A stretch of 64,000 bases of DNA from Aurantiacibacter sp. D1-12 (GTDB lineage: Bacteria; Pseudomonadota; Alphaproteobacteria; Sphingomonadales; Sphingomonadaceae), in assembly GCF_028858515.1 (NCBI RefSeq), contig NZ_JAPJZJ010000001.1:496001-560000 (forward strand), written 5' to 3'. Shown here in pieces: positions 1 through 64,000 of the stretch (positions within the stretch are counted from its first letter, which is position 1; every line of letters begins with the position of its first letter). Made by a program: the position numbers and the translations under genes. The notes beneath the pieces were generated by a model. It was not told the DNA's origin, made no database searches, and saw only the letters and a program-made list of their open reading frames with translations.

Positions 1-639
1 TGGCGCGTGCCAGTTATCGATATCGCCTAGCCGGTCGAGCCGGTAGTCGGTCGGGCCATTCAGCGGCAACACGTCGAGTTCGGCCTCGATCAGATCAATG
101 AAGGGCAGGAACAGCGAGCGGTTCAGGCCATCCTTGTAGAGATCGCTCGGTGGGCGATTGCTTGTCGCGACCACGGTCACGCCTTCATCCTCGATCAATG
201 CTGTGAAGAGCCGCGCCATGATCGCCGCGTCGGCGGTGTTGGTCACCACCATCTCGTCAAAGGCAAGCATCCGCACGTCCTTCGCAATGCGCGCGGCGAC
301 CCGCCTGACGGGGCCCTCGGTCTCCTCCTTGCGTTCCTCGCGGATCAGCTGGTCCACCTCGAGCATGAACTCGTGGAAGTGGACGCGGCGCTTCTCTTCA
401 ATGGCGAGGGCTGAGTGGAACAGGTCCATCAGCATCGACTTGCCGCGCCCTACGCCTCCCCACATGTAGACGCCGCGAGGGGCAACGCGTTTGCGGCTGA
501 AGAACTGGCCCAGCAGACCGCCAGGTTGCTCTGCCTCCAGTTCCTTCTGCAACTGGTTCAGGCGTTCTGCAGCGCGGCGCTGATCCGGATCGGGCCGAAG
601 CTCGCCGGCGGCAATCAGCTTTTCGTAACGCGCCAGCAC
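1..639 (-). CDS. zapE: Cell division ATPase ZapE (AFG1-like), partial, C-terminus cut by window edge
   Basis: An AFG1/ZapE-family P-loop ATPase; in E. coli ZapE acts at the division site under stress, and mitochondrial AFG1 is a related protein. The minus-strand frame is open for 213 codons to the window edge. It begins at GTG 639, four bases after the sdhB stop. The N-terminus (LARYEKLIAAGELRPDPDQ) is typical of the family. Walker A is GGVGRGKS at residues 61-68. The Walker B-like segment reads LAFDEM, and the sensor-like segment ATSNRPPSDLYKDGL follows. No ATG is available in frame nearby, so GTG is chosen. The close spacing to sdhB implies one transcript. The C-terminal end is outside the window. 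Confidence 0.88.
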   Translation of the reverse strand, partial: MLARYEKLIAAGELRPDPDQRRAAERLNQLQKELEAEQPGGLLGQFFSRKRVAPRGVYMWGGVGRGKSMLMDLFHSALAIEEKRRVHFHEFMLEVDQLIREERKEETEGPVRRVAARIAKDVRMLAFDEMVVTNTADAAIMARLFTALIEDEGVTVVATSNRPPSDLYKDGLNRSLFLPFIDLIEAELDVLPLNGPTDYRLDRLGDIDNWHAP

Positions 640-643
640 CGAC

Positions 644-1426
644 CTAAATGGCGCGCTCGGCCTGCATCTTCTTGATCTCTGCGATGGCGCGTGCGGGGCT
701 GAGACCCTTGGGGCACACGTTCGCGCAGTTCATGATCGTGTGGCAGCGATAGAGGCGGAAGGGGTCTTCCAGATCGTCCAGACGCTCACCGGTCATCTCG
801 TCGCGGCTGTCAGCCAGCCAGCGATAGGCCTGCAGCAGGATTGCCGGACCAAGGAACTTGTCCGAATTCCACCAGTAGCTAGGGCACGAAGTCGAGCAGC
901 AGGCACACAGGATGCACTCGTAAAGGCCGTCCAGCTTCTCGCGCTGTTCGGGCGATTGCAGGCGTTCCTTGCCGCTCGGCGTGTTGGAGACGGTTTGCAG
1001 CCACGGGCGGATGCTGGCGTACTGCGCGTAGAAGTGGGCGAAATCGGGCACAAGGTCCTTCACCACATCCATGTGCGGCAGCGGCGTGATGCGGACCGAA
1101 CCTTTCAGGTCCTCGATCGCAGTCGTGCAGGCGAGGCCGTTTTTGCCGTTCATGTTCATCGAGCACGAACCGCAGATCCCCTCGCGACAGGACCGGCGGA
1201 AGGTCAGAGACGGGTCGATCTCGTTCTTGATCTTGAACAGCGCGTCCAGAACCATCGGGCCGCAATTGTCGAGGTCCACCTCGAACGTATCGTAGCGCGG
1301 GTTCTCGCCGCTATCCGGATCGTAGCGGTAGATCTGAAAGCTCTTCACCCGACCCGCTCCATCGGCCTTGTGGACCTTGCCAGCCTTGTTGATCTTGCTG
1401 TTCTTGGGGAGAGTGAAAGTCGCCAT
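644..1426 (-). CDS. sdhB: Succinate dehydrogenase iron-sulfur subunit
   Basis: Iron-sulfur subunit of complex II, carrying electrons from the SdhA flavin to the SdhC/D quinone site at the inner face of the membrane. It is 260 residues, the family's usual length. The plant-type [2Fe-2S] cysteines lie at about residues 80, 85, 88 and 100 (CREGICGSC…C). The C-terminal ferredoxin domain has [12 protein letters not shown] and [14 protein letters not shown], which bind the [4Fe-4S] and [3Fe-4S] clusters. No sdhA, sdhC or sdhD lies beside it: upstream is a 257-bp gap and then a divergent dehydrogenase gene, so sdhB appears to have its own promoter and to be co-transcribed with zapE. Confidence 0.97.
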
Positions 1427-1544
1427 ATTCCGTCCGCTTGTTTGCAGGTGTGATCCCCATTTAGCCGCTGTGTCAGTGAGGGCAAGGCGGACCTTCGTTC
1501 AAAGCCCGGTTTTTCGCGCGTTTCCGGTGTAAACCCAACTAACC

Positions 1545-1564
1545 TGATACACTTGATACAGTGT
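1545..1564. promoter_or_regulatory. Operator-like dyad between sdhB and the SDR gene
   Basis: The 257-bp divergent region between sdhB and the dehydrogenase gene contains the inverted repeat ACACT-TGATAC-AGTGT (1549-1564). It overlaps a direct repeat of TGATACA (1545-1551 and 1554-1560). TTGATA within it could also serve as a -35 element for the rightward gene. The regulator is unknown. The rest of the gap shows no gene. Confidence 0.3.
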
Positions 1565-1683
1565 CCTGAGGACGAAAACACGAGCTGCAAACGCTGGACG
1601 AGAACTACGGCAGGTTGGAGAGGTTACATCGGCCATCCAGTCCGCGTAGATCGCGCGCAACTCTGTAGGAAAGGCAAAGCGTC

Positions 1684-2400
1684 ATGCGATGGGACTCGGC
1701 GGCCATATTTGGGGCAAGCGGCGGTATCGGCGCGGCGATGGCCATGGCGCTGGCTGGCGAGGGCACACAAGTCTTTGCCGGGTCGTGCAGTGGTTACGTT
1801 CCGGAGCATGCCAATATCGAACCCTTTCGTTTCAATCTTACCGATGAAAAGAGCATCGAAGTAGCCGTAGAGCCGTGGAAGGACGCGCCGCCAGAACTGG
1901 TCGTTGTCGCCAGCGGCGTGCTGACCTTGCCCGATGGCACTGGGCCAGAGCGCAGCTTCCGCCATGTCGAACCAGCCGCGATGGCGCAGATGTTCGCCCT
2001 CAATACCGTTGGGCCTGCACTCATCGCGAAGCACGTTCTGCCGCTTTTCCCGCGCGATCGGGCCTCCACGTTCGCGGCCCTGTCCGCACGCGTCGGATCG
2101 ATCAGCGATAACCGTATCGGCGGATGGCATTCCTATCGCGCGAGCAAGGCGGCACTCAATATGCTGATCCGCAACTACGCCATTGAAATGGGCCGCACGC
2201 ATAAGCAGGCGATCATTGCGGGACTGCATCCGGGAACGGTCGATACGGCGTTGTCAGAACCGTTCCAGAAGAACCTGCCGGATGGGCAACTGACCGACGC
2301 AGATCAAGCTGCGAGCAACCTGATTGGAGTGCTTGCAGGCCTGTCGCCGGAAACCTCGGGTGACGTATTCGACTGGAAAGGCGAGCGGGTGCCAGAGTAG
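1684..2400 (+). CDS. SDR-family NAD(P)-dependent oxidoreductase
   Basis: A classical short-chain dehydrogenase/reductase of 238 residues. The Rossmann glycine motif GASGGIG lies near residue 10. The catalytic Ser precedes the YRASK motif (YxxxK) near residue 155. The acidic/NTDV region is modified (VVASGVL). The overall layout resembles the small C-factor-like SDRs rather than a known biosynthetic enzyme, so the substrate cannot be assigned. The start has a good ribosome-binding site (AGGAAAGG) a few bases upstream. It diverges from sdhB and is followed 73 bp later by a small secreted protein. Confidence 0.85.
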   Translation: MRWDSAAIFGASGGIGAAMAMALAGEGTQVFAGSCSGYVPEHANIEPFRFNLTDEKSIEVAVEPWKDAPPELVVVASGVLTLPDGTGPERSFRHVEPAAMAQMFALNTVGPALIAKHVLPLFPRDRASTFAALSARVGSISDNRIGGWHSYRASKAALNMLIRNYAIEMGRTHKQAIIAGLHPGTVDTALSEPFQKNLPDGQLTDADQAASNLIGVLAGLSPETSGDVFDWKGERVPE

Positions 2401-2473
2401 CGAGCGAGTATCCCGATTGTGGATCCGTGAATTTGGACGTATATTCAGAAGCTAGCAATTCGGGAATGCGCTG

Positions 2474-2995
2474 ATGGACCTCGCCAAAATTCTATCCGCA
2501 GCAGTGCTTTTGGCCGCAACTTCTGCCCCTGCTAGCGCGCAGGACGCTGCGGCTGAGCCGGTCTTCGGGACAGTGAGTTTCCACGCAGAATCCCGCAATG
2601 ATCCGCTGCAGCTCAGCGTTATCGCAGGTGGCGTAATCGACATCTATGAAAGCCTGATGGCTCCCTTTGAAGAAGAGGAGCCGAGCGAGGAGTTCTACGC
2701 CGCGACAGATATGTGTGATGGTAGTGTCAGCAGTGCGCCCAGCGTTGTGCTGACCTACACCGCTGGGGATGCGATGCTTATCATCTCAGCAGGGTCTGAT
2801 GGTGACACGACACTTTTTGTCATGGGACCGAACGGTGAGATATTCTGTAGCGACGATGATGGCGTAGGAGCCTTCAATCCATCGGTCACAGTCGAAGAAC
2901 CGGTCACCGGTAGATACGCGATCTGGGTCGGCTCTTACGATTTTGACGAAAGGCCAGTCGCTGATCTTCAGTTTTCGTCGCGCGAAAGCCTTTAG
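2474..2995 (+). CDS. Small exported protein of unknown function
   Basis: I do not recognise this 173-residue protein. The first 22 residues form a Sec signal peptide ending APASA-QD, so it should be periplasmic or secreted. The mature part is acidic and beta-rich, with two cysteines (DMCDG and IFCSDDD) about 40 residues apart that could form a disulfide. The C-terminal half (LTYTAGDAMLIISAGSDGD, then YAIWVGSYD) resembles pre-peptidase C-terminal (PPC-type) beta sandwiches, but this is only an impression. Its stop codon interleaves with the stop of the convergent ATP-grasp gene. Confidence 0.72.
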   Translation: MDLAKILSAAVLLAATSAPASAQDAAAEPVFGTVSFHAESRNDPLQLSVIAGGVIDIYESLMAPFEEEEPSEEFYAATDMCDGSVSSAPSVVLTYTAGDAMLIISAGSDGDTTLFVMGPNGEIFCSDDDGVGAFNPSVTVEEPVTGRYAIWVGSYDFDERPVADLQFSSRESL

Positions 2996-4008
2996 CCGCT
3001 AATCAAACCATTCCGCCGCCAGCACTCCGCAAGAAGTGTTTCGAGCAGATCAGCATGGCTGAAACCAGCCTGCGCAGCCGCTTTCGCCATCACCTTTTCC
3101 GACCACAGGTTGCAGTTCAGATTGATCTCGATGAAATTGATGTCACCGGTGTTCAGGTCGACACGGAACTCGATACGGCCGTAGTCGAACGGCAGCAGTT
3201 CGCGCGCGTAGGCCTTGGCCATTTCTTCGATCTTTGGTGCCAGTTCGGCATGATCGAAACGCTTTAGTGAGGCCTTCTCGGAGTTCTGGACGAGGTCACG
3301 TTTCTCGTAATAGGTCCACAGCTTCTGGGTATTCTCGCGCTCATACCAGAGCATGGGGAGGGCGGTTGGTTCGTTGTCGAGCGTGATGAACGCGCACTGC
3401 ACGTCGTACCCATCGAGATAGGGCTCGACGATGGCGTCGTGGCCCTGTCCGTGAATGTCCGCGATGGCATTGGTCACGCCGTTCCAGTCGAAGGCATCGG
3501 AAATGCCCCAGCTGGCCGAGCTCGCATTGGGCTTGATCACCCACCGGCCATCGGGAGAGGGCGGCAGATCTGCCTCCAGAATAGGTGCGCCACGGCGATA
3601 GCAGAACCATGGGGCGGTTGGCACACCGGCGTGGGTCGCAACGAGTTTGGACACTGACTTGTCATCACCCAGGCCGCGCAGGAACGGCATCGCACCCAGA
3701 TAAGGAATGCGATGCATGTTGCAGAGCGTCGGGATCACCATTTCGCTGTTCACGAAACCACCGCGGTTGAGCAGCGGGAAGACGAAATCGACATCGGGCC
3801 GTTCGAACAGCACATCGTAGCTGTTGGCGAACTGCAGGTTGAGACCAAGTCCCTCAAGCGTCGTGCGCACCTCATGGTGATAGATCGCGTGATTGCCATC
3901 TTCCGGGTGCATTCCGCCGCCCCACAGCGCGTGCTTCGCCATAAACAGCATGCGCACACGCTCTTTGGCTTCATCCGGAATGCGCAGAGGTTCTATTGCG
4001 GTGGTCAT
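2992..4008 (-). CDS. ATP-grasp protein, D-Ala–D-Ala-ligase-like
   Basis: A 338-residue protein with the layout of the ATP-grasp / D-alanine–D-alanine ligase superfamily. It has an N-terminal domain ending in a glycine-rich GGFVNSE segment, an ATP-binding lysine region (RWVIKPNASSASWGISD) and a C-terminal metal-binding segment (RIEFRVDLNTGDINFIEINLNCN). The usual E-x-N-x-NPG end of Ddl is EINLNCNLWSE, so this is not a housekeeping Ddl; it could ligate another amino or carboxylic acid. It lies 68 bp downstream of a nucleotidyltransferase-like gene, which follows rne; all three read leftward and are probably co-transcribed. The substrate is unknown. Confidence 0.8.
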   Translation of the reverse strand: MTTAIEPLRIPDEAKERVRMLFMAKHALWGGGMHPEDGNHAIYHHEVRTTLEGLGLNLQFANSYDVLFERPDVDFVFPLLNRGGFVNSEMVIPTLCNMHRIPYLGAMPFLRGLGDDKSVSKLVATHAGVPTAPWFCYRRGAPILEADLPPSPDGRWVIKPNASSASWGISDAFDWNGVTNAIADIHGQGHDAIVEPYLDGYDVQCAFITLDNEPTALPMLWYERENTQKLWTYYEKRDLVQNSEKASLKRFDHAELAPKIEEMAKAYARELLPFDYGRIEFRVDLNTGDINFIEINLNCNLWSEKVMAKAAAQAGFSHADLLETLLAECWRRNGLISG

Positions 4009-4076
4009 CGGCAGTCCCTTGTCCGTGCGATTGTCTGGGCGCGTTTACGCCGGGCCACTTTCACACGCAATGGCTG

Positions 4077-4904
4077 TTAGGCGTCGGGATCAATTACCGG
4101 CTTGGGAATATCCATGCCCAGGCGTTGGCCGAGCACCCATTCGGCGACCGAATAGGTGCGTGCATTGTCGACATCGACTGCCAGCGCTCCGTCTTCGAAT
4201 ATGACCGGTTGAATATCGAGGCCGAAACGCTTGCTGATGCGTTGCAGGCCTTGGGGAAGGGTGATGAGCTTGAGGCCCATTAGGATGATGTTGAACAGGC
4301 CGAAGGCGCGGACCATGCGGCCCTTGTTTGACATGAATTGTCCGCCTTCGCGGAAGATCTCTGCCGCATTGACGCTCTTTTGTCCGTTGATCCCGAACAG
4401 GTTGCAGCTGGCGTAGCCTGCGTCTTTGAAGTCATAGAAGCCGCGCTGGCCCTGACGGTGCACGGCCCAGACCCGCTCTCGCGTGGTCAGGCTGATGATA
4501 CCGTCGCATTGTACAAGCGTGGATCGCGCCTGTTCGAAGCCTTCGGGTGTCAGCAGCACATTGTCTGCCGTGGTGATGATGAACGGGCTATCTTCACCCT
4601 TCATTGCGCCGATGACGCTTTCGACGATATTCTCGTCCGAATTCATGAGGGTGATGGGTACGCCGCGAGCTCGAAAAGACTCGAGTACGGGATCGACCTG
4701 TTCCTGCCCGTCCGGTTCCAGCACCACGCGAATTTCCTCGACCGCAGGTGCAGCGGTGAGGACCTCCAACACATGCGCGATCAGCGGGCGTCCGCAGATC
4801 GGTACAATGGCCTTGTGGCTCACGCCTGCGCGCTCAGCGAGGGGGTTAACTACCCCGGTTCGCTGAGCGGCAAGAACGATTACTTTTACTGGAGTTTCAG
4901 TCAT
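4077..4904 (-). CDS. NTP-transferase (GT-A fold) protein of unknown substrate
   Basis: A 275-residue protein resembling MobA/GlmU-type nucleotidyltransferases. It starts with VKVIVLAAQRTG, followed by KAIVPICGRPLIAHVL, the sugar-nucleotide 'K-x-(V/L)-P-(V/I)-x-G-(K/R)-P-L-I' signature. A likely metal-binding aspartate sits in TTADNVLLT. The glycine-rich loop is degenerate compared with GGxGTR. It ends with a hydrophobic stretch near residues 205-220 and an extra C-terminal segment. Its start lies 26 bp after the rne stop, and an ATP-grasp gene follows. The pair may build a small activated compound, but no pathway can be named. Confidence 0.78.
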   Translation of the reverse strand: MTETPVKVIVLAAQRTGVVNPLAERAGVSHKAIVPICGRPLIAHVLEVLTAAPAVEEIRVVLEPDGQEQVDPVLESFRARGVPITLMNSDENIVESVIGAMKGEDSPFIITTADNVLLTPEGFEQARSTLVQCDGIISLTTRERVWAVHRQGQRGFYDFKDAGYASCNLFGINGQKSVNAAEIFREGGQFMSNKGRMVRAFGLFNIILMGLKLITLPQGLQRISKRFGLDIQPVIFEDGALAVDVDNARTYSVAEWVLGQRLGMDIPKPVIDPDA

Positions 4905-4930
4905 ATCCAGCGGTTACCTAAGTTGCGCGA

Positions 4931-7576
4931 TCACTCGCCAAAAGTGCGCTGCCACCAGCCGCCGCGCTTGGGCTTGCCATCATCATTGCTGGCATCGCCT
5001 TCTGCAGCGGTTTCGGCAGGCGCTTCATCCGCCTTTGGCTGCGCCTTCTTGCGCGGTGCACGCTTGGCTTTTGGCTTGGGCTTTTCCTCAGCTTCAGCTT
5101 CTGGAGTGGGAGCGTCCTCGGCAGCCGTATCGGCTTCCTCGGTCTTCTTCTTGCGCGTGCGACGCTTGGGCTTTGGCTTTTCCTCGGCCTCTGTCGCAGT
5201 TTCTTCTGCAGGAGCTTCAGCTTCGGCCTCGTCCTTCTTCTTGCGAGTGCGGCGCTTGGGCTTAGGTTTTTCTTCCGCCTCGGCTTCTGTAGCAGGCTCT
5301 TCGGCGGGAGTGTCGTCGCTCTCGTCATTGCCCTCGGTAACCTCGGCAGCTTTCTTCTTACCGCCACGCCCGCGACCACCACGGCGGCGACGTTTGGGCT
5401 TCTCTTCGCCGTCGGACGATTCCTCGTCGTTGTCGGTCGAGTTGTCTTCGTCCGATGCCTCTTCGTCAGAGCTGTTTTCTTCGTTCGCCTTGCGGTTCTT
5501 TCCGCGACCACGGCCACCGCGACGACGCCGGCGACGCTTCTTCTTCGGTGCGTCATCATCGTCTTCATCGTTGTCGGCGGGGAGGTTGTCTTCCTCCTCT
5601 TCGTCGTCAACAATCGGCTCGAACTTGGGGGCTTCGGTTGGCTTGGGGCCGGACGACTGGACGCGCATCTTGGCGCCTTCGTCTTCGCCTTCGGGCTTCA
5701 CTTCCACAGTCACGCCATAACGCTCTTCAATCTCTGCAAGATCGGCGCGTTTCGCGTTGAGCAGGTAAACCGCTGCTTCTGTGGAAGCGAACAGTGTGAT
5801 GACCGTTCCCTTACCCTTGGCAGCTTCATCCTCGATCACGCGGAGTGCAGACAGACCGGCACTGGAGGCGGTGCGGACAAGACCCGTGCCATCACAATGC
5901 GGGCATTCGCGGGTAGAGGCCTCGAGCACGCCGGTGCGCAGGCGCTGGCGGCTCATTTCCATCAAGCCGAAGCCCGAAATACGTCCGACCTGAATGCGCG
6001 CGCGGTCGTTCTTGAGCGCGTCTTTCATCGCACGCTCTACCTTGCGGACGTTGCCGCTGCGATCCATGTCGATGAAGTCGATGACCACGAGGCCCGCCAT
6101 GTCACGCAGGCGCAGCTGGCGAGCGATTTCCTTGGCGGCTTCAAGGTTGGTGTGCAACGCAGTCTGCTCGATGCCGTGTTCCTTGGTGGAACGGCCCGAG
6201 TTGATGTCGATGCTGACCAGTGCCTCGGTCGGGTTGATCACCAGGTAACCACCCGACTTCAGCTGAACTTCGGGCGCATACATCGCCGAAAGCTGGTCTT
6301 CCGCGCCGTATCGCTGGAACAGCGGGACCGGGTCATTATAGGCTTTCACCCGGCGTGCATGGCTAGGCATCAGCAGTTTCATGAAGGCCTTGGCAGATTT
6401 GTAGCCCGCTTCGCCTTCCACCATCACTTCTTCAATCTCGCGATTGTAGATGTCGCGGATCGCGCGTTTGATCAGGTCCGAATCCGAATGGATCATCGTC
6501 GGCGCGCTCGATCCCATCGTGCGCTCGCGAATCTCGTCCCACAGACGGGCGAGGTAGTCGAAATCGCGCTTGATCTCGGTCTTGGTGCGCGAAAGGCCGG
6601 CGGTGCGTACGATCAGGCCCATCGTCTTGGGTAGCGAGAGATCGCTGACAATGCTTTTCAGGCGCTTGCGGTCCGAACCGCTGTTGATCTTGCGTGAAAT
6701 CCCGCCGCCGTGGCTGGAATTGGGCATGAGCACGCAATAGCGACCGGCGAGGCTGAGATATGTGGTGAGGGCCGCGCCCTTGTTGCCACGCTCTTCCTTG
6801 ACGACCTGGACGAGCAGTACCTGGCGGCGCTGGATGACGTCCTGGATTTTGTAGCGACGACGCAGTGCCTGGCGCTTTGCGCGCGCTTCGTCGATTTCCT
6901 TTGCCCGGCTGCCGCGCTTGCCATTGCCACGACCGCCCTGGCGGCGGCCACGCTGGTGCTTTCCGCGACCGCGACCACCACGCCCGCGACGCTTGGGCTT
7001 GTCACCTTCTTCCGAATCGTCCTCATCTTCGGAGGACTCGTCATCGCCATCCTCGTCATCGCCATCCTCGTCATCGTCTTCTTCTTCGGAATCGTCGTCC
7101 TCGTCATCGTCTTCATTCGACTCATCCCCTTCGAGATGGCCTTCTTCGATGGTGGCGACGTGTTCCTTGTCGCTGGTGTCGATTTCTTCGAGCGCGACAT
7201 CATCCTCGCTCACTTCTTCCTCTTCGGGAGAAGCGGTGGTGTCTTCTTCCTCGTCCTCTTCGGCGCGAAGCTTGGCTTCTTCTTCAGCTGCCGCCGCTTC
7301 TTCAGCGAGTAGGGCTTCGCGATCCTCTGCCGGGATCTGGTAATAGTCGGGATGGATTTCGCTGAAAGCGAGGAAACCGTGACGATTGCCGCCAAAATCC
7401 ACGAAGGCCGCCTGCAAGGACGGTTCGACGCGAGTAACTTTGGCTAGATAGATATTTCCTTTGATCTGCTTGTGTTCAGCAGATTCAAAATCGAACTCCT
7501 CAATCCGGTTTCCCTTGAGTACCGCCACCCGCGTTTCTTCGGGGTGGCGCGCATCGATAAGCATGCGCGTTGCCAT
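4931..7576 (-). CDS. rne: Ribonuclease E
   Basis: Endoribonuclease E/G family: cleaves single-stranded AU-rich RNA, matures rRNA and tRNA and scaffolds the degradosome. I place the start at ATG 7576 (MATRMLIDARHPEE), with GGAGAA eight bases upstream; an in-frame TTG at 7594 is not needed. The S1 domain is split by an insert of about 170 residues, first very acidic (runs of D/E), then RG-rich basic. The catalytic region has VVIDFIDMDRSGNVRKVE and the zinc-link ECPHCDGTG. The last ~230 residues alternate acidic stretches with KPKRRTRKKK repeats, typical of a disordered degradosome scaffold, and end GGWWQRTFGE. Its low complexity yields long spurious antisense frames. Confidence 0.96.
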   Translation of the reverse strand: MATRMLIDARHPEETRVAVLKGNRIEEFDFESAEHKQIKGNIYLAKVTRVEPSLQAAFVDFGGNRHGFLAFSEIHPDYYQIPAEDREALLAEEAAAAEEEAKLRAEEDEEEDTTASPEEEEVSEDDVALEEIDTSDKEHVATIEEGHLEGDESNEDDDEDDDSEEEDDDEDGDDEDGDDESSEDEDDSEEGDKPKRRGRGGRGRGKHQRGRRQGGRGNGKRGSRAKEIDEARAKRQALRRRYKIQDVIQRRQVLLVQVVKEERGNKGAALTTYLSLAGRYCVLMPNSSHGGGISRKINSGSDRKRLKSIVSDLSLPKTMGLIVRTAGLSRTKTEIKRDFDYLARLWDEIRERTMGSSAPTMIHSDSDLIKRAIRDIYNREIEEVMVEGEAGYKSAKAFMKLLMPSHARRVKAYNDPVPLFQRYGAEDQLSAMYAPEVQLKSGGYLVINPTEALVSIDINSGRSTKEHGIEQTALHTNLEAAKEIARQLRLRDMAGLVVIDFIDMDRSGNVRKVERAMKDALKNDRARIQVGRISGFGLMEMSRQRLRTGVLEASTRECPHCDGTGLVRTASSAGLSALRVIEDEAAKGKGTVITLFASTEAAVYLLNAKRADLAEIEERYGVTVEVKPEGEDEGAKMRVQSSGPKPTEAPKFEPIVDDEEEEDNLPADNDEDDDDAPKKKRRRRRRGGRGRGKNRKANEENSSDEEASDEDNSTDNDEESSDGEEKPKRRRRGGRGRGGKKKAAEVTEGNDESDDTPAEEPATEAEAEEKPKPKRRTRKKKDEAEAEAPAEETATEAEEKPKPKRRTRKKKTEEADTAAEDAPTPEAEAEEKPKPKAKRAPRKKAQPKADEAPAETAAEGDASNDDGKPKRGGWWQRTFGE

Positions 7577-8058
7577 TGAATATTCTCCGGGCAAGTCCCG
7601 CCGCAGCAGAGGGGCCGGTTGAAGCCGGTCCGCTTGGAGGAAGTTGCCGATTTGTGTGAGCCCCGGCGGTGTGCCGCGCGGGAATAATGATCGCTCTGCC
7701 GCCGTTCTTCACGGATGAAGTCGTGCTGGCAGGGTGACGAAACGTGTCTGACGCGATGCGAAGGCGCAGGATTTCTGACTGCGCTGGAAAAGCCGCAGCC
7801 GCCACACACCCTGCGGTGCGCGGAGTGGCTAACTGGCTTGTGCTTTGCATTGCGGCATCAACCTGTAATCAGTCCGGCATATGGCAGGAGGCCTGCCGGA
7901 TAAGTCTCGGGATACATGGGTATCCGATAAGATTTTGCTAGCATCGGTGGATAGGCTCGGCAACCTTATTGCGCGACTTGGCAAAAATCATTTGGCATGC
8001 TGTTAAGGATACCACGCCTTTTCGGATGGCGGATTGCAGGGAAGGGCAACACTCGGGC
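7577..8058. promoter_or_regulatory. Divergent rne/amidase promoter region with nested inverted repeats
   Basis: This 480-bp gap has no convincing gene. It holds GGCAGG-AGG-CCTGCC (7883-7897), nested inside TCCGGCA…TGCCGGA, and a perfect dyad GGATAC-ATGG-GTATCC (7910-7925); a GGATACC copy recurs near 8009. It must contain the promoters for rne (leftward) and the amidase (rightward). If rne transcription starts near or upstream of the dyads, the leader would be roughly 300-350 nt and structured. That would recall the long 5' UTR through which E. coli RNase E autoregulates, but this comparison is inference. Confidence 0.45.
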
Positions 8059-8931
8059 ATGAGCTATCGCATCCAGTTGGGCTTGCTCTTCGCCTTTCCG
8101 GTGTTGCTGATCGGTGCGCTGTACGCACTCGGGGCAGCGATTCCCGTTCCCGTTCTGGGGCGTGCTTATGTCATCGAGTTTCCGCTGCCGGAGCCAGGAG
8201 CAACCATTGGTCTGCCTGATGTTGCCGGGCCGGACGACCTCACCCGGCCGCTTGTCGTGATTGATGCAGGGCATGGCGGCCCTGATCCGGGCACTGTCGG
8301 GGAGGACATCTACGAAAAGACGATCGTACTCGGCCTCGCGAGAGCACTGCGTGACAGGCTGGTGGAAGAAGGCGGCATCCGTGTTGCGATGACGCGCGAG
8401 GATGACAGCTTTATCGTCCTCGAGGAACGCGCCGAAATTGCCCGTCAGCTGGGGGCGGATCTGTTCATCTCCATCCATGCCGATTCTGCAGGCGATCAGG
8501 AAGGAGTGGAAGGTGCAAGCATCTATACCTTGTCGGACACGGCATCATCCGAAGCAGCAGCGCGTTTTGCCGAGCGTGAGAACGATGCGGATGTGGTCAA
8601 CGGAGTTGATCTGTCGGGTACTGATGCGGCGGTGAACGCTATTCTGGTGGAATTGTCACAGCGCCGGACTGTCGAGCAGTCAGCCGAATTCGCCTCGCTG
8701 ATCGAACGCGAAGGGGCAGGGATCCTACGCTTCCACCCACAGACGCGGCGATCCGCGGCCCTGGCCGTTCTGCGCGCTCCCGATGTGCCCGCGGTTCTTT
8801 ATGAAGCGGGCTTCGTTACCAATCCGGACGAGGCGAGGGCGCTTGCATCGGCAGAGGGGCAGGAGCAGTTTGCCGGAGTGTTGGCGCGCGCCATCCGCAT
8901 CTACTTTGCCCGCCAATCGGGTGTAGAATAG
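8059..8931 (+). CDS. N-acetylmuramoyl-L-alanine amidase (Amidase_3)
   Basis: Zinc-dependent amidase that cuts the bond between N-acetylmuramic acid and L-alanine in peptidoglycan during division or remodelling. The start is set at ATG 8059 (MSYRIQLGLL), which places an N-terminal hydrophobic anchor at residues 7-29. Upstream in-frame codons would add an uncharacteristic charged leader. The Amidase_3 motifs are present: VVIDAGHGGPDPG (zinc His), the EKT glutamate, SIHADSA (zinc His) and VLYEAGFVTNPDEA (catalytic Glu). It is 290 residues and appears to lack an AMIN domain. It lies directly upstream of PBP1A, the usual alphaproteobacterial order. Confidence 0.93.
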   Translation: MSYRIQLGLLFAFPVLLIGALYALGAAIPVPVLGRAYVIEFPLPEPGATIGLPDVAGPDDLTRPLVVIDAGHGGPDPGTVGEDIYEKTIVLGLARALRDRLVEEGGIRVAMTREDDSFIVLEERAEIARQLGADLFISIHADSAGDQEGVEGASIYTLSDTASSEAAARFAERENDADVVNGVDLSGTDAAVNAILVELSQRRTVEQSAEFASLIEREGAGILRFHPQTRRSAALAVLRAPDVPAVLYEAGFVTNPDEARALASAEGQEQFAGVLARAIRIYFARQSGVE

Positions 8932-9022
8932 GCTCCCTCCGGGAGTTCAATCGCGCAAAACGCGGCGAACTGCACGCTTTCGGTATAGCCTGTTTTGAAA
9001 TTGCCATGCTAAAGCACGCCGT

Positions 9023-11563
9023 ATGAGTGACGATTTCGAAGCCGATCCCGCCACCGGAACAGCCAGTTTCTCCCGCCGCATTTCGCGTGGAGGGCAGGGT
9101 GCGTGGGACAGCCTGAAAGAGGCATGGCGCACCCGTAAATGGTTCCGCCGTGGCGGCTATGCGCTTGGCGGCGGTTTGCTGCTGGCCATCATTGGCTGGT
9201 TTGTTCTCGCATGGAACCTGCCCGAGGCGGAGACCCTGCGGGATTACGAACCCAACCTTCCCACGGTAGTGCGCGGCATCGATGGTGAAATTGTCCACCG
9301 TTACGAGCGGGAACGCCGTATCGAGCTGGAATTCCGCGATCTGCCGGAATCGCTGCTCAATGCCTATGTCTCGGCAGAGGACGAGACCTTTTGGACGCAT
9401 AACGGTATCGACGCGGGCGGCTTTGCCGGTGCGGTTCTCGACTTTGTCAGCAAGATAGGTTCGGACGAGCGCGCCGTGGGTGGCTCCACCATCACCCAGC
9501 AAGTCGCGAAGAATATCCTGCTCAGCAACGAATATTCGGTCGTCCGCAAACTGAAAGAAATGATCCTCGCCACGCGCATTGAAGGTGTGCTGAGTAAGGA
9601 AGAGATCATAACGCTTTATCTCAACGAAATTCCGTTGGGGCGCCGCAGTTTCGGGGTGCAGGCGGCATCGCTCGCCTATTTCGACAAGGACGTGGACGAG
9701 CTGGAACTGCACGAAGTGGCATTCCTGGCCATCCTGCCGCGCGCGCCAGAGGTATACGGCCGCTCCGCCAATACAGAAGTCGCAACCGAGCGCCGTAATC
9801 TTGTTCTCTCCCAGATGGAGGACAACGGATACATCACCGCAGAAGAAATGCGCACCGCGCAAAATATGCCGCTGGGCCTGGTGCAAGGGCGCACAACGCC
9901 GCGCTCTGCCGATGCAGGGTACTTCCTTGAAGAAGTCCGGCGCCAGCTGATCGCACAGTTCGGCGAAGAAGCTGAAGATGGTCGCAACAGTGTTTATGCC
10001 GGTGGGCTGTGGGTACGCACATCGCTTGATACAGAGCTGCAGGACGCAGCGCGCAATTCGCTACGCGCGGCCATGCTTCGCTACCATGGCAATCGTGGTT
10101 TTACGGGGCCCATAGCCACGCTTAATCCGGATAACGGCGATCTGACATCGCAGCTTGCCAGCTCGTTCCTGTCGATCAATTACGACGACTGGCGTATCGG
10201 CGTTGTGACCGCGCGGAGCGGTGGCAACGCAACCATCGGCTTTTCCGATGGTGAAGAGGCTCCACTAACGGGCACGCCGGACTCGCTGTCGGTTGGGGAT
10301 GTGGTCGCCGCTTCGCCAAGCGGTAGCAGTTGGCGTCTACGCGCGGTGCCGGAGGTTTCGGGCGGATTTCTGGCTATGCAGCCGGAGACCGGACGGGTTC
10401 TCGCCATGCAGGGTGGTTTCGACAGCCGTCTAGGTGCTTTTAACCGCGCGGTTCAGGCACAACGTCAGCCAGGGTCGACGGTCAAGCCGTTTGTCTACGC
10501 GACAGGCCTCGACAACGGCATGACGCCGGCAACCATGATACCCGATTCCCAGTATTGCTATTATCAGGGCAGCAATCTGGGCGAGAAGTGCTTCACCAAC
10601 TTTGGCGGTAGCCGCGGCGGCGGTGAGTATCCGATGCGCTATGGTCTGGAACAATCGAAAAACCTGATGACGGTCCATATCGCCATGGACGCTGGTATGG
10701 AAAACGTGATCGACACTTTCCGCGATGTCGGCCTTGAGCCGGCAGGCATCGAGTACCAGCCATTTCCTGCCTATTCGCTCGGTTCCGGCGAAACGACCGT
10801 GGAACGGATCACTGCTGCCTATTCTGCATTGGTCAATCACGGACGGCGCAATGAGCCGACGGTGATCGATTACGTGCAGGACCGTGACGGCAATGTGATC
10901 TGGCGTGCGGATCAGCGTGACTGCACCGGTTGTAATATGGAAGAGTATGATGGCTCTCCCATGCCGCGTTTCGGCAGGACCGGGCGGCAGGTGATGGACC
11001 AACGCACAGCATTCCAGACGGTGCATATGCTGACAGGTACGGTGCAGCGCGGCACGGCAACGCGCCTGCGTGATCTCGACATTCCGATGTTTGGTAAGAC
11101 TGGCACCAGCACTGGGCCGACCAATGCGTGGTTCGTGGGCGGTTCGCCGGATATCGTGGCGGGGACCTATCTCGGCTTTGATACGCCGCGCAACATGGGT
11201 GGCTGGATCCAGGGCGGGAACACCGCCGTGCCGATCTTCCGCCAGTTCGTGCAGGAGAGTGAAGGCCATTGGAGCGGCCGTCCGTTCTCGGCACCTTCGG
11301 GCGTACGTATGGTCCGCATCGATCGCCGCACGGGTAGTCGCGTCTTTAATGGCTGGCCGAGCGATGATCCCAACTCCACGATCATTTGGGAGGCCTTCCA
11401 GCCCGATACCGAACCGCGGCGGACCCAGCGTCAGGATGAGATTGACGCAATGCGTGAAATCATCATCGCCCAGCTCCGTCGGCGCGAGCGGGGACCAAGC
11501 ACGGACGCGGGTTCTGGTGACGAGCCGGAGAGCTTTGCCGAGGAGCAGGGCGGCATTTACTGA
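9023..11563 (+). CDS. mrcA: Penicillin-binding protein 1A (bifunctional transglycosylase/transpeptidase)
   Basis: Class A PBP that polymerises and cross-links peptidoglycan. It is 846 residues. A cytoplasmic N-terminus precedes one membrane anchor near residues 46-68. The GT51 domain shows EDETFW near 117 and GGSTITQQVAKNIL near 152. An OB-like insert occupies about 350-440. The transpeptidase domain has the nucleophile motif STVK near 485, SKN near 545 and KTGTSTG near 691. The tail is acidic. Pairing with the upstream amidase suggests joint expression for wall growth. Confidence 0.95.
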   Translation: MSDDFEADPATGTASFSRRISRGGQGAWDSLKEAWRTRKWFRRGGYALGGGLLLAIIGWFVLAWNLPEAETLRDYEPNLPTVVRGIDGEIVHRYERERRIELEFRDLPESLLNAYVSAEDETFWTHNGIDAGGFAGAVLDFVSKIGSDERAVGGSTITQQVAKNILLSNEYSVVRKLKEMILATRIEGVLSKEEIITLYLNEIPLGRRSFGVQAASLAYFDKDVDELELHEVAFLAILPRAPEVYGRSANTEVATERRNLVLSQMEDNGYITAEEMRTAQNMPLGLVQGRTTPRSADAGYFLEEVRRQLIAQFGEEAEDGRNSVYAGGLWVRTSLDTELQDAARNSLRAAMLRYHGNRGFTGPIATLNPDNGDLTSQLASSFLSINYDDWRIGVVTARSGGNATIGFSDGEEAPLTGTPDSLSVGDVVAASPSGSSWRLRAVPEVSGGFLAMQPETGRVLAMQGGFDSRLGAFNRAVQAQRQPGSTVKPFVYATGLDNGMTPATMIPDSQYCYYQGSNLGEKCFTNFGGSRGGGEYPMRYGLEQSKNLMTVHIAMDAGMENVIDTFRDVGLEPAGIEYQPFPAYSLGSGETTVERITAAYSALVNHGRRNEPTVIDYVQDRDGNVIWRADQRDCTGCNMEEYDGSPMPRFGRTGRQVMDQRTAFQTVHMLTGTVQRGTATRLRDLDIPMFGKTGTSTGPTNAWFVGGSPDIVAGTYLGFDTPRNMGGWIQGGNTAVPIFRQFVQESEGHWSGRPFSAPSGVRMVRIDRRTGSRVFNGWPSDDPNSTIIWEAFQPDTEPRRTQRQDEIDAMREIIIAQLRRRERGPSTDAGSGDEPESFAEEQGGIY

Positions 11564-11643
11564 CGACACCTGTGTCGCAACCACTTTCCCAACGCGCTGC
11601 GCTGCGCTAGGCGCACTCGCTTTCTAAGGTCGGAGACATTGCC

Positions 11644-12771
11644 ATGCGTGCCGAAGGGCAGGCCCATATCGACAGGATCGAAGCCGCGCTTGCGCTGGTG
11701 AAGAAGTCGCTCGACTGGGAGCATGCGCTGCGCCGGCTCGACGAGCTGGACGCGCGTGTACAGGATCCGGATCTGTGGAACGATCCCAAGCAGGCGCAAG
11801 CGATCAGCCGTGAACACAAGCAGCTGAAAGACGCGGTCGAGACCGTGCAGGAAATCTCTGCCGAGATGGGTGATGCCATCGAATTCGTCGAGATGGGCGA
11901 TGCCGAAGGTGACGATGATGTTGTGCAGGAAGGCCTTGCCAGCCTGAAGGCGCTGGCTGACCGCGCGGACCGGGACAAGGTCAACGCGTTGCTTTCGGGT
12001 GAAGCGGATGCCTATGACACCTATTTGCAGATCAACGCCGGCGCAGGCGGCACTGAGAGCCAGGACTGGGCCGACATGCTTCTGCGCATGTATGCGCGCT
12101 GGGCTGAGCGGCGCGGGTTCAAAGTCGAGACGGTCGAGTATCAGGCTGGCGAACAGGCAGGGATCAAGTCTGCCACGCTGCTGATCAAGGGCGAGAACGC
12201 CTATGGTTACGCCAAGACCGAGAGCGGCGTGCACCGTCTCGTCCGCATCAGCCCCTATGACAGCTCAGCGCGCCGCCACACCTCGTTTTCGAGCGTGTGG
12301 GTCTATCCGGTGATTGATGACGACATCAATATCGAGATCAACGAGGGCGATCTGAAGATTGATACCTATCGCGCCTCGGGTGCGGGCGGGCAGCACGTGA
12401 ACACGACAGACTCCGCCGTGCGTATCACTCACCAGCCCACCGGGATCGTCGTCGCGAGCCAGAACGACCGTAGCCAGCACAAGAACCGCGCCACGGCGAT
12501 GAACATGCTTAAGGCGCGCCTGTTCGAAAAAGAGATGCAGGAACGCGAGGCTGCGGCAGCGGGCGAATATCAGGAAAAGACGGAGATCGGGTGGGGCCAC
12601 CAGATCCGTTCCTACGTGCTCCAGCCATACCAGATGGTGAAAGACTTGCGCACCGGCGTCACCAGCCCCACTCCTGACGACGTGCTCGACGGCGATCTAG
12701 ATGACTTCATCGCCGCCGCGCTTGCGGTGCGCGTGACAGGCGAGACGGTCGACGTGGAAGACGTCGAGTAA
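11644..12771 (+). CDS. prfB: Peptide chain release factor 2
   Basis: Class I release factor reading UAA and UGA. The frame is continuous over 375 residues with no in-frame TGA near codon 26, so the programmed +1 frameshift that controls prfB in E. coli is absent. The GGQ tripeptide that triggers peptidyl-tRNA hydrolysis lies in GAGGQHVNTTDSAVR near residue 248. The stop-codon recognition motif reads SPY (RISPYDSSARRHTSF, near 202) instead of the usual SPF. A ribosome-binding site (GGAGA) precedes the ATG. It follows PBP1A by 80 bp. Confidence 0.96.
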   Translation: MRAEGQAHIDRIEAALALVKKSLDWEHALRRLDELDARVQDPDLWNDPKQAQAISREHKQLKDAVETVQEISAEMGDAIEFVEMGDAEGDDDVVQEGLASLKALADRADRDKVNALLSGEADAYDTYLQINAGAGGTESQDWADMLLRMYARWAERRGFKVETVEYQAGEQAGIKSATLLIKGENAYGYAKTESGVHRLVRISPYDSSARRHTSFSSVWVYPVIDDDINIEINEGDLKIDTYRASGAGGQHVNTTDSAVRITHQPTGIVVASQNDRSQHKNRATAMNMLKARLFEKEMQEREAAAAGEYQEKTEIGWGHQIRSYVLQPYQMVKDLRTGVTSPTPDDVLDGDLDDFIAAALAVRVTGETVDVEDVE

Positions 12772-12824
12772 GCTTGCAATTCAGCGCGTTAACGGCGTAG
12801 CTTTCCCTATGAAAGGGGACTGCC

Positions 12825-14942
12825 ATGCGCGCATACGGGATCGCTCTCACGATATTCGGAGGGCTCACGCCCGCCCTTGCCGCCGCGCAGGATGACACGC
12901 GCCCGTCATGGGAGCATCCGCGCGTCGAGGCGCTCACCTGGCCCGAACTCGACACATTCGATAGCGAACGCGAATTCCGTGCTTGGGTGCGCGAGGTAAG
13001 GCGGCTTCAGCGCCGCCTGCGCAACGAACGGCGGGCTGAAGTCTTGGGCGACAATATCGTTGTCGCACAGCTCGCCCTAGAACGGCAGGAATGCGATCCT
13101 GAAGTCGAAGAATGCATTGAGGAAGAGGATGATAGCGGCGCGCGCATCATTGTAACGGGCGCGCGAATTCAGGCACCAAGCTATAACTCAATCACTCCGA
13201 TTGCCGTCACAAGCTCCGATGGATCGATCACCAACAATCAGGTCGCCGCGGTGGACGAGGGCGACATCGTCAAACGCATCGGGGATTACCTGCTTGTGCT
13301 GCAGGACGGGCGCATCTTTGCCGCCAACTTCCGCGATATGGCGTTGACCGACCGGATCGATGTTTACCGGACGGACGAGGATGGCGAACCTATCGGGGCT
13401 GACTGGTATGACGAAATGCTGGTCTACGGCGATCACATCATAATCACCGCATACTCATACGAGGATGAGGCTAGCGAGCTGTCGGTCTTTCGGCTCGATC
13501 AGTCTGATGGTTCGCTGGAACGGCGCGGTGTCTTTCTGATCAGTTCGGAAGACTATTACGATACCAGCAACTACGCGACGCGCGTGGTGGGCGATCGGTT
13601 GGTGATCCAGACCAGCTACGAGGCCGAAGACATGGTCAATCGGCGCAACCGTCCCGCAGTCAGACGCTGGGTTCCGGGCGAAGAGTTTGCCGAGCCTGAA
13701 AGCTCACGCCCCATCTTGAATGCCAGAGATATCTATCGCCCTGCGTTCCCGATCTCCGAGCCCTACGTGCACACCGTTTCGGTGTGTGATCTGGACAGCA
13801 TCGGAGACAACAACCTCGGCTGCTCTGCAACAGGGTTTGTAGGCAACTACGACTCCGAACTGTTTGTTTCGCAGCAGAATATCTACCTGTGGTCCTATGC
13901 GCTTTCGGATCAGGACTTTGACAACTACTTCGATTGCGCGGCGAATTTCGGCGATAGTCCGCCACCAGGCGCCGTCTATCGTCTGCCGCTGGGGAGGGGG
14001 GAGCCAGACCTGTTCCCTACGCGCGGTTGGATACCCAGCCAGTTCGCGATGCAGGAAGCCGATGGTCGCTTTCAGGCCATGCTCGCCTGGACAGGTGAGG
14101 AATGCCCCGATGATTACGAGGAAGGCGTTCCCATCACAGTCGAGTTGATCAATTCCCCGATGACAGCCTTTCGCGACAGCTATCGCCCGGTTCTCGATGG
14201 ATTGCTGACACCGCTGCCCGGGCTACCGGTCGACACACAGCAAATCCGCTTTACCCGTGACTGGCTGGTTTACGGACCGATGACCAACCTCGGGCGTCCG
14301 CCCCGCGTCGCTGAGCAAGGGGTGCAATTCGGTTATCTCAACGCCGTCCCGCTGGATGATGTGGAAAACCCGCAGCGTCTTGAGCTTAGCCATGACCTGA
14401 CCCGGCTTGAATCGCTCGGCAATGCCATGGTGGCAACGGGCTATCGTGATCAGAGCGGTCTTAATGTCACCATGGTCGATCTGCGCGGCGGAGCGGCGGT
14501 GCGCGGCTCCACACTGCTCAAAAACCGCTTCGAAAGCGAAGGACGCAGCCATGCCTTCAATGCGATGCCCTATCCGGAAGGTAACGGTCTCATGGGCCTG
14601 CCAACAGTACGCGCCGCTGAAGATGGACGCCGCTATCCGTGGCGATCTGATGACTCGCAGTTATCCTTCCTCAGCTTTGATAACGACGGGCAACTGGCTG
14701 ACCTTGGTGCGGTCGATCCGGCAGAGGTGGACCCTGAACTTGTCGAAGAGAGCCTTGATGGGCAGACAACCTATCCGAACGGCTACACTTGCGAAGTTTC
14801 CTGCGTGGACTGGTACGGCAATGCCCGCCCGATCTTCATCAATCGCGGGGTCTATGCATTGATGGGAACAGAAATCGTCGAGGCCGAAGTGCGCGAAGGA
14901 CAGATCGAAGTCGTCCGCAGGCTTGATCTTACGGGGGATTGA
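12825..14942 (+). CDS. Secreted beta-propeller-domain protein with TonB-receptor-like N-terminal motif
   Basis: A 705-residue exported protein with a signal peptide ending ALAAAQ. Residues ~30-90 are charged and helical, with a cysteine pair in ECDPEVEECIEEED. Near residue 105-125 comes IIVTGARIQAPSYN, which closely resembles the IVVTGxRI segment before the plug of sphingomonad TonB-dependent receptors. The rest matches the secreted 'beta-propeller domain' family (Beta_propel type): VDEGDIVKRIGDYLLVLQDG, repeated 'GDRLVIQTSY'-like blades and cysteine-bearing loops. There is no beta-barrel, so it is not a receptor. RBS AAAGGGGAC precedes the ATG. Function unknown; it leads an outer-membrane/caspase gene group. 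Confidence 0.82.
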   Translation: MRAYGIALTIFGGLTPALAAAQDDTRPSWEHPRVEALTWPELDTFDSEREFRAWVREVRRLQRRLRNERRAEVLGDNIVVAQLALERQECDPEVEECIEEEDDSGARIIVTGARIQAPSYNSITPIAVTSSDGSITNNQVAAVDEGDIVKRIGDYLLVLQDGRIFAANFRDMALTDRIDVYRTDEDGEPIGADWYDEMLVYGDHIIITAYSYEDEASELSVFRLDQSDGSLERRGVFLISSEDYYDTSNYATRVVGDRLVIQTSYEAEDMVNRRNRPAVRRWVPGEEFAEPESSRPILNARDIYRPAFPISEPYVHTVSVCDLDSIGDNNLGCSATGFVGNYDSELFVSQQNIYLWSYALSDQDFDNYFDCAANFGDSPPPGAVYRLPLGRGEPDLFPTRGWIPSQFAMQEADGRFQAMLAWTGEECPDDYEEGVPITVELINSPMTAFRDSYRPVLDGLLTPLPGLPVDTQQIRFTRDWLVYGPMTNLGRPPRVAEQGVQFGYLNAVPLDDVENPQRLELSHDLTRLESLGNAMVATGYRDQSGLNVTMVDLRGGAAVRGSTLLKNRFESEGRSHAFNAMPYPEGNGLMGLPTVRAAEDGRRYPWRSDDSQLSFLSFDNDGQLADLGAVDPAEVDPELVEESLDGQTTYPNGYTCEVSCVDWYGNARPIFINRGVYALMGTEIVEAEVREGQIEVVRRLDLTGD

Positions 14943-14953
14943 GCACGGCGCGC

Positions 14954-14978
14954 GCTTTGCCGATCATTATGGCAAAGC
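14954..14978. promoter_or_regulatory. Perfect 8-bp inverted repeat between the beta-propeller and OMP genes
   Basis: GCTTTGCC and GGCAAAGC flank a 9-base spacer in the 67-bp gap before the outer-membrane-protein gene. No T-run follows, so an intrinsic terminator is unlikely. It could act as an operator, or as an mRNA hairpin adjusting expression between the two genes. Confidence 0.4.
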
Positions 14979-15009
14979 TATGCCAGACGCCTCAATGACA
15001 GGGGGGTCT

Positions 15010-16026
15010 ATGAACGTTCTTCGTGCCGGAACAGCAGGTTTTGCCTTGGTGGCTGCATGCGCCGCGACTTCAGCCCAGGCTGAGATCGTGATTGGCCCGC
15101 GCGTTGCTTACTACTTCGATAATTCGAACCTGCGCAGCACCGATCTCAACAGTATCCAGAACACTGACGTGTTCGTGAACGAGGTGTTCCGGGATGAGCT
15201 GGAGGCATTTGTTGGTGTACCGGTGAATGTGCTGGAGACCGGCTTTTCGGAATCCCAGCGCGCCGAACAGATCGGTTTCGCCATGTATGGGGGGATGATC
15301 AATTTCGGGAATGACCGGGATCGGTTCACCGTTACGGCGATGTACGGCAGCGGAAGCGGTGCGGTGGAAGTTGTTTCCACCCGGTCTGTCGAAGTCACCT
15401 TTCTCAATTCACAAATCAACGATCTTGAGGTTCGAACCCTCACTGGTGAAACGCAGATCGATCGGCTCGATATAGAAGCGACGTGGCAGCGGCGGGTGAA
15501 CGAGAACTTCGCGATCACCGCAGGCGTGCGGTATGAACGGCTCGACCGGACGGATACGGCTGCCTTCAATGCAGTAGCTTCGGATCAAATTGTCACCTTC
15601 CTGCTGCAAGACCCGAACTTTACTCTGAACAGCTTTCCCGGAGAATTTGATCTGGTTGCAGAAACCGGTGTCGAAACCTTTACGGCACGGTTCGGCGGCA
15701 CGGCTTTCGTCCCGATAGACGACAGCATCAATGCCTTCTTCAGCGGTATGGTTCAGGCAGGCTATCAGCCCGACAGTGAACAGCTCCTCAGCACGGCCTT
15801 CAACAACGGTGTAACTGCAGGTACCTTCACCGATACGGGTACTGAAACCGGAGAGATCAGTTTCGGGCCCGATATGGCAGTGGGTTTGCAATTCCTGCTC
15901 GGGCAGGATGTTGCCATCGACGTGCGGTACCGCGCGGTGGTGATCTTCCCGTTGACGGGGGAGTTCGATTTCAGCGATGCACGCGTCAATCACGGGGTCA
16001 ATCTGGGGATTTCCTTCAGGCTATGA
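15010..16026 (+). CDS. Outer-membrane beta-barrel protein
   Basis: I place the start at ATG 15010 (MNVLRAGTAG), directly preceded by AGGGGGG as ribosome-binding site; an upstream in-frame ATG at 14923 would add a leader inside the preceding gene. A signal peptide ending TSAQA precedes a 318-residue mature protein of alternating amphipathic strands (for example ITAGVRYERLDRTD and GLQFLLGQDVAIDVRYR), ending in NLGISFRL. This is the look of an outer-membrane barrel of about 10-14 strands. The family is unidentified. Its stop overlaps the start of the caspase-like gene (ATGA), so the two are translationally coupled. Confidence 0.78.
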   Translation: MNVLRAGTAGFALVAACAATSAQAEIVIGPRVAYYFDNSNLRSTDLNSIQNTDVFVNEVFRDELEAFVGVPVNVLETGFSESQRAEQIGFAMYGGMINFGNDRDRFTVTAMYGSGSGAVEVVSTRSVEVTFLNSQINDLEVRTLTGETQIDRLDIEATWQRRVNENFAITAGVRYERLDRTDTAAFNAVASDQIVTFLLQDPNFTLNSFPGEFDLVAETGVETFTARFGGTAFVPIDDSINAFFSGMVQAGYQPDSEQLLSTAFNNGVTAGTFTDTGTETGEISFGPDMAVGLQFLLGQDVAIDVRYRAVVIFPLTGEFDFSDARVNHGVNLGISFRL

Positions 16027-16847
16027 TGCGACTGGTCACTCTTGTCCTTGCTGCCATCCTTGTCGTCCTGCCGCAGACGGTAAGCGCCGAGACCAAGGCG
16101 CTGATTATCGCGTCGAACTATGAAATCGCGGACAATCCGGCGATTGAGCTCGCCAATCCGCTGGCGGATGCGATTCTGCTCGAAGCGGCTTTGCGACGAA
16201 CCTCGGTCAACGATGTTACCGTGTTGCGCGAGCCGACTGCAGAGGATTGGGAAGCGGGCCTGGAAGCGTTTGTCGCGGGACTGGAGCCGGATGATATCGC
16301 GCTGTTCTACTACGCCGGTCACGGGTTCCAGGTTGGCGGTGTAAACTACTTCCTCACAGCGGACGGGGAATCGCTCATATCGCTCGATCTGATTATGCAG
16401 CGCCTCACTTCTGCGGCGCGCGGGGCGGTGGTGATTGTCGATGCCTGCCGATCCAATCCTTTTGCCATGGCCGATGATATGGAGGAATTCCGAGCGGTTG
16501 AAGTGACCGGGTCTACCCGGCAGCTCGTCGCCTTGTCGGTTGATGATCTGGCGGACGCGGCATCGGGCCTTGCGCAGCTGGGCAATCTTCGCGGGCTCTC
16601 TGCAGTTGTCCTGTTTTCGACGGAGCCCGGCAATGTGGCGGAGGATGGTGATACGCCAGGACTTGGCAGCCCCTTTGCCAGAGCATTCAGCGAGCAGATC
16701 ACGCGCCGCCAGTCGCTTGATGAAGCGATGCGGCGCACGGCGGTGGAGGTGAACATGGCGACAGACGGGCGGCAATCACCGTGGCGGCAGGGGGACTTGC
16801 CATTCAACGTCTTCATTGCCGGGATGCGGGCACTGCCCATTCCATGA
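16023..16847 (+). CDS. Exported caspase-family (C14) peptidase
   Basis: A 274-residue caspase-fold protein with an N-terminal signal peptide (cleavage near VSAE). The catalytic dyad is visible: His near residue 99 in FYYAGHGFQ and Cys near 142 in VIVDACRSNPF. It contains little beyond the p20-like domain, with no fused effector repeats. Bacterial caspase-like proteins often cleave after Arg, Lys or Asp, but specificity cannot be read here. Translational coupling to the upstream outer-membrane protein suggests a shared periplasmic role. A second ATG at 16026 is an equally good start. Confidence 0.85.
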   Translation: MMRLVTLVLAAILVVLPQTVSAETKALIIASNYEIADNPAIELANPLADAILLEAALRRTSVNDVTVLREPTAEDWEAGLEAFVAGLEPDDIALFYYAGHGFQVGGVNYFLTADGESLISLDLIMQRLTSAARGAVVIVDACRSNPFAMADDMEEFRAVEVTGSTRQLVALSVDDLADAASGLAQLGNLRGLSAVVLFSTEPGNVAEDGDTPGLGSPFARAFSEQITRRQSLDEAMRRTAVEVNMATDGRQSPWRQGDLPFNVFIAGMRALPIP

Positions 16848-16892
16848 TTTACAGCTTTGCCAAGCAGCGCGGCACTCGCTAGAGGCGGCGTG

Positions 16893-17726
16893 ATGAAACG
16901 TGGGATTGCCATCCGGATTCTTGCGGGCGTTTGCGCCTGCACAGCGCTGACTGCGTGCGATGTGGCTGACGAGGATCGGCCCGAGAGCTCGCTCGATTTC
17001 CCGCGTGCCTATCGCCCGGTATCCGATCTTGGCAGCAATGCTTTCTCCACCGAAACCGCACGCGATGATCGCGGTGAAGCCGAAACCGTGATGGATCAAG
17101 CGGCGATTACCGAAGGCATGACCGTCGCTGATATCGGTGCTGGTGAAGGCTATTACACCGTGCGCCTTGCTGCCCGAGTGGGTGATCAGGGCCGCGTGTT
17201 GGCCCAGGACATCGATGATGGCGCGTTGCGCCGCCTTGGCAGTCGTGTCGAGCGCGAGCGACTGGACAATGTCTCTGTCATCACCGGCGGGATCGATGAC
17301 CCGAACCTGCCCCCGAACAGCTTCGACCGTATCTTCATGGTGCATATGTATCACGAGATTACCGAGCCATATGCCTTCATCTGGCGTATGCGGCCCGCGC
17401 TTCGCGAAGGTGGCCAGGTGATCGTGGTCGATGTCGACCGGCCCACCGATCAGCACGGAATCAATCCGCAATTGCTGTTTTGTGAATTCGAACGGGTCGG
17501 CTATCGCCTCGTGGAATTCATTCGCAAGCCCCAGATCGCTGGCTACTATGCGCAGTTCGAAGTCGTTGGAGAACGACCCGATCCGCGCGATATTGAGCCA
17601 TGCGTTCAGCCGGGCGATGATACTGAACAGATAACAATCACCGAGACCGAAGGTGCAGAGGATGCGGCTCTGGAAGCCGACCTTGAAGCGCACCAGGGCT
17701 CAGACGGGGAAGATAATGGCATTTAA
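16893..17726 (+). CDS. Predicted lipoprotein with class I SAM methyltransferase domain
   Basis: The start is placed at ATG 16893 (MKRGIAIRIL), after AGAGG. The N-terminus is a lipoprotein signal with lipobox LTAC near residue 22. The body is a Rossmann methyltransferase: motif I VADIGAGEGYYT near residue 78, an acidic second-strand end AQDIDD, and the motif IV-like region FDRIFMVHMYHEI. A 50-residue acidic tail follows. An exported SAM-dependent enzyme is odd because S-adenosylmethionine is cytoplasmic; either the signal is not used or the fold binds something else. Its last 11 bases overlap the nitronate monooxygenase gene. Confidence 0.8.
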   Translation: MKRGIAIRILAGVCACTALTACDVADEDRPESSLDFPRAYRPVSDLGSNAFSTETARDDRGEAETVMDQAAITEGMTVADIGAGEGYYTVRLAARVGDQGRVLAQDIDDGALRRLGSRVERERLDNVSVITGGIDDPNLPPNSFDRIFMVHMYHEITEPYAFIWRMRPALREGGQVIVVDVDRPTDQHGINPQLLFCEFERVGYRLVEFIRKPQIAGYYAQFEVVGERPDPRDIEPCVQPGDDTEQITITETEGAEDAALEADLEAHQGSDGEDNGI

Positions 17727-19122
17727 GGGTCTCACACCCATCATGTACGGCGGCAAGGAAGTCTGGCCGCTGATCGAAGGCGGCAAGGGTGTTTCGGCCA
17801 CGAACCACATGTCGAGTGGCGCTTGGGCGGCTGCTGGCGGTATCGGTACCGTTAGTGCCGTGAATGCAGACAGCTATGACAGCGATGGAAACCCTATCCC
17901 GCAAGTCTATCCGCAAGCCACGCGTGGCGAACGGTTCGAGCAGCTTGTCCGTTATGCCATCGACGGTGCGACCGAACAGGTGAAGCGCGCGCATGAGATG
18001 GCCAACGGGAAAGGTGCCATCAATATCAACGTGCTGTGGGAAATGGGCGGCGCGCAGCGCGTGCTCGAAGGGGTGCTGGAAAACTGCAAGGGGCTGATCA
18101 CTGGTGTGACCTGCGGTGCCGGCATGCCCTACAAACTCGCTGAAATCGCCCAGCGCTTTAACGTCCATTACCTGCCGATCATCAGCTCGGCCCGCGCCTT
18201 CCGTGCGCTGTGGAAGCGCAGCTATTCGAAGGTGCCCGACCTGATGGCGGCGGTGGTCTATGAAGATCCCTGGCTTGCGGGCGGGCACAACGGCCTTTCC
18301 AACGCCGAAGATCCAAAGAAGCCCGAAGATCCCTATCCGCGCGTAAAAGCGCTGCGTGAAACGATGCGCAAAGAAGGCGTTTCTGAAGACACCGCCATCG
18401 TGATGGCAGGCGGCGTCTGGTTCCTGCGCGAATGGGAAGACTGGATCGATAATCCCGAACTCGGCAAAATCGCCTTCCAGTTCGGCACGCGTCCGCTGCT
18501 GACGAAGGAAAGTCCGATCCCGCAAGTCTGGAAAGACATGCTCCGTACCGTGGAGCCGGGCGACGTGCTGCTGCACAAATTCTCACCCACCGGTTTCTAT
18601 TCCAGCGCGGTGAAGACGCCGTTCCTCTACGATCTTATGCACCGTAGTGAACGCCAGATCCCGATCTTCAAGCGTGATGAGGAAGAGGGCACGGTGCCGC
18701 TGATGGATCACGGTAAGGCGAAATATTTCTTCGTTCACCCGGGCGACCAGCGCAAGGCGCAGGCGTGGATGCACGAAGGTTTTACCGAGGCAATGAAGAC
18801 GCCGGACAACACGGTCGTATTCGTGACGCCCGAAAGCGCGGAGCAGATCCGCGAAGACCAGCAGGGTTGCATGGGCTGCCTTTCGCACTGCCAGTTCTCC
18901 AGCTGGAAGGACCATGACAATCATACGACCGGCCGCCTCGCCGATCCGCGCAGCTTCTGCATCCAGAAAACACTGCAGGATATCGCCCATGGCGGCGATC
19001 CTGACGAGAACCTCGCGTTTGCCGGTCATGCGGCATATCGGTTCAAGCAGGACCCGTTTTATTCCAACAACTTCACGCCGACAGTGAAGGAATTGGTGGA
19101 ACGTATTCTGACCGGCGATTGA
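17716..19122 (+). CDS. Nitronate monooxygenase / NAD(P)H-dependent flavin oxidoreductase
   Basis: An FMN-binding TIM-barrel enzyme of the 2-nitropropane dioxygenase family, 468 residues. I choose ATG 17716 (MAFKGLTPIMYGG) after GGGGAAG; the frame extends upstream into the methyltransferase gene without need. The segment VTCGAGMPYKL and the later VMAGGVWF match flavin-binding parts of the family. An unusual cysteine cluster, QGCMGCLSHCQF near residue 385-400, hints at a metal or redox site not found in short family members. The in vivo substrate is uncertain. The TGATG junction couples it to the hydrolase that follows. Confidence 0.82.
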   Translation: MAFKGLTPIMYGGKEVWPLIEGGKGVSATNHMSSGAWAAAGGIGTVSAVNADSYDSDGNPIPQVYPQATRGERFEQLVRYAIDGATEQVKRAHEMANGKGAININVLWEMGGAQRVLEGVLENCKGLITGVTCGAGMPYKLAEIAQRFNVHYLPIISSARAFRALWKRSYSKVPDLMAAVVYEDPWLAGGHNGLSNAEDPKKPEDPYPRVKALRETMRKEGVSEDTAIVMAGGVWFLREWEDWIDNPELGKIAFQFGTRPLLTKESPIPQVWKDMLRTVEPGDVLLHKFSPTGFYSSAVKTPFLYDLMHRSERQIPIFKRDEEEGTVPLMDHGKAKYFFVHPGDQRKAQAWMHEGFTEAMKTPDNTVVFVTPESAEQIREDQQGCMGCLSHCQFSSWKDHDNHTTGRLADPRSFCIQKTLQDIAHGGDPDENLAFAGHAAYRFKQDPFYSNNFTPTVKELVERILTGD

Positions 19123-19826
19123 TGGTAGAGCACAAGCCTTCTCCTCCGCCCATCCGGCGGACCTTGCGAGAGGGCTTGTCGCTTCCCCGTGTTCTCCTCA
19201 ATCCACTCCGCCTGCCACGCAAGGGGCCGGAGATCGGACGCGGGCGAGCTGTAATTGTCATTCCCGGCCTGACGACGGGCGATATCTCGACCACGCTGCT
19301 CCGGCGTACACTCAAAGCGCGTGGGTTTGTGCCTGAAGGCTGGCGGCAGGGTATCAATCTTGGTGCCGACCCGGAGAAGATGGCGCGGTTGCAGGCTCGC
19401 GTTGCGCAATTGCACGCTGAAACCGGCCAGAAGGTCGTGCTGGTCGGGTGGAGCCTCGGCGGCCTCTACGCGCGCGTTCTCGCCAATCGCGAGGCCGAAC
19501 ATGTCGACATGGTGGTGACCGTGGCGAGCCCTATCGCAGGATCACGGCGCGGGAATTCGGCGTGGGCGCTTTACGAAGCGATCAATGACCACAAGGTCGA
19601 TGACACGCCTTTTGACGCCGATCTCGCTTGCAAACCTCCTGTACCAACGCTTTCCGTATGGTCTGCAGTGGATGGCATTGTCGCGCCTGAATGTGCTTGC
19701 GGTGGAGAGAGCGACAGCGACCATCGCCTGCAAATCGACGCGCAGCATTTCACTATCGGCACATCCCGAGACTGCATCGAGAAGATCATCGGCAAGATGG
19801 CTGAACTGGATGCAGAGCGCGGCTAG
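19122..19826 (+). CDS. Alpha/beta hydrolase (lipase/esterase-like)
   Basis: A 234-residue hydrolase with an early beta strand AVIVIPGL, the nucleophile elbow GWSLGG, an acidic residue in SVWSAVDGIV and a histidine in AQHFTIGTS completing a plausible Ser-Asp-His triad. There is no signal peptide. The lid region has two cysteines in ECACGGESDS. The start is the ATG overlapping the stop of the nitronate monooxygenase gene. Its own stop interleaves with that of the convergent DUF805 gene. Substrate unknown. Confidence 0.8.
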   Translation: MVEHKPSPPPIRRTLREGLSLPRVLLNPLRLPRKGPEIGRGRAVIVIPGLTTGDISTTLLRRTLKARGFVPEGWRQGINLGADPEKMARLQARVAQLHAETGQKVVLVGWSLGGLYARVLANREAEHVDMVVTVASPIAGSRRGNSAWALYEAINDHKVDDTPFDADLACKPPVPTLSVWSAVDGIVAPECACGGESDSDHRLQIDAQHFTIGTSRDCIEKIIGKMAELDAERG

Positions 19827-20335
19827 ATCGTCTTTTCCGCGGGGCGAGGGTTGGGGCCGTAGGGGTTGTTTTCGTCCTTGGGTGGCCAGATGAGCATCAC
19901 AACTGCCCCTAGCCAGCAGGCGTAGAACAGAAGCTTCATCCCTTCGCGATTGTACCAGAGATCGTTGTCCGGATAGCTCGCTATCGCATCCAGCCACCCG
20001 TCATAGAAACTGACCGCCATTAGCGCAAAAACGGGTAGCGCAAGCCATCCGGTCCGGCCCGTGTCATGCAGCCTGCGGACGATGGCAGCGGGCAGGGGCA
20101 ATACGATTGTCGCGGCCATGACCAGGACAAGCCATTTGGGCGGGTCGGCATTGATCCCCAGGATCGCAAAAAGCGCACTCAAGAGGCTGATCGGGATGAG
20201 AGGTAGCACGCTCAACATCGCCAGTTCGGTCCGCGATGATCGGCCTTGTGGGTCCCAGAACAGGCGCCATCCGCGGCGATAGGTCGCTACATCGGCCATG
20301 CAGCCGGGCCGCATTCGCAGGTCAGCTTCAGTCAT
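19823..20335 (-). CDS. DUF805 membrane protein
   Basis: A 170-residue inner-membrane protein with about four hydrophobic segments and the DUF805 hallmark VRRLHDTGRTGW. DUF805 proteins are small membrane proteins of unknown function. The start at 20335 lies nine bases after the amtB stop; a second in-frame ATG 36 bases downstream (MADVATYRR) is possible, and neither has a clear ribosome-binding site. It is probably co-transcribed with amtB. Confidence 0.85.
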   Translation of the reverse strand: MTEADLRMRPGCMADVATYRRGWRLFWDPQGRSSRTELAMLSVLPLIPISLLSALFAILGINADPPKWLVLVMAATIVLPLPAAIVRRLHDTGRTGWLALPVFALMAVSFYDGWLDAIASYPDNDLWYNREGMKLLFYACWLGAVVMLIWPPKDENNPYGPNPRPAEKTI

Positions 20336-20344
20336 TGGTTGGGC

Positions 20345-21646
20345 TCAGTCGAAGTTCCAGCTGCGCTCGCCGTGGCTGGCCATATCGAGACCCTCCAGCT
20401 CCTCTTCCTCGCTCACGCGCATCGGGATGAACAGGCTCACCGCGACAGCCAGAACGGCTGTGACAAAGGCGCTAAACAGCGCAACGACAACAACGCCCAA
20501 CGCTTGCACACCAAGCGCTGCGGGAATATCTCCCGCCGCAGTGTAGCCCGTGCCGCCAAGGCCGCTCCAGATGAACAAACCGAGCAGAAGCGAACCGACC
20601 ATTCCTCCGACACCGTGAACGGCGAAGACATCAAGCGAGTCGTCGATAGCCCATTTGCTCTTCACCAGAACGATTGCCGCGTAACAGACTACGGCTCCTG
20701 CCGCACCCAGCAGGATCGCTCCACCAGGTGCAATATAGCCCGCAGCAGGTGTGATCGTGGCAAGGCCGGCAATCGCGCCTGTGGCAAAGCCCACTGTGGT
20801 CGGTTTGCCGAACTTTATCTTCTCTATCAGCAGCCAGACCAGTGCGGCCACAGCGGCCGCGACGTGGGTGTTGATGATGGCAGAGGAGGCATCGTCCGTC
20901 GCCGTCAGCGCGCTTCCGCCATTAAAACCGAACCAGCCGACCCACAGCAGCATCGCGCCGAGTATGGTGAGAGCGGGCGCATGCGGGAGCAGGGCAGAGG
21001 AGGGGAAGCCCATCCGCTTACCCAGCAACAAGGCAACGACGAGTGCCGAAACGCCCGCAGTTGTGTGCACGACGAGGCCGCCTGCAAAGTCCGTCACACC
21101 CAGTTGACCAAGCCAACCGCCGCCCCAGATCCAGTGAGCAACCGGAGCATAGACCAGCAGCCCCCAGAGCGCGCAGAAGGTCACCACCCAGCCAAAACGC
21201 GCGCGGTCTACCCACGCACCCACCATCAGCGCAGGGGTGATGGCGGCGAATGTCATCTGGAACAGAACGAAAGTGCTTTCAGGCAGCAACATGCCTTCGC
21301 GCACGATATCGAGATTGATCAGCATCCACTTGTCGCCATCACCGATCACGCCGCCAACGCTGGGTCCGAAGGCGAGCGTGTAGCCAACGATGATCCACAA
21401 CACCGATGCCACACCGGCAACGGCAGCGACCTGGAGTGCAACCGAGAGGAAGTTCTTTGATCGGACCAACCCGCCATAAAACAGCGCAAGGCCCGGCAGG
21501 GCCATCAGCAGGACGAGCGCACTGGATGTGAGGATCCAGGCCGTGTCCCCGGTTTCATTGGCCGCCACATTGGTCATACCGTCCTGTGCAAACGCTACCT
21601 GCGGCAGAGCCATTAATGCGGCGGCGAGGCCCAGTTTGCGAAGCAT
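20345..21646 (-). CDS. amtB: Ammonium transporter (Amt family)
   Basis: A trimeric inner-membrane ammonium channel, 433 residues, with a cleavable signal peptide (LPQVAFAQ) followed by eleven hydrophobic segments. Family motifs include ALPGLALFYGGLVRSKN, the DFAGGLVVHTTAGVSAL region and DSLDVFAVHGVGGMVGSLLLG. No glnK or glnB PII gene lies next to it, although that pairing is common. A small dyad GCAC-N6-GTGC (21666-21679) sits 20-33 bases upstream of the start. AGAGGGG provides the ribosome-binding site. Confidence 0.95.
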   Translation of the reverse strand: MLRKLGLAAALMALPQVAFAQDGMTNVAANETGDTAWILTSSALVLLMALPGLALFYGGLVRSKNFLSVALQVAAVAGVASVLWIIVGYTLAFGPSVGGVIGDGDKWMLINLDIVREGMLLPESTFVLFQMTFAAITPALMVGAWVDRARFGWVVTFCALWGLLVYAPVAHWIWGGGWLGQLGVTDFAGGLVVHTTAGVSALVVALLLGKRMGFPSSALLPHAPALTILGAMLLWVGWFGFNGGSALTATDDASSAIINTHVAAAVAALVWLLIEKIKFGKPTTVGFATGAIAGLATITPAAGYIAPGGAILLGAAGAVVCYAAIVLVKSKWAIDDSLDVFAVHGVGGMVGSLLLGLFIWSGLGGTGYTAAGDIPAALGVQALGVVVVALFSAFVTAVLAVAVSLFIPMRVSEEEELEGLDMASHGERSWNFD

Positions 21647-21778
21647 GTATTTCCCCTCTTATCCGGCACACGGCAGTGCGCTGACCAGGCGTGTAGTTTT
21701 GACCAATTCGAAAGGACTAGCAAGAGAGGGTAAGGTAATGGTTGCGGCGACTCTGTGGGCAAGGTTAGTTAGTGGCGC

Positions 21779-22249
21779 ATGACGCGCATTCTTCCATTGC
21801 TCTTACCACTTCTTACTGTCGGCCTTCCGACTTCTGCGGCTGCGCAGGATGCCGAGCTGCCTTATTGGGCAAGCATTGCTTCGGAAGAAGTGAACATGCG
21901 CACAGGACCTAGCGAACGCTATCCGATCGAGTGGACCTATTACCGTGACGGAATGCCGATCAAGGTGATCCGCTTCCATCAGGGTTGGCGCTATGTTGAG
22001 GAGCACGATGGCACGCGCGGGTGGATGTATGCCGAGCTTTTGAGCCGCCAGCGCACAGCGCTTGTTGTCGGAGAGGGGCTTGCGCCCATGCGTGGCGGTC
22101 GGTCCGAGAGCGCAGAGCTGTGGTGGAACCTCGAACCCGGCGTGGTTGGCGAGCTGGGCGAATGCCTTGAAGGTTGGTGCAATCTCAACGTTGAAGGCCG
22201 CCGTGGCTGGGTTCAGGCAGACCGCCTGTGGGGTGACGGAGAGCCGTAA
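21779..22249 (+). CDS. Exported tandem SH3-like-domain protein
   Basis: A 156-residue protein with a signal peptide ending SAAAQ and two bacterial SH3-like domains. The first covers residues ~33-90 (VNMRTGPSERYPIEWTYYR, then GWRYVEEHDGTRGWMY). The second covers ~95-150 (ALVVGEGLAPMRGG…GWCNLNVEGRRGWV). Such domains often bind cell-wall or other periplasmic ligands; no catalytic domain is present. It diverges from amtB and ends before a bidirectional terminator. Confidence 0.83.
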   Translation: MTRILPLLLPLLTVGLPTSAAAQDAELPYWASIASEEVNMRTGPSERYPIEWTYYRDGMPIKVIRFHQGWRYVEEHDGTRGWMYAELLSRQRTALVVGEGLAPMRGGRSESAELWWNLEPGVVGELGECLEGWCNLNVEGRRGWVQADRLWGDGEP

Positions 22250-22261
22250 GCACCCATGAAA

Positions 22262-22285
22262 AAGGGCGACCCGCAGGCCGCCCTT
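22262..22285. terminator. Bidirectional intrinsic terminator between SH3 and lipoprotein genes
   Basis: AAGGGCG pairs with CGCCCTT around an inner CC/GG stem and a CGCA loop. Flanking A and T runs (AAAAA on the left; TTTT at 22291-22294) fit termination in both directions, best for the leftward lipoprotein gene. It is nearly identical to the hairpin at 22774-22799. Confidence 0.75.
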
Positions 22286-22306
22286 CTGCATTTTATGGCT
22301 CTGGTC

Positions 22307-22702
22307 TTAGCTGACCTTCATCATCGTGTTTTCTTCACCTTCGGCGTTAGTCACCACAACGCTTCCATCTTCACCAGGCTCGCTGAAGGTATAGCAATTC
22401 TCGGTTGCTTCCTCTTCGCCTTCTTGCGGCTGCATCGTGAAGCAAGTCGCGCCTGCTTCATCTGTTCGCCACGTGCCGGAATCGACTACTTCGCCGCCCA
22501 TTACTATCTCGGTGGTGCCATCTTCATTGATGATGCCGGTCCATTCTTCGCCTTCGTCAGTTGTGCCTTCATAGGTGCCGGCAATGCTGGCCGTTTCTTC
22601 AGCCATCGCTTCATCGGCGATCTCGTCGGTGGCCTCGTCTTCTGCCGGTTGAGCACAAGCAACCAGAGCCAGAACAGCACATACAGATACGATTTTACGC
22701 AT
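22307..22702 (-). CDS. Small acidic lipoprotein, paralog 1
   Basis: A 131-residue predicted lipoprotein: signal peptide with lipobox LVAC near residue 16, a Glu/Ala/Asp-rich linker, then a compact ~85-residue beta-rich domain. Recurrent elements are GTYEGT, NEDGT, SGTWRTD and two cysteines (GATCFTM and ENCYTF) that could form a disulfide. It is a clear paralog of the gene at 22829-23218, with the same element order. Function unknown. The upstream gap contains the paralog's terminator and its own promoter. Confidence 0.75.
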   Translation of the reverse strand: MRKIVSVCAVLALVACAQPAEDEATDEIADEAMAEETASIAGTYEGTTDEGEEWTGIINEDGTTEIVMGGEVVDSGTWRTDEAGATCFTMQPQEGEEEATENCYTFSEPGEDGSVVVTNAEGEENTMMKVS

Positions 22703-22773
22703 TATTCCATCCCCCCAAGTTGTGGAGCATGGAAGCTAGGCGGCTGTCGGTCATTTGGCAAATCAGCAAAGAA

Positions 22774-22799
22774 AAAGGGCGACCCGCGGGCCGCCCTTT
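22774..22799. terminator. Intrinsic terminator of lipoprotein paralog 2
   Basis: AAAGGGCG pairs with CGCCCTTT around an inner CC/GG and a CGCG-type loop. On the minus strand a run of T follows. The core differs from the 22262-22285 terminator at very few positions, as though terminator and gene were duplicated together. Confidence 0.75.
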
Positions 22800-22828
22800 C
22801 GCTACGTTGAAACTGGTGCTGATACAGA

Positions 22829-23218
22829 TCAGTCCGTCTTCGACATCGTCATCGATTCACCGTCGGCATTGGTGACAGTAACCGTACCATCATCAGCGGC
22901 TTCGCTGATCTCGAAGCACATCGGCTCGGCTTCTTCGAGAAGGCCTTCTTCCACGATGCAGGTGCCGTTTACATCGTCATGCGTCCAGGTGCCGGTGCGG
23001 ACAACTTCACCTGCGGACGAATCGGTGAAAGTACCGTCTTCGTTGAACGTCATGGAAAATGCGACGCCTTCCGCATCGGTACCTTCGTAGGTGCCTGCGG
23101 TGGTGTCTGTGGCTTCGGCCACAGGTTCTGCGATTTCGGCTTCAGCCGGCTCATCCACTTCACTGCCGCCACATGCGGCCAGAGCGAATACGCCTGCTAC
23201 TGCGATAATCTTCTTCAT
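22829..23218 (-). CDS. Small acidic lipoprotein, paralog 2
   Basis: A 129-residue predicted lipoprotein with lipobox LAAC near residue 16, an acidic Ala/Glu-rich linker and a domain with GTYEGTD, NEDGTF, TGTWTHDD and two cysteines (GTCIVE and PMCFEI). It aligns end to end with the neighbouring lipoprotein; the C-terminal VTVTNADGESMTM matches VVVTNAEGEENTM. A strong ribosome-binding site (GAGGGAG) precedes the ATG. No function is assigned. Each copy has its own terminator, so they are separate transcription units. Confidence 0.75.
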   Translation of the reverse strand: MKKIIAVAGVFALAACGGSEVDEPAEAEIAEPVAEATDTTAGTYEGTDAEGVAFSMTFNEDGTFTDSSAGEVVRTGTWTHDDVNGTCIVEEGLLEEAEPMCFEISEAADDGTVTVTNADGESMTMSKTD

Positions 23219-23337
23219 GAACTTACTCCCTCAAATTAATCTAACCTACGCTGGTTTAGTCCCCCAACGCACAGATGGGCGGGAAGGTCCAATAAACCTG
23301 CGCGCCCGTCAACACTTTACCTTGTAAACTTTGTAAC

Positions 23338-24534
23338 TCAGGCCAGCTCCACCGCAACGGCTGTCGCTTCACCACCACCGATGCACAGGCTGGCAATGCC
23401 GCGCTTCTTGCCTTGCTGCTTGAGTGCATTGACGAGCGTAACAATGATGCGCGTGCCGCTGGCTCCGATCGGGTGACCCAGTGCGGTGCCGCCGCCGTTC
23501 ACGTTGATCTTGTCATGATCGATGCCGATGTCCTGCATGGCGAACATGGCGACGCAGGCAAACGCTTCGTTCACTTCCCACAGGTCGACATCATCCACAC
23601 TCCAGCCGGTCTGTTCGAGCAGCTTCTGGATCGCGCCGACCGGAGCGATGGTGAACTCTTCCGGAGCCTGCGCGTGGGCGGTCATGCCAACGATGGTTGC
23701 GACCGGGGTCTGGCCCTTGGCGTCCGCCACGCTCTTGCGCGTCAGGACAACAGCGGCCGCACCGTCCGAAATCGACGACGAGGTTGCAGCGGTAATGGTA
23801 CCATCCTTTGCGAAGGCAGGGCGCAGCTGCGGGATCTTGTCCGGGCGGCCCTTGCTCGGCGCTTCGTCGGTGTCGACAGTCACGTCGCCACGACGGGTAG
23901 AGAATGTGACGGGCACGACCTCATCGGCGAATGCGCCGCTTTCGATAGCCTTGTTGGCGCGGTCGAGCGAGGCGATCGAGTATTCGTCCATCGATTCGCG
24001 GGTTAGCTGATACTTATCAGCCATGTCCTGCGCAAAAGTGCCCATTGCGCGGCCGGGCTCGTAAGCATCTTCCAACCCGTCGAGGAACATGTGGTCGTAA
24101 GCCATGTCGTGGCCGATGCGCGCGCCCGAACGGTGTTTCTTGAGCAGGTATGGCGCATTCGTCATGCTTTCCATGCCGCCTGCAATCACGGTGTCGACCG
24201 TTCCGGTGGCAAGCGCCTCAGCGCCCATGATCACCGTCTGCATGCCGCTGCCGCAAACCTTGTTGACTGTGGTTGCCTGCGCGCTGAGCGGAAGGCCTGC
24301 TTTCAGAGCTGCCTGACGGGCAGGGGCCTGGCCCAGACCACCGGGCAGAACACAGCCCATGTAAACCCGGTCAACGTCCTCGCCTGCAACACCTGCGCGC
24401 TCGACAGCAGCCTTCACTGCTGTCGCGCCGAGATCGGTCGCGGCTACATCAGCCAGCGCGCCCTGCATGGCGCCCATCGGCGTACGGGCGTAGGAGAGAA
24501 TGACAATCGGATCGGATTCATTGAAAGCGGGCAT
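23338..24534 (-). CDS. Acetyl-CoA C-acetyltransferase (thiolase)
   Basis: A type II (biosynthetic-like) thiolase, 398 residues. The acyl-accepting cysteine is C94 in NKVCGSGMQ. The NEAFA motif, the GHPIGASG histidine and the late CIGGGEATA cysteine complete the active site. It condenses two acetyl-CoA or cleaves acetoacetyl-CoA; a role in short-chain acyl metabolism or polyhydroxybutyrate synthesis cannot be separated from sequence alone. No phaB or phaC is adjacent. It diverges from the aldehyde dehydrogenase gene across a 137-bp gap. Confidence 0.93.
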   Translation of the reverse strand: MPAFNESDPIVILSYARTPMGAMQGALADVAATDLGATAVKAAVERAGVAGEDVDRVYMGCVLPGGLGQAPARQAALKAGLPLSAQATTVNKVCGSGMQTVIMGAEALATGTVDTVIAGGMESMTNAPYLLKKHRSGARIGHDMAYDHMFLDGLEDAYEPGRAMGTFAQDMADKYQLTRESMDEYSIASLDRANKAIESGAFADEVVPVTFSTRRGDVTVDTDEAPSKGRPDKIPQLRPAFAKDGTITAATSSSISDGAAAVVLTRKSVADAKGQTPVATIVGMTAHAQAPEEFTIAPVGAIQKLLEQTGWSVDDVDLWEVNEAFACVAMFAMQDIGIDHDKINVNGGGTALGHPIGASGTRIIVTLVNALKQQGKKRGIASLCIGGGEATAVAVELA

Positions 24535-24671
24535 TGATTGTTTGCCTTTCGGTCACAAAGTGATGTTCGTTATGGCGCGCTATTTAGTGGTGCGGTGCAA
24601 CAAAAGCAAACGCCGTGCATTGGACATATGTATGCGTCCGATGACTGGACTGAGACTCAGAAGGGGCATCT

Positions 24672-26111
24672 ATGCCGACTAAAAAGCCGACCCAGCAATG
24701 GCTCACTGAACTGTTGGACGCGCAGCGCGCGGCCTTTGTAGCAGCACGCCCCGAACCGTTGTCTGTACGTCAGGACCGGCTAGATCGCTTGCTATCGCTG
24801 CTGACCGAGAACGATGCCGCGCTGTGCGATGCCATGAATGAGGATTATGGCAACCGCTCTGAAGTGCAGAGCATGATTACCGATGTGATGGCCGCGATCA
24901 CCTTCACCAAGTATTGCAAATCGAATCTGCGACGTTGGGCCTCGCCCGAGCGCCGGAGTGTGCAGTTTCCGCTAGGCCTGGTGGGCGCGAAGGCGGAGCT
25001 TCGTTTCGAACCCAAGGGCGTGATCGGCATCATCAGCCCGTGGAATTTTCCCGTGAACCTCGCCTTCGGTCCGCTCGCGCAGGTTCTGGCTGCGGGCAAC
25101 CGCGCGATGATCAAGCCGAGCGAGTTTACACCCGTCACCAGCAACCTGATTGCCGAACTGGTCGCGCAATATTTCTCTGAAGACGAAGTGACCGTCGCCA
25201 ACGGCGGTGTCGAAGTGGCGCAGGCATTTTCGTCGCTTCCCTTCGATCATCTTGTCTTCACCGGATCGACAGAGGTTGGACGCCACGTGATGCGTGCGGC
25301 TGCGGAAAACCTCGTGCCGGTTACGCTTGAATTGGGCGGCAAGAGCCCGACGGTGATCGGTCGCAGCGCCGATCTGGAGCAGGCCGGGTCCCGCATCGTG
25401 ACGGGAAAGATGATGAATGCCGGGCAGATCTGCCTCGCGCCCGACTACCTTCTTGTCCCTGAAGAAATGGAAGACGGCATGATCGCTGCGCTCGAACTGG
25501 GCGCGATGGATCAGTATCCCGCACTACGCGACAATCCCGACTACGCCAGCGTGATCAATGATAAACAGTTCGCACGGCTGCAGGAGATGGTTGCCGATGC
25601 GCGTGAAAAGGGCGGCGATGTTATCGAGATCAATCCGGCGGACGAGGATTTTTCCGCTGGCAACCAGCGCAAGATGCCGCTGACCGTTATTCGCAATCCC
25701 AGCGACGACATGCAGGCCATGCGCGAGGAGATTTTCGGCCCCGTGCTGCCCGTCCTGACCTACAGCCACATTGATGAGGCGATTGAGCGGATCAACGGTC
25801 GTGATCGCCCGCTTGGCCTCTACTACTTCGGCGAGGATGTAGGCGAGCGCGAGAAGGTGCTCAAGCAAACCATCTCGGGCGGCGTTACAGTGAACGATGT
25901 GATCTTCCACATCTCGGCCGAAGACATGCCTTTCGGTGGCATCGGTCCGAGCGGAATGGGCTGCTATCACGGCCCGGAAGGCTTCAAGGAATTCAGCCAC
26001 GCGCGCAGCGTCTACACGCAGCCCAAGCTGGATGTCGCAGCGCTTGGCGGATTGAAGCCGCCCTATGGGGCGCGGGCGAAGAAGCTGCTCAGTTTCATGG
26101 CGCGCAAATAG
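24672..26111 (+). CDS. Coniferyl-aldehyde-dehydrogenase-type aldehyde dehydrogenase
   Basis: A 479-residue NAD(P)-dependent aldehyde dehydrogenase. Landmarks are SPWNFPVNLAFGPL, KPSEFTP, FTGSTEVGR, the general-base LELGGKSP and the catalytic Cys in NAGQICLAPDY. The late segment HISAEDMPFGGIGPSGMGCYHG matches the CalB-type (coniferyl aldehyde) branch, which also includes fatty-aldehyde enzymes, so the true substrate is open. The ATG follows AGAAGGGG. An SMP-30-like lipoprotein gene follows 55 bp downstream and may be co-transcribed. Confidence 0.88.
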   Translation: MPTKKPTQQWLTELLDAQRAAFVAARPEPLSVRQDRLDRLLSLLTENDAALCDAMNEDYGNRSEVQSMITDVMAAITFTKYCKSNLRRWASPERRSVQFPLGLVGAKAELRFEPKGVIGIISPWNFPVNLAFGPLAQVLAAGNRAMIKPSEFTPVTSNLIAELVAQYFSEDEVTVANGGVEVAQAFSSLPFDHLVFTGSTEVGRHVMRAAAENLVPVTLELGGKSPTVIGRSADLEQAGSRIVTGKMMNAGQICLAPDYLLVPEEMEDGMIAALELGAMDQYPALRDNPDYASVINDKQFARLQEMVADAREKGGDVIEINPADEDFSAGNQRKMPLTVIRNPSDDMQAMREEIFGPVLPVLTYSHIDEAIERINGRDRPLGLYYFGEDVGEREKVLKQTISGGVTVNDVIFHISAEDMPFGGIGPSGMGCYHGPEGFKEFSHARSVYTQPKLDVAALGGLKPPYGARAKKLLSFMARK

Positions 26112-26166
26112 GAAAAGCTGCCGGGCAGGGGTGACAGCAGACTGTGTGCGGGATTATCACGCGCAC

Positions 26167-27489
26167 ATGCTTCGACCTATTTTCCTGCTCGCCGCCGCTC
26201 TCTCAACTTCTGCATGCGCCTCGCGTATTGAATTGCCGGGAACGGTGCTGCCGCCCGAAGAGGCAGCGATTGCGGTAGAGGGTATGGGCGCTCCGGTTGA
26301 ATGGCGGGCGGTGGATGCAGGAACCGCGCGGATCGCGGATACAGCAGGGCTTGAGTTGCTCGGGGAAGATTTTCCGGACTCATCTTCAGTCGCCCTGCGA
26401 CGTCTGACCTTGCACTTTCGGCAAGAGGACTGGGAGGCAGTCGGATTACACGCCGAATGGCATCTCGACCGCGGCTACCGGCTGAGCGACGGTGCCTTGG
26501 GCCAGATCGGCGGCAATCTGGGAGAAGAAGCACGCGTGAACGCTGCTGCCCTTGCTGCCAGGCTTGATGCCGAGGCGGAACTGTTGGGGGATTCGAGTTC
26601 GCCATTTACCGAAATACCCGGATCGGTGGCCTTGCCGGAAAGCGTGTTGCGCGACGAGAGTAACCAGCGGACGCTCGCTACAAGCATCGTATCGCGCGGA
26701 CTGTTCGTTCAGGATGACGGCGAGGCTTGGCGTGAGGTGGCTATCGAGAATGCGGGCAGCCTCGCCGGGATCGCGCTCGATGCACCGCGTGGACTGATAT
26801 GGGTCGGCTCGGGCGTAGTTGACCCGACACCCGATCCCGAAACGGCGTTCCGTGGCGTGATCGCCATTGACCGCATCACACTTGAAGAGCGTCGCCGTGT
26901 TCCCGCTCCAGAAGGCGTGAGCATCTCCGACATCGCCGTCGGCCCCGATGGAACCGTTTACGGCAGCGATCCGATAGGTGGTGGGATCTACATGGCCGCG
27001 CTGGGCGATGCGACGATGCAGACCTTCATTGCGCCGGGCACCTTCCGCTCACCGCAGGGCATTGCCGTTCGGCCGGACAATGCGGCGCTCTATGTCAGCG
27101 ACTATCGATACGGCCTTGCACAGGTCATGATCCGCAGCCGTACTGCCTACCGTATGCGTGCGGCCGAGCCGATGTTGCTCGATGGCGTTGATGGTCTCTG
27201 GTTGAGAGGCAACGAACTGATCGCGGTGCAGAACGGTGTTCAGCCCCACCGCATCACCGCTTTCACGTTGGGGCAGGGTATTGGCGTGATCGCATCGCAC
27301 CGTATTTTGGAGATGGCCAATCCGGCGTGGACCGAGCCACTCGGTGGCGCGGTTACGGGCGACTCGTTGTACTACATCGGGGGCGGACAATGGGACATTT
27401 ACGGCGAGGGCGGAGCGCTCAACGAAGGAGCATCACCACGGTCATCCAGCGTACATCGCCTACCGTTGGTGGAAACTCCCCAAGAATAG
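26167..27489 (+). CDS. SMP-30/NHL-like beta-propeller lipoprotein
   Basis: I place the start at ATG 26167 (MLRPIFLLAAAL); the longer in-frame start lies inside the ALDH gene. Lipobox-like STSAC lies near residue 18. The first ~200 residues are not recognised. Residues ~230-420 form blades like those of SMP-30/gluconolactonase or NHL propellers: ISDIAVGPDGTVYGSD, PQGIAVRPDNAALYVSDYR and VDGLWLRGNELIAVQNG. It may be a carbohydrate-lactone hydrolase or only a binding propeller; the metal ligands are not clear. It ends shortly before the nuo operon. Confidence 0.7.
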   Translation: MLRPIFLLAAALSTSACASRIELPGTVLPPEEAAIAVEGMGAPVEWRAVDAGTARIADTAGLELLGEDFPDSSSVALRRLTLHFRQEDWEAVGLHAEWHLDRGYRLSDGALGQIGGNLGEEARVNAAALAARLDAEAELLGDSSSPFTEIPGSVALPESVLRDESNQRTLATSIVSRGLFVQDDGEAWREVAIENAGSLAGIALDAPRGLIWVGSGVVDPTPDPETAFRGVIAIDRITLEERRRVPAPEGVSISDIAVGPDGTVYGSDPIGGGIYMAALGDATMQTFIAPGTFRSPQGIAVRPDNAALYVSDYRYGLAQVMIRSRTAYRMRAAEPMLLDGVDGLWLRGNELIAVQNGVQPHRITAFTLGQGIGVIASHRILEMANPAWTEPLGGAVTGDSLYYIGGGQWDIYGEGGALNEGASPRSSSVHRLPLVETPQE

Positions 27490-27576
27490 CCGACATTTGG
27501 CCCTTATGCTGCCTTGCATCACGCGGAGGCATTGCCTAGACGCGCCCACGGAACCTCTAGCTATTACGAGTCCATC

Positions 27577-27951
27577 TTGGTCGATCTTTCTCAATATCTG
27601 CCGATCCTGCTGTTTCTGGCGATCGCACTGGGGCTTTCGGTCCTGTTCGTATTCTTGCCGATGGGCGTTTCCCGCCTCACAGGAATTCACAATCCCGATG
27701 CCAACAAGTTGACCGAATACGAGTGCGGCTTCCCCGCCTTCGAAGACGCGCGCAGCCGGTTTGACGTGCGCTTCTATCTCGTCGCGATCAGTTTCATCAT
27801 CTTCGACCTTGAGGCGGCCTTTCTGTTTCCGTGGGCGGTGAGCCTCGACTCGACAGGCTGGACGGGATGGATCGGCATGATGGTGTTCCTCGGCATCCTT
27901 GCCATTGGCCTTGCCTATGAATGGAAGAAGGGAGCTCTGGACTGGGAATGA
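27577..27951 (+). CDS. nuoA: NADH-quinone oxidoreductase subunit A
   Basis: Membrane subunit of complex I near the quinone channel, 124 residues with three transmembrane helices. I choose TTG 27577 ([12 protein letters not shown]), which gives the usual family N-terminus; the upstream ATG at 27514 would add 21 atypical residues. The conserved [23 protein letters not shown] loop is present. Its stop overlaps the nuoB start (ATGA). First gene of the complex I operon. Confidence 0.95.
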
Positions 27952-28517
27952 GCAACTCGACCATCATTACTCCGCCCAATGCTCTCCCTACCGCCGCCCA
28001 GGGTGGCGAGGTGAAGCAGCCCGATGCGGACTTTTTCAACGCGCTTCAGACCGAAGTGAATGACAAGGGCTTCCTTGTTACCTCGACCGAAGAGCTGTTC
28101 CAGTGGGCCCGCACCGGCTCGCTGTGGTGGATGACCTTCGGCCTCGCGTGCTGCGCGGTGGAGATGATCCACGTCAACATGCCGCGCTATGACATGGAGC
28201 GCTTCGGCATCGCCCCGCGCGCCAGCCCGCGCCAGTCGGACGTGATGATTGTTGCTGGGACCCTCTGCAACAAGATGGCCCCTGCGCTGCGCCGCGTTTA
28301 CGACCAGATGTCCGATCCGAAATACGTGATCTCGATGGGCAGCTGCGCAAATGGCGGTGGTTACTACCACTACAGCTATTCGGTGGTGCGTGGCTGCGAT
28401 CGCATTGTGCCTGTCGACATCTACATCCCGGGTTGCCCGCCAACTGCTGAAGCGCTGCTCTATGGCGTGATGCAGTTGCAGCGGAAGATCCGCCGTGTGG
28501 GGACGATCGAGCGATGA
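27948..28517 (+). CDS. nuoB: NADH-quinone oxidoreductase subunit B
   Basis: Peripheral-arm subunit holding cluster N2, the last [4Fe-4S] before quinone. The N2 ligands are visible as the double cysteine in [11 protein letters not shown], then [10 protein letters not shown] and [10 protein letters not shown]. The 189-residue form has a ~45-residue N-terminal extension. The start is the ATG overlapping the nuoA stop. Confidence 0.97.
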
Positions 28518-28918
28518 GTCCTGAACCCCGCCAGATTGGTGCGGCCGCTGCTTGTCTACTCGTACGCGATGTGCGTGTGGCAGCGGACTATTATGCTGAG
28601 AAGCTCGGTTTCCGAACTCCGCAGTTCTATGGGGAACCGCCGACCTTCGCTATCCCGCAACGCGATGGGCAATCCATCATGCTTGCCCGTGCGAATGAAG
28701 GAAACTCAGTTCATGCCAACTCTACCGATTTCGGCATGTTCAGTGCGTATTTCTGGGTTCGCGACGTAGATGCTCTGCATAGCGAGTTCACGGCAAACGG
28801 TGCCGACATCGCTCAGGAACCACAGGACCGCGAATACGGCATTCGTGAGATCTATGTGCGCGATGCCGATGGCCACCTGATCTGCTTTGGCAGTGATATT
28901 GAGGAGTCGACCCACTAA
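28514..28918 (+). CDS. VOC-family (glyoxalase/bleomycin-resistance-like) protein inside the nuo operon
   Basis: A 134-residue vicinal-oxygen-chelate fold protein: two beta-alpha-beta-beta-beta halves, [20 protein letters not shown] near the start and [17 protein letters not shown] near the end. The terminal glutamate/histidine pattern is partly kept, but metal ligands cannot be certain. It is coupled at both ends, by ATGA with nuoB and TAATG with nuoC, so it is made with complex I. It is not a nuo subunit in known operons; a protective or detoxifying role is only a guess. Confidence 0.82.
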
Positions 28919-29667
28919 TGGCTGTCCTGCACTCCGCCCCCAAGTTCGCGTCGAATGATGGCGTGATGGATGCGCTGACCAAGGCGCTCGGCAAAATGGT
29001 TGTCGAGTGCGTCGAGGCGCATGGCGAGATCATCATCACCGTGAAGCGAGACAGCATCGAGGATGCGTTGCGTCTGCTGCGTGATGAGTATGCCTACCAG
29101 CAGCTCGTCGAGATTGCGGGTGTCGATTACCCCGACCGCGCCGAGCGGTTCGAGGTGGTCTACATGCTGCTCAGCCTCACCAAGAATCACCGCGTGATGG
29201 TGAAGGTGTCGACCGACGAGGAAACGCCTGTTCCCACCGTCACAACACTGTGGCCGGTTGCCGGTTGGCTCGAACGTGAAGTGTTCGACCTTTACGGTGT
29301 GACCTTTGAAGGCAACACCGATTTGCGTCGCATCCTGACCGACTACGGCTTTGAAGGGCATCCTTTCCGCAAGGACTTCCCGCTAACTGGTTACACTGAA
29401 CTGCGCTATTCCGAAGAGGAAAAGCGCGTTGTTTATGAGCCGGTTGAGCTGGCGCAGGATTTCCGCAGCTTTGACTTCACTTCTCCGTGGGAGGGCGCGG
29501 ACTACGTGTTGCCGGGCGATGAAAAGGCGGATGTACCGCCGGTCGACAAGCCCAAAGTCACAGAAAGTCCCAAGGATACAGGCGCGGGCAAGAAGACTGA
29601 AGAAAAGTCAGAAGAAGGCACCAAAGCCGACCCGCCTGCGATGAAGGATAAGGAGGACGACAAATGA
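28918..29667 (+). CDS. nuoC: NADH-quinone oxidoreductase subunit C
   Basis: Peripheral-arm scaffold subunit (30-kDa type), not fused to NuoD. The signature [18 protein letters not shown]…[24 protein letters not shown] spans residues ~80-145. After ~residue 200 comes a Lys/Glu/Asp-rich low-complexity tail of about 50 residues, longer than usual. The start overlaps the VOC gene stop; the end overlaps nuoD. Confidence 0.96.
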
Positions 29668-30878
29668 GCGGCCTCGTCAAAGAAGAATCGCCGACCACCG
29701 GCGAGTATGAAATCAGTAATTACACGATCAACTTCGGCCCGCAGCACCCTGCGGCGCACGGCGTGCTGCGTATGGTCATGGAGCTGGATGGCGAGATCAT
29801 CGAGCGGATCGACCCGCACGTCGGCCTGCTGCATCGCGGCACCGAAAAGCTGATCGAGTACAAGACTTACCTGCAGGCGTTGCCGTACTTCGACCGGCTC
29901 GATTACTGCTCTCCGCTGGCGCAGGAATACTCTTACGTTCTTGCTATCGAGAAGCTGCTGAACGTCGAGGTGCCAGAGCGTGCGCAGTATCTTCGCGTGC
30001 TGTTCGCCGAGCTGACGCGCATCTGCAACCACATGCTCAACATCGGCGCGCACGTGATGGATGTGGGCGCGATGACGCCCAACCTGTGGGTGTTCGAGTT
30101 GCGCGAGGACTGCCTTAACTTCTTCGAACGCGCTTCGGGCGCGCGCATGCACTCGGCTTGGTTTCGCCCGGGCGGCGTTCATCAGGACGTGCCGCTGAAG
30201 CTGCTGACCGACATTGGCGACTGGGTCGACAACCGTCTGCCCAAGCTGTTCGGCGATGCGATGAGCCTGGTGCAGGACAACCGCATCTTCAAGCAGCGCA
30301 ACGTCGATATCGCCGTGGTGAGCAAGGAAGACGCGATCAAATGGGGCTTCTCCGGCCCGATGATCCGGGCTGCCGGCATCCCGTGGGATCTGCGCAAGTC
30401 GCAGCCGTATGACGTCTATGACCGCATGGATTTTGAAATCCCGGTCGGCACCAATTCGGACTGCTACGACCGCTTCATGGTTCGCTGCGAAGAAGTCTAC
30501 CAGTCCGCCCGCATCATCAAGCAGTGCTTGGCAGAAATGCCCGAAGGCCCGATTGCGAGCGACAACAAGAAGGTTTCCCCTCCGAAACGCGGCGAGATGA
30601 AGCAGTCGATGGAAGCGCTGATCCATCACTTCAAACTCTACACCGAAGGGTTCCACGTCCCTGCGGGCGAAGTCTACGTCGCGACCGAAAGCCCCAAGGG
30701 CGAATTCGGCGTGTACCTGGTGGCAGACGGCACCAACAAGCCATACCGCTGCAAGATCCGCCCGACCGCGTTTTCGCACCTGCAGGCAATGGATTTTATG
30801 TCCAAAGGCCACATGCTGCCCGACGCAACCGCGATCCTCGGCGCGATTGATGTGGTGTTCGGGGAGTGTGACCGGTAA
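29664..30878 (+). CDS. nuoD: NADH-quinone oxidoreductase subunit D
   Basis: The 49-kDa subunit forming the quinone-binding pocket with NuoB. It is 404 residues with the hydrogenase-like [33 protein letters not shown] and the C-terminal [10 protein letters not shown]. The start is coupled to nuoC by ATGA. Highly conserved throughout. Confidence 0.97.
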
Positions 30879-30883
30879 TTGCC

Positions 30884-31072
30884 ATGATCCTCCGCGAACT
30901 CTTCACCCTTGTCGCTGCATTCGCCGCCTTCGCATCGGCGGTTGCGGCCTATCTGGCGGTCTTCCACGGGGAAGCACCGCTCAAGGACATTTTCTCGACC
31001 GCAGCTGCTGCGGTGATCGGCCTTTACGTGGGCCGCTATTTTGAACGACGGAGACTGGCACATGGCCGGTAG
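30884..31072 (+). CDS. 62-residue predicted membrane protein between nuoD and nuoE
   Basis: I do not recognise this protein. It has two hydrophobic helices (about residues 5-28 and 37-52) joined by a short charged turn (FHGEAPLKD), then a basic tail ERRRLAHGR. It begins five bases after the nuoD stop and its end overlaps the nuoE start by 11 bases, which argues that it is expressed with the operon. It could be an assembly factor or accessory subunit of complex I, but nothing in the sequence proves this. Confidence 0.65.
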   Translation: MILRELFTLVAAFAAFASAVAAYLAVFHGEAPLKDIFSTAAAAVIGLYVGRYFERRRLAHGR

Positions 31073-31730
31073 ACATATCGCTCCCGATACGCCCGAACTG
31101 CGCGAGCGGTGGGATGGCTTTGCCTTCACTGCGGCGAACAAGGCCGCGGCGGACAAGCATATCGCGAAGTATCCAGAAGGTCGGCAAAAGAGCGCTGTCA
31201 TGCCGCTGCTCGACCTTGCCCAGCGCCAGGTGGGTGAAGAGACCGATACGCAAGGCTGGTTGCCGCTTCCGGTGATCGAATATGTCGCTGAATACCTGAG
31301 CATGCCGGTGATCCGCGTGCTCGAAGTCGCAACCTTCTATTTCATGTACAACCTTGTTCCGGTGGGCAAATTCCACGTGCAGGTCTGCGGTACAACACCG
31401 TGCATGCTGCGCGGTTCGGACGATATCATCGCCGCCTGCAAGAAGCGCGGGATGGACTTTGGCAAGGTGTCGGAAGACGGCCTCTGGACGCTGACCGAGG
31501 TCGAATGCATGGGCAACTGCGCCACCGCGCCGATGGTCCAGATCAATGACGACAACTACGAAGACCTGACCGCCGAACGCCTCGACGCAGTGCTCGATGC
31601 GCTGGCTGCGGGCGAGCAGCCCAAGGTCGGCACGCAAGAGCCGGGTCGCCACACCAGTGAACCCGCCAATGCGCTGAGCTCGCTCAAGGAAATGGTCGAC
31701 GCCAACCACGACTATCGGGGAGACTGGTGA
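31062..31730 (+). CDS. nuoE: NADH-quinone oxidoreductase subunit E
   Basis: The 24-kDa subunit carrying [2Fe-2S] cluster N1a. I choose ATG 31062 (MAGRHIAPDTPEL) after GGAG; the longer frame starts inside the previous small gene. The four cysteines lie in CGTTPCMLRG and ECMGNCATAP. A ~45-residue C-terminal extension (KVGTQEPGRHTSEPAN…) exceeds the E. coli form. The stop overlaps a 47-codon gene (TGATG). Confidence 0.96.
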   Translation: MAGRHIAPDTPELRERWDGFAFTAANKAAADKHIAKYPEGRQKSAVMPLLDLAQRQVGEETDTQGWLPLPVIEYVAEYLSMPVIRVLEVATFYFMYNLVPVGKFHVQVCGTTPCMLRGSDDIIAACKKRGMDFGKVSEDGLWTLTEVECMGNCATAPMVQINDDNYEDLTAERLDAVLDALAAGEQPKVGTQEPGRHTSEPANALSSLKEMVDANHDYRGDW

Positions 31731-31873
31731 TGACCGATCAAATTATTCCGATCGTCATTGCGCTGATCCTCGTCGTGATCGCGTGGAAGGTGCTTAAGGG
31801 TATTGTGAAGACGGTGGCACTTGTGGCTATCCTCGCTCTGGCGGCAGTGTTCGTGTTCGGAGGCTTCGCATAA
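31730..31873 (+). CDS. 47-residue predicted membrane protein between nuoE and nuoF
   Basis: A short gene read directly from the sequence. ATG 31730 sits in the nuoE stop (TGATG), and the TAA ends in the nuoF start (TAATG). The product begins [19 protein letters not shown] and ends [10 protein letters not shown]. It has two hydrophobic stretches separated by a KVLKGIVK basic link, or one long hairpin. Coupling on both sides and exact fit between two nuo genes make translation likely. No family is recognised. Confidence 0.68.
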
Positions 31874-33165
31874 TGCTCGCTGACAAGGACCGCATTTTCA
31901 CTAACGTCTATGGCTTCCAGGATTGGGGCCTGAAGGCTGCGCAGGCGCGCGGCGATTGGGACGATACAAAAAAGCTGATGGAAGTCGGGCAGGACTCCAT
32001 CATCGAAGAGATCAAGGCATCCGGCCTGCGTGGTCGCGGTGGCGCCGGCTTCCCGACGGGTATGAAGTGGTCCTTCATGCCCAAGGAAAGCAAGGATGGC
32101 CGCCCGAGCTTCCTTGTTATCAATGCTGACGAGTCCGAGCCCGGTTCATGCAAGGATCGTGAAATCATTCGCCACGATCCGCACAAGCTGATCGAAGGCG
32201 CACTGGTCGCCGGTTTCGCCATGCGGGCGAGGGCGGCCTACATCTACATTCGCGGTGAATATATCCGCGAGGCAGAGGTGCTGCAGAAGGCCATCGACGA
32301 AGCCTATGACGCGGGCCTGATCGGCAAGAATGCCGCCGGATCGGGCTACGATTTCGACGTGTTCATGCACCGCGGTGCAGGTGCCTACATCTGCGGTGAA
32401 GAGACCGCGATGATCGAGAGCCTCGAAGGCAAGAAGGGTCAGCCGCGTCTCAAGCCGCCGTTCCCGGCAGGTGCAGGCCTCTACGGCTGCCCGACCACGG
32501 TGAACAACGTGGAATCGATCGCGGTTGTGCCGACGATCCTGCGTCGCAGTGCCGCATGGTTCGCCAGCTTCGGGCGCGAGAACAACAAGGGCACCAAGCT
32601 CTTCCAGATCAGCGGCCACGTGAACAATCCGTGCGTCGTCGAAGAGGCGATGAGCATCACCTTCGAAGAGCTGATCGACAAGCATTGCGGCGGTATTCGT
32701 GGCGGGTGGGATAACCTGCTCGCTGTAATTCCGGGCGGTTCCTCGGTTCCGCTGGTTCCGGGCGAACAGATCCGCTCTGCGCACATGGACTTCGACGGGC
32801 TGAAAGAACTCGGCTCAGGACTCGGTACCGCAGGCGTCATCGTGATGGACAAGTCTACCGACATCGTCCGCGCGATCAGTCGCCTCAGCTATTTCTACAA
32901 GCATGAGAGCTGCGGCCAGTGCACGCCTTGCCGCGAAGGCACAGGCTGGATGTGGCGTGTGATGGAACGCCTCCGCCACGGTGAGAGCAGCAGCGAAGAA
33001 ATCGACATGCTCTATCAGGTCACCAAACAGGTGGAAGGGCACACGATCTGCGCGCTGGGTGACGCCGCTGCATGGCCGATCCAGGGCCTTCTTCGCCACT
33101 TCCGCCCTGAGCTCGAGCGCCGGATTGAAGAGCGTGAAGCCGCGATGCAGGAGGCTGCGGAATGA
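31873..33165 (+). CDS. nuoF: NADH-quinone oxidoreductase subunit F
   Basis: The 51-kDa catalytic subunit that binds NADH, FMN and [4Fe-4S] cluster N3. It is 430 residues. The nucleotide-binding motif [14 protein letters not shown] lies near residue 55, the [11 protein letters not shown] region follows, and the cluster cysteines lie in [12 protein letters not shown] near residue 350 plus a later cysteine in HTICALGD. Coupled upstream and downstream. Confidence 0.97.
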
Positions 33166-33911
33166 TGCGTACTCTTGCCATCGCCGTCGCTACAGCAATC
33201 GGCCTGCTCGCAACTCAGGCCACTGCACAGGACTATCCTGACAACAACTCGGGAATGCAGACCGGCACCCGCTTCCTGCGCGAACCGGAGAATGCCACCG
33301 CAGCCGAAGCCCGTTGGATGCAGAAACGCGTGGTCAATTGCGTCTGGAACCGCAACGAGGATGAAGTCCGCGATCTGCTGGCCAACAGCGACTTTTACCA
33401 GATCGACTGGGATGCGATCGACATGACGCCTGACAGCGCATTCGATGATCTGGAGGTCACCTATTGCATCGGCCGCCTGATGCGCGGCGCGGCCAACAAT
33501 GTCTACCAGACCTATATGCGGATACCCTTCTCCACGCTGCGCAATGCGCTGGCGGAAGAGGCCTATCTGGGCGATTTCGACGGTCCTCCGATGATCGCAC
33601 CCAACCATGTTGTTGACATCTACGCCCGCTTCAATGGTGAGCGCGTACATCCGCAAGTTAGCACGATGGCCGCGATGGCCGATTGCATTGTCTACAATGC
33701 GCTGGAAACCTCACACGCGCTGATGCGCGCACGTCCGGGTTCTGATGGTGAGGGAGAAGTCATTGAGCAGCTTGGCCCGGTCGTAGCCGCCTGTGCCAAC
33801 AGCAGCGAAGACGAACTGTCCGTTCAGAACGGCCTGGTGCGCCAACTCGTTGCCGATGGTTTATGGTCGCGCAGCCATTACGGCTCGAACACCGCGCTGG
33901 AGGCCGAATGA
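33162..33911 (+). CDS. Exported four-cysteine repeat protein A (nuo operon insert)
   Basis: Unrecognised 249-residue protein with a Sec signal peptide (residues 1-22, TQATA-Q). It is built of two similar units. Each starts at a cysteine (C60 CVWNR; C175 CIVYNA), has a second cysteine 36-42 residues later (C102 YCIGR; C211 ACANSS) and closes with an LRxxVAE-like helix ([26 protein letters not shown]). Two disulfides are plausible. It starts in the nuoF stop (ATGA or the ATG at 33165) and overlaps the next gene, its paralog. No link to complex I is known; location implies co-expression. Confidence 0.75.
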
Positions 33912-34576
33912 CCGTCCGCCTCCTCCTTACTACTCTAGTAGTTATGTTGGGCGCTGTGCCGGTACAGGCACAGCTTGCGCCGGGGTACTCCGGCTATTCC
34001 AGCGCGCCGCGGCAGGGTGTGGACGAGCTTTATTGGCGTTTCCTCGACCAGGTCGGCCCATGTCTGGCGAACCAGAAGCCTGAAGATTCGGAAGCGTTCA
34101 TAGATACGGCCATCAGTTCCGAGGCCGAGGAGCAGGCGTTCGACCATTTGTTCAACGTCGGTCGCAATCGCCGCAACAACTGTCTGGGGCGCTTTTCCGG
34201 AGTGTACGGGGCGCAACGCGCGCACCTCCGAGCGTCTGTGGCAGAGGGGCTTTTCGAGAAGCTTTCCGACGAAACAATTGAGGCCCTGATTGCTTCGCCT
34301 CCGGCAGCCCCGGTGGCAATCGCATCACTGCATGACATAGCCAGTTGCTATGTCGCCAATCACGCGGCAGAGGCACGTGAGCTTTTGCGCCGGACGGACA
34401 TTGCGACCGAAGGCGAGCTCCAGTTTATCAGCGAACGTGTGGAAGACTTCGGCGCCTGCTTCCCGGCTGATCGGGAGCTTTCACTGGATGCGACAACTAT
34501 TCGCATGGCGGTTGCAGAGGCGGCGTACCGCGCCGCCACCGGGCGCCCTGTAGCGACGATTGAAGGTAGGGATTAA
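33908..34576 (+). CDS. Exported four-cysteine repeat protein B (nuo operon insert)
   Basis: A 222-residue paralog of the preceding protein, started at ATG 33908 (overlapping the previous stop) with a signal peptide ending VQAQ. The same two-unit plan is visible: C52 CLANQ, C92 NCLGR, then AHLRASVAEGLFE; C147 SCYVAN, C184 GACFPAD, then TTIRMAVAEAAYR. Overall identity to protein A is low except at these positions. The TAATG junction couples it to nuoG. Function unknown; probably periplasmic. Confidence 0.74.
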   Translation: MTVRLLLTTLVVMLGAVPVQAQLAPGYSGYSSAPRQGVDELYWRFLDQVGPCLANQKPEDSEAFIDTAISSEAEEQAFDHLFNVGRNRRNNCLGRFSGVYGAQRAHLRASVAEGLFEKLSDETIEALIASPPAAPVAIASLHDIASCYVANHAAEARELLRRTDIATEGELQFISERVEDFGACFPADRELSLDATTIRMAVAEAAYRAATGRPVATIEGRD

Positions 34577-36588
34577 TGCCTAAAGTCACCGTAGACGGTA
34601 ACGAGATCGAAGTTCCGGACGGCGCGACCGTGCTGCAGGCCTGTGAGCTTGCCGGCAAGGAAATTCCGCGTTTCTGTTACCACGAACGTTTAAGTATCGC
34701 CGGTAACTGCCGAATGTGCCTGGTAGAAGTGAAGCCGGGGCCGCCGAAGCCTCAGGCCTCTTGTGCGCTGCCCGCGACCGAAGGGCAGGACATCCGCACG
34801 GACAGCCAGATGGTGAAGACCGCGCGCGAAGGCGTGATGGAATTCCTTTTGATCAATCACCCGCTCGATTGCCCGATCTGCGATCAGGGCGGCGAGTGCG
34901 ACCTGCAGGACCAGGCCATCGCCTATGGCCGTGGTGGCTCGCGCTATGAAGAAAACAAGCGCGCCGTCACCTCCAAGAACATGGGGCCGCTGATCAAGAC
35001 GATCATGACCCGCTGCATCCACTGCACCCGCTGCGTGCGCTTCTCTGAAGAGATCGCCGGTGTGGACGAAATCGGCGCGCTCTACCGCGGCGAGGACATG
35101 CAGATTACCACTTACCTTGAACAGGCGGCCAAGCATGAGCTGTCCGCCAATGTGATCGACCTGTGCCCGGTCGGCGCGCTCACCAGCGGTCCGTATGCCT
35201 ACGAGAGCCGCCCGTGGGAGCTCAAGAAGACGCTCGGCATCGACGTTTCGGACGCTGTGGGCGCGAATATCCGTATCGACAGCCGTGGCCGCGAAGTGCT
35301 GCGCGTGCTCCCGCGCGATAATGACGAGGTCAACGAAGAGTGGATCTCCGACAAGGCGCGTTATCAGGTCGATGGCCTGACCCGTCGCCGCCTCGACAAG
35401 GTGTTCCTGCGCAAGCGCGGCAAGCTCGTCGAAGGCAGCTGGGATGAAGCTTTCAAGGCTATCGCCAAAGCCAAACCGGGCAAGAGCATTGCTGCTATTG
35501 CTGGCGACATGGTCGATTGCGAAACGATGTTTGCGGCCAAGGCCCTGCTCAAAGCATCGGGCAGCGGCCTGATCGAAAGCCGCCAGACTGGCATGACATA
35601 CGATTGCAGCAACCTCGCTGCGATCAACTTTAACAGTACGTTCGCGGGGATCGAGGAGGCTGATGCCGTCCTGATTGTTGGCAGCCACGTGCGCTGGGAG
35701 GCACCGTTGGTGAACGTGCGCCTGCGCAAGGCGACCAAGCGCGGAGCCAAGATCTTCCTCGTCGGGCCCGAGTGGGAAACCACCTATCCGGCGGAATTCC
35801 TCGGCAGCGATCTTTCTGTGCTGGATAATCTGCCTTCGCACGTTGCGGATGCTCTCAAGAATGCCGAGCGTCCTGCCGTGATCATCGGCGGTGCAGGGCT
35901 GGCAGGCGGCGCCCATGGTGCGGCACTCAAAATCGCACACGATTTCAACATGGTGAAGGATGGCTGGAACGGCTTCAACGTGCTGCACTTCTCCGCTGCT
36001 CGCATGGGCGCGGTGATGCTAGGCTACGCGCAGGAAGGTGGTATCGCCGATCTGGTAGCTGCTAAGCCCAAGGTCGTACTCGCGCTAGGGGCGGACGAGG
36101 TGGACTGGAGCCAGTTCGATGGCTCGCTCAAGGTCTATATCGGCCATCACGGTGACAAAGGCGCGCATGCGGCGGATGTGATCCTGCCCGCAGCAGCCTA
36201 CACCGAGAAGCCCGGCACCTATGTGAACACTGAAGGCCGCGTGCAGATGTCCGACAAGGCGATATTCGCTCCGGGCGATGCCCGCGAAGACTGGACGATC
36301 CTGCGCGCGCTCGCCGATGCGCTGGGCGTTTCGGTCGGCTTTGACAGCTTTGACGAACTGCGTGCTGCCATGACGTCAGAAGTACCCGCACTGGGCAACG
36401 AAGGCATGATCGCCGATTACGGCGCGCTGCCTGACTCCATCGGAGACGGCTCTTCCAGCGGCGAAATCAAGGGTTATCCGGTGCAGGACTTCTACCTCAC
36501 CAACCCCATCGCCCGTGCCAGCACGGTGATGCAGCAATGTTCGGCAGAACTGCTCCACAGTGACGAGCTGAAGGAGGCTGCGGAATGA
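34576..36588 (+). CDS. nuoG: NADH-quinone oxidoreductase subunit G
   Basis: The 75-kDa subunit linking NuoF to the rest of the peripheral arm. It has N-terminal [2Fe-2S] cysteines ([20 protein letters not shown]…SCALPA), the H-C-C-C cluster N5 ([18 protein letters not shown]) and N4 cysteines ([11 protein letters not shown] and LCPVGALTS). The molybdopterin-oxidoreductase-like domain follows. At 670 residues it is the short alphaproteobacterial/mitochondrial type, lacking the extra E. coli domain. The start overlaps the stop of protein B. Confidence 0.96.
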
Positions 36589-37637
36589 CCGAGTTCTTCC
36601 AATCCCTCGGCATGACTTACGAGTGGGCGTGGTTTGTCGCGACCATTTCGGGCATCTTGCTGATCGCGCTGCCGGTGATGCTCGCCGTGGCGCTCGTGAT
36701 CTACATGGATCGCAAGGTGCTCGGCGCTGTGATGATGCGTCGTGGCCCGAATGTGGTCGGCCCGTTCGGCATTCTGCAGAGTTTTGCGGACGGACTGAAG
36801 GTCTTCCTGCAGGAAACGATCATTCCGTCGGCCGCCAACAAGGGCATTTTCCTCCTCGCGCCGATCATCACCTTTACCGTGGCGCTGCTGGCCTGGGCGG
36901 TGATCCCGTTCGATGCGGGCGTGGTGCTGGCGGACATCAATGTCGGCCTTCTTTACGTTCTCGCGATCAGTTCGCTGGGCGTATACGGCATCACCATGGC
37001 GGGCTGGGCGAGTAACTCCAAATACCCGTTCTTCTCCGCGATGCGCGCCGCAGCGCAGATGATTTCGTACGAAGTATCGATCGGCTTCATCCTCGTCTGT
37101 GTGCTGCTCTATGCGAATTCGGCCAACCTGTCCGTCATTGTGGAATCGCAGCGCGGACACGGCTTCGGAATGGTCAACGGCTATTTCTTCAACCTGCTGC
37201 TGTTCCCGATGTGGGTGGTGTTCTTCATCAGCTCGCTCGCCGAAACGCAGCGCGCTCCGTTCGACCTGACAGAGGCGGAATCGGAACTCGTTGCGGGCTA
37301 CCAGACAGAATACAGCTCGATGGCCTTCGCACTGTTCTGGCTGGGTGAGTATGCCAACATCCTGCTCATGTGCAGCCTCAACACGCTGCTGTTCTTTGGT
37401 GGCTGGCTGCCGCCACTGGACATCCCGATCCTCTACGCGGTGCCGGGCTTCATCTGGTTCCTGCTCAAGACGGTATTCTTCTTCTTCCTGTTCAGCTGGA
37501 TCTGGGCGACCGTGCCGCGGTACCGCTATGACCAGCTGATGCGCCTTGGCTGGAAGGTCTTCCTGCCGATGAGCCTGCTGTTCGTCGCGCTGACGAGTGG
37601 TTGGCTGATGCTTACACGTTACGGAGGTGCGGCATGA
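36585..37637 (+). CDS. nuoH: NADH-quinone oxidoreductase subunit H
   Basis: Membrane subunit at the junction of both arms and lining the quinone chamber. It has 350 residues and eight or nine helices. Signatures are [23 protein letters not shown], the acidic loop [30 protein letters not shown], and the C-terminal [15 protein letters not shown]. Coupled to nuoG by ATGA and to nuoI by an overlapping TGA. Confidence 0.97.
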
Positions 37638-38122
37638 CCGCCGTTGCTCAATTCGTAAAGTCGTTCACCCTTTGGGAATTTCTGAAGGCGCACGCGCTGA
37701 CGCTGAAGTATTTCTTCAAGCCGAAGGTGACTCTCAACTATCCGTTCGAGAAGAACCCGCTTTCGTCGCGTTTCCGTGGAGAGCATGCGCTGCGTCGCTA
37801 TCCCAACGGCGAAGAACGCTGCATCGCCTGCAAGCTGTGCGAGGCCGTGTGCCCCGCGCAGGCCATCACCATCGAGAGCGAACCGCGTGACGACGGCAGC
37901 CGTCGCACCACGCGATATGACATCGACATGACCAAGTGCATTTACTGCGGCTTCTGTCAGGAAGCCTGCCCGGTTGATGCGATCGTCGAGGGGCCGAACT
38001 TCGAATACGCGACCGAAACGCGCGAAGAGCTGCTCTACGACAAGGCGAAACTTCTGGCGAACGGGGACAAGTGGGAGCGGGCGATTGCCGCGAACCTTGA
38101 AGCCGACGCGCCGTATCGATAG
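37634..38122 (+). CDS. nuoI: NADH-quinone oxidoreductase subunit I
   Basis: Peripheral-arm ferredoxin subunit carrying clusters N6a and N6b: [15 protein letters not shown] near residue 63 and [15 protein letters not shown] near 102. The start is ATG 37634 ([11 protein letters not shown]), overlapping the nuoH stop; the longer frame lies inside nuoH. It is 162 residues, the usual length. Confidence 0.97.
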
Positions 38123-38140
38123 GGGCCGCGCGGAATTATC

Positions 38141-38758
38141 ATGCTAGTCTTTGCCTTCTATCTCTTCGCGGTGCTCGTCATTGCCTCTGGCGCGATGGTA
38201 ATCGTGTCCAAGAACCCGGTGCATTCGGTGCTCTGGCTGATCTGCGCGTTTTTCAACGCCGCCGGCCTGATGGTGCTGGTGGGCGCAGAGTTCCTCGCGA
38301 TGCTGCTGGTCATTGTTTATGTTGGCGCGGTCGCTGTGTTGTTCCTGTTCGTGGTGATGATGCTCAACATCGATTTCGCCGAGATGCGCGCGGGCTTTAT
38401 GAAGAATGCGCCGCTTGGGCTTGCCATTGCGATCATCCTTCTGGCCGAACTGGTTCTGGGCATCGGCGCCTATCGTGCGGGCAAGCTGGAATTGGGCACA
38501 CCGCTTGGTGATGCAGCTCCGGTGGCGGGGGCCAGCAATACCGAGAACATCGGCATGCTGCTCTACAGCGATTACATCTTCCTGTTTGAAGCCGCGGGCA
38601 TCATCCTGCTGGTCGCGATGATCGGTGCGATTGTGCTGACCCACCGCGAGCGCCGTGCGACGCGCGGTCACCAGAACATCGCCAAGCAGAACGCGCGTCG
38701 CCCGGGCGATGCTACCGTCAATGTGAAGCCCGAAGTGGGGCAGGGGGTCGAGCTGTGA
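38141..38758 (+). CDS. nuoJ: NADH-quinone oxidoreductase subunit J
   Basis: Membrane-arm subunit, 205 residues, five helices. Conserved segments are [25 protein letters not shown] and [21 protein letters not shown], with the pi-bulge region of helix 3. The C-terminal tail is basic ([12 protein letters not shown]). The GTG start of nuoK lies in its stop. Confidence 0.96.
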
Positions 38759-39060
38759 TCGGTATCGAACACTATGTGGTGGTCAGCTCCATCCTCTTCG
38801 TGATGGGCGTGCTGGGCATCTTCCTCAATCGCAAGAACGTGATCGTCATCCTGATGGCGATTGAGCTGATCCTGCTGGCAGTGAACATCAACCTCGTCGC
38901 ATTCAGCGCCTTCCTTGGCGATCTCACCGGACAGGTCTTTGCCATGTTCGTGCTGACCGTGGCTGCGGCAGAAGCGGCCATCGGGCTTGCCATTCTCGTC
39001 GTCTATTTCCGTAACCGCGGCACCATCGCTGTCGACGATGTCAACCGGATGAAGGGATAA
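38755..39060 (+). CDS. nuoK: NADH-quinone oxidoreductase subunit K
   Basis: Small membrane-arm subunit of 101 residues with three helices; the two conserved buried glutamates are in [12 protein letters not shown] and [11 protein letters not shown]. It begins at GTG 38755 overlapping the nuoJ stop. Confidence 0.96.
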
Positions 39061-39065
39061 GTTCC

Positions 39066-41063
39066 TTGAGCACCTCTATCCTCATCATCGTTTTCGCGCC
39101 GCTGCTGGCTGCCATTATTGCAGGCCTCGGCAACCGCAAGCTGGGCAATACGGTTGCCAAGTCGATCACGACAGGCGGCCTTTTCCTTGCCTGCGCGCTA
39201 AGCTGGCCGATCTTTATCGGCTTCCTGACAGGTAGCGAGACTGCCACGGTCGTTCCGGTCATGAAATGGGTCGAAAGCGGCGCCATGAGCTTCGACTGGG
39301 CGCTGCGTGTCGATACGCTGACCGCGGTCATGCTGGTGGTGATCACCACCGTATCCGCGCTCGTCCACCTCTACAGCTGGGGATATATGGAGGAAGATCC
39401 GGATCAGCCGCGCTTCTTCGCCTACCTCTCGCTGTTCACCTTCGCGATGCTGATGCTGGTGACTGCCGATAACCTCGTGCAGATGTTCTTCGGTTGGGAA
39501 GGCGTGGGCCTTGCGAGTTACCTGCTGATCGGTTTCTGGTTCAAGAAACCAAGCGCGAATGCCGCCGCGATCAAGGCCTTTGTGGTCAACCGCGTGGGCG
39601 ACCTGGGCTTCATGCTCGGTATCTTCGGCACCTTCCTGGTTTTCCAGACGACGAGCATTCCCGAGATCCTCGAGATGGCTCCGGCCATGCAGGGCGCGAG
39701 TACGATCGGCTTCCTTGGAATGCAGTTCGACACGCTGACGATCCTGTGCATTCTGCTTTTCGTCGGCGCGATGGGCAAATCTGCACAGCTCGGCTTGCAC
39801 ACTTGGCTGCCCGACGCGATGGAAGGCCCGACGCCGGTTTCCGCGCTGATCCACGCCGCCACCATGGTGACCGCAGGCGTGTTCATGGTCTGCCGCCTGT
39901 CGCCGATGTTTGAAGCTGCACCTGCGGCACTGATGTTTGTGACCTTCATCGGCGCTGCCACCTGCATCTTCGCTGCGACTGTCGGTATGACGCAGTGGGA
40001 CATCAAGCGGGTGATCGCATACTCGACGTGCTCGCAGCTCGGCTACATGTTCTTCGCGGCAGGCGTTGGCGCATATGGCCCTGCGATGTTCCACCTGTTC
40101 ACGCATGCTTTCTTCAAGGCGCTGCTGTTCCTTGGCGCGGGTGCGGTGATCCATGCCATGCACCACGAACAGGACATGCGCTATTACGGTGGCCTGCGGA
40201 AGCACATCCCGCTCACATTCTGGGCTATGATGATGGGTACGCTCGCCATTACCGGTGTTGGTATCTATGATCTGCACGCAGGTTTTGCCGGGTTCTGGTC
40301 GAAAGATGCGATCATCGAGGTGGCCTACGCCAAAGGCACCGGCATGGCGATGTTCGCCTTTGCAATGGGTGTTTTTGCCGCACTGCTCACCAGCTTCTAC
40401 AGCTGGCGCCTGATGTTCCTTACCTTCTGGGGCAAGCCGCGCTGGATCGAGAGCGAGCACATCCAACACAGCGTCCACAAGACGCCCGAAGAAGCTGGCG
40501 ACGACACCACAGGCGGTTATCATCCACATGAAAGCCCGTGGGTCATGCTTGTGCCGCTTGGCGTGCTGTCGATCGGCGCCGTGTTTGCCGGACAGGTATT
40601 CGCACCCTACTTCCTCGACAGTGCTGATTTCTGGGCGGGTTCTATCGCCTACAACGAGCACCTGATGCACGCGATGCACGAGGTTCCGCATCTGGTGAAA
40701 TACGCGGCCTTTATCGTCATGGTGCTCGGCTTCGTTGGGGCATGGTACGCCTATATCCGCAAGCCTTCGCTGCCGGCGGAAACGGTCAAGCAGCTCGGCC
40801 CGATCCATTCATTTGTCTATAACAAGTGGTATTTCGACGAGCTGTATCATTACCTCTTCGTCGTGCCCGCATTCTGGCTGGGCAAGGTGTTCTGGCGGAA
40901 GGGTGACGAGGGTACCATTAACCGCTTCGGCCCTGATGGTGCCGCGTGGGTGGTGATGCAGGGCTCTGCCTTCGCCAAGAAAGTTCAATCCGGCTATTTG
41001 ACGAGTTACGCGCTGATCATGCTTATCGGCCTTGTCGCCGCTGTCACATGGGTGTTGTTCTGA
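39066..41063 (+). CDS. nuoL: NADH-quinone oxidoreductase subunit L
   Basis: Distal antiporter-like proton-pumping subunit with the lateral helix, 665 residues. Key parts are [17 protein letters not shown], the trans-membrane lysine region [24 protein letters not shown] and [15 protein letters not shown]. It starts at TTG 39066; no in-frame ATG fits the family N-terminus. GAAGGGA in the nuoK end serves as ribosome-binding site. Confidence 0.96.
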
Positions 41064-42652
41064 TGGGCGGCTTTCCTATCCTTTCGCTGATGCTGGCCGT
41101 TCCGCTTGTCGGCGCGATCGCCTGTCTGTTCCTTGATGCTAAACCCGCGCGCCACGTGGCTCTGGCGGCGACGCTGATCAATCTCGGCCTCGGCATCGTA
41201 CTGTGGATGAACTTCGAGATTGGCGGCGATCAGTGGCAGTTCCAGGAATATCACGAGCTGTTCGCGGGCTTTGCCTATGCGCTGGGCATCGATGGCATCG
41301 CGCTGATGCTGATCATGCTGAGCGTATTCCTGATGCCGATCTGCATCGGCGCCAGTTGGGATGCGATCCAGAAGCGCGTGGGCGAATACATGGCCGCCTT
41401 CCTGTTCATGGAAGTGCTGATGATCGGCGTTTTCGCCGCGCAGGATCTGTTCCTGTTCTACATCTTCTTCGAAGCGGGCCTGATCCCGATGTACCTGATC
41501 ATCGGCATCTGGGGCGGGGATAATCGCATCTACGCCAGCTATAAGTTCTTCCTCTACACGCTGCTCGGCTCGGTCCTGATGCTGATCGCGATGTTCTGGA
41601 TGGTGAACCAGGCGGGCACGACCTACATTCCCGACCTGATGATGACGGATTTCGCAGCCGAGGCGCAGACCTGGCTGTGGCTTGCATTCTTCGCCAGCTT
41701 CGCGGTGAAGATGCCGATGTGGCCGGTCCACACCTGGCTTCCCGACGCGCACGTTCAGGCGCCGACAGCAGGCTCGGTCATTCTGGCCGGTGTGCTGCTG
41801 AAGCTGGGTGGATACGGTTTCATCCGTTTCAGCCTGCCGATGTTCCCCGATGCCAGCGCACAATTCGTGTGGCTAATCTGGGGCTTCAGCATGGTTGCGG
41901 TGGTGGTCACCAGCCTGATCGCGCTCGTCCAGCACGATATGAAGAAGCTGATCGCCTATAGCTCGGTCGCTCACATGGGCATTGTGACCGTTGGCCTGTT
42001 CGCGTTCAACGTGCAGGGCCTGGAAGGCGCAATGATGATTATGCTCGGCCACGGCCTCGTGTCGGGCGCGCTGTTCCTTTGCGTAGGCGTGATCTACGAT
42101 CGCCTGCATACCCGCGAGATTGACCGTTACGGCGGCCTCAGCATCAACATGCCCGCCTATGCGACGCTGTTCCTGCTGTTCACCATGGCGAGTGTCGGTC
42201 TGCCGGGTACCAGCAACTTCGTGGGCGAGTTCCTTGCGCTCGCGGGTATCTACCAGATCAACAGCTGGGTCGCCTTCGTCTGTACGACTGGCATCATCCT
42301 TGGTGCGGCTTACATGCTCTACCTCTACCGCCGCGTGTGCTTCGGCGAGCAGAAGAACGCCGATGCTGCCGCTATGCCGGACCTTTCGATGCGCGAATAC
42401 CTGTTGCTCGGCCCGATTGCGGCTGCGGTGCTGTGGATGGGTGTCTATCCTGAAAGCTTCCTAGCGCCGATGCGTGAAGACATTGCCTGGCTCGACCAGC
42501 GCCTTGCCGAAGCCGAGCCGGAAAGCGACGCACACCTTACCATGACTGATGCACCAGCTCAGGAAGAAGTTCGTACTATGACGGGTGATGAGATGATGGA
42601 GGCCTCTTTGGATGGTCCCCCACCGGCACCTCCTGAAGGGGAGGCGCAATAA
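41063..42652 (+). CDS. nuoM: NADH-quinone oxidoreductase subunit M
   Basis: Antiporter-like proton-pumping subunit, 529 residues. Signatures are FYIFFEAGLIPMYLIIGIWGG, PVHTWLPDAHVQAPTAGSVIL and KKLIAYSSVAHMG. The start is ATG 41063 ([11 protein letters not shown]) overlapping the nuoL stop. The C-terminal ~45 residues are an acidic, Pro-rich cytoplasmic tail. Confidence 0.96.
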   Translation: MGGFPILSLMLAVPLVGAIACLFLDAKPARHVALAATLINLGLGIVLWMNFEIGGDQWQFQEYHELFAGFAYALGIDGIALMLIMLSVFLMPICIGASWDAIQKRVGEYMAAFLFMEVLMIGVFAAQDLFLFYIFFEAGLIPMYLIIGIWGGDNRIYASYKFFLYTLLGSVLMLIAMFWMVNQAGTTYIPDLMMTDFAAEAQTWLWLAFFASFAVKMPMWPVHTWLPDAHVQAPTAGSVILAGVLLKLGGYGFIRFSLPMFPDASAQFVWLIWGFSMVAVVVTSLIALVQHDMKKLIAYSSVAHMGIVTVGLFAFNVQGLEGAMMIMLGHGLVSGALFLCVGVIYDRLHTREIDRYGGLSINMPAYATLFLLFTMASVGLPGTSNFVGEFLALAGIYQINSWVAFVCTTGIILGAAYMLYLYRRVCFGEQKNADAAAMPDLSMREYLLLGPIAAAVLWMGVYPESFLAPMREDIAWLDQRLAEAEPESDAHLTMTDAPAQEEVRTMTGDEMMEASLDGPPPAPPEGEAQ

Positions 42653-44115
42653 TGGACCTCATGGCTTCACTCGCAATCATTACGCCCGAAATCATCCTGA
42701 CGGTTACGGGCCTTCTGTTGCTGCTCGCAGCCGCATGGGGTGGTGACCGCGCCTCCCGCATGATCAGCATCGCCGCAGCTGTTTCGCTCGGCAGTGCCTT
42801 CGCTATCGTGGCTCCGCGTGTGTGTGCGGGTGCTGCTGGCATGGACACGATGGCTTTTGGCGACCTTTTCCGCGCTGACGCGTTCGCCGGCCTTGCCAAG
42901 TTGATGATCTTTGCAGCTGCCGGTGCGACAATCGTCATCGCGCCGCGCTTCTTTGACCGTGTCGCCAATATGCGCGCCGAATATCCGATCCTTGTGGTGT
43001 TCGCTGCGCTGGGCATGAGCATTATGGTCTCGGCGACGAACCTCATGACGCTGTACATCGGGCTCGAGCTGAACTCGCTCGCCGCATATGTCCTTGCGGC
43101 ATTCCTGCGCGATGACGAGCGGTCTTCCGAGGCCGGTCTTAAATACTTCGTCCTTGGTGCACTGGCATCGGGTATCCTGCTATTCGGTATGAGCCTGGTT
43201 TACGGGTTTGCGGGCACGACCAACTTCATCGGGATCGCACAGGCAGTGAAGGGTGATCTCTCGACCGGGATGCTGTTCGGGATGATCTTCATGTTGGCAG
43301 GTCTTGCCTTCAAGATCAGCGCCGCGCCGTTCCATATGTGGACGCCCGACGTGTACGAAGGCGCACCGACGCCGACGACAATGTTCTTCGCCAGCGCCCC
43401 CAAGGTTGCTGCCGTGGCATTGCTTGCCCGTCTGATGATGGAAGCTTTCGGCACGCAAATCGATGCTTGGCGTCAAGTTGTGATCGCCGCTGCATTGCTG
43501 TCGATCATCATCGGTGCACTGGGCGCCATCGGACAGAGTAATGTGAAGCGCCTGCTTGCGTTCTCCTCGATCAACAATGTCGGCTTTATCCTGATCGGCC
43601 TTGCAGCTGCGACCGTTGCCGGAATCAGCGCCATGCTGGTCTATCTCGCGATCTACGTTGTGATGACAGTCGGCAGCTTTGTAGCCGTGGCGCTGATGCG
43701 TGATGCGGACGGAAATCCGCTCGAAGGCATTTCGGACCTCGCAGGTCTCTCGACCACGCGCCCGGTGCTTGCTGCGGTCATGGCCATGCTGATGTTCAGC
43801 CTTGCCGGTATTCCACCGCTGTTCGGCTTCTGGGGCAAGTTCGTAGTGTTCCAGGCCGTGGTGGAGGCAGACATGCTTGCGCTCGCCGCCATCGGTATTG
43901 CCGCCAGCGTGATCGGCGCGTTCTACTACATCAAGATCGTCAAGGTGATGTACTTCGATGAGCCTGCGGGCACGGTCACTGGCGAGGGTGACACACCGCA
44001 CTGGGCACTTCTGGGCATCTGTGCAGTGATCATTTCTCCGCTCGGCTACATCCTCACACCTTGGTTGGGCAATCTGGCAGATATGGCGGCGGCATCGCTG
44101 ATGCTGCCAGCCTGA
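42652..44115 (+). CDS. nuoN: NADH-quinone oxidoreductase subunit N
   Basis: Antiporter-like proton-pumping subunit nearest the peripheral arm, 487 residues and about 14 helices. GLELNSLAAYVLAAFLRDD, PFHMWTPDVYEGAPTP and VKRLLAFSSINNVG are typical. Coupled to nuoM by TAATG. It closes the nuo set; birA follows after ten bases. Confidence 0.96.
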   Translation: MDLMASLAIITPEIILTVTGLLLLLAAAWGGDRASRMISIAAAVSLGSAFAIVAPRVCAGAAGMDTMAFGDLFRADAFAGLAKLMIFAAAGATIVIAPRFFDRVANMRAEYPILVVFAALGMSIMVSATNLMTLYIGLELNSLAAYVLAAFLRDDERSSEAGLKYFVLGALASGILLFGMSLVYGFAGTTNFIGIAQAVKGDLSTGMLFGMIFMLAGLAFKISAAPFHMWTPDVYEGAPTPTTMFFASAPKVAAVALLARLMMEAFGTQIDAWRQVVIAAALLSIIIGALGAIGQSNVKRLLAFSSINNVGFILIGLAAATVAGISAMLVYLAIYVVMTVGSFVAVALMRDADGNPLEGISDLAGLSTTRPVLAAVMAMLMFSLAGIPPLFGFWGKFVVFQAVVEADMLALAAIGIAASVIGAFYYIKIVKVMYFDEPAGTVTGEGDTPHWALLGICAVIISPLGYILTPWLGNLADMAAASLMLPA

Positions 44116-44125
44116 GGCGGCGCGC

Positions 44126-44851
44126 TTGATTGAGATAGTCGAGGAAACCGGTTCCACTAACGCTGACTTGTTGGAACGCCTACGCAAAGGCGAAGATATC
44201 CCGGAAGGCTATTGGTTGCTCGCCGAACGCCAGACAGGCGGAAGGGGACGCGGTGGCCGCGGGTGGGAAAGTGCCGCGACTAACCTGCATGCGAGCACGG
44301 TTATAAGGTTGCGAAAGCATGATCATCCCGCGCACACGCTATCGCTCACAATCGGGCTTGCGGTTTACGAGCAAGTATGTGGCGCGATGTTTGACTATCA
44401 TCGGGACAAGGTTGCGCTCAAGTGGCCAAACGATGTGCTGATTGATGGTGCGAAAGCGGCCGGCATTCTCCTTGAGCGGCACGAAGATACTGTGGTTGCG
44501 GGGATCGGGATTAATCTGCACAGCGCACCACGAATAGAAGACCGTAAAACGACACACCTGTCTCAATGGAACTCGAAGCACGAGGCCAGTCAGCACCATG
44601 CACTAAAGCACTTGGCGCGGTGCGTAGAGAACGAACTCGATCTGTGGCGCAATGAACGCACGGAGCAGGTGATAAACCGGTGGTGCGCTGCCGCACATCC
44701 TGTCGGCACCATTCTTTCTGTGCACGATCACGAAGACCATGTGGCAACGGGCGAATTCGCCGGTCTCAACGCTGATGGAGCACTCATCCTCCGTTTGCCC
44801 GATGGAGAAACCCGTGTCATTCACGCGGGCGATGTAATGCTGGAGAATTGA
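44126..44851 (+). CDS. birA: Biotin–[acetyl-CoA-carboxylase] ligase
   Basis: Attaches biotin to the carboxyl carrier protein via biotinyl-AMP. It is 241 residues with the catalytic GSTNADL, the nucleotide-binding [12 protein letters not shown], and [19 protein letters not shown]. The N-terminal winged helix of E. coli BirA is missing, so it is a ligase only, not a biotin repressor. It starts at TTG 44126. It follows nuoN closely, as in other alphaproteobacteria. Confidence 0.93.
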
Positions 44852-44853
44852 CG

Positions 44854-45633
44854 ATGCTGCTCGCAGCCGATGTCGGAAATACCAATGTGGTCTTTGCCCT
44901 GTTTGAAGGGACAGACATTCGCGCCCGCTGGCGGATAGCTACTGACGGTAGGCGCACGGGTGATGAATATGCTGTGTGGTTGCTGCAATTGCTCGCCATC
45001 GAGGGGATCGAGCGCAGCGCCATTACCCGCATCATCTTCTCCTCCGTGGTGCCGCGCGCCGATCACAATCTCACCGTCTTGGCCAAGAAGTATTTCGGCA
45101 TTGATCCGCTGTTTGCTGGGCAGGGGGCCGCAGCGTGGGACTTCGAAATCGACGTCGATCAGCCGCACACGCTGGGTGCTGACCGCGCGCTCAACTGCAT
45201 TGCCGCGCATGAGCTCGTTGGCGGGGACATGATCGTGGTCGATTTCGGCACCGCCACAAAGTTTGAAGCGGTCGATTTCAACGGGGCGTACAAGGGCGGA
45301 ATAATCGCGCCGGGGATCAACCTCTCGCTCGATGCACTGGTGGGCAAGACCGCCAAACTGCCTCGTATCGCAATCAGGGCGCCGGAAACCGACAGTGTTA
45401 TCGGGCGCAATACCGAAGACCAGATGCTGATCGGCGTATTCTGGGGCTACGTCGCGATGATGGAAGGGCTGATCGAAAAGATGCGGGCCGAATTTGGTCG
45501 TCCGGTCAAAGTCGTTGCCACCGGCGGCCTTGCCATCCTGTTCGACAAGAAGACCGATATTTTTGACGTGATTGACGCAGACCTGACCATTCGCGGCCTG
45601 CAAATCCTGGCGGATCGCGCGCAACCGGAATGA
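44854..45633 (+). CDS. coaX: Type III pantothenate kinase
   Basis: First step of coenzyme A synthesis, ATP-dependent pantothenate phosphorylation, by the CoaX type insensitive to CoA feedback. I choose ATG 44854 ([16 protein letters not shown]) after GGAG eight bases upstream; TTG 44848 is an alternative. ASKHA motifs are [28 protein letters not shown] and ATGGLA. Its stop overlaps the RNase J start (ATGA). Confidence 0.95.
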
Positions 45634-47282
45634 AGAAAGACTACACTCCGCAAGACGAACTGCTGTTTCTCGCGCTCGGTGGCTCGGGCGAGATCGGCAT
45701 GAACGTCAATCTCTACGGCTGTCAGGGCAAGTGGCTGATGGTCGATCTCGGTATGAGTTTCGGCAGCAACGAATACCCGGGTACCGAGCTAATGTTTGCC
45801 GATCCCGAATTCATTGAAGACCGCGCAGACCAACTGCTCGGAATCGTGCTGACCCACGGGCATGAGGACCATATCGGCGCGATCCCCTATTTCGCTGCTG
45901 ACCTGAACGTGCCGCTCTACGCCACGCCGTTTACTGCGGAGCTGATCCGGCGGAAGCTGGAAGAGGCGGGACTCACCCAAAGTGTAACGCTCAATGTCAT
46001 CGACGATGACCACGGCAGCTTCGATCTTGGCCCGTTCAACATCACCTACCTGCCGCTGGCGCACTCGATTGCGGAGGGCAACGCGCTTCTGATCGAGACG
46101 CCGCATGGCACGGTGTTCCACACAGGCGATTGGAAGCTGGACGAGGAGCCGATTATCGGTGAGCCAACCACCGAGGAAGAACTCACCGAAATCGGCGATG
46201 ATGGCGTGCTCGCTCTCGTCTGCGACAGTACCAACGTGTTCAACCCGGTCCCTTCGGGCAGCGAAGGAGCGGTCTATCGCGGCTTGCTGGAAGAGGTGCA
46301 GAAACATCAGGGCAAGCGGGTGCTTGTCACCACCTTCGCTTCCAATGTTGCACGGCTCCAGACTCTTGGCGATGTAGCGAAGGAAACCGGACGCCAGCTT
46401 TGCGTTGCAGGGCGCTCACTCGATCGCATCATCGCTGTGTCGCAAGCTAACGGATACTTGCAGGACTTCCCCGAGCCGGTGAATTTTGACCGCGCGATGG
46501 ATCTTCCGCCGGGTGATGTTCTGATTCTCGCGACAGGCGGGCAGGGAGAGCCTCGTGCTGCGCTCAGCCGTATCGCGGAGGACAACCATCCGCTCGGACT
46601 TGATGAAGGCGATGTCGTCTTGTTCTCGAGCCGGGTCATTCCGGGGAACGAGCTTTCTATCGGCCGTGTGCAGAACATGCTTGCAGAGCGTGGCATTGTA
46701 ATGGTCACCGACCGGCAGAGCGAAATCCATGTTTCAGGCCATCCCGGGCGGCCGGAGCTCGAGGCGCTTTATGGCTGGTTGCGGCCCGATATCCTTGTGC
46801 CTGTGCATGGCGAAGTGCGTCATATGCAGGAGCAGGCGCGCCTTGGTGCTGCAAATGCCATCCCCCACAATGTGTTCCAGAAGAACGGCGATATCATTCG
46901 CTTGGCTCCCGGTGCGCCGGAGAAGTTAGCCGAGGTCCGTACCGGGCGCCTCGTGCTTGATGGAGACGTGATTGTTCCGGCAGATGGCGATGCAGTGACG
47001 ATGCGACGCCGCCTGTCACGCGATGGTATGCTGATTGTCATGCTGGACGGGAAAGGCGGTGTAGTGATCGAGGGGATTGGTCTGCCGCTAGATGAAGACT
47101 ACGACGCCTTTATCGAAGAAGCACAGGCCGATGTTGTCCAGGCACTCATGAAGCTGCGCAAAGGTCGCCGCGATGATCGCGATGCCATTCTTGAGGCTGC
47201 ACGCCTTGCCGCACGTCGTGCGGCACAGCGCTGGAGTGGGAAGAAGCCACAAACGCGCGTGATTTTGATGGATAGTGAATAG
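45630..47282 (+). CDS. rnj: Ribonuclease J
   Basis: A metallo-beta-lactamase/beta-CASP nuclease with 5'-to-3' exo- and endonuclease activity, 550 residues. Metal-binding motifs are [18 protein letters not shown] and HTGDWK; the beta-CASP part shows [27 protein letters not shown]. Coexistence with RNase E in one genome is common in alphaproteobacteria. Coupled to coaX by ATGA. Confidence 0.95.
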
Positions 47283-47290
47283 GTTACGGC

Positions 47291-47581
47291 GTGCAGATCA
47301 CATCGATTATTGCAATATACTTCCTCTTTTGGGTCATGAGCGCTTTTGTTCTTCTGCCCTTCGGTGTGCAGACTTCGGACGAGGCCGGGATCGCAAAAGT
47401 CCCAGGGCAGGCCGATAGTGCTCCCGCCAATTTCCAACCGTGGAAGGTGGTAAGGCGCGCGACAGTACTCGCAGCCATCCTGTGCGGCCTCTACGTCGCC
47501 AACTACATCAACGGATGGGTCACGGTGGACGATATCAACATCTTCGGCACACCGCCGGGGTTTGAGGAAGCGGCGAGCTAG
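47291..47581 (+). CDS. DUF1467 family membrane protein
   Basis: A 96-residue protein with two membrane helices: ITSIIAIYFLFWVMSAFVLLP and ATVLAAILCGLYVANYING. The loop LPFGVQTSDEAG is the DUF1467 hallmark. It starts at GTG 47291, eight bases after rnj, and is probably the last gene of the nuo–birA–coaX–rnj transcript. Its stop interleaves with that of the convergent coiled-coil gene. Function unknown. Confidence 0.88.
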   Translation: MQITSIIAIYFLFWVMSAFVLLPFGVQTSDEAGIAKVPGQADSAPANFQPWKVVRRATVLAAILCGLYVANYINGWVTVDDINIFGTPPGFEEAAS

Positions 47582-50163
47582 TCCCGCAGGCGATCGATTG
47601 CCTGTGCAAGCGCAACGTAGAGCTTGCCGTGATCGCTCGAGAGCAGGGTAACCGCCAAAGCATTGCCGTCACGGGTGGAGAGCACTTCGCGTAGCATTGC
47701 CTCGAAATCATGGATGAAGCGGTTCACCGTTTCGCGGAACTCGCTGTCTTCGTTGTAGATATCGACCACAGCTCGGGTGTCCGGCTTGTCGAGCAGGCGT
47801 ACCGCCCGGCGGGTAAAGATGCCTCGGTCACCCTTCAGGTAATGCGCCCACTGGGTATCTGAGACTTCGTTGTCAAATGCCTTCGAAATGTCGATGGATG
47901 AAGAATTCAGCGCCTCTGTGATCAGCGCCATGCGGCGTGAGAAGTCGCTGTCGACTTTCTCCTCCGCGCGTTCTTTCGCATAGGCGATGCGCTGTTCAAG
48001 GTTGCCGGTCAGTTCGTTGAGCTTGGCGAGTTGGTTGCGCAGTGTAATCGCGGTGTCGCGACCATTCTCGGAAGCGCGCGAGATTGCAGCTTCAAGCTCG
48101 CTGATCGTACTGGCTGCTTCTGCCTTGATCGCTTCTGCAACCTTGTCACGGCTTTCAGCCGCAATCTTGGCGGCGATCTCGTCCAGCACGGCACTCTGGT
48201 TGGTGCGTAGATCCTCAAGCGCGGCATTTGATGAATTGGAAAGCAGCTCCAACGCCTCGCGCAACTCGGAGCCCGTCCGCTCTGCCAGTGTATCGCTTTC
48301 CTGTGAAAGTGTCCTGATCTGCTCTTCCATCGCGCGAAGATGTTCTACCGAGGTAGAGCCGCTTTCGCGCGCCTGTTCGATGTGACCGTAGAGCGTTGCG
48401 CTGCGCGTTTCGGCATCTTCGATCAGGCCATGCAGCCGGGTGGCTTCATTGGCGAAGTTGGACAGTCGTGCCTCTGCCTGACTGACCGCTTCGGACAACG
48501 CACCTTCGGAATGTTCCGCGCTTGCGCGGATGATTTCCAGCAAACGGACACTGTCATCCGTCACCTTGGCAACGAAACTGCTGCTTTCTTCAAGCGTGGC
48601 GCGGCTGTTTTGCAACCTGTCGGACAGCAACTGGGTCGCTTCATTCAGGGCATTGCCTGTGTCTTCCCCCTGCGAGGACAGTTCGGCAAGCTTCTGGTCG
48701 AGCGCACCCAATCGCGTAGCCAGCGCATCGCCGCGATCGGCGAGGCCGGCAATGTGTGCGTTGTGCTCTTCCTGCCGCGCGGCGATCCGCTCGTCGAGAT
48801 TGGTAAGCCGTGCTTCCAAGGCTGCGGCCTCGGCTTCCTGCTGCTCGGCAAGTTCACCGCGACGACGTTCCATATCGCTATCGAATGCGGCGATAGAGGC
48901 GGCCGTGTGGTTGTCGATCCGCTCGGCTTCTTCAGAAAGAGAAGCGAGGCGATTGCGCGCATTTTCCATTGCCGCTTCGTCTACGCGGGTGATCTCGCCA
49001 ATGGCTTCGGCCATGCGCGTTTCCAGAGCGGAAATTGCCTCGCTCCAGGTACGGGCGGCTTCCTCGCGCCCTTCGCCCATGGCGCTGAGCAGACGGTTGC
49101 CTTCTTCGGTCACTTCCGCGATGCGGCTGCGCATTGCGGCAAGAGCTTCCTCTTCCATTTCCTGCTGCGCATTGGTCTGGGTGGTAAGTTGAAGGGAAAG
49201 TTCTTCCGATCGCTTCTGAATCGTTGCAAAGGCTGCATCTTCGGATTCGACAAGGTCTGCGCGGAAGGCATCGCTGACATCACGCAGTCGGCGGAAGCGT
49301 GCCTGAGTGACTTCTCCAATCGAGGCAACCTGGCGGTCGAACGCCTCAAGAGTTGACGTCACGGCGTCATTGACCTGCGACACATGGCCTTGGCCCAGTT
49401 CGCCAAACTGGTTCAGCCTGTCAAAGGCCTCGACCAGAGATGCAACCTGCGTCTGCGCGACATTGCCGGCATTCCCGATCTGATTGCTCATATCGCGGGC
49501 GGCAGATGTCAGCACCGGCAACTGGTCACGCAGGCTTTCCATATTGCCCAGCGCGGTTTCGCTCACACCGCTAATCGATTCGAGTTGTGTACTGTTATCG
49601 TGGATCAGCGACTGCAGCTGGTTCGCGTTGGTGGAAAGCCTTTCGGTCGCAACGCGGCCAAGAGATTCAAGATCGCGCGATTGTGAGGCGATGAATTCGC
49701 GCGCCAGGCTCAGCTCGCGATTGACCACGACAAGGCGCGATTCGAGCTCGGCAGATTCTTCCGAAAGCGTGCGGGCAACATTTCCGAAACGCACCGCTTC
49801 GCTGCGGCTGTTGCGCATGGCGAGCAACCATAGGCCGATGATCAGCAGAACGGGCATCGACCATGCGACAATCCATTCCGACCACTGTTGAGCTGTAGCC
49901 GCGGCGAGCATCTCGGCTTGGTGAACCCAACCGAAGAATGCTGTCCAGACCAAGGCAGCAAGAACCGCCAGAGTGGGTACGACCCAGCCAAACCGCGATG
50001 GCTGATAGGCAGCCTCATAGTCCACATCGGTCAGAAACGGCTCGTGCTGAGCTTCTTCCGACAGCTCAACATCGGCGGCGTCTTCCTGGATAACAGTCTG
50101 ATCCTCAAGGGTTTCAGGCTGCTCATTGTCCTCTACGGACATCAAAGGGCGGCGTCTGGTCAT
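47578..50163 (-). CDS. Large two-helix membrane coiled-coil protein, TipN-like
   Basis: An 861-residue protein with an acidic cytoplasmic N-terminus, two membrane helices (about residues 59-79 and 97-115) and then a coiled coil of roughly 650 residues rich in Glu, Ala, Ser and Arg. A conserved-looking globular C-terminus follows (~760-861: WAHYLKGDRGIFTRRAVRLLDKPD…EDSEFRETVNRFIHDFEAML). This matches in size and layout the Caulobacter polarity factor TipN (888 residues, two helices, long coiled coil). Homology is inferred from architecture only. It diverges from the HPt-like gene and shares a CtrA-like site with it. An ATG at 50142 is an alternative start. Confidence 0.6.
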   Translation of the reverse strand: MTRRRPLMSVEDNEQPETLEDQTVIQEDAADVELSEEAQHEPFLTDVDYEAAYQPSRFGWVVPTLAVLAALVWTAFFGWVHQAEMLAAATAQQWSEWIVAWSMPVLLIIGLWLLAMRNSRSEAVRFGNVARTLSEESAELESRLVVVNRELSLAREFIASQSRDLESLGRVATERLSTNANQLQSLIHDNSTQLESISGVSETALGNMESLRDQLPVLTSAARDMSNQIGNAGNVAQTQVASLVEAFDRLNQFGELGQGHVSQVNDAVTSTLEAFDRQVASIGEVTQARFRRLRDVSDAFRADLVESEDAAFATIQKRSEELSLQLTTQTNAQQEMEEEALAAMRSRIAEVTEEGNRLLSAMGEGREEAARTWSEAISALETRMAEAIGEITRVDEAAMENARNRLASLSEEAERIDNHTAASIAAFDSDMERRRGELAEQQEAEAAALEARLTNLDERIAARQEEHNAHIAGLADRGDALATRLGALDQKLAELSSQGEDTGNALNEATQLLSDRLQNSRATLEESSSFVAKVTDDSVRLLEIIRASAEHSEGALSEAVSQAEARLSNFANEATRLHGLIEDAETRSATLYGHIEQARESGSTSVEHLRAMEEQIRTLSQESDTLAERTGSELREALELLSNSSNAALEDLRTNQSAVLDEIAAKIAAESRDKVAEAIKAEAASTISELEAAISRASENGRDTAITLRNQLAKLNELTGNLEQRIAYAKERAEEKVDSDFSRRMALITEALNSSSIDISKAFDNEVSDTQWAHYLKGDRGIFTRRAVRLLDKPDTRAVVDIYNEDSEFRETVNRFIHDFEAMLREVLSTRDGNALAVTLLSSDHGKLYVALAQAIDRLRD

Positions 50164-50172
50164 GTAACATAC

Positions 50173-50187
50173 CTAACACACCCTTAA
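50173..50187. promoter_or_regulatory. CtrA-like site (CTAA-N7-TTAA) in divergent promoter
   Basis: CTAA-CACACCC-TTAA lies between the TipN-like and HPt-like genes. The known alphaproteobacterial CtrA consensus is TTAA-N7-TTAAC, so spacing is exact and one base differs. A similar site occurs at 51773-51788. Confidence 0.35.
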
Positions 50188-50233
50188 TCAGTTGAAACCC
50201 CAAGTTAACAGGTTCTCCGCTATCCGCGCCGCC

Positions 50234-50536
50234 ATGGCCTATGCGCACGGTGATTTCGAAATGGCTTTGACAGCCGCTGCAGGGGAGGATCTTGCCCTCC
50301 TGGCAGAGCTGCGTACGAGCTTTGTCGAAAGCATGAGGGCGCAGCTCGATCTGCTGAGCCGGTCGCGGTGTGACGCGAACTGGAACATGGCAGCACAACG
50401 CATGCGCGGCCTGGGCATGAGCTTTCATGCCAGTGAGTTGGTGAAACTCGCCGATGAAGCGTTAGACGGCGCCCCGGGCGACCCGGCAGTTCTCCGCAAA
50501 CTGGATGCCCTGATCGAGGGTTTTTCCTCAGAGTGA
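50234..50536 (+). CDS. HPt-like protein lacking the phospho-accepting histidine
   Basis: About 100 residues, helical. It fits the histidine-phosphotransfer four-helix pattern: GEDLALLAELRTSFVESMR, then NWNMAAQRMRGLGMSFHASELVKLADEAL. In HPt domains the central helix reads AAHxLKG; here the histidine position is Gln in AAQRMRG, so phosphotransfer in the normal way is not possible. I place the start at ATG 50234; TTG 50192 is an alternative, and neither has a clear ribosome-binding site. It begins a rightward cluster ending in a histidine-kinase-like gene. Assignment rests on pattern only. Confidence 0.62.
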   Translation: MAYAHGDFEMALTAAAGEDLALLAELRTSFVESMRAQLDLLSRSRCDANWNMAAQRMRGLGMSFHASELVKLADEALDGAPGDPAVLRKLDALIEGFSSE

Positions 50537-50540
50537 CACA

Positions 50541-51776
50541 ATGCCCGCTTGGCAGTGCGCCAACGGCTCCCTAGCTTGCCCCTTCGTGTCCATTCGCAAG
50601 GGAAGCACCAATATCGTGCGAGCCGCACTGATCAGTCTACCGCAGCCTGGGGAGAGGGAGCAGCCCAGCATTGCAGGCAAGTCCATAGCGCAGCGACAGC
50701 TGCTGTTTGCGCGCGAATGCGGGTGCACAGCGGTGATCGCCTTTGGAGGCGGTGCATCGGATCAGGCGATTGCTCTGCGCCACGCGGCTGAAAAGGCGGG
50801 TATGCGCTATCAGGTGATCTCCAATGCTCACGCTTTGCCCGGTGCGATCAAAGACGAAGACAGCCTGCTTGTTCTGCAACCGGGAATGCTTCCCGAGGCG
50901 CGTCAGGCGCTCGACTTGCTCCGGTCAGAAGGTGATCGCATGCTTGTTGTGTCGGCAGGGCCAGGAACCTCTGCGGGTTTTGAACGGATCGATCTGGATC
51001 GCGCATGGGGCGGGGCCCTGACCATGCCCGGCGCATGGCTCGGTCGACTGACCGGGCTGCCGGAAGATACTGCTCCACATGCCGCCTTGCTTCGGATCGC
51101 GCTTCAGCAACGCTTACCCGAAGCGCGCATTTCTGAAGACTTGCTCGATGACGGGCGCTGGATGGTGGTTGCCGATGATGCAACTGCGCAGAAGCGCGAG
51201 ACGGGGTGGATGCGATCGCATCTAGGTGAAAGCTCGCCCGCTTCGCCTTCGCGCTGGTCCGCCACACAGATTGTCAGCCGGGCTGGCAGTTGGCTCCTTG
51301 ATCGGGCGTGGGCTAAACCAGCGATCCTGGGGCTTGCCGCCTCTTTTCTTGGCGGTGCGATTACGGCTGCGATCTACGAGATGCCGGTACTCAGCTTTGC
51401 CTTGGCGGCTTTGAGTGCGCCAACGCTGGAAGCGTTCCTGGCGCTATCTTGCCTTTCGGTCGCGCCGTTCGGAAAGGTGAAGCGTTGGCCATTCATGCGT
51501 CGGGCCATTGATGCGACCATTCTGGCGAGTGGCTTCATTATTATTGACAGTCTGTGGTATCGTGCTGCTTTTCCACCATTTGTTCTGGTAGCTGCACTGC
51601 TGCTACTGGACCGTGGCAAAGTACGGTCCGCAGTCGAACCGTTCCATGATCGGGCGCTGGTTGCGGGCGGCTTGGCGGTGCTTTCGGCCTTTATTGCGCC
51701 AGAGGTTGCGTTGATGCTCGTCGCAACACTCGTTTTGGCTGCGAAACTGGTGCCTGACACTGTAGAAAGCGGCTAA
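50541..51776 (+). CDS. Unknown membrane protein with nucleotidyltransferase-like N-terminus
   Basis: A 411-residue protein, not identified. Residues ~25-215 have an alpha/beta look: IVRAALISLPQPGE, then IAGKSIAQRQLLFARECGCTAVIAFGGG, like the 'GKPLIxxQLxxAxxxGC' part of sugar-phosphate nucleotidyltransferases, but without a clear catalytic GxGxR loop or metal Asp pair. Residues ~260-405 carry about five hydrophobic helices. The fusion recalls CTP:inositol-phosphate transferase/CDP-alcohol enzymes, yet the CDP-alcohol phosphotransferase motif is absent. Start could also be GTG 50586. It sits between the HPt-like gene and a helical protein. Confidence 0.62.
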   Translation: MPAWQCANGSLACPFVSIRKGSTNIVRAALISLPQPGEREQPSIAGKSIAQRQLLFARECGCTAVIAFGGGASDQAIALRHAAEKAGMRYQVISNAHALPGAIKDEDSLLVLQPGMLPEARQALDLLRSEGDRMLVVSAGPGTSAGFERIDLDRAWGGALTMPGAWLGRLTGLPEDTAPHAALLRIALQQRLPEARISEDLLDDGRWMVVADDATAQKRETGWMRSHLGESSPASPSRWSATQIVSRAGSWLLDRAWAKPAILGLAASFLGGAITAAIYEMPVLSFALAALSAPTLEAFLALSCLSVAPFGKVKRWPFMRRAIDATILASGFIIIDSLWYRAAFPPFVLVAALLLLDRGKVRSAVEPFHDRALVAGGLAVLSAFIAPEVALMLVATLVLAAKLVPDTVESG

Positions 51777-51788
51777 CGCGGAATTAAC
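51773..51788. promoter_or_regulatory. Second CtrA-like site (CTAA-N7-TTAAC)
   Basis: CTAA-CGCGGAA-TTAAC overlaps the stop of the membrane-protein gene and ends 22 bases before the start of the helical-protein gene. It matches TTAA-N7-TTAAC at all but one position. Chance occurrence cannot be excluded. Confidence 0.35.
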
Positions 51789-51810
51789 GCTGTTGGGCTA
51801 TGCCGCACGC

Positions 51811-52773
51811 ATGAGCGAGCAAGATCAGTCCGGTGCAACGCCAGAGGCGGTTGAAGCAACCCTGCGGCAAGAGTTGGCGCATGGCGATGTGGTCATCGCG
51901 ACCGCCAAGCCCATTCTACGGCATTTGCTGGCCAACGTTGACCAGGCGCTTTTCAGTGACGAGGTGACCGCAACGATCCGCGGCATGATGCGTGACCTGG
52001 CACGGCAAATGCTGTTCCATCTCGCTGAAGTTAGCGATGGAGGCAGCGATCGCGCTGCATTTGCAGAACAATATCAGAATGATCTGTCGATCGATCTGCT
52101 CGATCATGCAGAGTTCCTGGCCCATGCGCACGCCATCACAATCGAGGCGCATATCGCAACGCGCCTGAGCCAACGCAGCGGGATCGACCCCGTGCTCTCC
52201 CCGCTCTTGCAGGAACTTGCGGCCTCGAACGATGAAATCGTTGCCGCCGAAGCGATGAACGTGCTCGCAGCACAGGCGCGCTTCATGCAGCAACAGCGCC
52301 GCATGGAGCTGCCGCTAACGGAATTGCCAGTAGAATTGTTCGAACGCGCAATGCAAGTGTTCGACGACTTCTGCGTAAGGCACGCTATGTCAGGCGCATC
52401 GGCTGTACATGCCATGCGCAACAAGCACGACCCAGAACAGCGCCGTGTCGCACGGATCAAAAGACTGGTGTCCAGCATGCAGCACAATGCCAAACGTGCG
52501 CTGGAAGTGGACCATGCAGGTCTCTCAATATTCGTCACCGCTCTTGGAATGGCTTCGGAACAGGCCCGCGAGACTGCAATCCTGTCGCTTGGCGAGAACC
52601 AGTGCGCGCGCCTTGCTATCGGTCTGCGCGCGGCGGGGTTGGGCCAGAGTGCCGTCGAGGAGCAATTTCTGTTCCTCCACCCGGAAATCACCTTGCCCGA
52701 GGGATTCGACGCGCTCCACACAGATCGTGCCATCGCCATCTTGAGCGAAGCGCGTATCGAAGGCATCCAGTGA
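51811..52773 (+). CDS. All-helical protein of unknown function (possibly DUF2336-like)
   Basis: A 320-residue soluble protein of stacked amphipathic helices, without signal or membrane segments. The start is ATG 51811 (MSEQDQSGATPEA); TTG 51793 is possible. Internal segments such as DPVLSPLLQELAASNDEIVAAEAMNVLAAQARFM and VFVTALGMASEQARETAILSLGENQ look like HEAT-type repeats; alphaproteobacterial DUF2336 proteins have a similar appearance, but I cannot confirm membership. It lies five bases upstream of the histidine-kinase-like gene and is probably co-translated. Confidence 0.6.
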   Translation: MSEQDQSGATPEAVEATLRQELAHGDVVIATAKPILRHLLANVDQALFSDEVTATIRGMMRDLARQMLFHLAEVSDGGSDRAAFAEQYQNDLSIDLLDHAEFLAHAHAITIEAHIATRLSQRSGIDPVLSPLLQELAASNDEIVAAEAMNVLAAQARFMQQQRRMELPLTELPVELFERAMQVFDDFCVRHAMSGASAVHAMRNKHDPEQRRVARIKRLVSSMQHNAKRALEVDHAGLSIFVTALGMASEQARETAILSLGENQCARLAIGLRAAGLGQSAVEEQFLFLHPEITLPEGFDALHTDRAIAILSEARIEGIQ

Positions 52774-52777
52774 CCTG

Positions 52778-54142
52778 ATGACGTCCGCCCACATCATTTC
52801 CGCCCGCGCGCGCACCGATGCTGATGATCGCTTGATCGAGGCAGAGGAGCCTCTGGCAAGCTTCCACCTGCGCTCCGGTGGAGAACTGCCGGGTCCGATC
52901 GTCACGCCTGCGTTGCTCGATCTGGTACGCAAGGCCCGTAAGACCGGCAAGCGCATGTCTCGGGCCATTCGTGCGCAGGACTCGCTCGAACAGATCTCCG
53001 CATGGGCGGAGGTGGTTCCGGGTAAGGCTGGTACAATCATTACAATCAGCACGTGGGAAGCAGAGGATGTTGTCCAGACCACCGGTGCCGAGGAAAGGGC
53101 AGGGCATCTTGCCCTTGTTCGCCACCTTTCGGGCCTGACCGCGCGACTGGACACAAAGCAGAACCTCCTCACGGTGGACTGGACCGCGCGGGACATGGAC
53201 GAACTGGGCGAGGCCATGATGGCGGGTGTCGGGCAACCGTGGACCGACTTTGCGGGACCGGAAGGATCGAACCATCGGCAGCCTTTGCATTGGCGACTGC
53301 TGGACGGTGCTCTGGTGCAGGTTGCCGGCAGTAGTCGGGAATGGGCCGCGCAACTTGTTCCGCTGGGTCACGCCGAACCGGGCAGCGAGGGTTTCGAGCT
53401 CTACCTGGTGCCGGACCGTCCGCTGGAAGAGGCGCCCGCCAAGGAGTCGCGGCGCCCTGACCGTAGTGCGGGTATTGGCAGGGAAATCGCTCCCGTTCTG
53501 CGTCAGCCGGTTAGCCGGATTATCGCCAACGCGGAAACCATCCGCACTCAGCTCGCGGGGCCGCTAGCGGACGAATACAGCAACTACGCCGCTGACATCG
53601 CTTCCGCAGGAGAGCATTTGCTCGCGCTAATCGACGATCTGACCACACTGGAAATGGTCGAAGACGAAGACTTTGCACCTGCTCCGGACAATATCGACCT
53701 TGCCGATGTTGCACGCCGTGCAGCCGGTATTCTTGGCGTTCGTGCGAAAGAGCGCGGCATCGTGCTCGATGCACCGAAGGACGGTGAAAGCGTGCCCGCC
53801 ATAGGTGAATTTCGGCGAACCCTGCAGGTTCTGCTCAACCTGGTCGGCAACGCGATCCGCTATTCGCCTGAAGGCGGACAGGTATGGATCCGTGTCGAGG
53901 AAGTCGATGGGCGCGCGCGCGCTATCGTCGCGGATCAGGGCGAAGGCCTCGATGAAGATCAACAGGCGAAGGTGTTTGCCAAGTTCGAACGGCTAGGGCG
54001 CCAGGGAGATGGGGGGTCGGGCCTAGGCCTTTACATCTCGCGCCGCCTGGCCCGCGCCATGAATGGCGATCTGACTGTCGAGAGTGCCAAGGGGCAGGGT
54101 GCCCGCTTCACGCTGGAAATCCCGGCCGATCCTGACACATAA
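52778..54142 (+). CDS. Histidine-kinase-like protein with degenerate H-box
   Basis: A 454-residue cytoplasmic protein with no membrane helix. The ATPase domain is complete: N box LNLVGNAIRYSPEGG near residue 352, G1 VADQGEGLDEDQ near 386, F box VFAKFERLG and G2 GGSGLGLYISRRLARAMNG near 411. The dimerisation helix aligns as APVLRQPVSRIIANAETI, where the normal HELRTPL places Pro at the histidine position, so autophosphorylation of the usual residue is not possible. The N-terminal ~220 residues hold no recognised sensor but may be PAS-like (WRLLDGALVQVAGSS). It ends the cluster before a terminator. Confidence 0.82.
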   Translation: MTSAHIISARARTDADDRLIEAEEPLASFHLRSGGELPGPIVTPALLDLVRKARKTGKRMSRAIRAQDSLEQISAWAEVVPGKAGTIITISTWEAEDVVQTTGAEERAGHLALVRHLSGLTARLDTKQNLLTVDWTARDMDELGEAMMAGVGQPWTDFAGPEGSNHRQPLHWRLLDGALVQVAGSSREWAAQLVPLGHAEPGSEGFELYLVPDRPLEEAPAKESRRPDRSAGIGREIAPVLRQPVSRIIANAETIRTQLAGPLADEYSNYAADIASAGEHLLALIDDLTTLEMVEDEDFAPAPDNIDLADVARRAAGILGVRAKERGIVLDAPKDGESVPAIGEFRRTLQVLLNLVGNAIRYSPEGGQVWIRVEEVDGRARAIVADQGEGLDEDQQAKVFAKFERLGRQGDGGSGLGLYISRRLARAMNGDLTVESAKGQGARFTLEIPADPDT

Positions 54143-54144
54143 GA

Positions 54145-54170
54145 AAAACCCCCGCCGAAGCGAGGGTTTT
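54145..54170. terminator. Bidirectional intrinsic terminator between kinase-like gene and gltA
   Basis: AAAACCC pairs with GGGTTTT, with an inner CGC/GCG stem and CGAA loop. The T-run on the right and A-run on the left fit termination from both the rightward kinase-like gene and the leftward citrate synthase gene. Confidence 0.8.
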
Positions 54171-54192
54171 CCTATTAGAGTATGATCGGGTC

Positions 54193-55479
54193 TCAGCGTT
54201 CGCTGACCGGCACGTAATCGCGCTGCGTCGGCCCGGTGTAGAGCTGACGCGGGCGACCGATAACCTGACCGGGATCGGAGATCATTTCGTTCCACTGCGC
54301 GACCCAACCCACGGTGCGGGCAAGGGCGAACAGCGCGGTGAACATGGTGGTCGGGAAACCAATCGCTGACAGGATGATGCCCGAATAGAAATCCACGTTC
54401 GGGAACAGCTTCTTCTCCTGGAAATACGGATCGTTGAGGGCGATCTCTTCCAGCTGAAGTGCGGTTTCGAACACCGGGTCTTTCACCTGCAGCGCATCGA
54501 ACACTTCGCGCACAGTCTTCTGCATCACCGTCGCGCGCGGATCGTAATTCTTGTACACACGGTGGCCGAAGCCCATCAGGCGGAACGGATCGTTCTTGTC
54601 CTTTGCACGCTCGATGTAGTGCGGGATGCGATCGGGCGTACCGATTTCACGCAGCATGTTGAGCGCCGCTTCGTTGGCACCGCCATGTGCCGGGCCCCAA
54701 AGGCAGGCAATACCCGCAGAGATACAGGCAAACGGGTTTGCGCCCGACGAACCGGCGAGGCGCACAGTCGAGGTCGAAGCGTTCTGTTCGTGATCGGCAT
54801 GGAGGATAAAGATCCGGTCCATTGCCTTCTCGACCGCCGGGATCACCTCGTACTCTTCTGCCGGCACACCAAAGGTCATGCGCAGGAAGTTGCCCGTGTA
54901 ACTGAGTGAGTTATCCGGCTGCATGAAGGGCTGGCCAACAGCATACTTATATGCCCAGGCCGCAATGGTCGGCATCTTGGCAATCAGGCGGTGGCTCGAA
55001 ATTGTGCGGTGCTCGGGGTCCGAAATATCGGTGCTGTCATGATAAAACGCCGAGAGTGCGCCTACCACGCCGCACATGATCGCCATCGGGTGGGCATCAC
55101 GGCGGAAGCCCTGATAGAACTGCCGCATCTGATCGTGCAGCATAGTGTGATAGGTGATCGTCTGAGTGAAATCGTCCAACTCCGCCTGATTGGGAAGTTC
55201 ACCGTTCAGCAGCAGATAGCTGACTTCCATGAAGCTGGAGTGCTCGGCAAGCTGGCCAATCGGATAGCCGCGGTGGAGCAGAACGCCTTCGTTACCGTCG
55301 ATAAAGGTCAGCGCGCTTTCGCAGCTTGCGGTGCTCTTGTAACCAGGATCAAAGGTGAACTTGCCCGTCTGTCCGTACAATTTGCGAATGTCGATGACAT
55401 CCGGGCCAACGCTGCCTTCCAGTGTCGGGAAGGTGTGCGTGTCGCCACCAATATTCAGTTCCGCCTGCTTGTCAGCCAA
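54193..55479 (-). CDS. gltA: Citrate synthase
   Basis: Condenses acetyl-CoA and oxaloacetate; first step of the TCA cycle. It is 428 residues, the hexameric type II form, starting with an extra ~50-residue N-terminal beta domain. Catalytic histidines lie in [12 protein letters not shown] and [15 protein letters not shown], and the Asp in [12 protein letters not shown]. The start is TTG 55479 ([12 protein letters not shown]) with AAGGAGAAG just upstream. Confidence 0.96.
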
Positions 55480-55520
55480 AGGGCTTCTCCTTCAAAAATC
55501 ACACTTCTGGACGGCTTGGT

Positions 55521-56954
55521 TCAAGCCGCACCCTGCGCGTCGATGCGCGCCAGGCTCTCCTCCCGTCCGAGAAGGACCAGTACGTCAAAAATTCCGGGCG
55601 ATGTTGTCGTCCCTGTCAATGCCGCGCGAAGCGGCTGTGCAAGTTTGCCAAGGCCAAGGCCCAGCTCCTCCGCATAGGCCTTCAGATTGGCCTCCAACGC
55701 CTCGATTGTCCAGTCCGTTTCTGCCTGCAACCGGCCCGAAATCGAAGAAAGTAGGCTACGCGACTCGTCTGTGAGCAGGCCGGCAGCTTTCTCGTCCATT
55801 TCGAGAGGGCGCTGCTTGAACAGGAAGGCTGCTCCGGCAGCCAACTCGTTCATATCGCGAGCGCGCGTTTTCAATACTGGCATCGCTTCGGTCAGCAGGG
55901 CTTCGTCAGCATGATCGCCAATCAGCTTGGCAGCCATCGTGGCGAGGCGCGCATCATCGGCTTTGCGGATGTAATTGCCGTTCATATTGAGAAGCTTCTT
56001 CATATCGAAGCGGCTCGGCCCCTTGTTGACCGCACTGACATCGAAAAGGCTGATAGCCTCTTCCATGCTGAACTCTTCCTGGTCACCATGGCCCCAGCCA
56101 AGGCGTAGCAGGTAATTGAACAGCGCTTCGGGCAGAATTCCCATGTCTCGATAGTCGCGCACGCCGAGCGCGCCGTGACGCTTGGAAAGCTTGGCCCCGT
56201 CATTGCCGTGAATGAGGGGTACGTGCGCGTATGTCGGTTCTTCCCAGCCTTGCTCCACACCCTGCATGGCACGAATTACCTGAATCTGGCGGAACGCGTT
56301 GTTGAGATGGTCATCACCACGAATGATGTGGGTGCAGCCCATGTCCATGTCGTCGACCACGACTGCGAGCATGTAGGTCGGCGTGCCATCGGCGCGAAGC
56401 AAGATGAAGTCGTCGATCTCATTGTTCTTGACCGTGACACGGCCCTGGACAGCGTCGTCAATCGCGGTCTCGCCCTCGGTCTCGGACTTGATGCGGATCG
56501 TGTAGGGAGCACCTTCGGGCGCTTCTGAGGGATCACGGTCACGCCAGCGACCGTCATAGCGCATCGGCTGCTTGTTGGCGCGCTGCTGCTCGCGCATCTC
56601 GGCAAGCTCTTCAGGGGTAGCGAAGCACTTGTACGCGCGGCCAGCGGCCAGCAGCTTCTCGGCAACTTCGGCATGGCGATCGGCACGCGTGCTCTGGAAG
56701 ACAGGCTCGTCATCGAATTCGAGGCCCAGCCAGCCAAGTCCGTCAAAAATGACGTCTATGGCTTCCTGCGTGCTGCGTTTCTTGTCGGTGTCTTCGATAC
56801 GTAGCAGCGCTTTGCCGCCAAAGTGGCGCGCATAGAGCCAGCTAAACAGGCCCGTGCGGGCATTGCCGATATGCAAAAAACCGGTCGGACTAGGCGCAAA
56901 CCGCGTCACCACAGGGCGATCATTGCCAACATTTAATCCGGTTGCGCTTGCCAT
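55521..56954 (-). CDS. gltX: Glutamyl-tRNA synthetase
   Basis: Class I aminoacyl-tRNA synthetase, 477 residues. The HIGH-type motif is [17 protein letters not shown] near residue 20; the KMSKS-type motif is [14 protein letters not shown] near 250. The C-terminal anticodon-binding part is helical. Sequence cannot say whether it is discriminating or also charges tRNA-Gln. It lies 41 bp upstream of gltA on the same strand and diverges from comEC. Confidence 0.96.
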
Positions 56955-56983
56955 AAACCGTTGTTTCCTGTCCTGTAATCCTC

Positions 56984-59164
56984 ATGGCAACGCGGCAGCC
57001 GCCTTTGGTTCCGCTGGGGGAAGACGGGAGCGATGCTGCGCCGCAGCAGACGCCTTGGCGAAAGCGTGCCTCTTTGTCCAGCGCGGCGGACGTTATCGAG
57101 CGATTTCTAGGGCGCGCCGGATTCGACCGCGGCCCGTGGATGGCGGTGGCTATGGCTGCGGGGATCGGTGCGTGGTTTGTCCTGCCCAATGCGGCGAGCT
57201 GGGTGGCCTGCATTGGGTTCGGCTTGCTAGTCGCACTGGCTGGCATCGCGAAATGGCGGCATCGGGATGACCGGGTGCATGTGGTAAGCGCTCTCGCTGC
57301 AGTGGGACTGCTTTTTGCCTTTGGCACCGGACTGATCTGGGCACGCTCCGAAATGGTGGGTGCGCAGGCCTTCGACCGCCCGATGTTCGAAGAAATTGAG
57401 GGACGCATTCTGGAGCGGATCGAGCAACCCGCGCTCGACAGGGTGCGGCTCGTGCTTGCAATCAGGGCGCCGGAAACGGACGACCCAGCAAAGATCCGCG
57501 TGAACGTGCCGCTTGAGGATGCGCGGGAAGCGATGGCCGAGGGAGCACTCATTCGCGCCAATGTGCGGTTGATGCCACCTGCAGCACCGATGCTGCCCGG
57601 AGGATACAACTTCGCCCGAGCCGCGTGGTTCGATGGTCTTTCTGCCACAGGCAGCGTTCAGGGCAAGATCGAGGTTCTCGAAGAGTCGGTCGGAGAGAAC
57701 GCACCCATCGCCCGATTGCAACGCATGTTGTCCGGCCATGTACGCGGCGAATTGGATGGCTCGGCAGGAAGTATCGCAGCGGCATTTGCCAGCGGAGATC
57801 GCGGAGGGATTTCCGAAGCCGATGAAGACGCTATGCGCGATGCTGGACTGACCCACTTGTTGTCCATAAGCGGCTTGCATGTGAGTGCGGTGATCGCTGC
57901 CGGATATCTGCTTGCTATCAAATTGCTGGCGCTCTGGCCCTGGTTCACTTTGCGCATGAGGTTGCCCGTTGTCGCCGCCGGGATTGCGGCCCTGGCGGGC
58001 ATTGGTTACACTCTGCTGACGGGAGCGGAGGTTCCAACGGTGCGCAGCTGTATCGCCGCGCTACTTGTCTTGGTCGCGCTGGCTCTAGGCAGAGAGCCTC
58101 TGTCTCTCCGTATGGTCGCGATTGCGGCGATGGCGGTGATGCTCGTCTGGCCCGAGAGCCTTGTCGGACCAAGTTTCCAGATGAGCTTTGCCGCCGTGAT
58201 TGCCATTGTCGCGCTTCACAATGCTGAACCGGTGAAGCAGTTTCTGGCCCCGCGAGAGGAAGGGCGCCTCGCGTGGCTAAGCAGGCGGACAATGATGCTG
58301 TTGGTCACTGGCCTCGTCATCGAGATCGCGCTCATGCCGATTGTGCTGTTCCACTTCCATCGGGCAGGGGTCTACGGCGCGCTGGCCAATGTGATTGCCA
58401 TACCGCTGGTGACCTTCATTTCGATGCCACTGATCGCCATCGCATTGCTCTTCGACGTGATAGGACTGGGAGCACCGTTTTGGTGGTTGGCAGGCAAGTC
58501 GCTCGACCTGCTGATCGGCATTGCCCATTTCACTGCGAACCAACCGGGTGCAGTTAAACTGATCCCGCAAATGACCTTGGGCACTGTACTGCTCTTTGTG
58601 GCTGGAGGCTTGTGGCTTGGGCTGTGGCGGGGAACGGCGCGGTTGCTAGGCTTTGTCCCTGTCGGGCTCGGTGTAACTGCGTTAGCGCTTACGCCCATTC
58701 CTGATGTTCTGATCTCAAGCGATGGCAGGCACGTTGGAATAACGGGGGAGGATGACCGCTTGCTGGTCCTGCGCGATACGCGGAGCAGCTTTACCCGCGA
58801 CAACCTGCTCGAATTGGCAGGAGTAGAAGGTGAACCATTGCCTATCGCCGAATGGCCGGGAGCCGAATGCTCCCCGGACTTTTGCGCGATCACCGTCAAC
58901 AGAGGCGGGCGAGACTGGCATATCCTGATGAGCCGCAGCCGCGATATCGTGGCCGAGAGGGCCTTGGCCGCAGCATGCGAACGCGCGGATATCGTAGTTT
59001 CAGATCGTTGGCTTCCTCGTAGCTGTGCACCGCGTTGGCTCAAGGCCGATGGAAGGATGCTATCGGAGACCGGCGGACTTTCGGTAAACCTTGCCGATCA
59101 GACTTACCGGAGCGTTGCGGCGAGCGAAGGCCAGCATGGTTGGTGGCGGGGGCGAAGCGACTAG
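56984..59164 (+). CDS. comEC: ComEC/Rec2-family membrane protein
   Basis: The inner-membrane channel family for DNA uptake, 726 residues. After a cytoplasmic N-terminus come two or three helices and an OB-like DUF4131 domain (~120-230), then the Competence domain with HLLSISGLHVSAVIAAGYL near residue 290 and further helices to ~590. The C-terminal ~130 residues are a short remnant of the metallo-beta-lactamase-like domain (HVGITGEDDRLLVLRDTR) without the HxHxDH motif. Uptake function is known for the family, but competence is not established here. Confidence 0.9.
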   Translation: MATRQPPLVPLGEDGSDAAPQQTPWRKRASLSSAADVIERFLGRAGFDRGPWMAVAMAAGIGAWFVLPNAASWVACIGFGLLVALAGIAKWRHRDDRVHVVSALAAVGLLFAFGTGLIWARSEMVGAQAFDRPMFEEIEGRILERIEQPALDRVRLVLAIRAPETDDPAKIRVNVPLEDAREAMAEGALIRANVRLMPPAAPMLPGGYNFARAAWFDGLSATGSVQGKIEVLEESVGENAPIARLQRMLSGHVRGELDGSAGSIAAAFASGDRGGISEADEDAMRDAGLTHLLSISGLHVSAVIAAGYLLAIKLLALWPWFTLRMRLPVVAAGIAALAGIGYTLLTGAEVPTVRSCIAALLVLVALALGREPLSLRMVAIAAMAVMLVWPESLVGPSFQMSFAAVIAIVALHNAEPVKQFLAPREEGRLAWLSRRTMMLLVTGLVIEIALMPIVLFHFHRAGVYGALANVIAIPLVTFISMPLIAIALLFDVIGLGAPFWWLAGKSLDLLIGIAHFTANQPGAVKLIPQMTLGTVLLFVAGGLWLGLWRGTARLLGFVPVGLGVTALALTPIPDVLISSDGRHVGITGEDDRLLVLRDTRSSFTRDNLLELAGVEGEPLPIAEWPGAECSPDFCAITVNRGGRDWHILMSRSRDIVAERALAAACERADIVVSDRWLPRSCAPRWLKADGRMLSETGGLSVNLADQTYRSVAASEGQHGWWRGRSD

Positions 59165-59210
59165 CGCCTCAGCCCCCACATTCGCGTCGAGGCAATCAGT
59201 GTCGATGTGA

Positions 59211-59873
59211 TCAGTGATAGCGGCGCAGGAGACCTGCAAGCTTGCCCTGAACTTCCACCTGGCTATCAGCATAGACCTGCGGGTCGTAGGAGGCGTTGGC
59301 CGGATCGAGGCGGATATTGCCGCCATCGTGGAAGAGGTACTTCAGCGTCGCTTCCTCGCCATTCACCAGCGCGACCACGATATCGCCATCGCGCGCAGTG
59401 TTCGATTTCTTCACAAGCGCGAAGTCACCATCAAAGATGCCTGCTTCGATCATCGAGTCGCCGGAAACTTCGAGCGCATAGTGCTCACCCGAGCCAAGCA
59501 AGGCGGCGGGGACTGGCAACGTCTGACTGTCTTCCAGGGCCTCGATCGGAACACCTGCCGCGATTCGCCCGTGCAGCGGGATCTCGATCACGTCGTTTGC
59601 TGCTTCGGGTTGCTTAACGGGAGGCGTCGTTGCCTTGGCAACCGGATCGTTCGCCACGTTCTCCGGCATCTTGACCACTTCAAGTGCGCGCGCACGATTG
59701 GGCAGACGGCGGATAAAGCCGCGCTCTTCCAGAGCTGAAATCAGGCGATGCACGCCGGACTTGCTCTTCAGGTCGAGCGCTTCCTTCATTTCTTCAAAAC
59801 TGGGGGAGATGCCCGATTCTTCGAGCCGTCGGTTGATGAATAGCAGCAGTTCGTGTTGCTTCGCGGTCAACAT
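59211..59873 (-). CDS. lexA: LexA repressor
   Basis: SOS repressor that self-cleaves when RecA is activated. I choose ATG 59873 ([16 protein letters not shown]) with GAGGAAC upstream; GTG 59888 would fall inside that ribosome-binding site. The winged-helix domain covers residues 1-70 ([31 protein letters not shown]). The cleavage site is Ala106-Gly107 (IAAGVP), with catalytic Ser140 (SGDSM) and Lys178 (EEATLKYL). The upstream SOS box indicates autoregulation. Confidence 0.96.
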
Positions 59874-59894
59874 GTGCCTGTTCCTCACTCAAAT

Positions 59895-59921
59895 GTTCCA
59901 TTTCGGGAACGAATAAAGAAC
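59895..59921 (-). promoter_or_regulatory. SOS box (GTTC-N7-GTTC) with adjoining palindrome at lexA
   Basis: On the minus strand, 59921-59907 reads GTTC-TTTATTC-GTTC, an exact alphaproteobacterial LexA site, 34-48 bases upstream of lexA. The inner GTTC half-site is shared with the palindrome GTTCC-ATTTCG-GGAAC (59895-59910), giving three half-sites in a row. LexA binding is inferred from the consensus. Confidence 0.8.
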
Positions 59922-60047
59922 AATTATGAAACAGATTCGCTTAAGTCAAGCGATACCGCCATTTTGGAGGAGATAGATTGCGACTCTCTCGTTGGCGAAG
60001 AGCGTATAGCAATCCATTGCTGAAGTGTCGGAAGGCGCGCTGAAAGA

Positions 60048-60545
60048 TCACCGCGCTTGGGAAACAGTGGGGGGCATATCCGCAGTCCATTCGCCACTCT
60101 TGCCGCCTGTCTTGCTGATGAGCCGCACTTGCTCGATCACCATGCCCTTTTCCAACGCCTTGGCCATGTCGTAGATTGTGAGGAGAGCAATTGATGCTGC
60201 CGTGAGCGCTTCCATCTCGACGCCTGTCTTGCCGGTAAGCGATGCACGCGCAGTTACGCGAATAAAGCTGTCTTCAAAGGTAAACCCGACAGTGACACTG
60301 TCCAGCGCGAGCGGGTGGCACAGCGGGATGAGTTCGCCGGTCTTCTTCGCTGCCATAATCCCGGCGAGACGCGCCGTGGCCAGAACATCGCCCTTGGGTC
60401 CACTGCCATCGCGAACGGCCTGCAGTGTTGCGGGTGACATTGAGATCCGTCCCTCGGCAACGGCCTCTCGTGCGGTCTGTGCTTTGCCGCCCACATCCAC
60501 CATGCGCGCGGCCCCTTGCTCATCCAGATGGCTCAAAGAAGTCAT
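60048..60545 (-). CDS. moaC: Cyclic pyranopterin monophosphate synthase MoaC
   Basis: Second enzyme of molybdenum cofactor synthesis, making cyclic pyranopterin monophosphate from the MoaA product. It is 165 residues from ATG 60545 ([22 protein letters not shown], as in E. coli MoaC). Conserved parts include [12 protein letters not shown] and [23 protein letters not shown]. The start codon lies at the edge of a strong hairpin and has no visible ribosome-binding site. No moeA follows, unlike the common order. Confidence 0.95.
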
Positions 60546-60576
60546 GCCGGGCGATCTATCGCAGATCACCCGGCAT
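60544..60576 (-). promoter_or_regulatory. 14-bp hairpin abutting the moaC start codon
   Basis: ATGCCGGGCGATCT and AGATCACCCGGCAT pair over 14 positions with one mismatch around a five-base loop (ATCGC). On the minus strand the moaC ATG is the last part of the 3' arm, so the structure would sequester the start. No T-run follows, arguing against a simple terminator of the upstream DUF3597 gene. Confidence 0.55.
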
Positions 60577-60605
60577 GTCAGTATGCTTAAAATTTCAGAG
60601 CGAAC

Positions 60606-60968
60606 TTAGTCGCGAAGGGAAGGGGGTACCTTGCCACCTGCTTCGGCGATCTTGGACATCAGCTGCTTGTGCAGCCAGATGTTTTCCTCGGCCTTGCCCG
60701 AGTAATCGGTGTCGCCCAGTTCGGTCGCCAGTTCCTTGCGGTTTTCGTAGCTGGGATCGATGCCAACCAGCGTCATCAGGTCAACGATCGACGTACGCCA
60801 ATTGAGCTTGTCCGCGCCTTCCTTCGCATCAAGCGATGCCTCTACATCGACTTCGCTGACCGAATCGGCACTCTTACGGCCAAACGGGGTTGCACCTGGC
60901 TTTGCGTTCTTTTCTTCGGTTTCGTCGTCACCGAAAATGGCGTTCTTAATCGTGCTGAAAATACCCAT
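60606..60968 (-). CDS. DUF3597 family protein
   Basis: A 120-residue protein starting at ATG 60968 (MGIFSTIKNAIFGDDETE) with GGAGG upstream. An acidic variable linker is followed by a conserved helical domain (LDAKEGADKLNWRTSIVDLMTLVGIDPSYENRKELATELG) that matches the DUF3597 pattern, which often also has this MGIFS N-terminus. It is soluble and of unknown function. It lies between trpC and moaC on the same strand. Confidence 0.85.
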   Translation of the reverse strand: MGIFSTIKNAIFGDDETEEKNAKPGATPFGRKSADSVSEVDVEASLDAKEGADKLNWRTSIVDLMTLVGIDPSYENRKELATELGDTDYSGKAEENIWLHKQLMSKIAEAGGKVPPSLRD

Positions 60969-61052
60969 ATGAAATTCCTCCAAAGTTAAAGTCCGATCTG
61001 AAGTGACCATACACGATTTCAACGGGTGACAAGCAGAAAGGTTCTGTAAAAT

Positions 61053-61841
61053 TCAGTTTCCTAGCAGCGATCGCGTTGCTGAAGTGACATCGGTTTGCCT
61101 CATCAGGCTTTCCCCCACCAGGAAGCACCGCACACCACATTTGCTGAGGCGGGTACAATCGCCATGCGTCGCGATGCCGCTTTCGCCGACCAGAAGGCTG
61201 CCTTCGGGAGCTAGCGGTACAAGGCGTTCCGTCGTCGCCAGATCTGTGGTGAAGGTTTTGAGATTGCGGTTGTTGACGCCGATCAGCCGGGACGAAAGGT
61301 GCGTTCCGGCCCGCTCCATCTCCTCCTCATCATGGACCTCGACAAGCACATCCATACCCCGATCCAGAGCAGCGGCTTCGATCTCTGCCATCTGAACGTT
61401 GTCGAGCGCAGCCACAATGATCAGGATAGCATCCGCCCCTATCGCGCGGCTTTCTGCAACTTGCCACGGATCAACCATGAAATCCTTGCGCAAAACAGGA
61501 AGCTCACAGCTGGCACGCGCTTCGATCAAGTAATCCTCGTGACCCTGAAAATACCTGGCATCGGTTAGGACGGACAAACACGCCGCGCCGCCAGCTGCGT
61601 AGTCCATTGCATGCTGGTGAGGGCGGAAATCGGCTCGGATAAGACCTTTGGACGGGCTCGCCTTTTTGATCTCGGCGATCAGACCGAAGCCCTTTTGTGC
61701 CTTGCGTTCGAGGGCGGCTTTGAAGCCGCGAGGTGCGCTAGCCTCCTCCGCGCGCCGGTCACAATCTTCCAGCGTGTGAAAGCCCTTGCGCGCCGCCACT
61801 TCTTCCCGCTTGAAGGCGCAAATCTCTTCGAGTTTGTTCAT
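61053..61841 (-). CDS. trpC: Indole-3-glycerol-phosphate synthase
   Basis: Fourth step of tryptophan synthesis: closes the indole ring from CdRP. A 262-residue TIM barrel not fused to TrpF. Catalytic parts are [43 protein letters not shown] and [12 protein letters not shown]. The start overlaps the trpD stop by one base (TAATG). Confidence 0.96.
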
Positions 61842-62836
61842 TACCGGGCCGTATTGATCCAGCAGTCGAGGAGGGCCTTGGCGAGACCCTTGTCAATCGC
61901 TTCTGCAGCCTCTTCCACGCCATCGCTCCAGCTTTTGACTTCGCCCGCTACGATCAGCGCGCCGGCCGCGTTGAACAGCACGGCATCGCGGTATGGGCCT
62001 TTCTCGCCCAGCAACAGCGCCATTAGCGCCTTGGCATTAAAATGAGCATCACCGCCGCGAATGTCTTTGACCGAAGCGCGGGGAAGGCCAGCATCATCGG
62101 CATCGACACGGCGCATGCGCACTTCGCGCCCAAAAATGTCGGCGACTTCGTTGCCTTGGTCGAGGCTGAGCTCATCAAGACCTTCGTCCCCCGAAACGAT
62201 AAAACTGCGCTCTGTGCCAAGCCGCGCCATCGCCTCTGCGTAGATCGGAACATAGGCCGGGCGGGCAATGCCAATGAGCTGGCGGCGCACGCGTGCAGGA
62301 TTGGCGAGCGGCCCCATGAGATTGAAGATCGTGCGTTTGCCAAGCTTCTTCCGGATAGGAGCCATGTGTTTAAGTGCAGGGTGGTGATGCTGGGCAAACA
62401 GGAAACAGATGCCGATTTCGGAGAGTGTCTTCTCGGCTGTGCGCCCGGCGGCTTCCATGTCGAGCCCCAGAGCCTCAAGCGTGTCTGCGGCACCGGACTT
62501 GGAGCTCGCCGCGCGATTACCGTGTTTCGCCACAGGCACGCCGCACGCCGCGACTACGAGAGAGACGGCAGTCGAGACATTGAGCGTGTGGTGCCCGTCA
62601 CCGCCTGTTCCGCACACGTCGATGGCATTGTCCGGCGCTTCAATCGGTATCACGCGATCGCGCATGGCGCGGGCGGCCCCGGCAATTTCAGTGGAGACTT
62701 CGCCACGATCCGAAAGGTCGGATAGGAAACGCTCGATATCCGCATCGCTCGTTTCGCCATCCAGCATGGCGCTGAAGGCGGCTTCAGCCTCGGCTTCGGT
62801 CAGCGGCACGTCGGTTGCGGGCAGGGACGTGGTCAT
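61841..62836 (-). CDS. trpD: Anthranilate phosphoribosyltransferase
   Basis: Second step of tryptophan synthesis: transfers phosphoribose from PRPP to anthranilate. It is 331 residues from ATG 62836 ([15 protein letters not shown]), which overlaps the trpG stop; a longer frame lies inside trpG and is not used. Signatures are [32 protein letters not shown] and [13 protein letters not shown]. Confidence 0.96.
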
Positions 62837-63447
62837 GCTGGCAACGTCGAATCGATGCCGCAAATGCCAAGGAAATTGGCGAGCAGCTTGTGGCCATGTT
62901 CTGTCGCAATGCTTTCCGGATGGAACTGCACACCATGGATTGGCAGCTCCTTGTGGCGGAAGCCCATTACGCTGCTGCCGTCCAGCCCGGGTGTCTCGCT
63001 CGTCGCATTGACATGCAGGCAGTCGGGAATGTTCTCGACAATCAGCGAATGATAGCGCGTGGCCATGAAGGGCGAGGGCACGTCTGCGAAGACTCCGCTT
63101 CCGTCGTGCGTCACGGGCGAGGTCTTGCCGTGCATCAGACCGCCACGCGTTACCGTTCCGCCAAAGTGCTGCCCAATGGATTGGTGACCGAGACATACTC
63201 CGAGAAGCGGCATCTGCGCATCGGCACAGGCAGCGACAAGATCAAGCGAAATGCCCGCTTCATTGGGTGTGCACGGACCGGGAGAGATCAGAATGCCTTT
63301 CGCACCGCGAGACAGGGCTTCAGCCGCGCTCAAGGCATCATTGCGCTCAACAACAACATTCGCACCCAGCTCCATCAGGTAATGGACCAGGTTGAAGGTG
63401 AAGCTGTCGTAATTGTCGACAACGAGAATGTCGGGGGGCGTGCTCAT
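62833..63447 (-). CDS. trpG: Anthranilate synthase component II (glutamine amidotransferase)
   Basis: Class I amidotransferase subunit that supplies ammonia for anthranilate synthesis. It is 204 residues with oxyanion [11 protein letters not shown], nucleophile Cys in [12 protein letters not shown], and His/Glu in [14 protein letters not shown]. It could also serve p-aminobenzoate synthesis (PabA). No trpE is adjacent within the window. Confidence 0.94.
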
Positions 63448-63495
63448 GAATGTGCCTTTGCCTGACGCGCGGATGCAATCAAGCGTCTAGTTCCT

Positions 63496-64000
63496 TTACT
63501 TTCCCGTCAGTTCGTCGGTCGCGCGGACAAGACCGTCGGTTATACCCGGCTCCATCGCGCTGTGACCGGCATCGTCGACGATGCGCAGGTCGACCTCCGG
63601 CCAGGCCTTCTTGAGCTCCCAAGCCGAGACCGGCGGACAGCAGATGTCATGGCGGCCCTGCACGATAATACCCGGTATGCCTTTGAGCTTGTCCGCATTC
63701 GCCAGCAGCTGGCCTTCTTCCATGAAGAAGTCTTCGAGGAAGAATTTGGCGCAAATGCGGGCAAAGGGCACTGCCTTGGAAGGATCCGCGAAGCTTGCGA
63801 GCAGATCGGGGTTGGGCAGCAGCGTAGCCACTGTGCCTTCCCAAAGCGACCACTGCTCCGCAGCTGCGAGCCGGGTAGCTTCATCATCGCTGGTCAGCCG
63901 GTCATAGTAAGAGCGCACCAAATCGCCGCGCTCGCTTTCGGGGATAAGGCCGATGAACGAATCCCACTGTTCGGCCATGATCTCGCTGGCGCCGCACTTG
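63496..64000 (-). CDS. pip: Proline iminopeptidase, partial (N-terminus outside window)
   Basis: C-terminal part of an S33 alpha/beta hydrolase that removes N-terminal proline. The frame is open to the window edge (KCGASEIMAEQWDSF). The family's LYDRLTSDDEATRLAAAEQWSLWE-like cap and the catalytic Asp (VQGRHDICCPP) and His (VDDAGHSAMEPG) are present; the nucleophile serine lies beyond the window. It reads in the trp direction, with a 48-bp gap before trpG. Confidence 0.85.
   Translation of the reverse strand, partial: KCGASEIMAEQWDSFIGLIPESERGDLVRSYYDRLTSDDEATRLAAAEQWSLWEGTVATLLPNPDLLASFADPSKAVPFARICAKFFLEDFFMEEGQLLANADKLKGIPGIIVQGRHDICCPPVSAWELKKAWPEVDLRIVDDAGHSAMEPGITDGLVRATDELTGK

Follow-up and report, generated by a model that had tools for sequence, protein, structure and literature searches.

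The CheA3/CheA4 pair of Rhodobacter sphaeroides is a biochemically characterised split kinase (PMC3591291). Amin, Porter and Soyer counted HisKA proteins that have no ATPase domain and proposed them as possible split kinases, and the share of HisKA proteins put forward as possible split bifunctional kinases is given as 1.7% (PMC3591291). A HisKA-class kinase also works when split in a laboratory construct, the separated HisKA and HATPase domains of EnvZ (PMC3591291). The base rate of a missing histidine is reported as 0.9% of HisKA domains and 0.9% of Hpt domains (PMC12632262). Here we describe two proteins of the Sphingomonadaceae, P4 and L209, as a candidate for a histidine kinase that nature has split, with the ATP half in P4 and the histidine half in L209, a reading to which we give an even chance.

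P4 is encoded in the window, by which we mean the whole stretch of 64,000 nucleotides that was analysed; the nearest named relatives of the genome it comes from are Erythrobacter sp. EC-HK427 and Aurantiacibacter marinus. A preliminary description had placed four open reading frames here, and all four are found at those positions as co-directional genes, P1 to P4, between a divergent gene, UP, and gltA (window coordinates throughout). P1 (50234..50536, plus strand) is an optional gene for an HPt-fold protein with Gln55 at the phospho-histidine site. P2 (50541..51776, plus strand), which may actually start further downstream, near 50613, encodes a degenerate MobA-like nucleotidyltransferase domain and membrane helices. 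The same description had called it a membrane protein with a nucleotidyltransferase-like N-terminus, in agreement with membrane segments predicted by hydropathy and with a weak NTP_transf_3 match in 12 of 43 members (best E 2.4e-4; the window copy has no match). P3 (51811..52773, plus strand, ATG at 51811, with a TTG at 51793 as an alternative start) is all-helical. It belongs to the DUF2336 family: PF10098 gives a match, at best 3.3e-30, in 21 of 45 members, and the copy in the window, which has no direct match, was assigned through homology to these. In the open-licence literature we found no paper on DUF2336, and likewise none under the name histidine pseudokinase. Four bases separate the end of P3 from the start of P4 (52778..54142, plus strand), a soluble protein with two PAS-like regions, HisKA and HATPase, in which Pro239 stands in for the phospho-histidine and the ATP site is intact. 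Beyond it lies a minus-strand gene (54193..55479) that we take from its sequence to be gltA, encoding citrate synthase.

UP (47578..50163, minus strand) encodes 861 amino acids with two N-terminal membrane segments (hydropathy peaks at 58-76 and 98-116), a long coiled coil and a conserved C-terminal domain; against Pfam and NCBIfam it returned only generic matches of the coiled-coil type and no informative name. Two N-terminal membrane segments followed by a long coiled coil also describe TipN, so that the likeness between the two is one of architecture only, and a search of the open-licence literature for TipN in Sphingomonas gave nothing relevant by title. The C-terminal part of UP is matched in 35 of 143 alphaproteobacterial genomes, three of the 35 being Sphingomonadaceae. 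Neither P2 nor P3 was found at E 0.01 in 20 UP loci outside the Sphingomonadaceae, some of which are stretches that end at contig ends; 10 further outside-family UP loci were run with the UP, HPt and kinase profiles only. The one match to the P4 profile in those 20 loci, a kinase encoded some 5 kb away from UP at locus L134, is ruled out as a P4 orthologue; it has an MSHELRTPL box and is an ordinary GAF/PAS kinase by Pfam. Within the family, gene presence was surveyed at 70 loci with an upstream stretch, all picked for having P4 and with the truncated locus L033 excluded. P3 was present at 69, P2 at 65, UP at 61 and P1 at 43, and a single common gene order with UP, P1, P2, P3 and P4 was seen in 35 of the 50 loci having upstream sequence.

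The preliminary description had given P4 a full histidine-kinase ATPase domain and a Pro at the H-box histidine, and both points hold. The window copy matches HisKA (PF00512) at 29.5 bits, above the cut-off of 26.9, and HATPase_c at E=2.8e-27; both families are matched in 50/50 P4 members at E 1 or below. The P4 motif APVLRQPV aligns to the SHELRTPL box with Pro239 at the histidine and Val240 at the catalytic Glu. Across 105 rows (104 loci and the window, several genomes being entered twice, after removal of the non-orthologous kinases L042 and L043, both with His), the site is Pro in 84, Arg in 5, Lys in 4, Gln in 3, Ala in 3, Gly in 3, Ser in 2 and Asn in 1. It is never His, and the loss is therefore no sequencing slip, nor was the alignment shifted, a possibility that the preliminary description had raised. 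Next to the site, 101 of the 105 rows have Val or Ala at the position of the catalytic Glu. The nucleotide-binding side is different: the N, G1, F and G2 boxes are kept, and the N-box, DxGxG and GxGLGL are present in 50/50 rows. Mean conservation is 0.71 in the DHp, 0.71 in the ATP domain, and 0.52 and 0.39 in the PAS regions. The DHp is thus conserved as strongly as the ATP domain despite the loss of its histidine. With the ATP site intact, P4 could in principle autophosphorylate on another residue. This we consider scarcely credible, as no acceptor is conserved among the residues at the histidine position and the catalytic Glu next to it is replaced almost throughout.

The predicted structure of P4 (mean pLDDT 85.9, pTM 0.50) has PAS-like regions at about 8-97 and 120-212, DHp helices at 233-258 and 265-295, and an ATP domain at 305-450; PAS families are matched in up to 12 of 50 members. 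All of the best 50 VIA-align rows (Z 18.7-22.6) belong to sensor kinases or phytochromes, whole or as domains; HK853 (6rgy, Z 22.6, 214 aligned, rmsd 5.4) ties with DivL (4q20, Z 22.3, 221 aligned, rmsd 4.6) among the nearest folds. DivL of Caulobacter resembles P4 as an alphaproteobacterial HisKA/HATPase pseudokinase with PAS domains and no phospho-histidine (PMC5361649). It differs in having Tyr at the site, where P4 has Pro239, and the genome of the window has its own DivL-like protein, L203: among its 12 HisKA domains the residue is His in ten, Tyr in L203 and Pro in P4. A tree of 23 P4 rows and 12 other kinases, which has long branches, an unsettled bootstrap and L203 as its only DivL-like entry, places the P4 rows in one group (100/100), separated by a branch with support 96/89 from L203, itself a long branch. 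P4 as the DivL orthologue is rejected, as it groups apart from this separate Tyr-bearing protein. The nearest complete kinase in the tree, L222 (support 97/66), keeps MSHELRTPL, which suggests that the phospho-histidine of P4 was probably lost once. Of 298 Sphingomonadaceae genomes, 249 have P4 at E 1e-30; by hand count, about 15 of these show an E above 1e-49, and there the match may be another kinase.

P1 had been described as HPt-like with a Gln for the phospho-histidine. A profile alignment with two outside-family relatives that keep the histidine (AHTLKGSA) sets Gln55, in AAQRMRG, at the phospho-site. In 45 rows the site is Leu in 11, Met in 10, Trp in 8, Gln in 6, Glu in 4, Ala in 3, Arg in 1, Ser in 1 and His in 1, the last at locus L031, and here too the homologues lacking His speak against a shifted alignment. 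The predicted structure (pLDDT 91.9) is an HPt helical bundle, the outcome of the fold check that had been proposed for this protein. Its 16 best VIA-align rows are all HPt domains (Z 9.9-12.2; unrelated four-helix bundles reach 9-10), the best being 7c1i (Z 12.2, 98 aligned, rmsd 2.6). Foldseek alone gave no match passing E 0.001, and the P1 profile gave no HPt match among PDB sequences, so that the identity of P1 rests on the Pfam matches of its relatives, the fold and the relatives with intact His. With E 1 or below as the limit, 20 of 36 members match PF01627, the best at 8.2e-6; the window copy has no match. Thirty canonical HPt loci of the Sphingomonadaceae, mostly CheA-like, score below 7 bits against the P1 profile, and four HPts neighbouring UP outside the family score higher, at 11-21 bits. 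An HPt is found divergent beside UP in 7 of 30 outside-family neighbourhoods, with His in 7/7. These sequence comparisons make P1 look like an ancient HPt whose histidine was lost within the Sphingomonadaceae.

The absence of both phospho-histidines, and the gene order that P1 and P4 commonly share with UP, P2 and P3, would suit a joint module in which pseudo-HPt and pseudo-kinase signal by ATP-driven conformation without phospho-histidine. The distribution of P1 makes this very unlikely. At 27 of the 70 P4 loci P1 was not seen in the sequence that was read, and at 18 of these UP is still in place. P1 was always accompanied by UP (43/43 loci), and it is kept in genome G238, which lost P3 and P4 at the same site. 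The proposal that P1 and P4 are the two ends of one system is therefore not upheld. Signalling purely by ATP-dependent conformation is the less favoured of the two mechanisms suggested. Our preferred reading lies near the other mechanism that had been suggested, phosphorylation of another residue, with P4 acting on or with the histidine of L209.

L209 (G000:C4:283956-285647, 564 aa) was found by reading the HisKA domains of the window's genome. It lies outside the window, 263 kb from P4; the two genes are not neighbours. Its phospho-histidine is H334, in HELRTP, and its DHp resembles that of P4 (GPxxxEY), while its own copy has no HATPase match. HisKA is matched in 35/35 members and HATPase_c in 2/35 (best E 0.009), and of the ATP motifs GxGLGL is seen in none of 60 rows and DxGxG and the N-box in 1 each. 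The H, E, T and P of the box are invariant in 51/51 rows (50 genomes, with the own copy counted twice). P4 and L209 are thus complementary, the ATP site being in P4 only and the histidine in L209 only. Relatives of L209 were found in 255 of the 298 genomes at E 1e-10. ChpT-type histidine phosphotransferases have a kinase fold in which a DHp with His is joined to a dead ATP domain. L209 resembles them in both features, and as a phosphotransferase of that type it would need no P4. It differs in its long N-terminal part, and HPTransfase (PF10090) had no match among 35 members at E 1 or below.

Over the same 298 genomes, 248 have both P4 and L209, 42 neither, one P4 only and seven L209 only (hand count; Fisher p=1e-42 with phylogeny ignored, a value that kinship inflates). 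The P4-only genome, G315, is an assembly of 540 contigs, 90% complete, in which the only match to the L209 profile is P4 itself. In five of the seven L209-only genomes the L209 match has an E of 4.5e-12 to 1.6e-19. Single-sequence E-values of L209 are weak in distant genera and miss divergent relatives, as the profile search showed. That search covered 33 chosen genomes, 19 of them among the 49 of 298 without P4, and it recovered L209 relatives in 6 of the 19. P4 was not found in these six; their best kinase matches have E 7e-44 and none reaches the first 177 positions. The 'absence' of L209 in G082 and G083 thus means that it is degenerate: the box reads EALRGP in G082 and HRLRDP in G083, where the His letter is kept and Glu and Thr are lost, and the helices are eroded in both. 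In G101 the box reads DDLRGP instead of HELRTP. In G248 the whole PAS-DHp part is missing in frame, and G141, which has the same genus code, has P4 and an intact L209 box. The remaining two P4-less genomes, G065 (HEVRTP) and G238 (HELRTP), have intact boxes, and L209 can therefore exist without P4; weak L209 matches were also seen in P4-less G153, G210 and G256, all of the genus of G065. By comparison, H-E-x-x-[TN]-P is intact in 54/54 rows from P4-bearing genomes (29 best matches, 19 distant picks, 5 others and the own copy, out of the 248 with both) against 2/6 without P4 (Fisher p=3e-5, phylogeny ignored).

Kinship was taken into account with a tree of GltA from 29 genomes, labelled before the L209 profile search and leaving out G079, whose well-supported branches gave 5 independent contrasts. 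L209 changed in the same direction as P4 in 4.3 of these on average, in the opposite direction never, and was unchanged in 0.7. The tree-controlled sign test has a median p of 0.125 and is not significant by itself; that L209 follows P4 across these contrasts is suggestive. The two proteins could also decay together without any direct interaction, in lineages that had lost some unconnected trait, for instance motility. Several absences do recur across genomes of one genus (e.g. g25, g38, g45, g47 and g62), as this would predict. Against it, UP and, where looked at, P2 are retained, there are differences within genera g53, g70 and g103, and decay in L209 strikes the His-bearing part and spares the remainder of the protein; we judge this explanation unlikely. 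UP was found in 31 of the 33 genomes searched, including 18 of the 19 without P4. In G238, G248, G108 and G091, the interval separating P2 from gltA measures 66 to 281 bases and contains neither P3 nor P4, so that at these four sites P3 and P4 were lost together and P2 (and P1 in G238) was retained. From this common presence and loss, P3 is probably an accessory subunit on the P4 side.

Collectively, these comparisons of sequence make it likely that P4 and L209 work as a pair. They would pair through their DHp dimerisation helices as a mixed dimer, in which ATP bound by P4 would be used to phosphorylate H334 of L209. Phosphorylation in trans is the weaker part of the proposal, and we would put it at about evenly balanced. 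L209, with its HExxT motif, would be the phosphodonor and possibly a phosphatase, passing phosphate to a response regulator or removing it. A listing of the ORFs near L209 by their first residues brought up no receiver as partner. The chief alternative gives P4 no catalysis but a regulatory role, exerted on L209 or on a receiver, by analogy with DivL in the CckA pathway. P4 would then bind a phosphorylated receiver or the DHp of L209 and switch conformation, perhaps in an ATP-dependent manner, with L209 phosphorylated by another kinase or acting as a P4-regulated phosphotransferase or phosphatase. In its favour, DivL, whose DHp and PAS domains sense DivK~P, is a proven pseudokinase (PMC5361649), its structure is among the nearest folds of P4 (tied with active kinases), the DHp of P4 is strongly conserved without its histidine, and HExxT is retained in L209. 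However, such a role leaves the complementary losses in P4 and L209 unexplained except by chance, and the Tyr of DivL, the separate L203 and the single P4 group set P4 apart from DivL. We regard this alternative as a serious one, if somewhat unlikely. For the split kinase, we tentatively suggest that two kinases, each once complete, underwent complementary losses, that the resulting pair was kept across most of the family, and that the phospho-acceptor tends to go from the His half once the ATP half is lost. The natural losses, such as that in G248 against its genus mate G141, predict an outcome for P4 and L209, and if the proposal is true there is reason to seek a missing partner for any conserved pseudo-histidine kinase.

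We found no paper on the P4/L209 pair in the open-licence literature, which is no proof of absence. Split kinases, as in CheA3/CheA4, and pseudo-histidine kinases, as in DivL, are already known; what is new is this candidate pair, a concrete one of the HisKA class with both halves named and conserved over most of a family. The EnvZ split is artificial, unlike P4/L209, which would be a natural one. CheA3/CheA4 are alike in dividing the ATP half and the His half between two proteins that are each incomplete, and in that system phosphatase activity can also reside in the His half (PMC3591291, PMC6829392). CheA3/CheA4 differ in being of the CheA class and missing whole domains, whereas P4 and L209 are of the HisKA class, and both keep a DHp and an ATP-domain-like region and have lost complementary residues, with a function that is here predicted from sequence.

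The gene for the coiled-coil protein UP (47578-50163) adjoins a divergent HPt gene (50234-50536), and this pair of neighbours was also found in 7 of 30 neighbourhoods in families other than Sphingomonadaceae (L147-L150, L214, L215 and L220). The phospho-His is intact in all seven HPts adjoining UP in those other families. UP and the HPt look like an ancient polarity-scaffold/HPt pair from which the His was lost in Sphingomonadaceae. Elsewhere in the window, a very weak Hpt-profile match (E 0.028) on the minus strand at 14481-14579 is probably due to chance.

Relatives of P2 (50541-51776) gave only weak matches to MobA-like nucleotidyltransferases, and as judged by eye they lack the glycine-rich signature usual in those enzymes. 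Because of this weak match and missing signature, P2 may be another degenerate enzyme. Two orthologues of the pseudo-histidine kinase P4 each contain one in-frame stop (G268:C13:117277-118644 and G317:C2:166471-167793), reflecting either assembly error or decay. Directly 3' of L209, the His-bearing proposed partner of P4, lies a gene that shares the early motif LLTVDTEEEFDW in two genera (L339:7945-9003 and L340:9092-10129).

The citrate synthase gene (54193-55479) is convergent to P4; the two are convergent and ~0.5 kb or less apart in 10 of the 13 P4-bearing genomes with both placed, and where P3-P4 is gone citrate synthase still adjoins P2. One study in Caulobacter links cell-cycle control to citrate synthase and often names the polarity protein TipN (PMC7083601).
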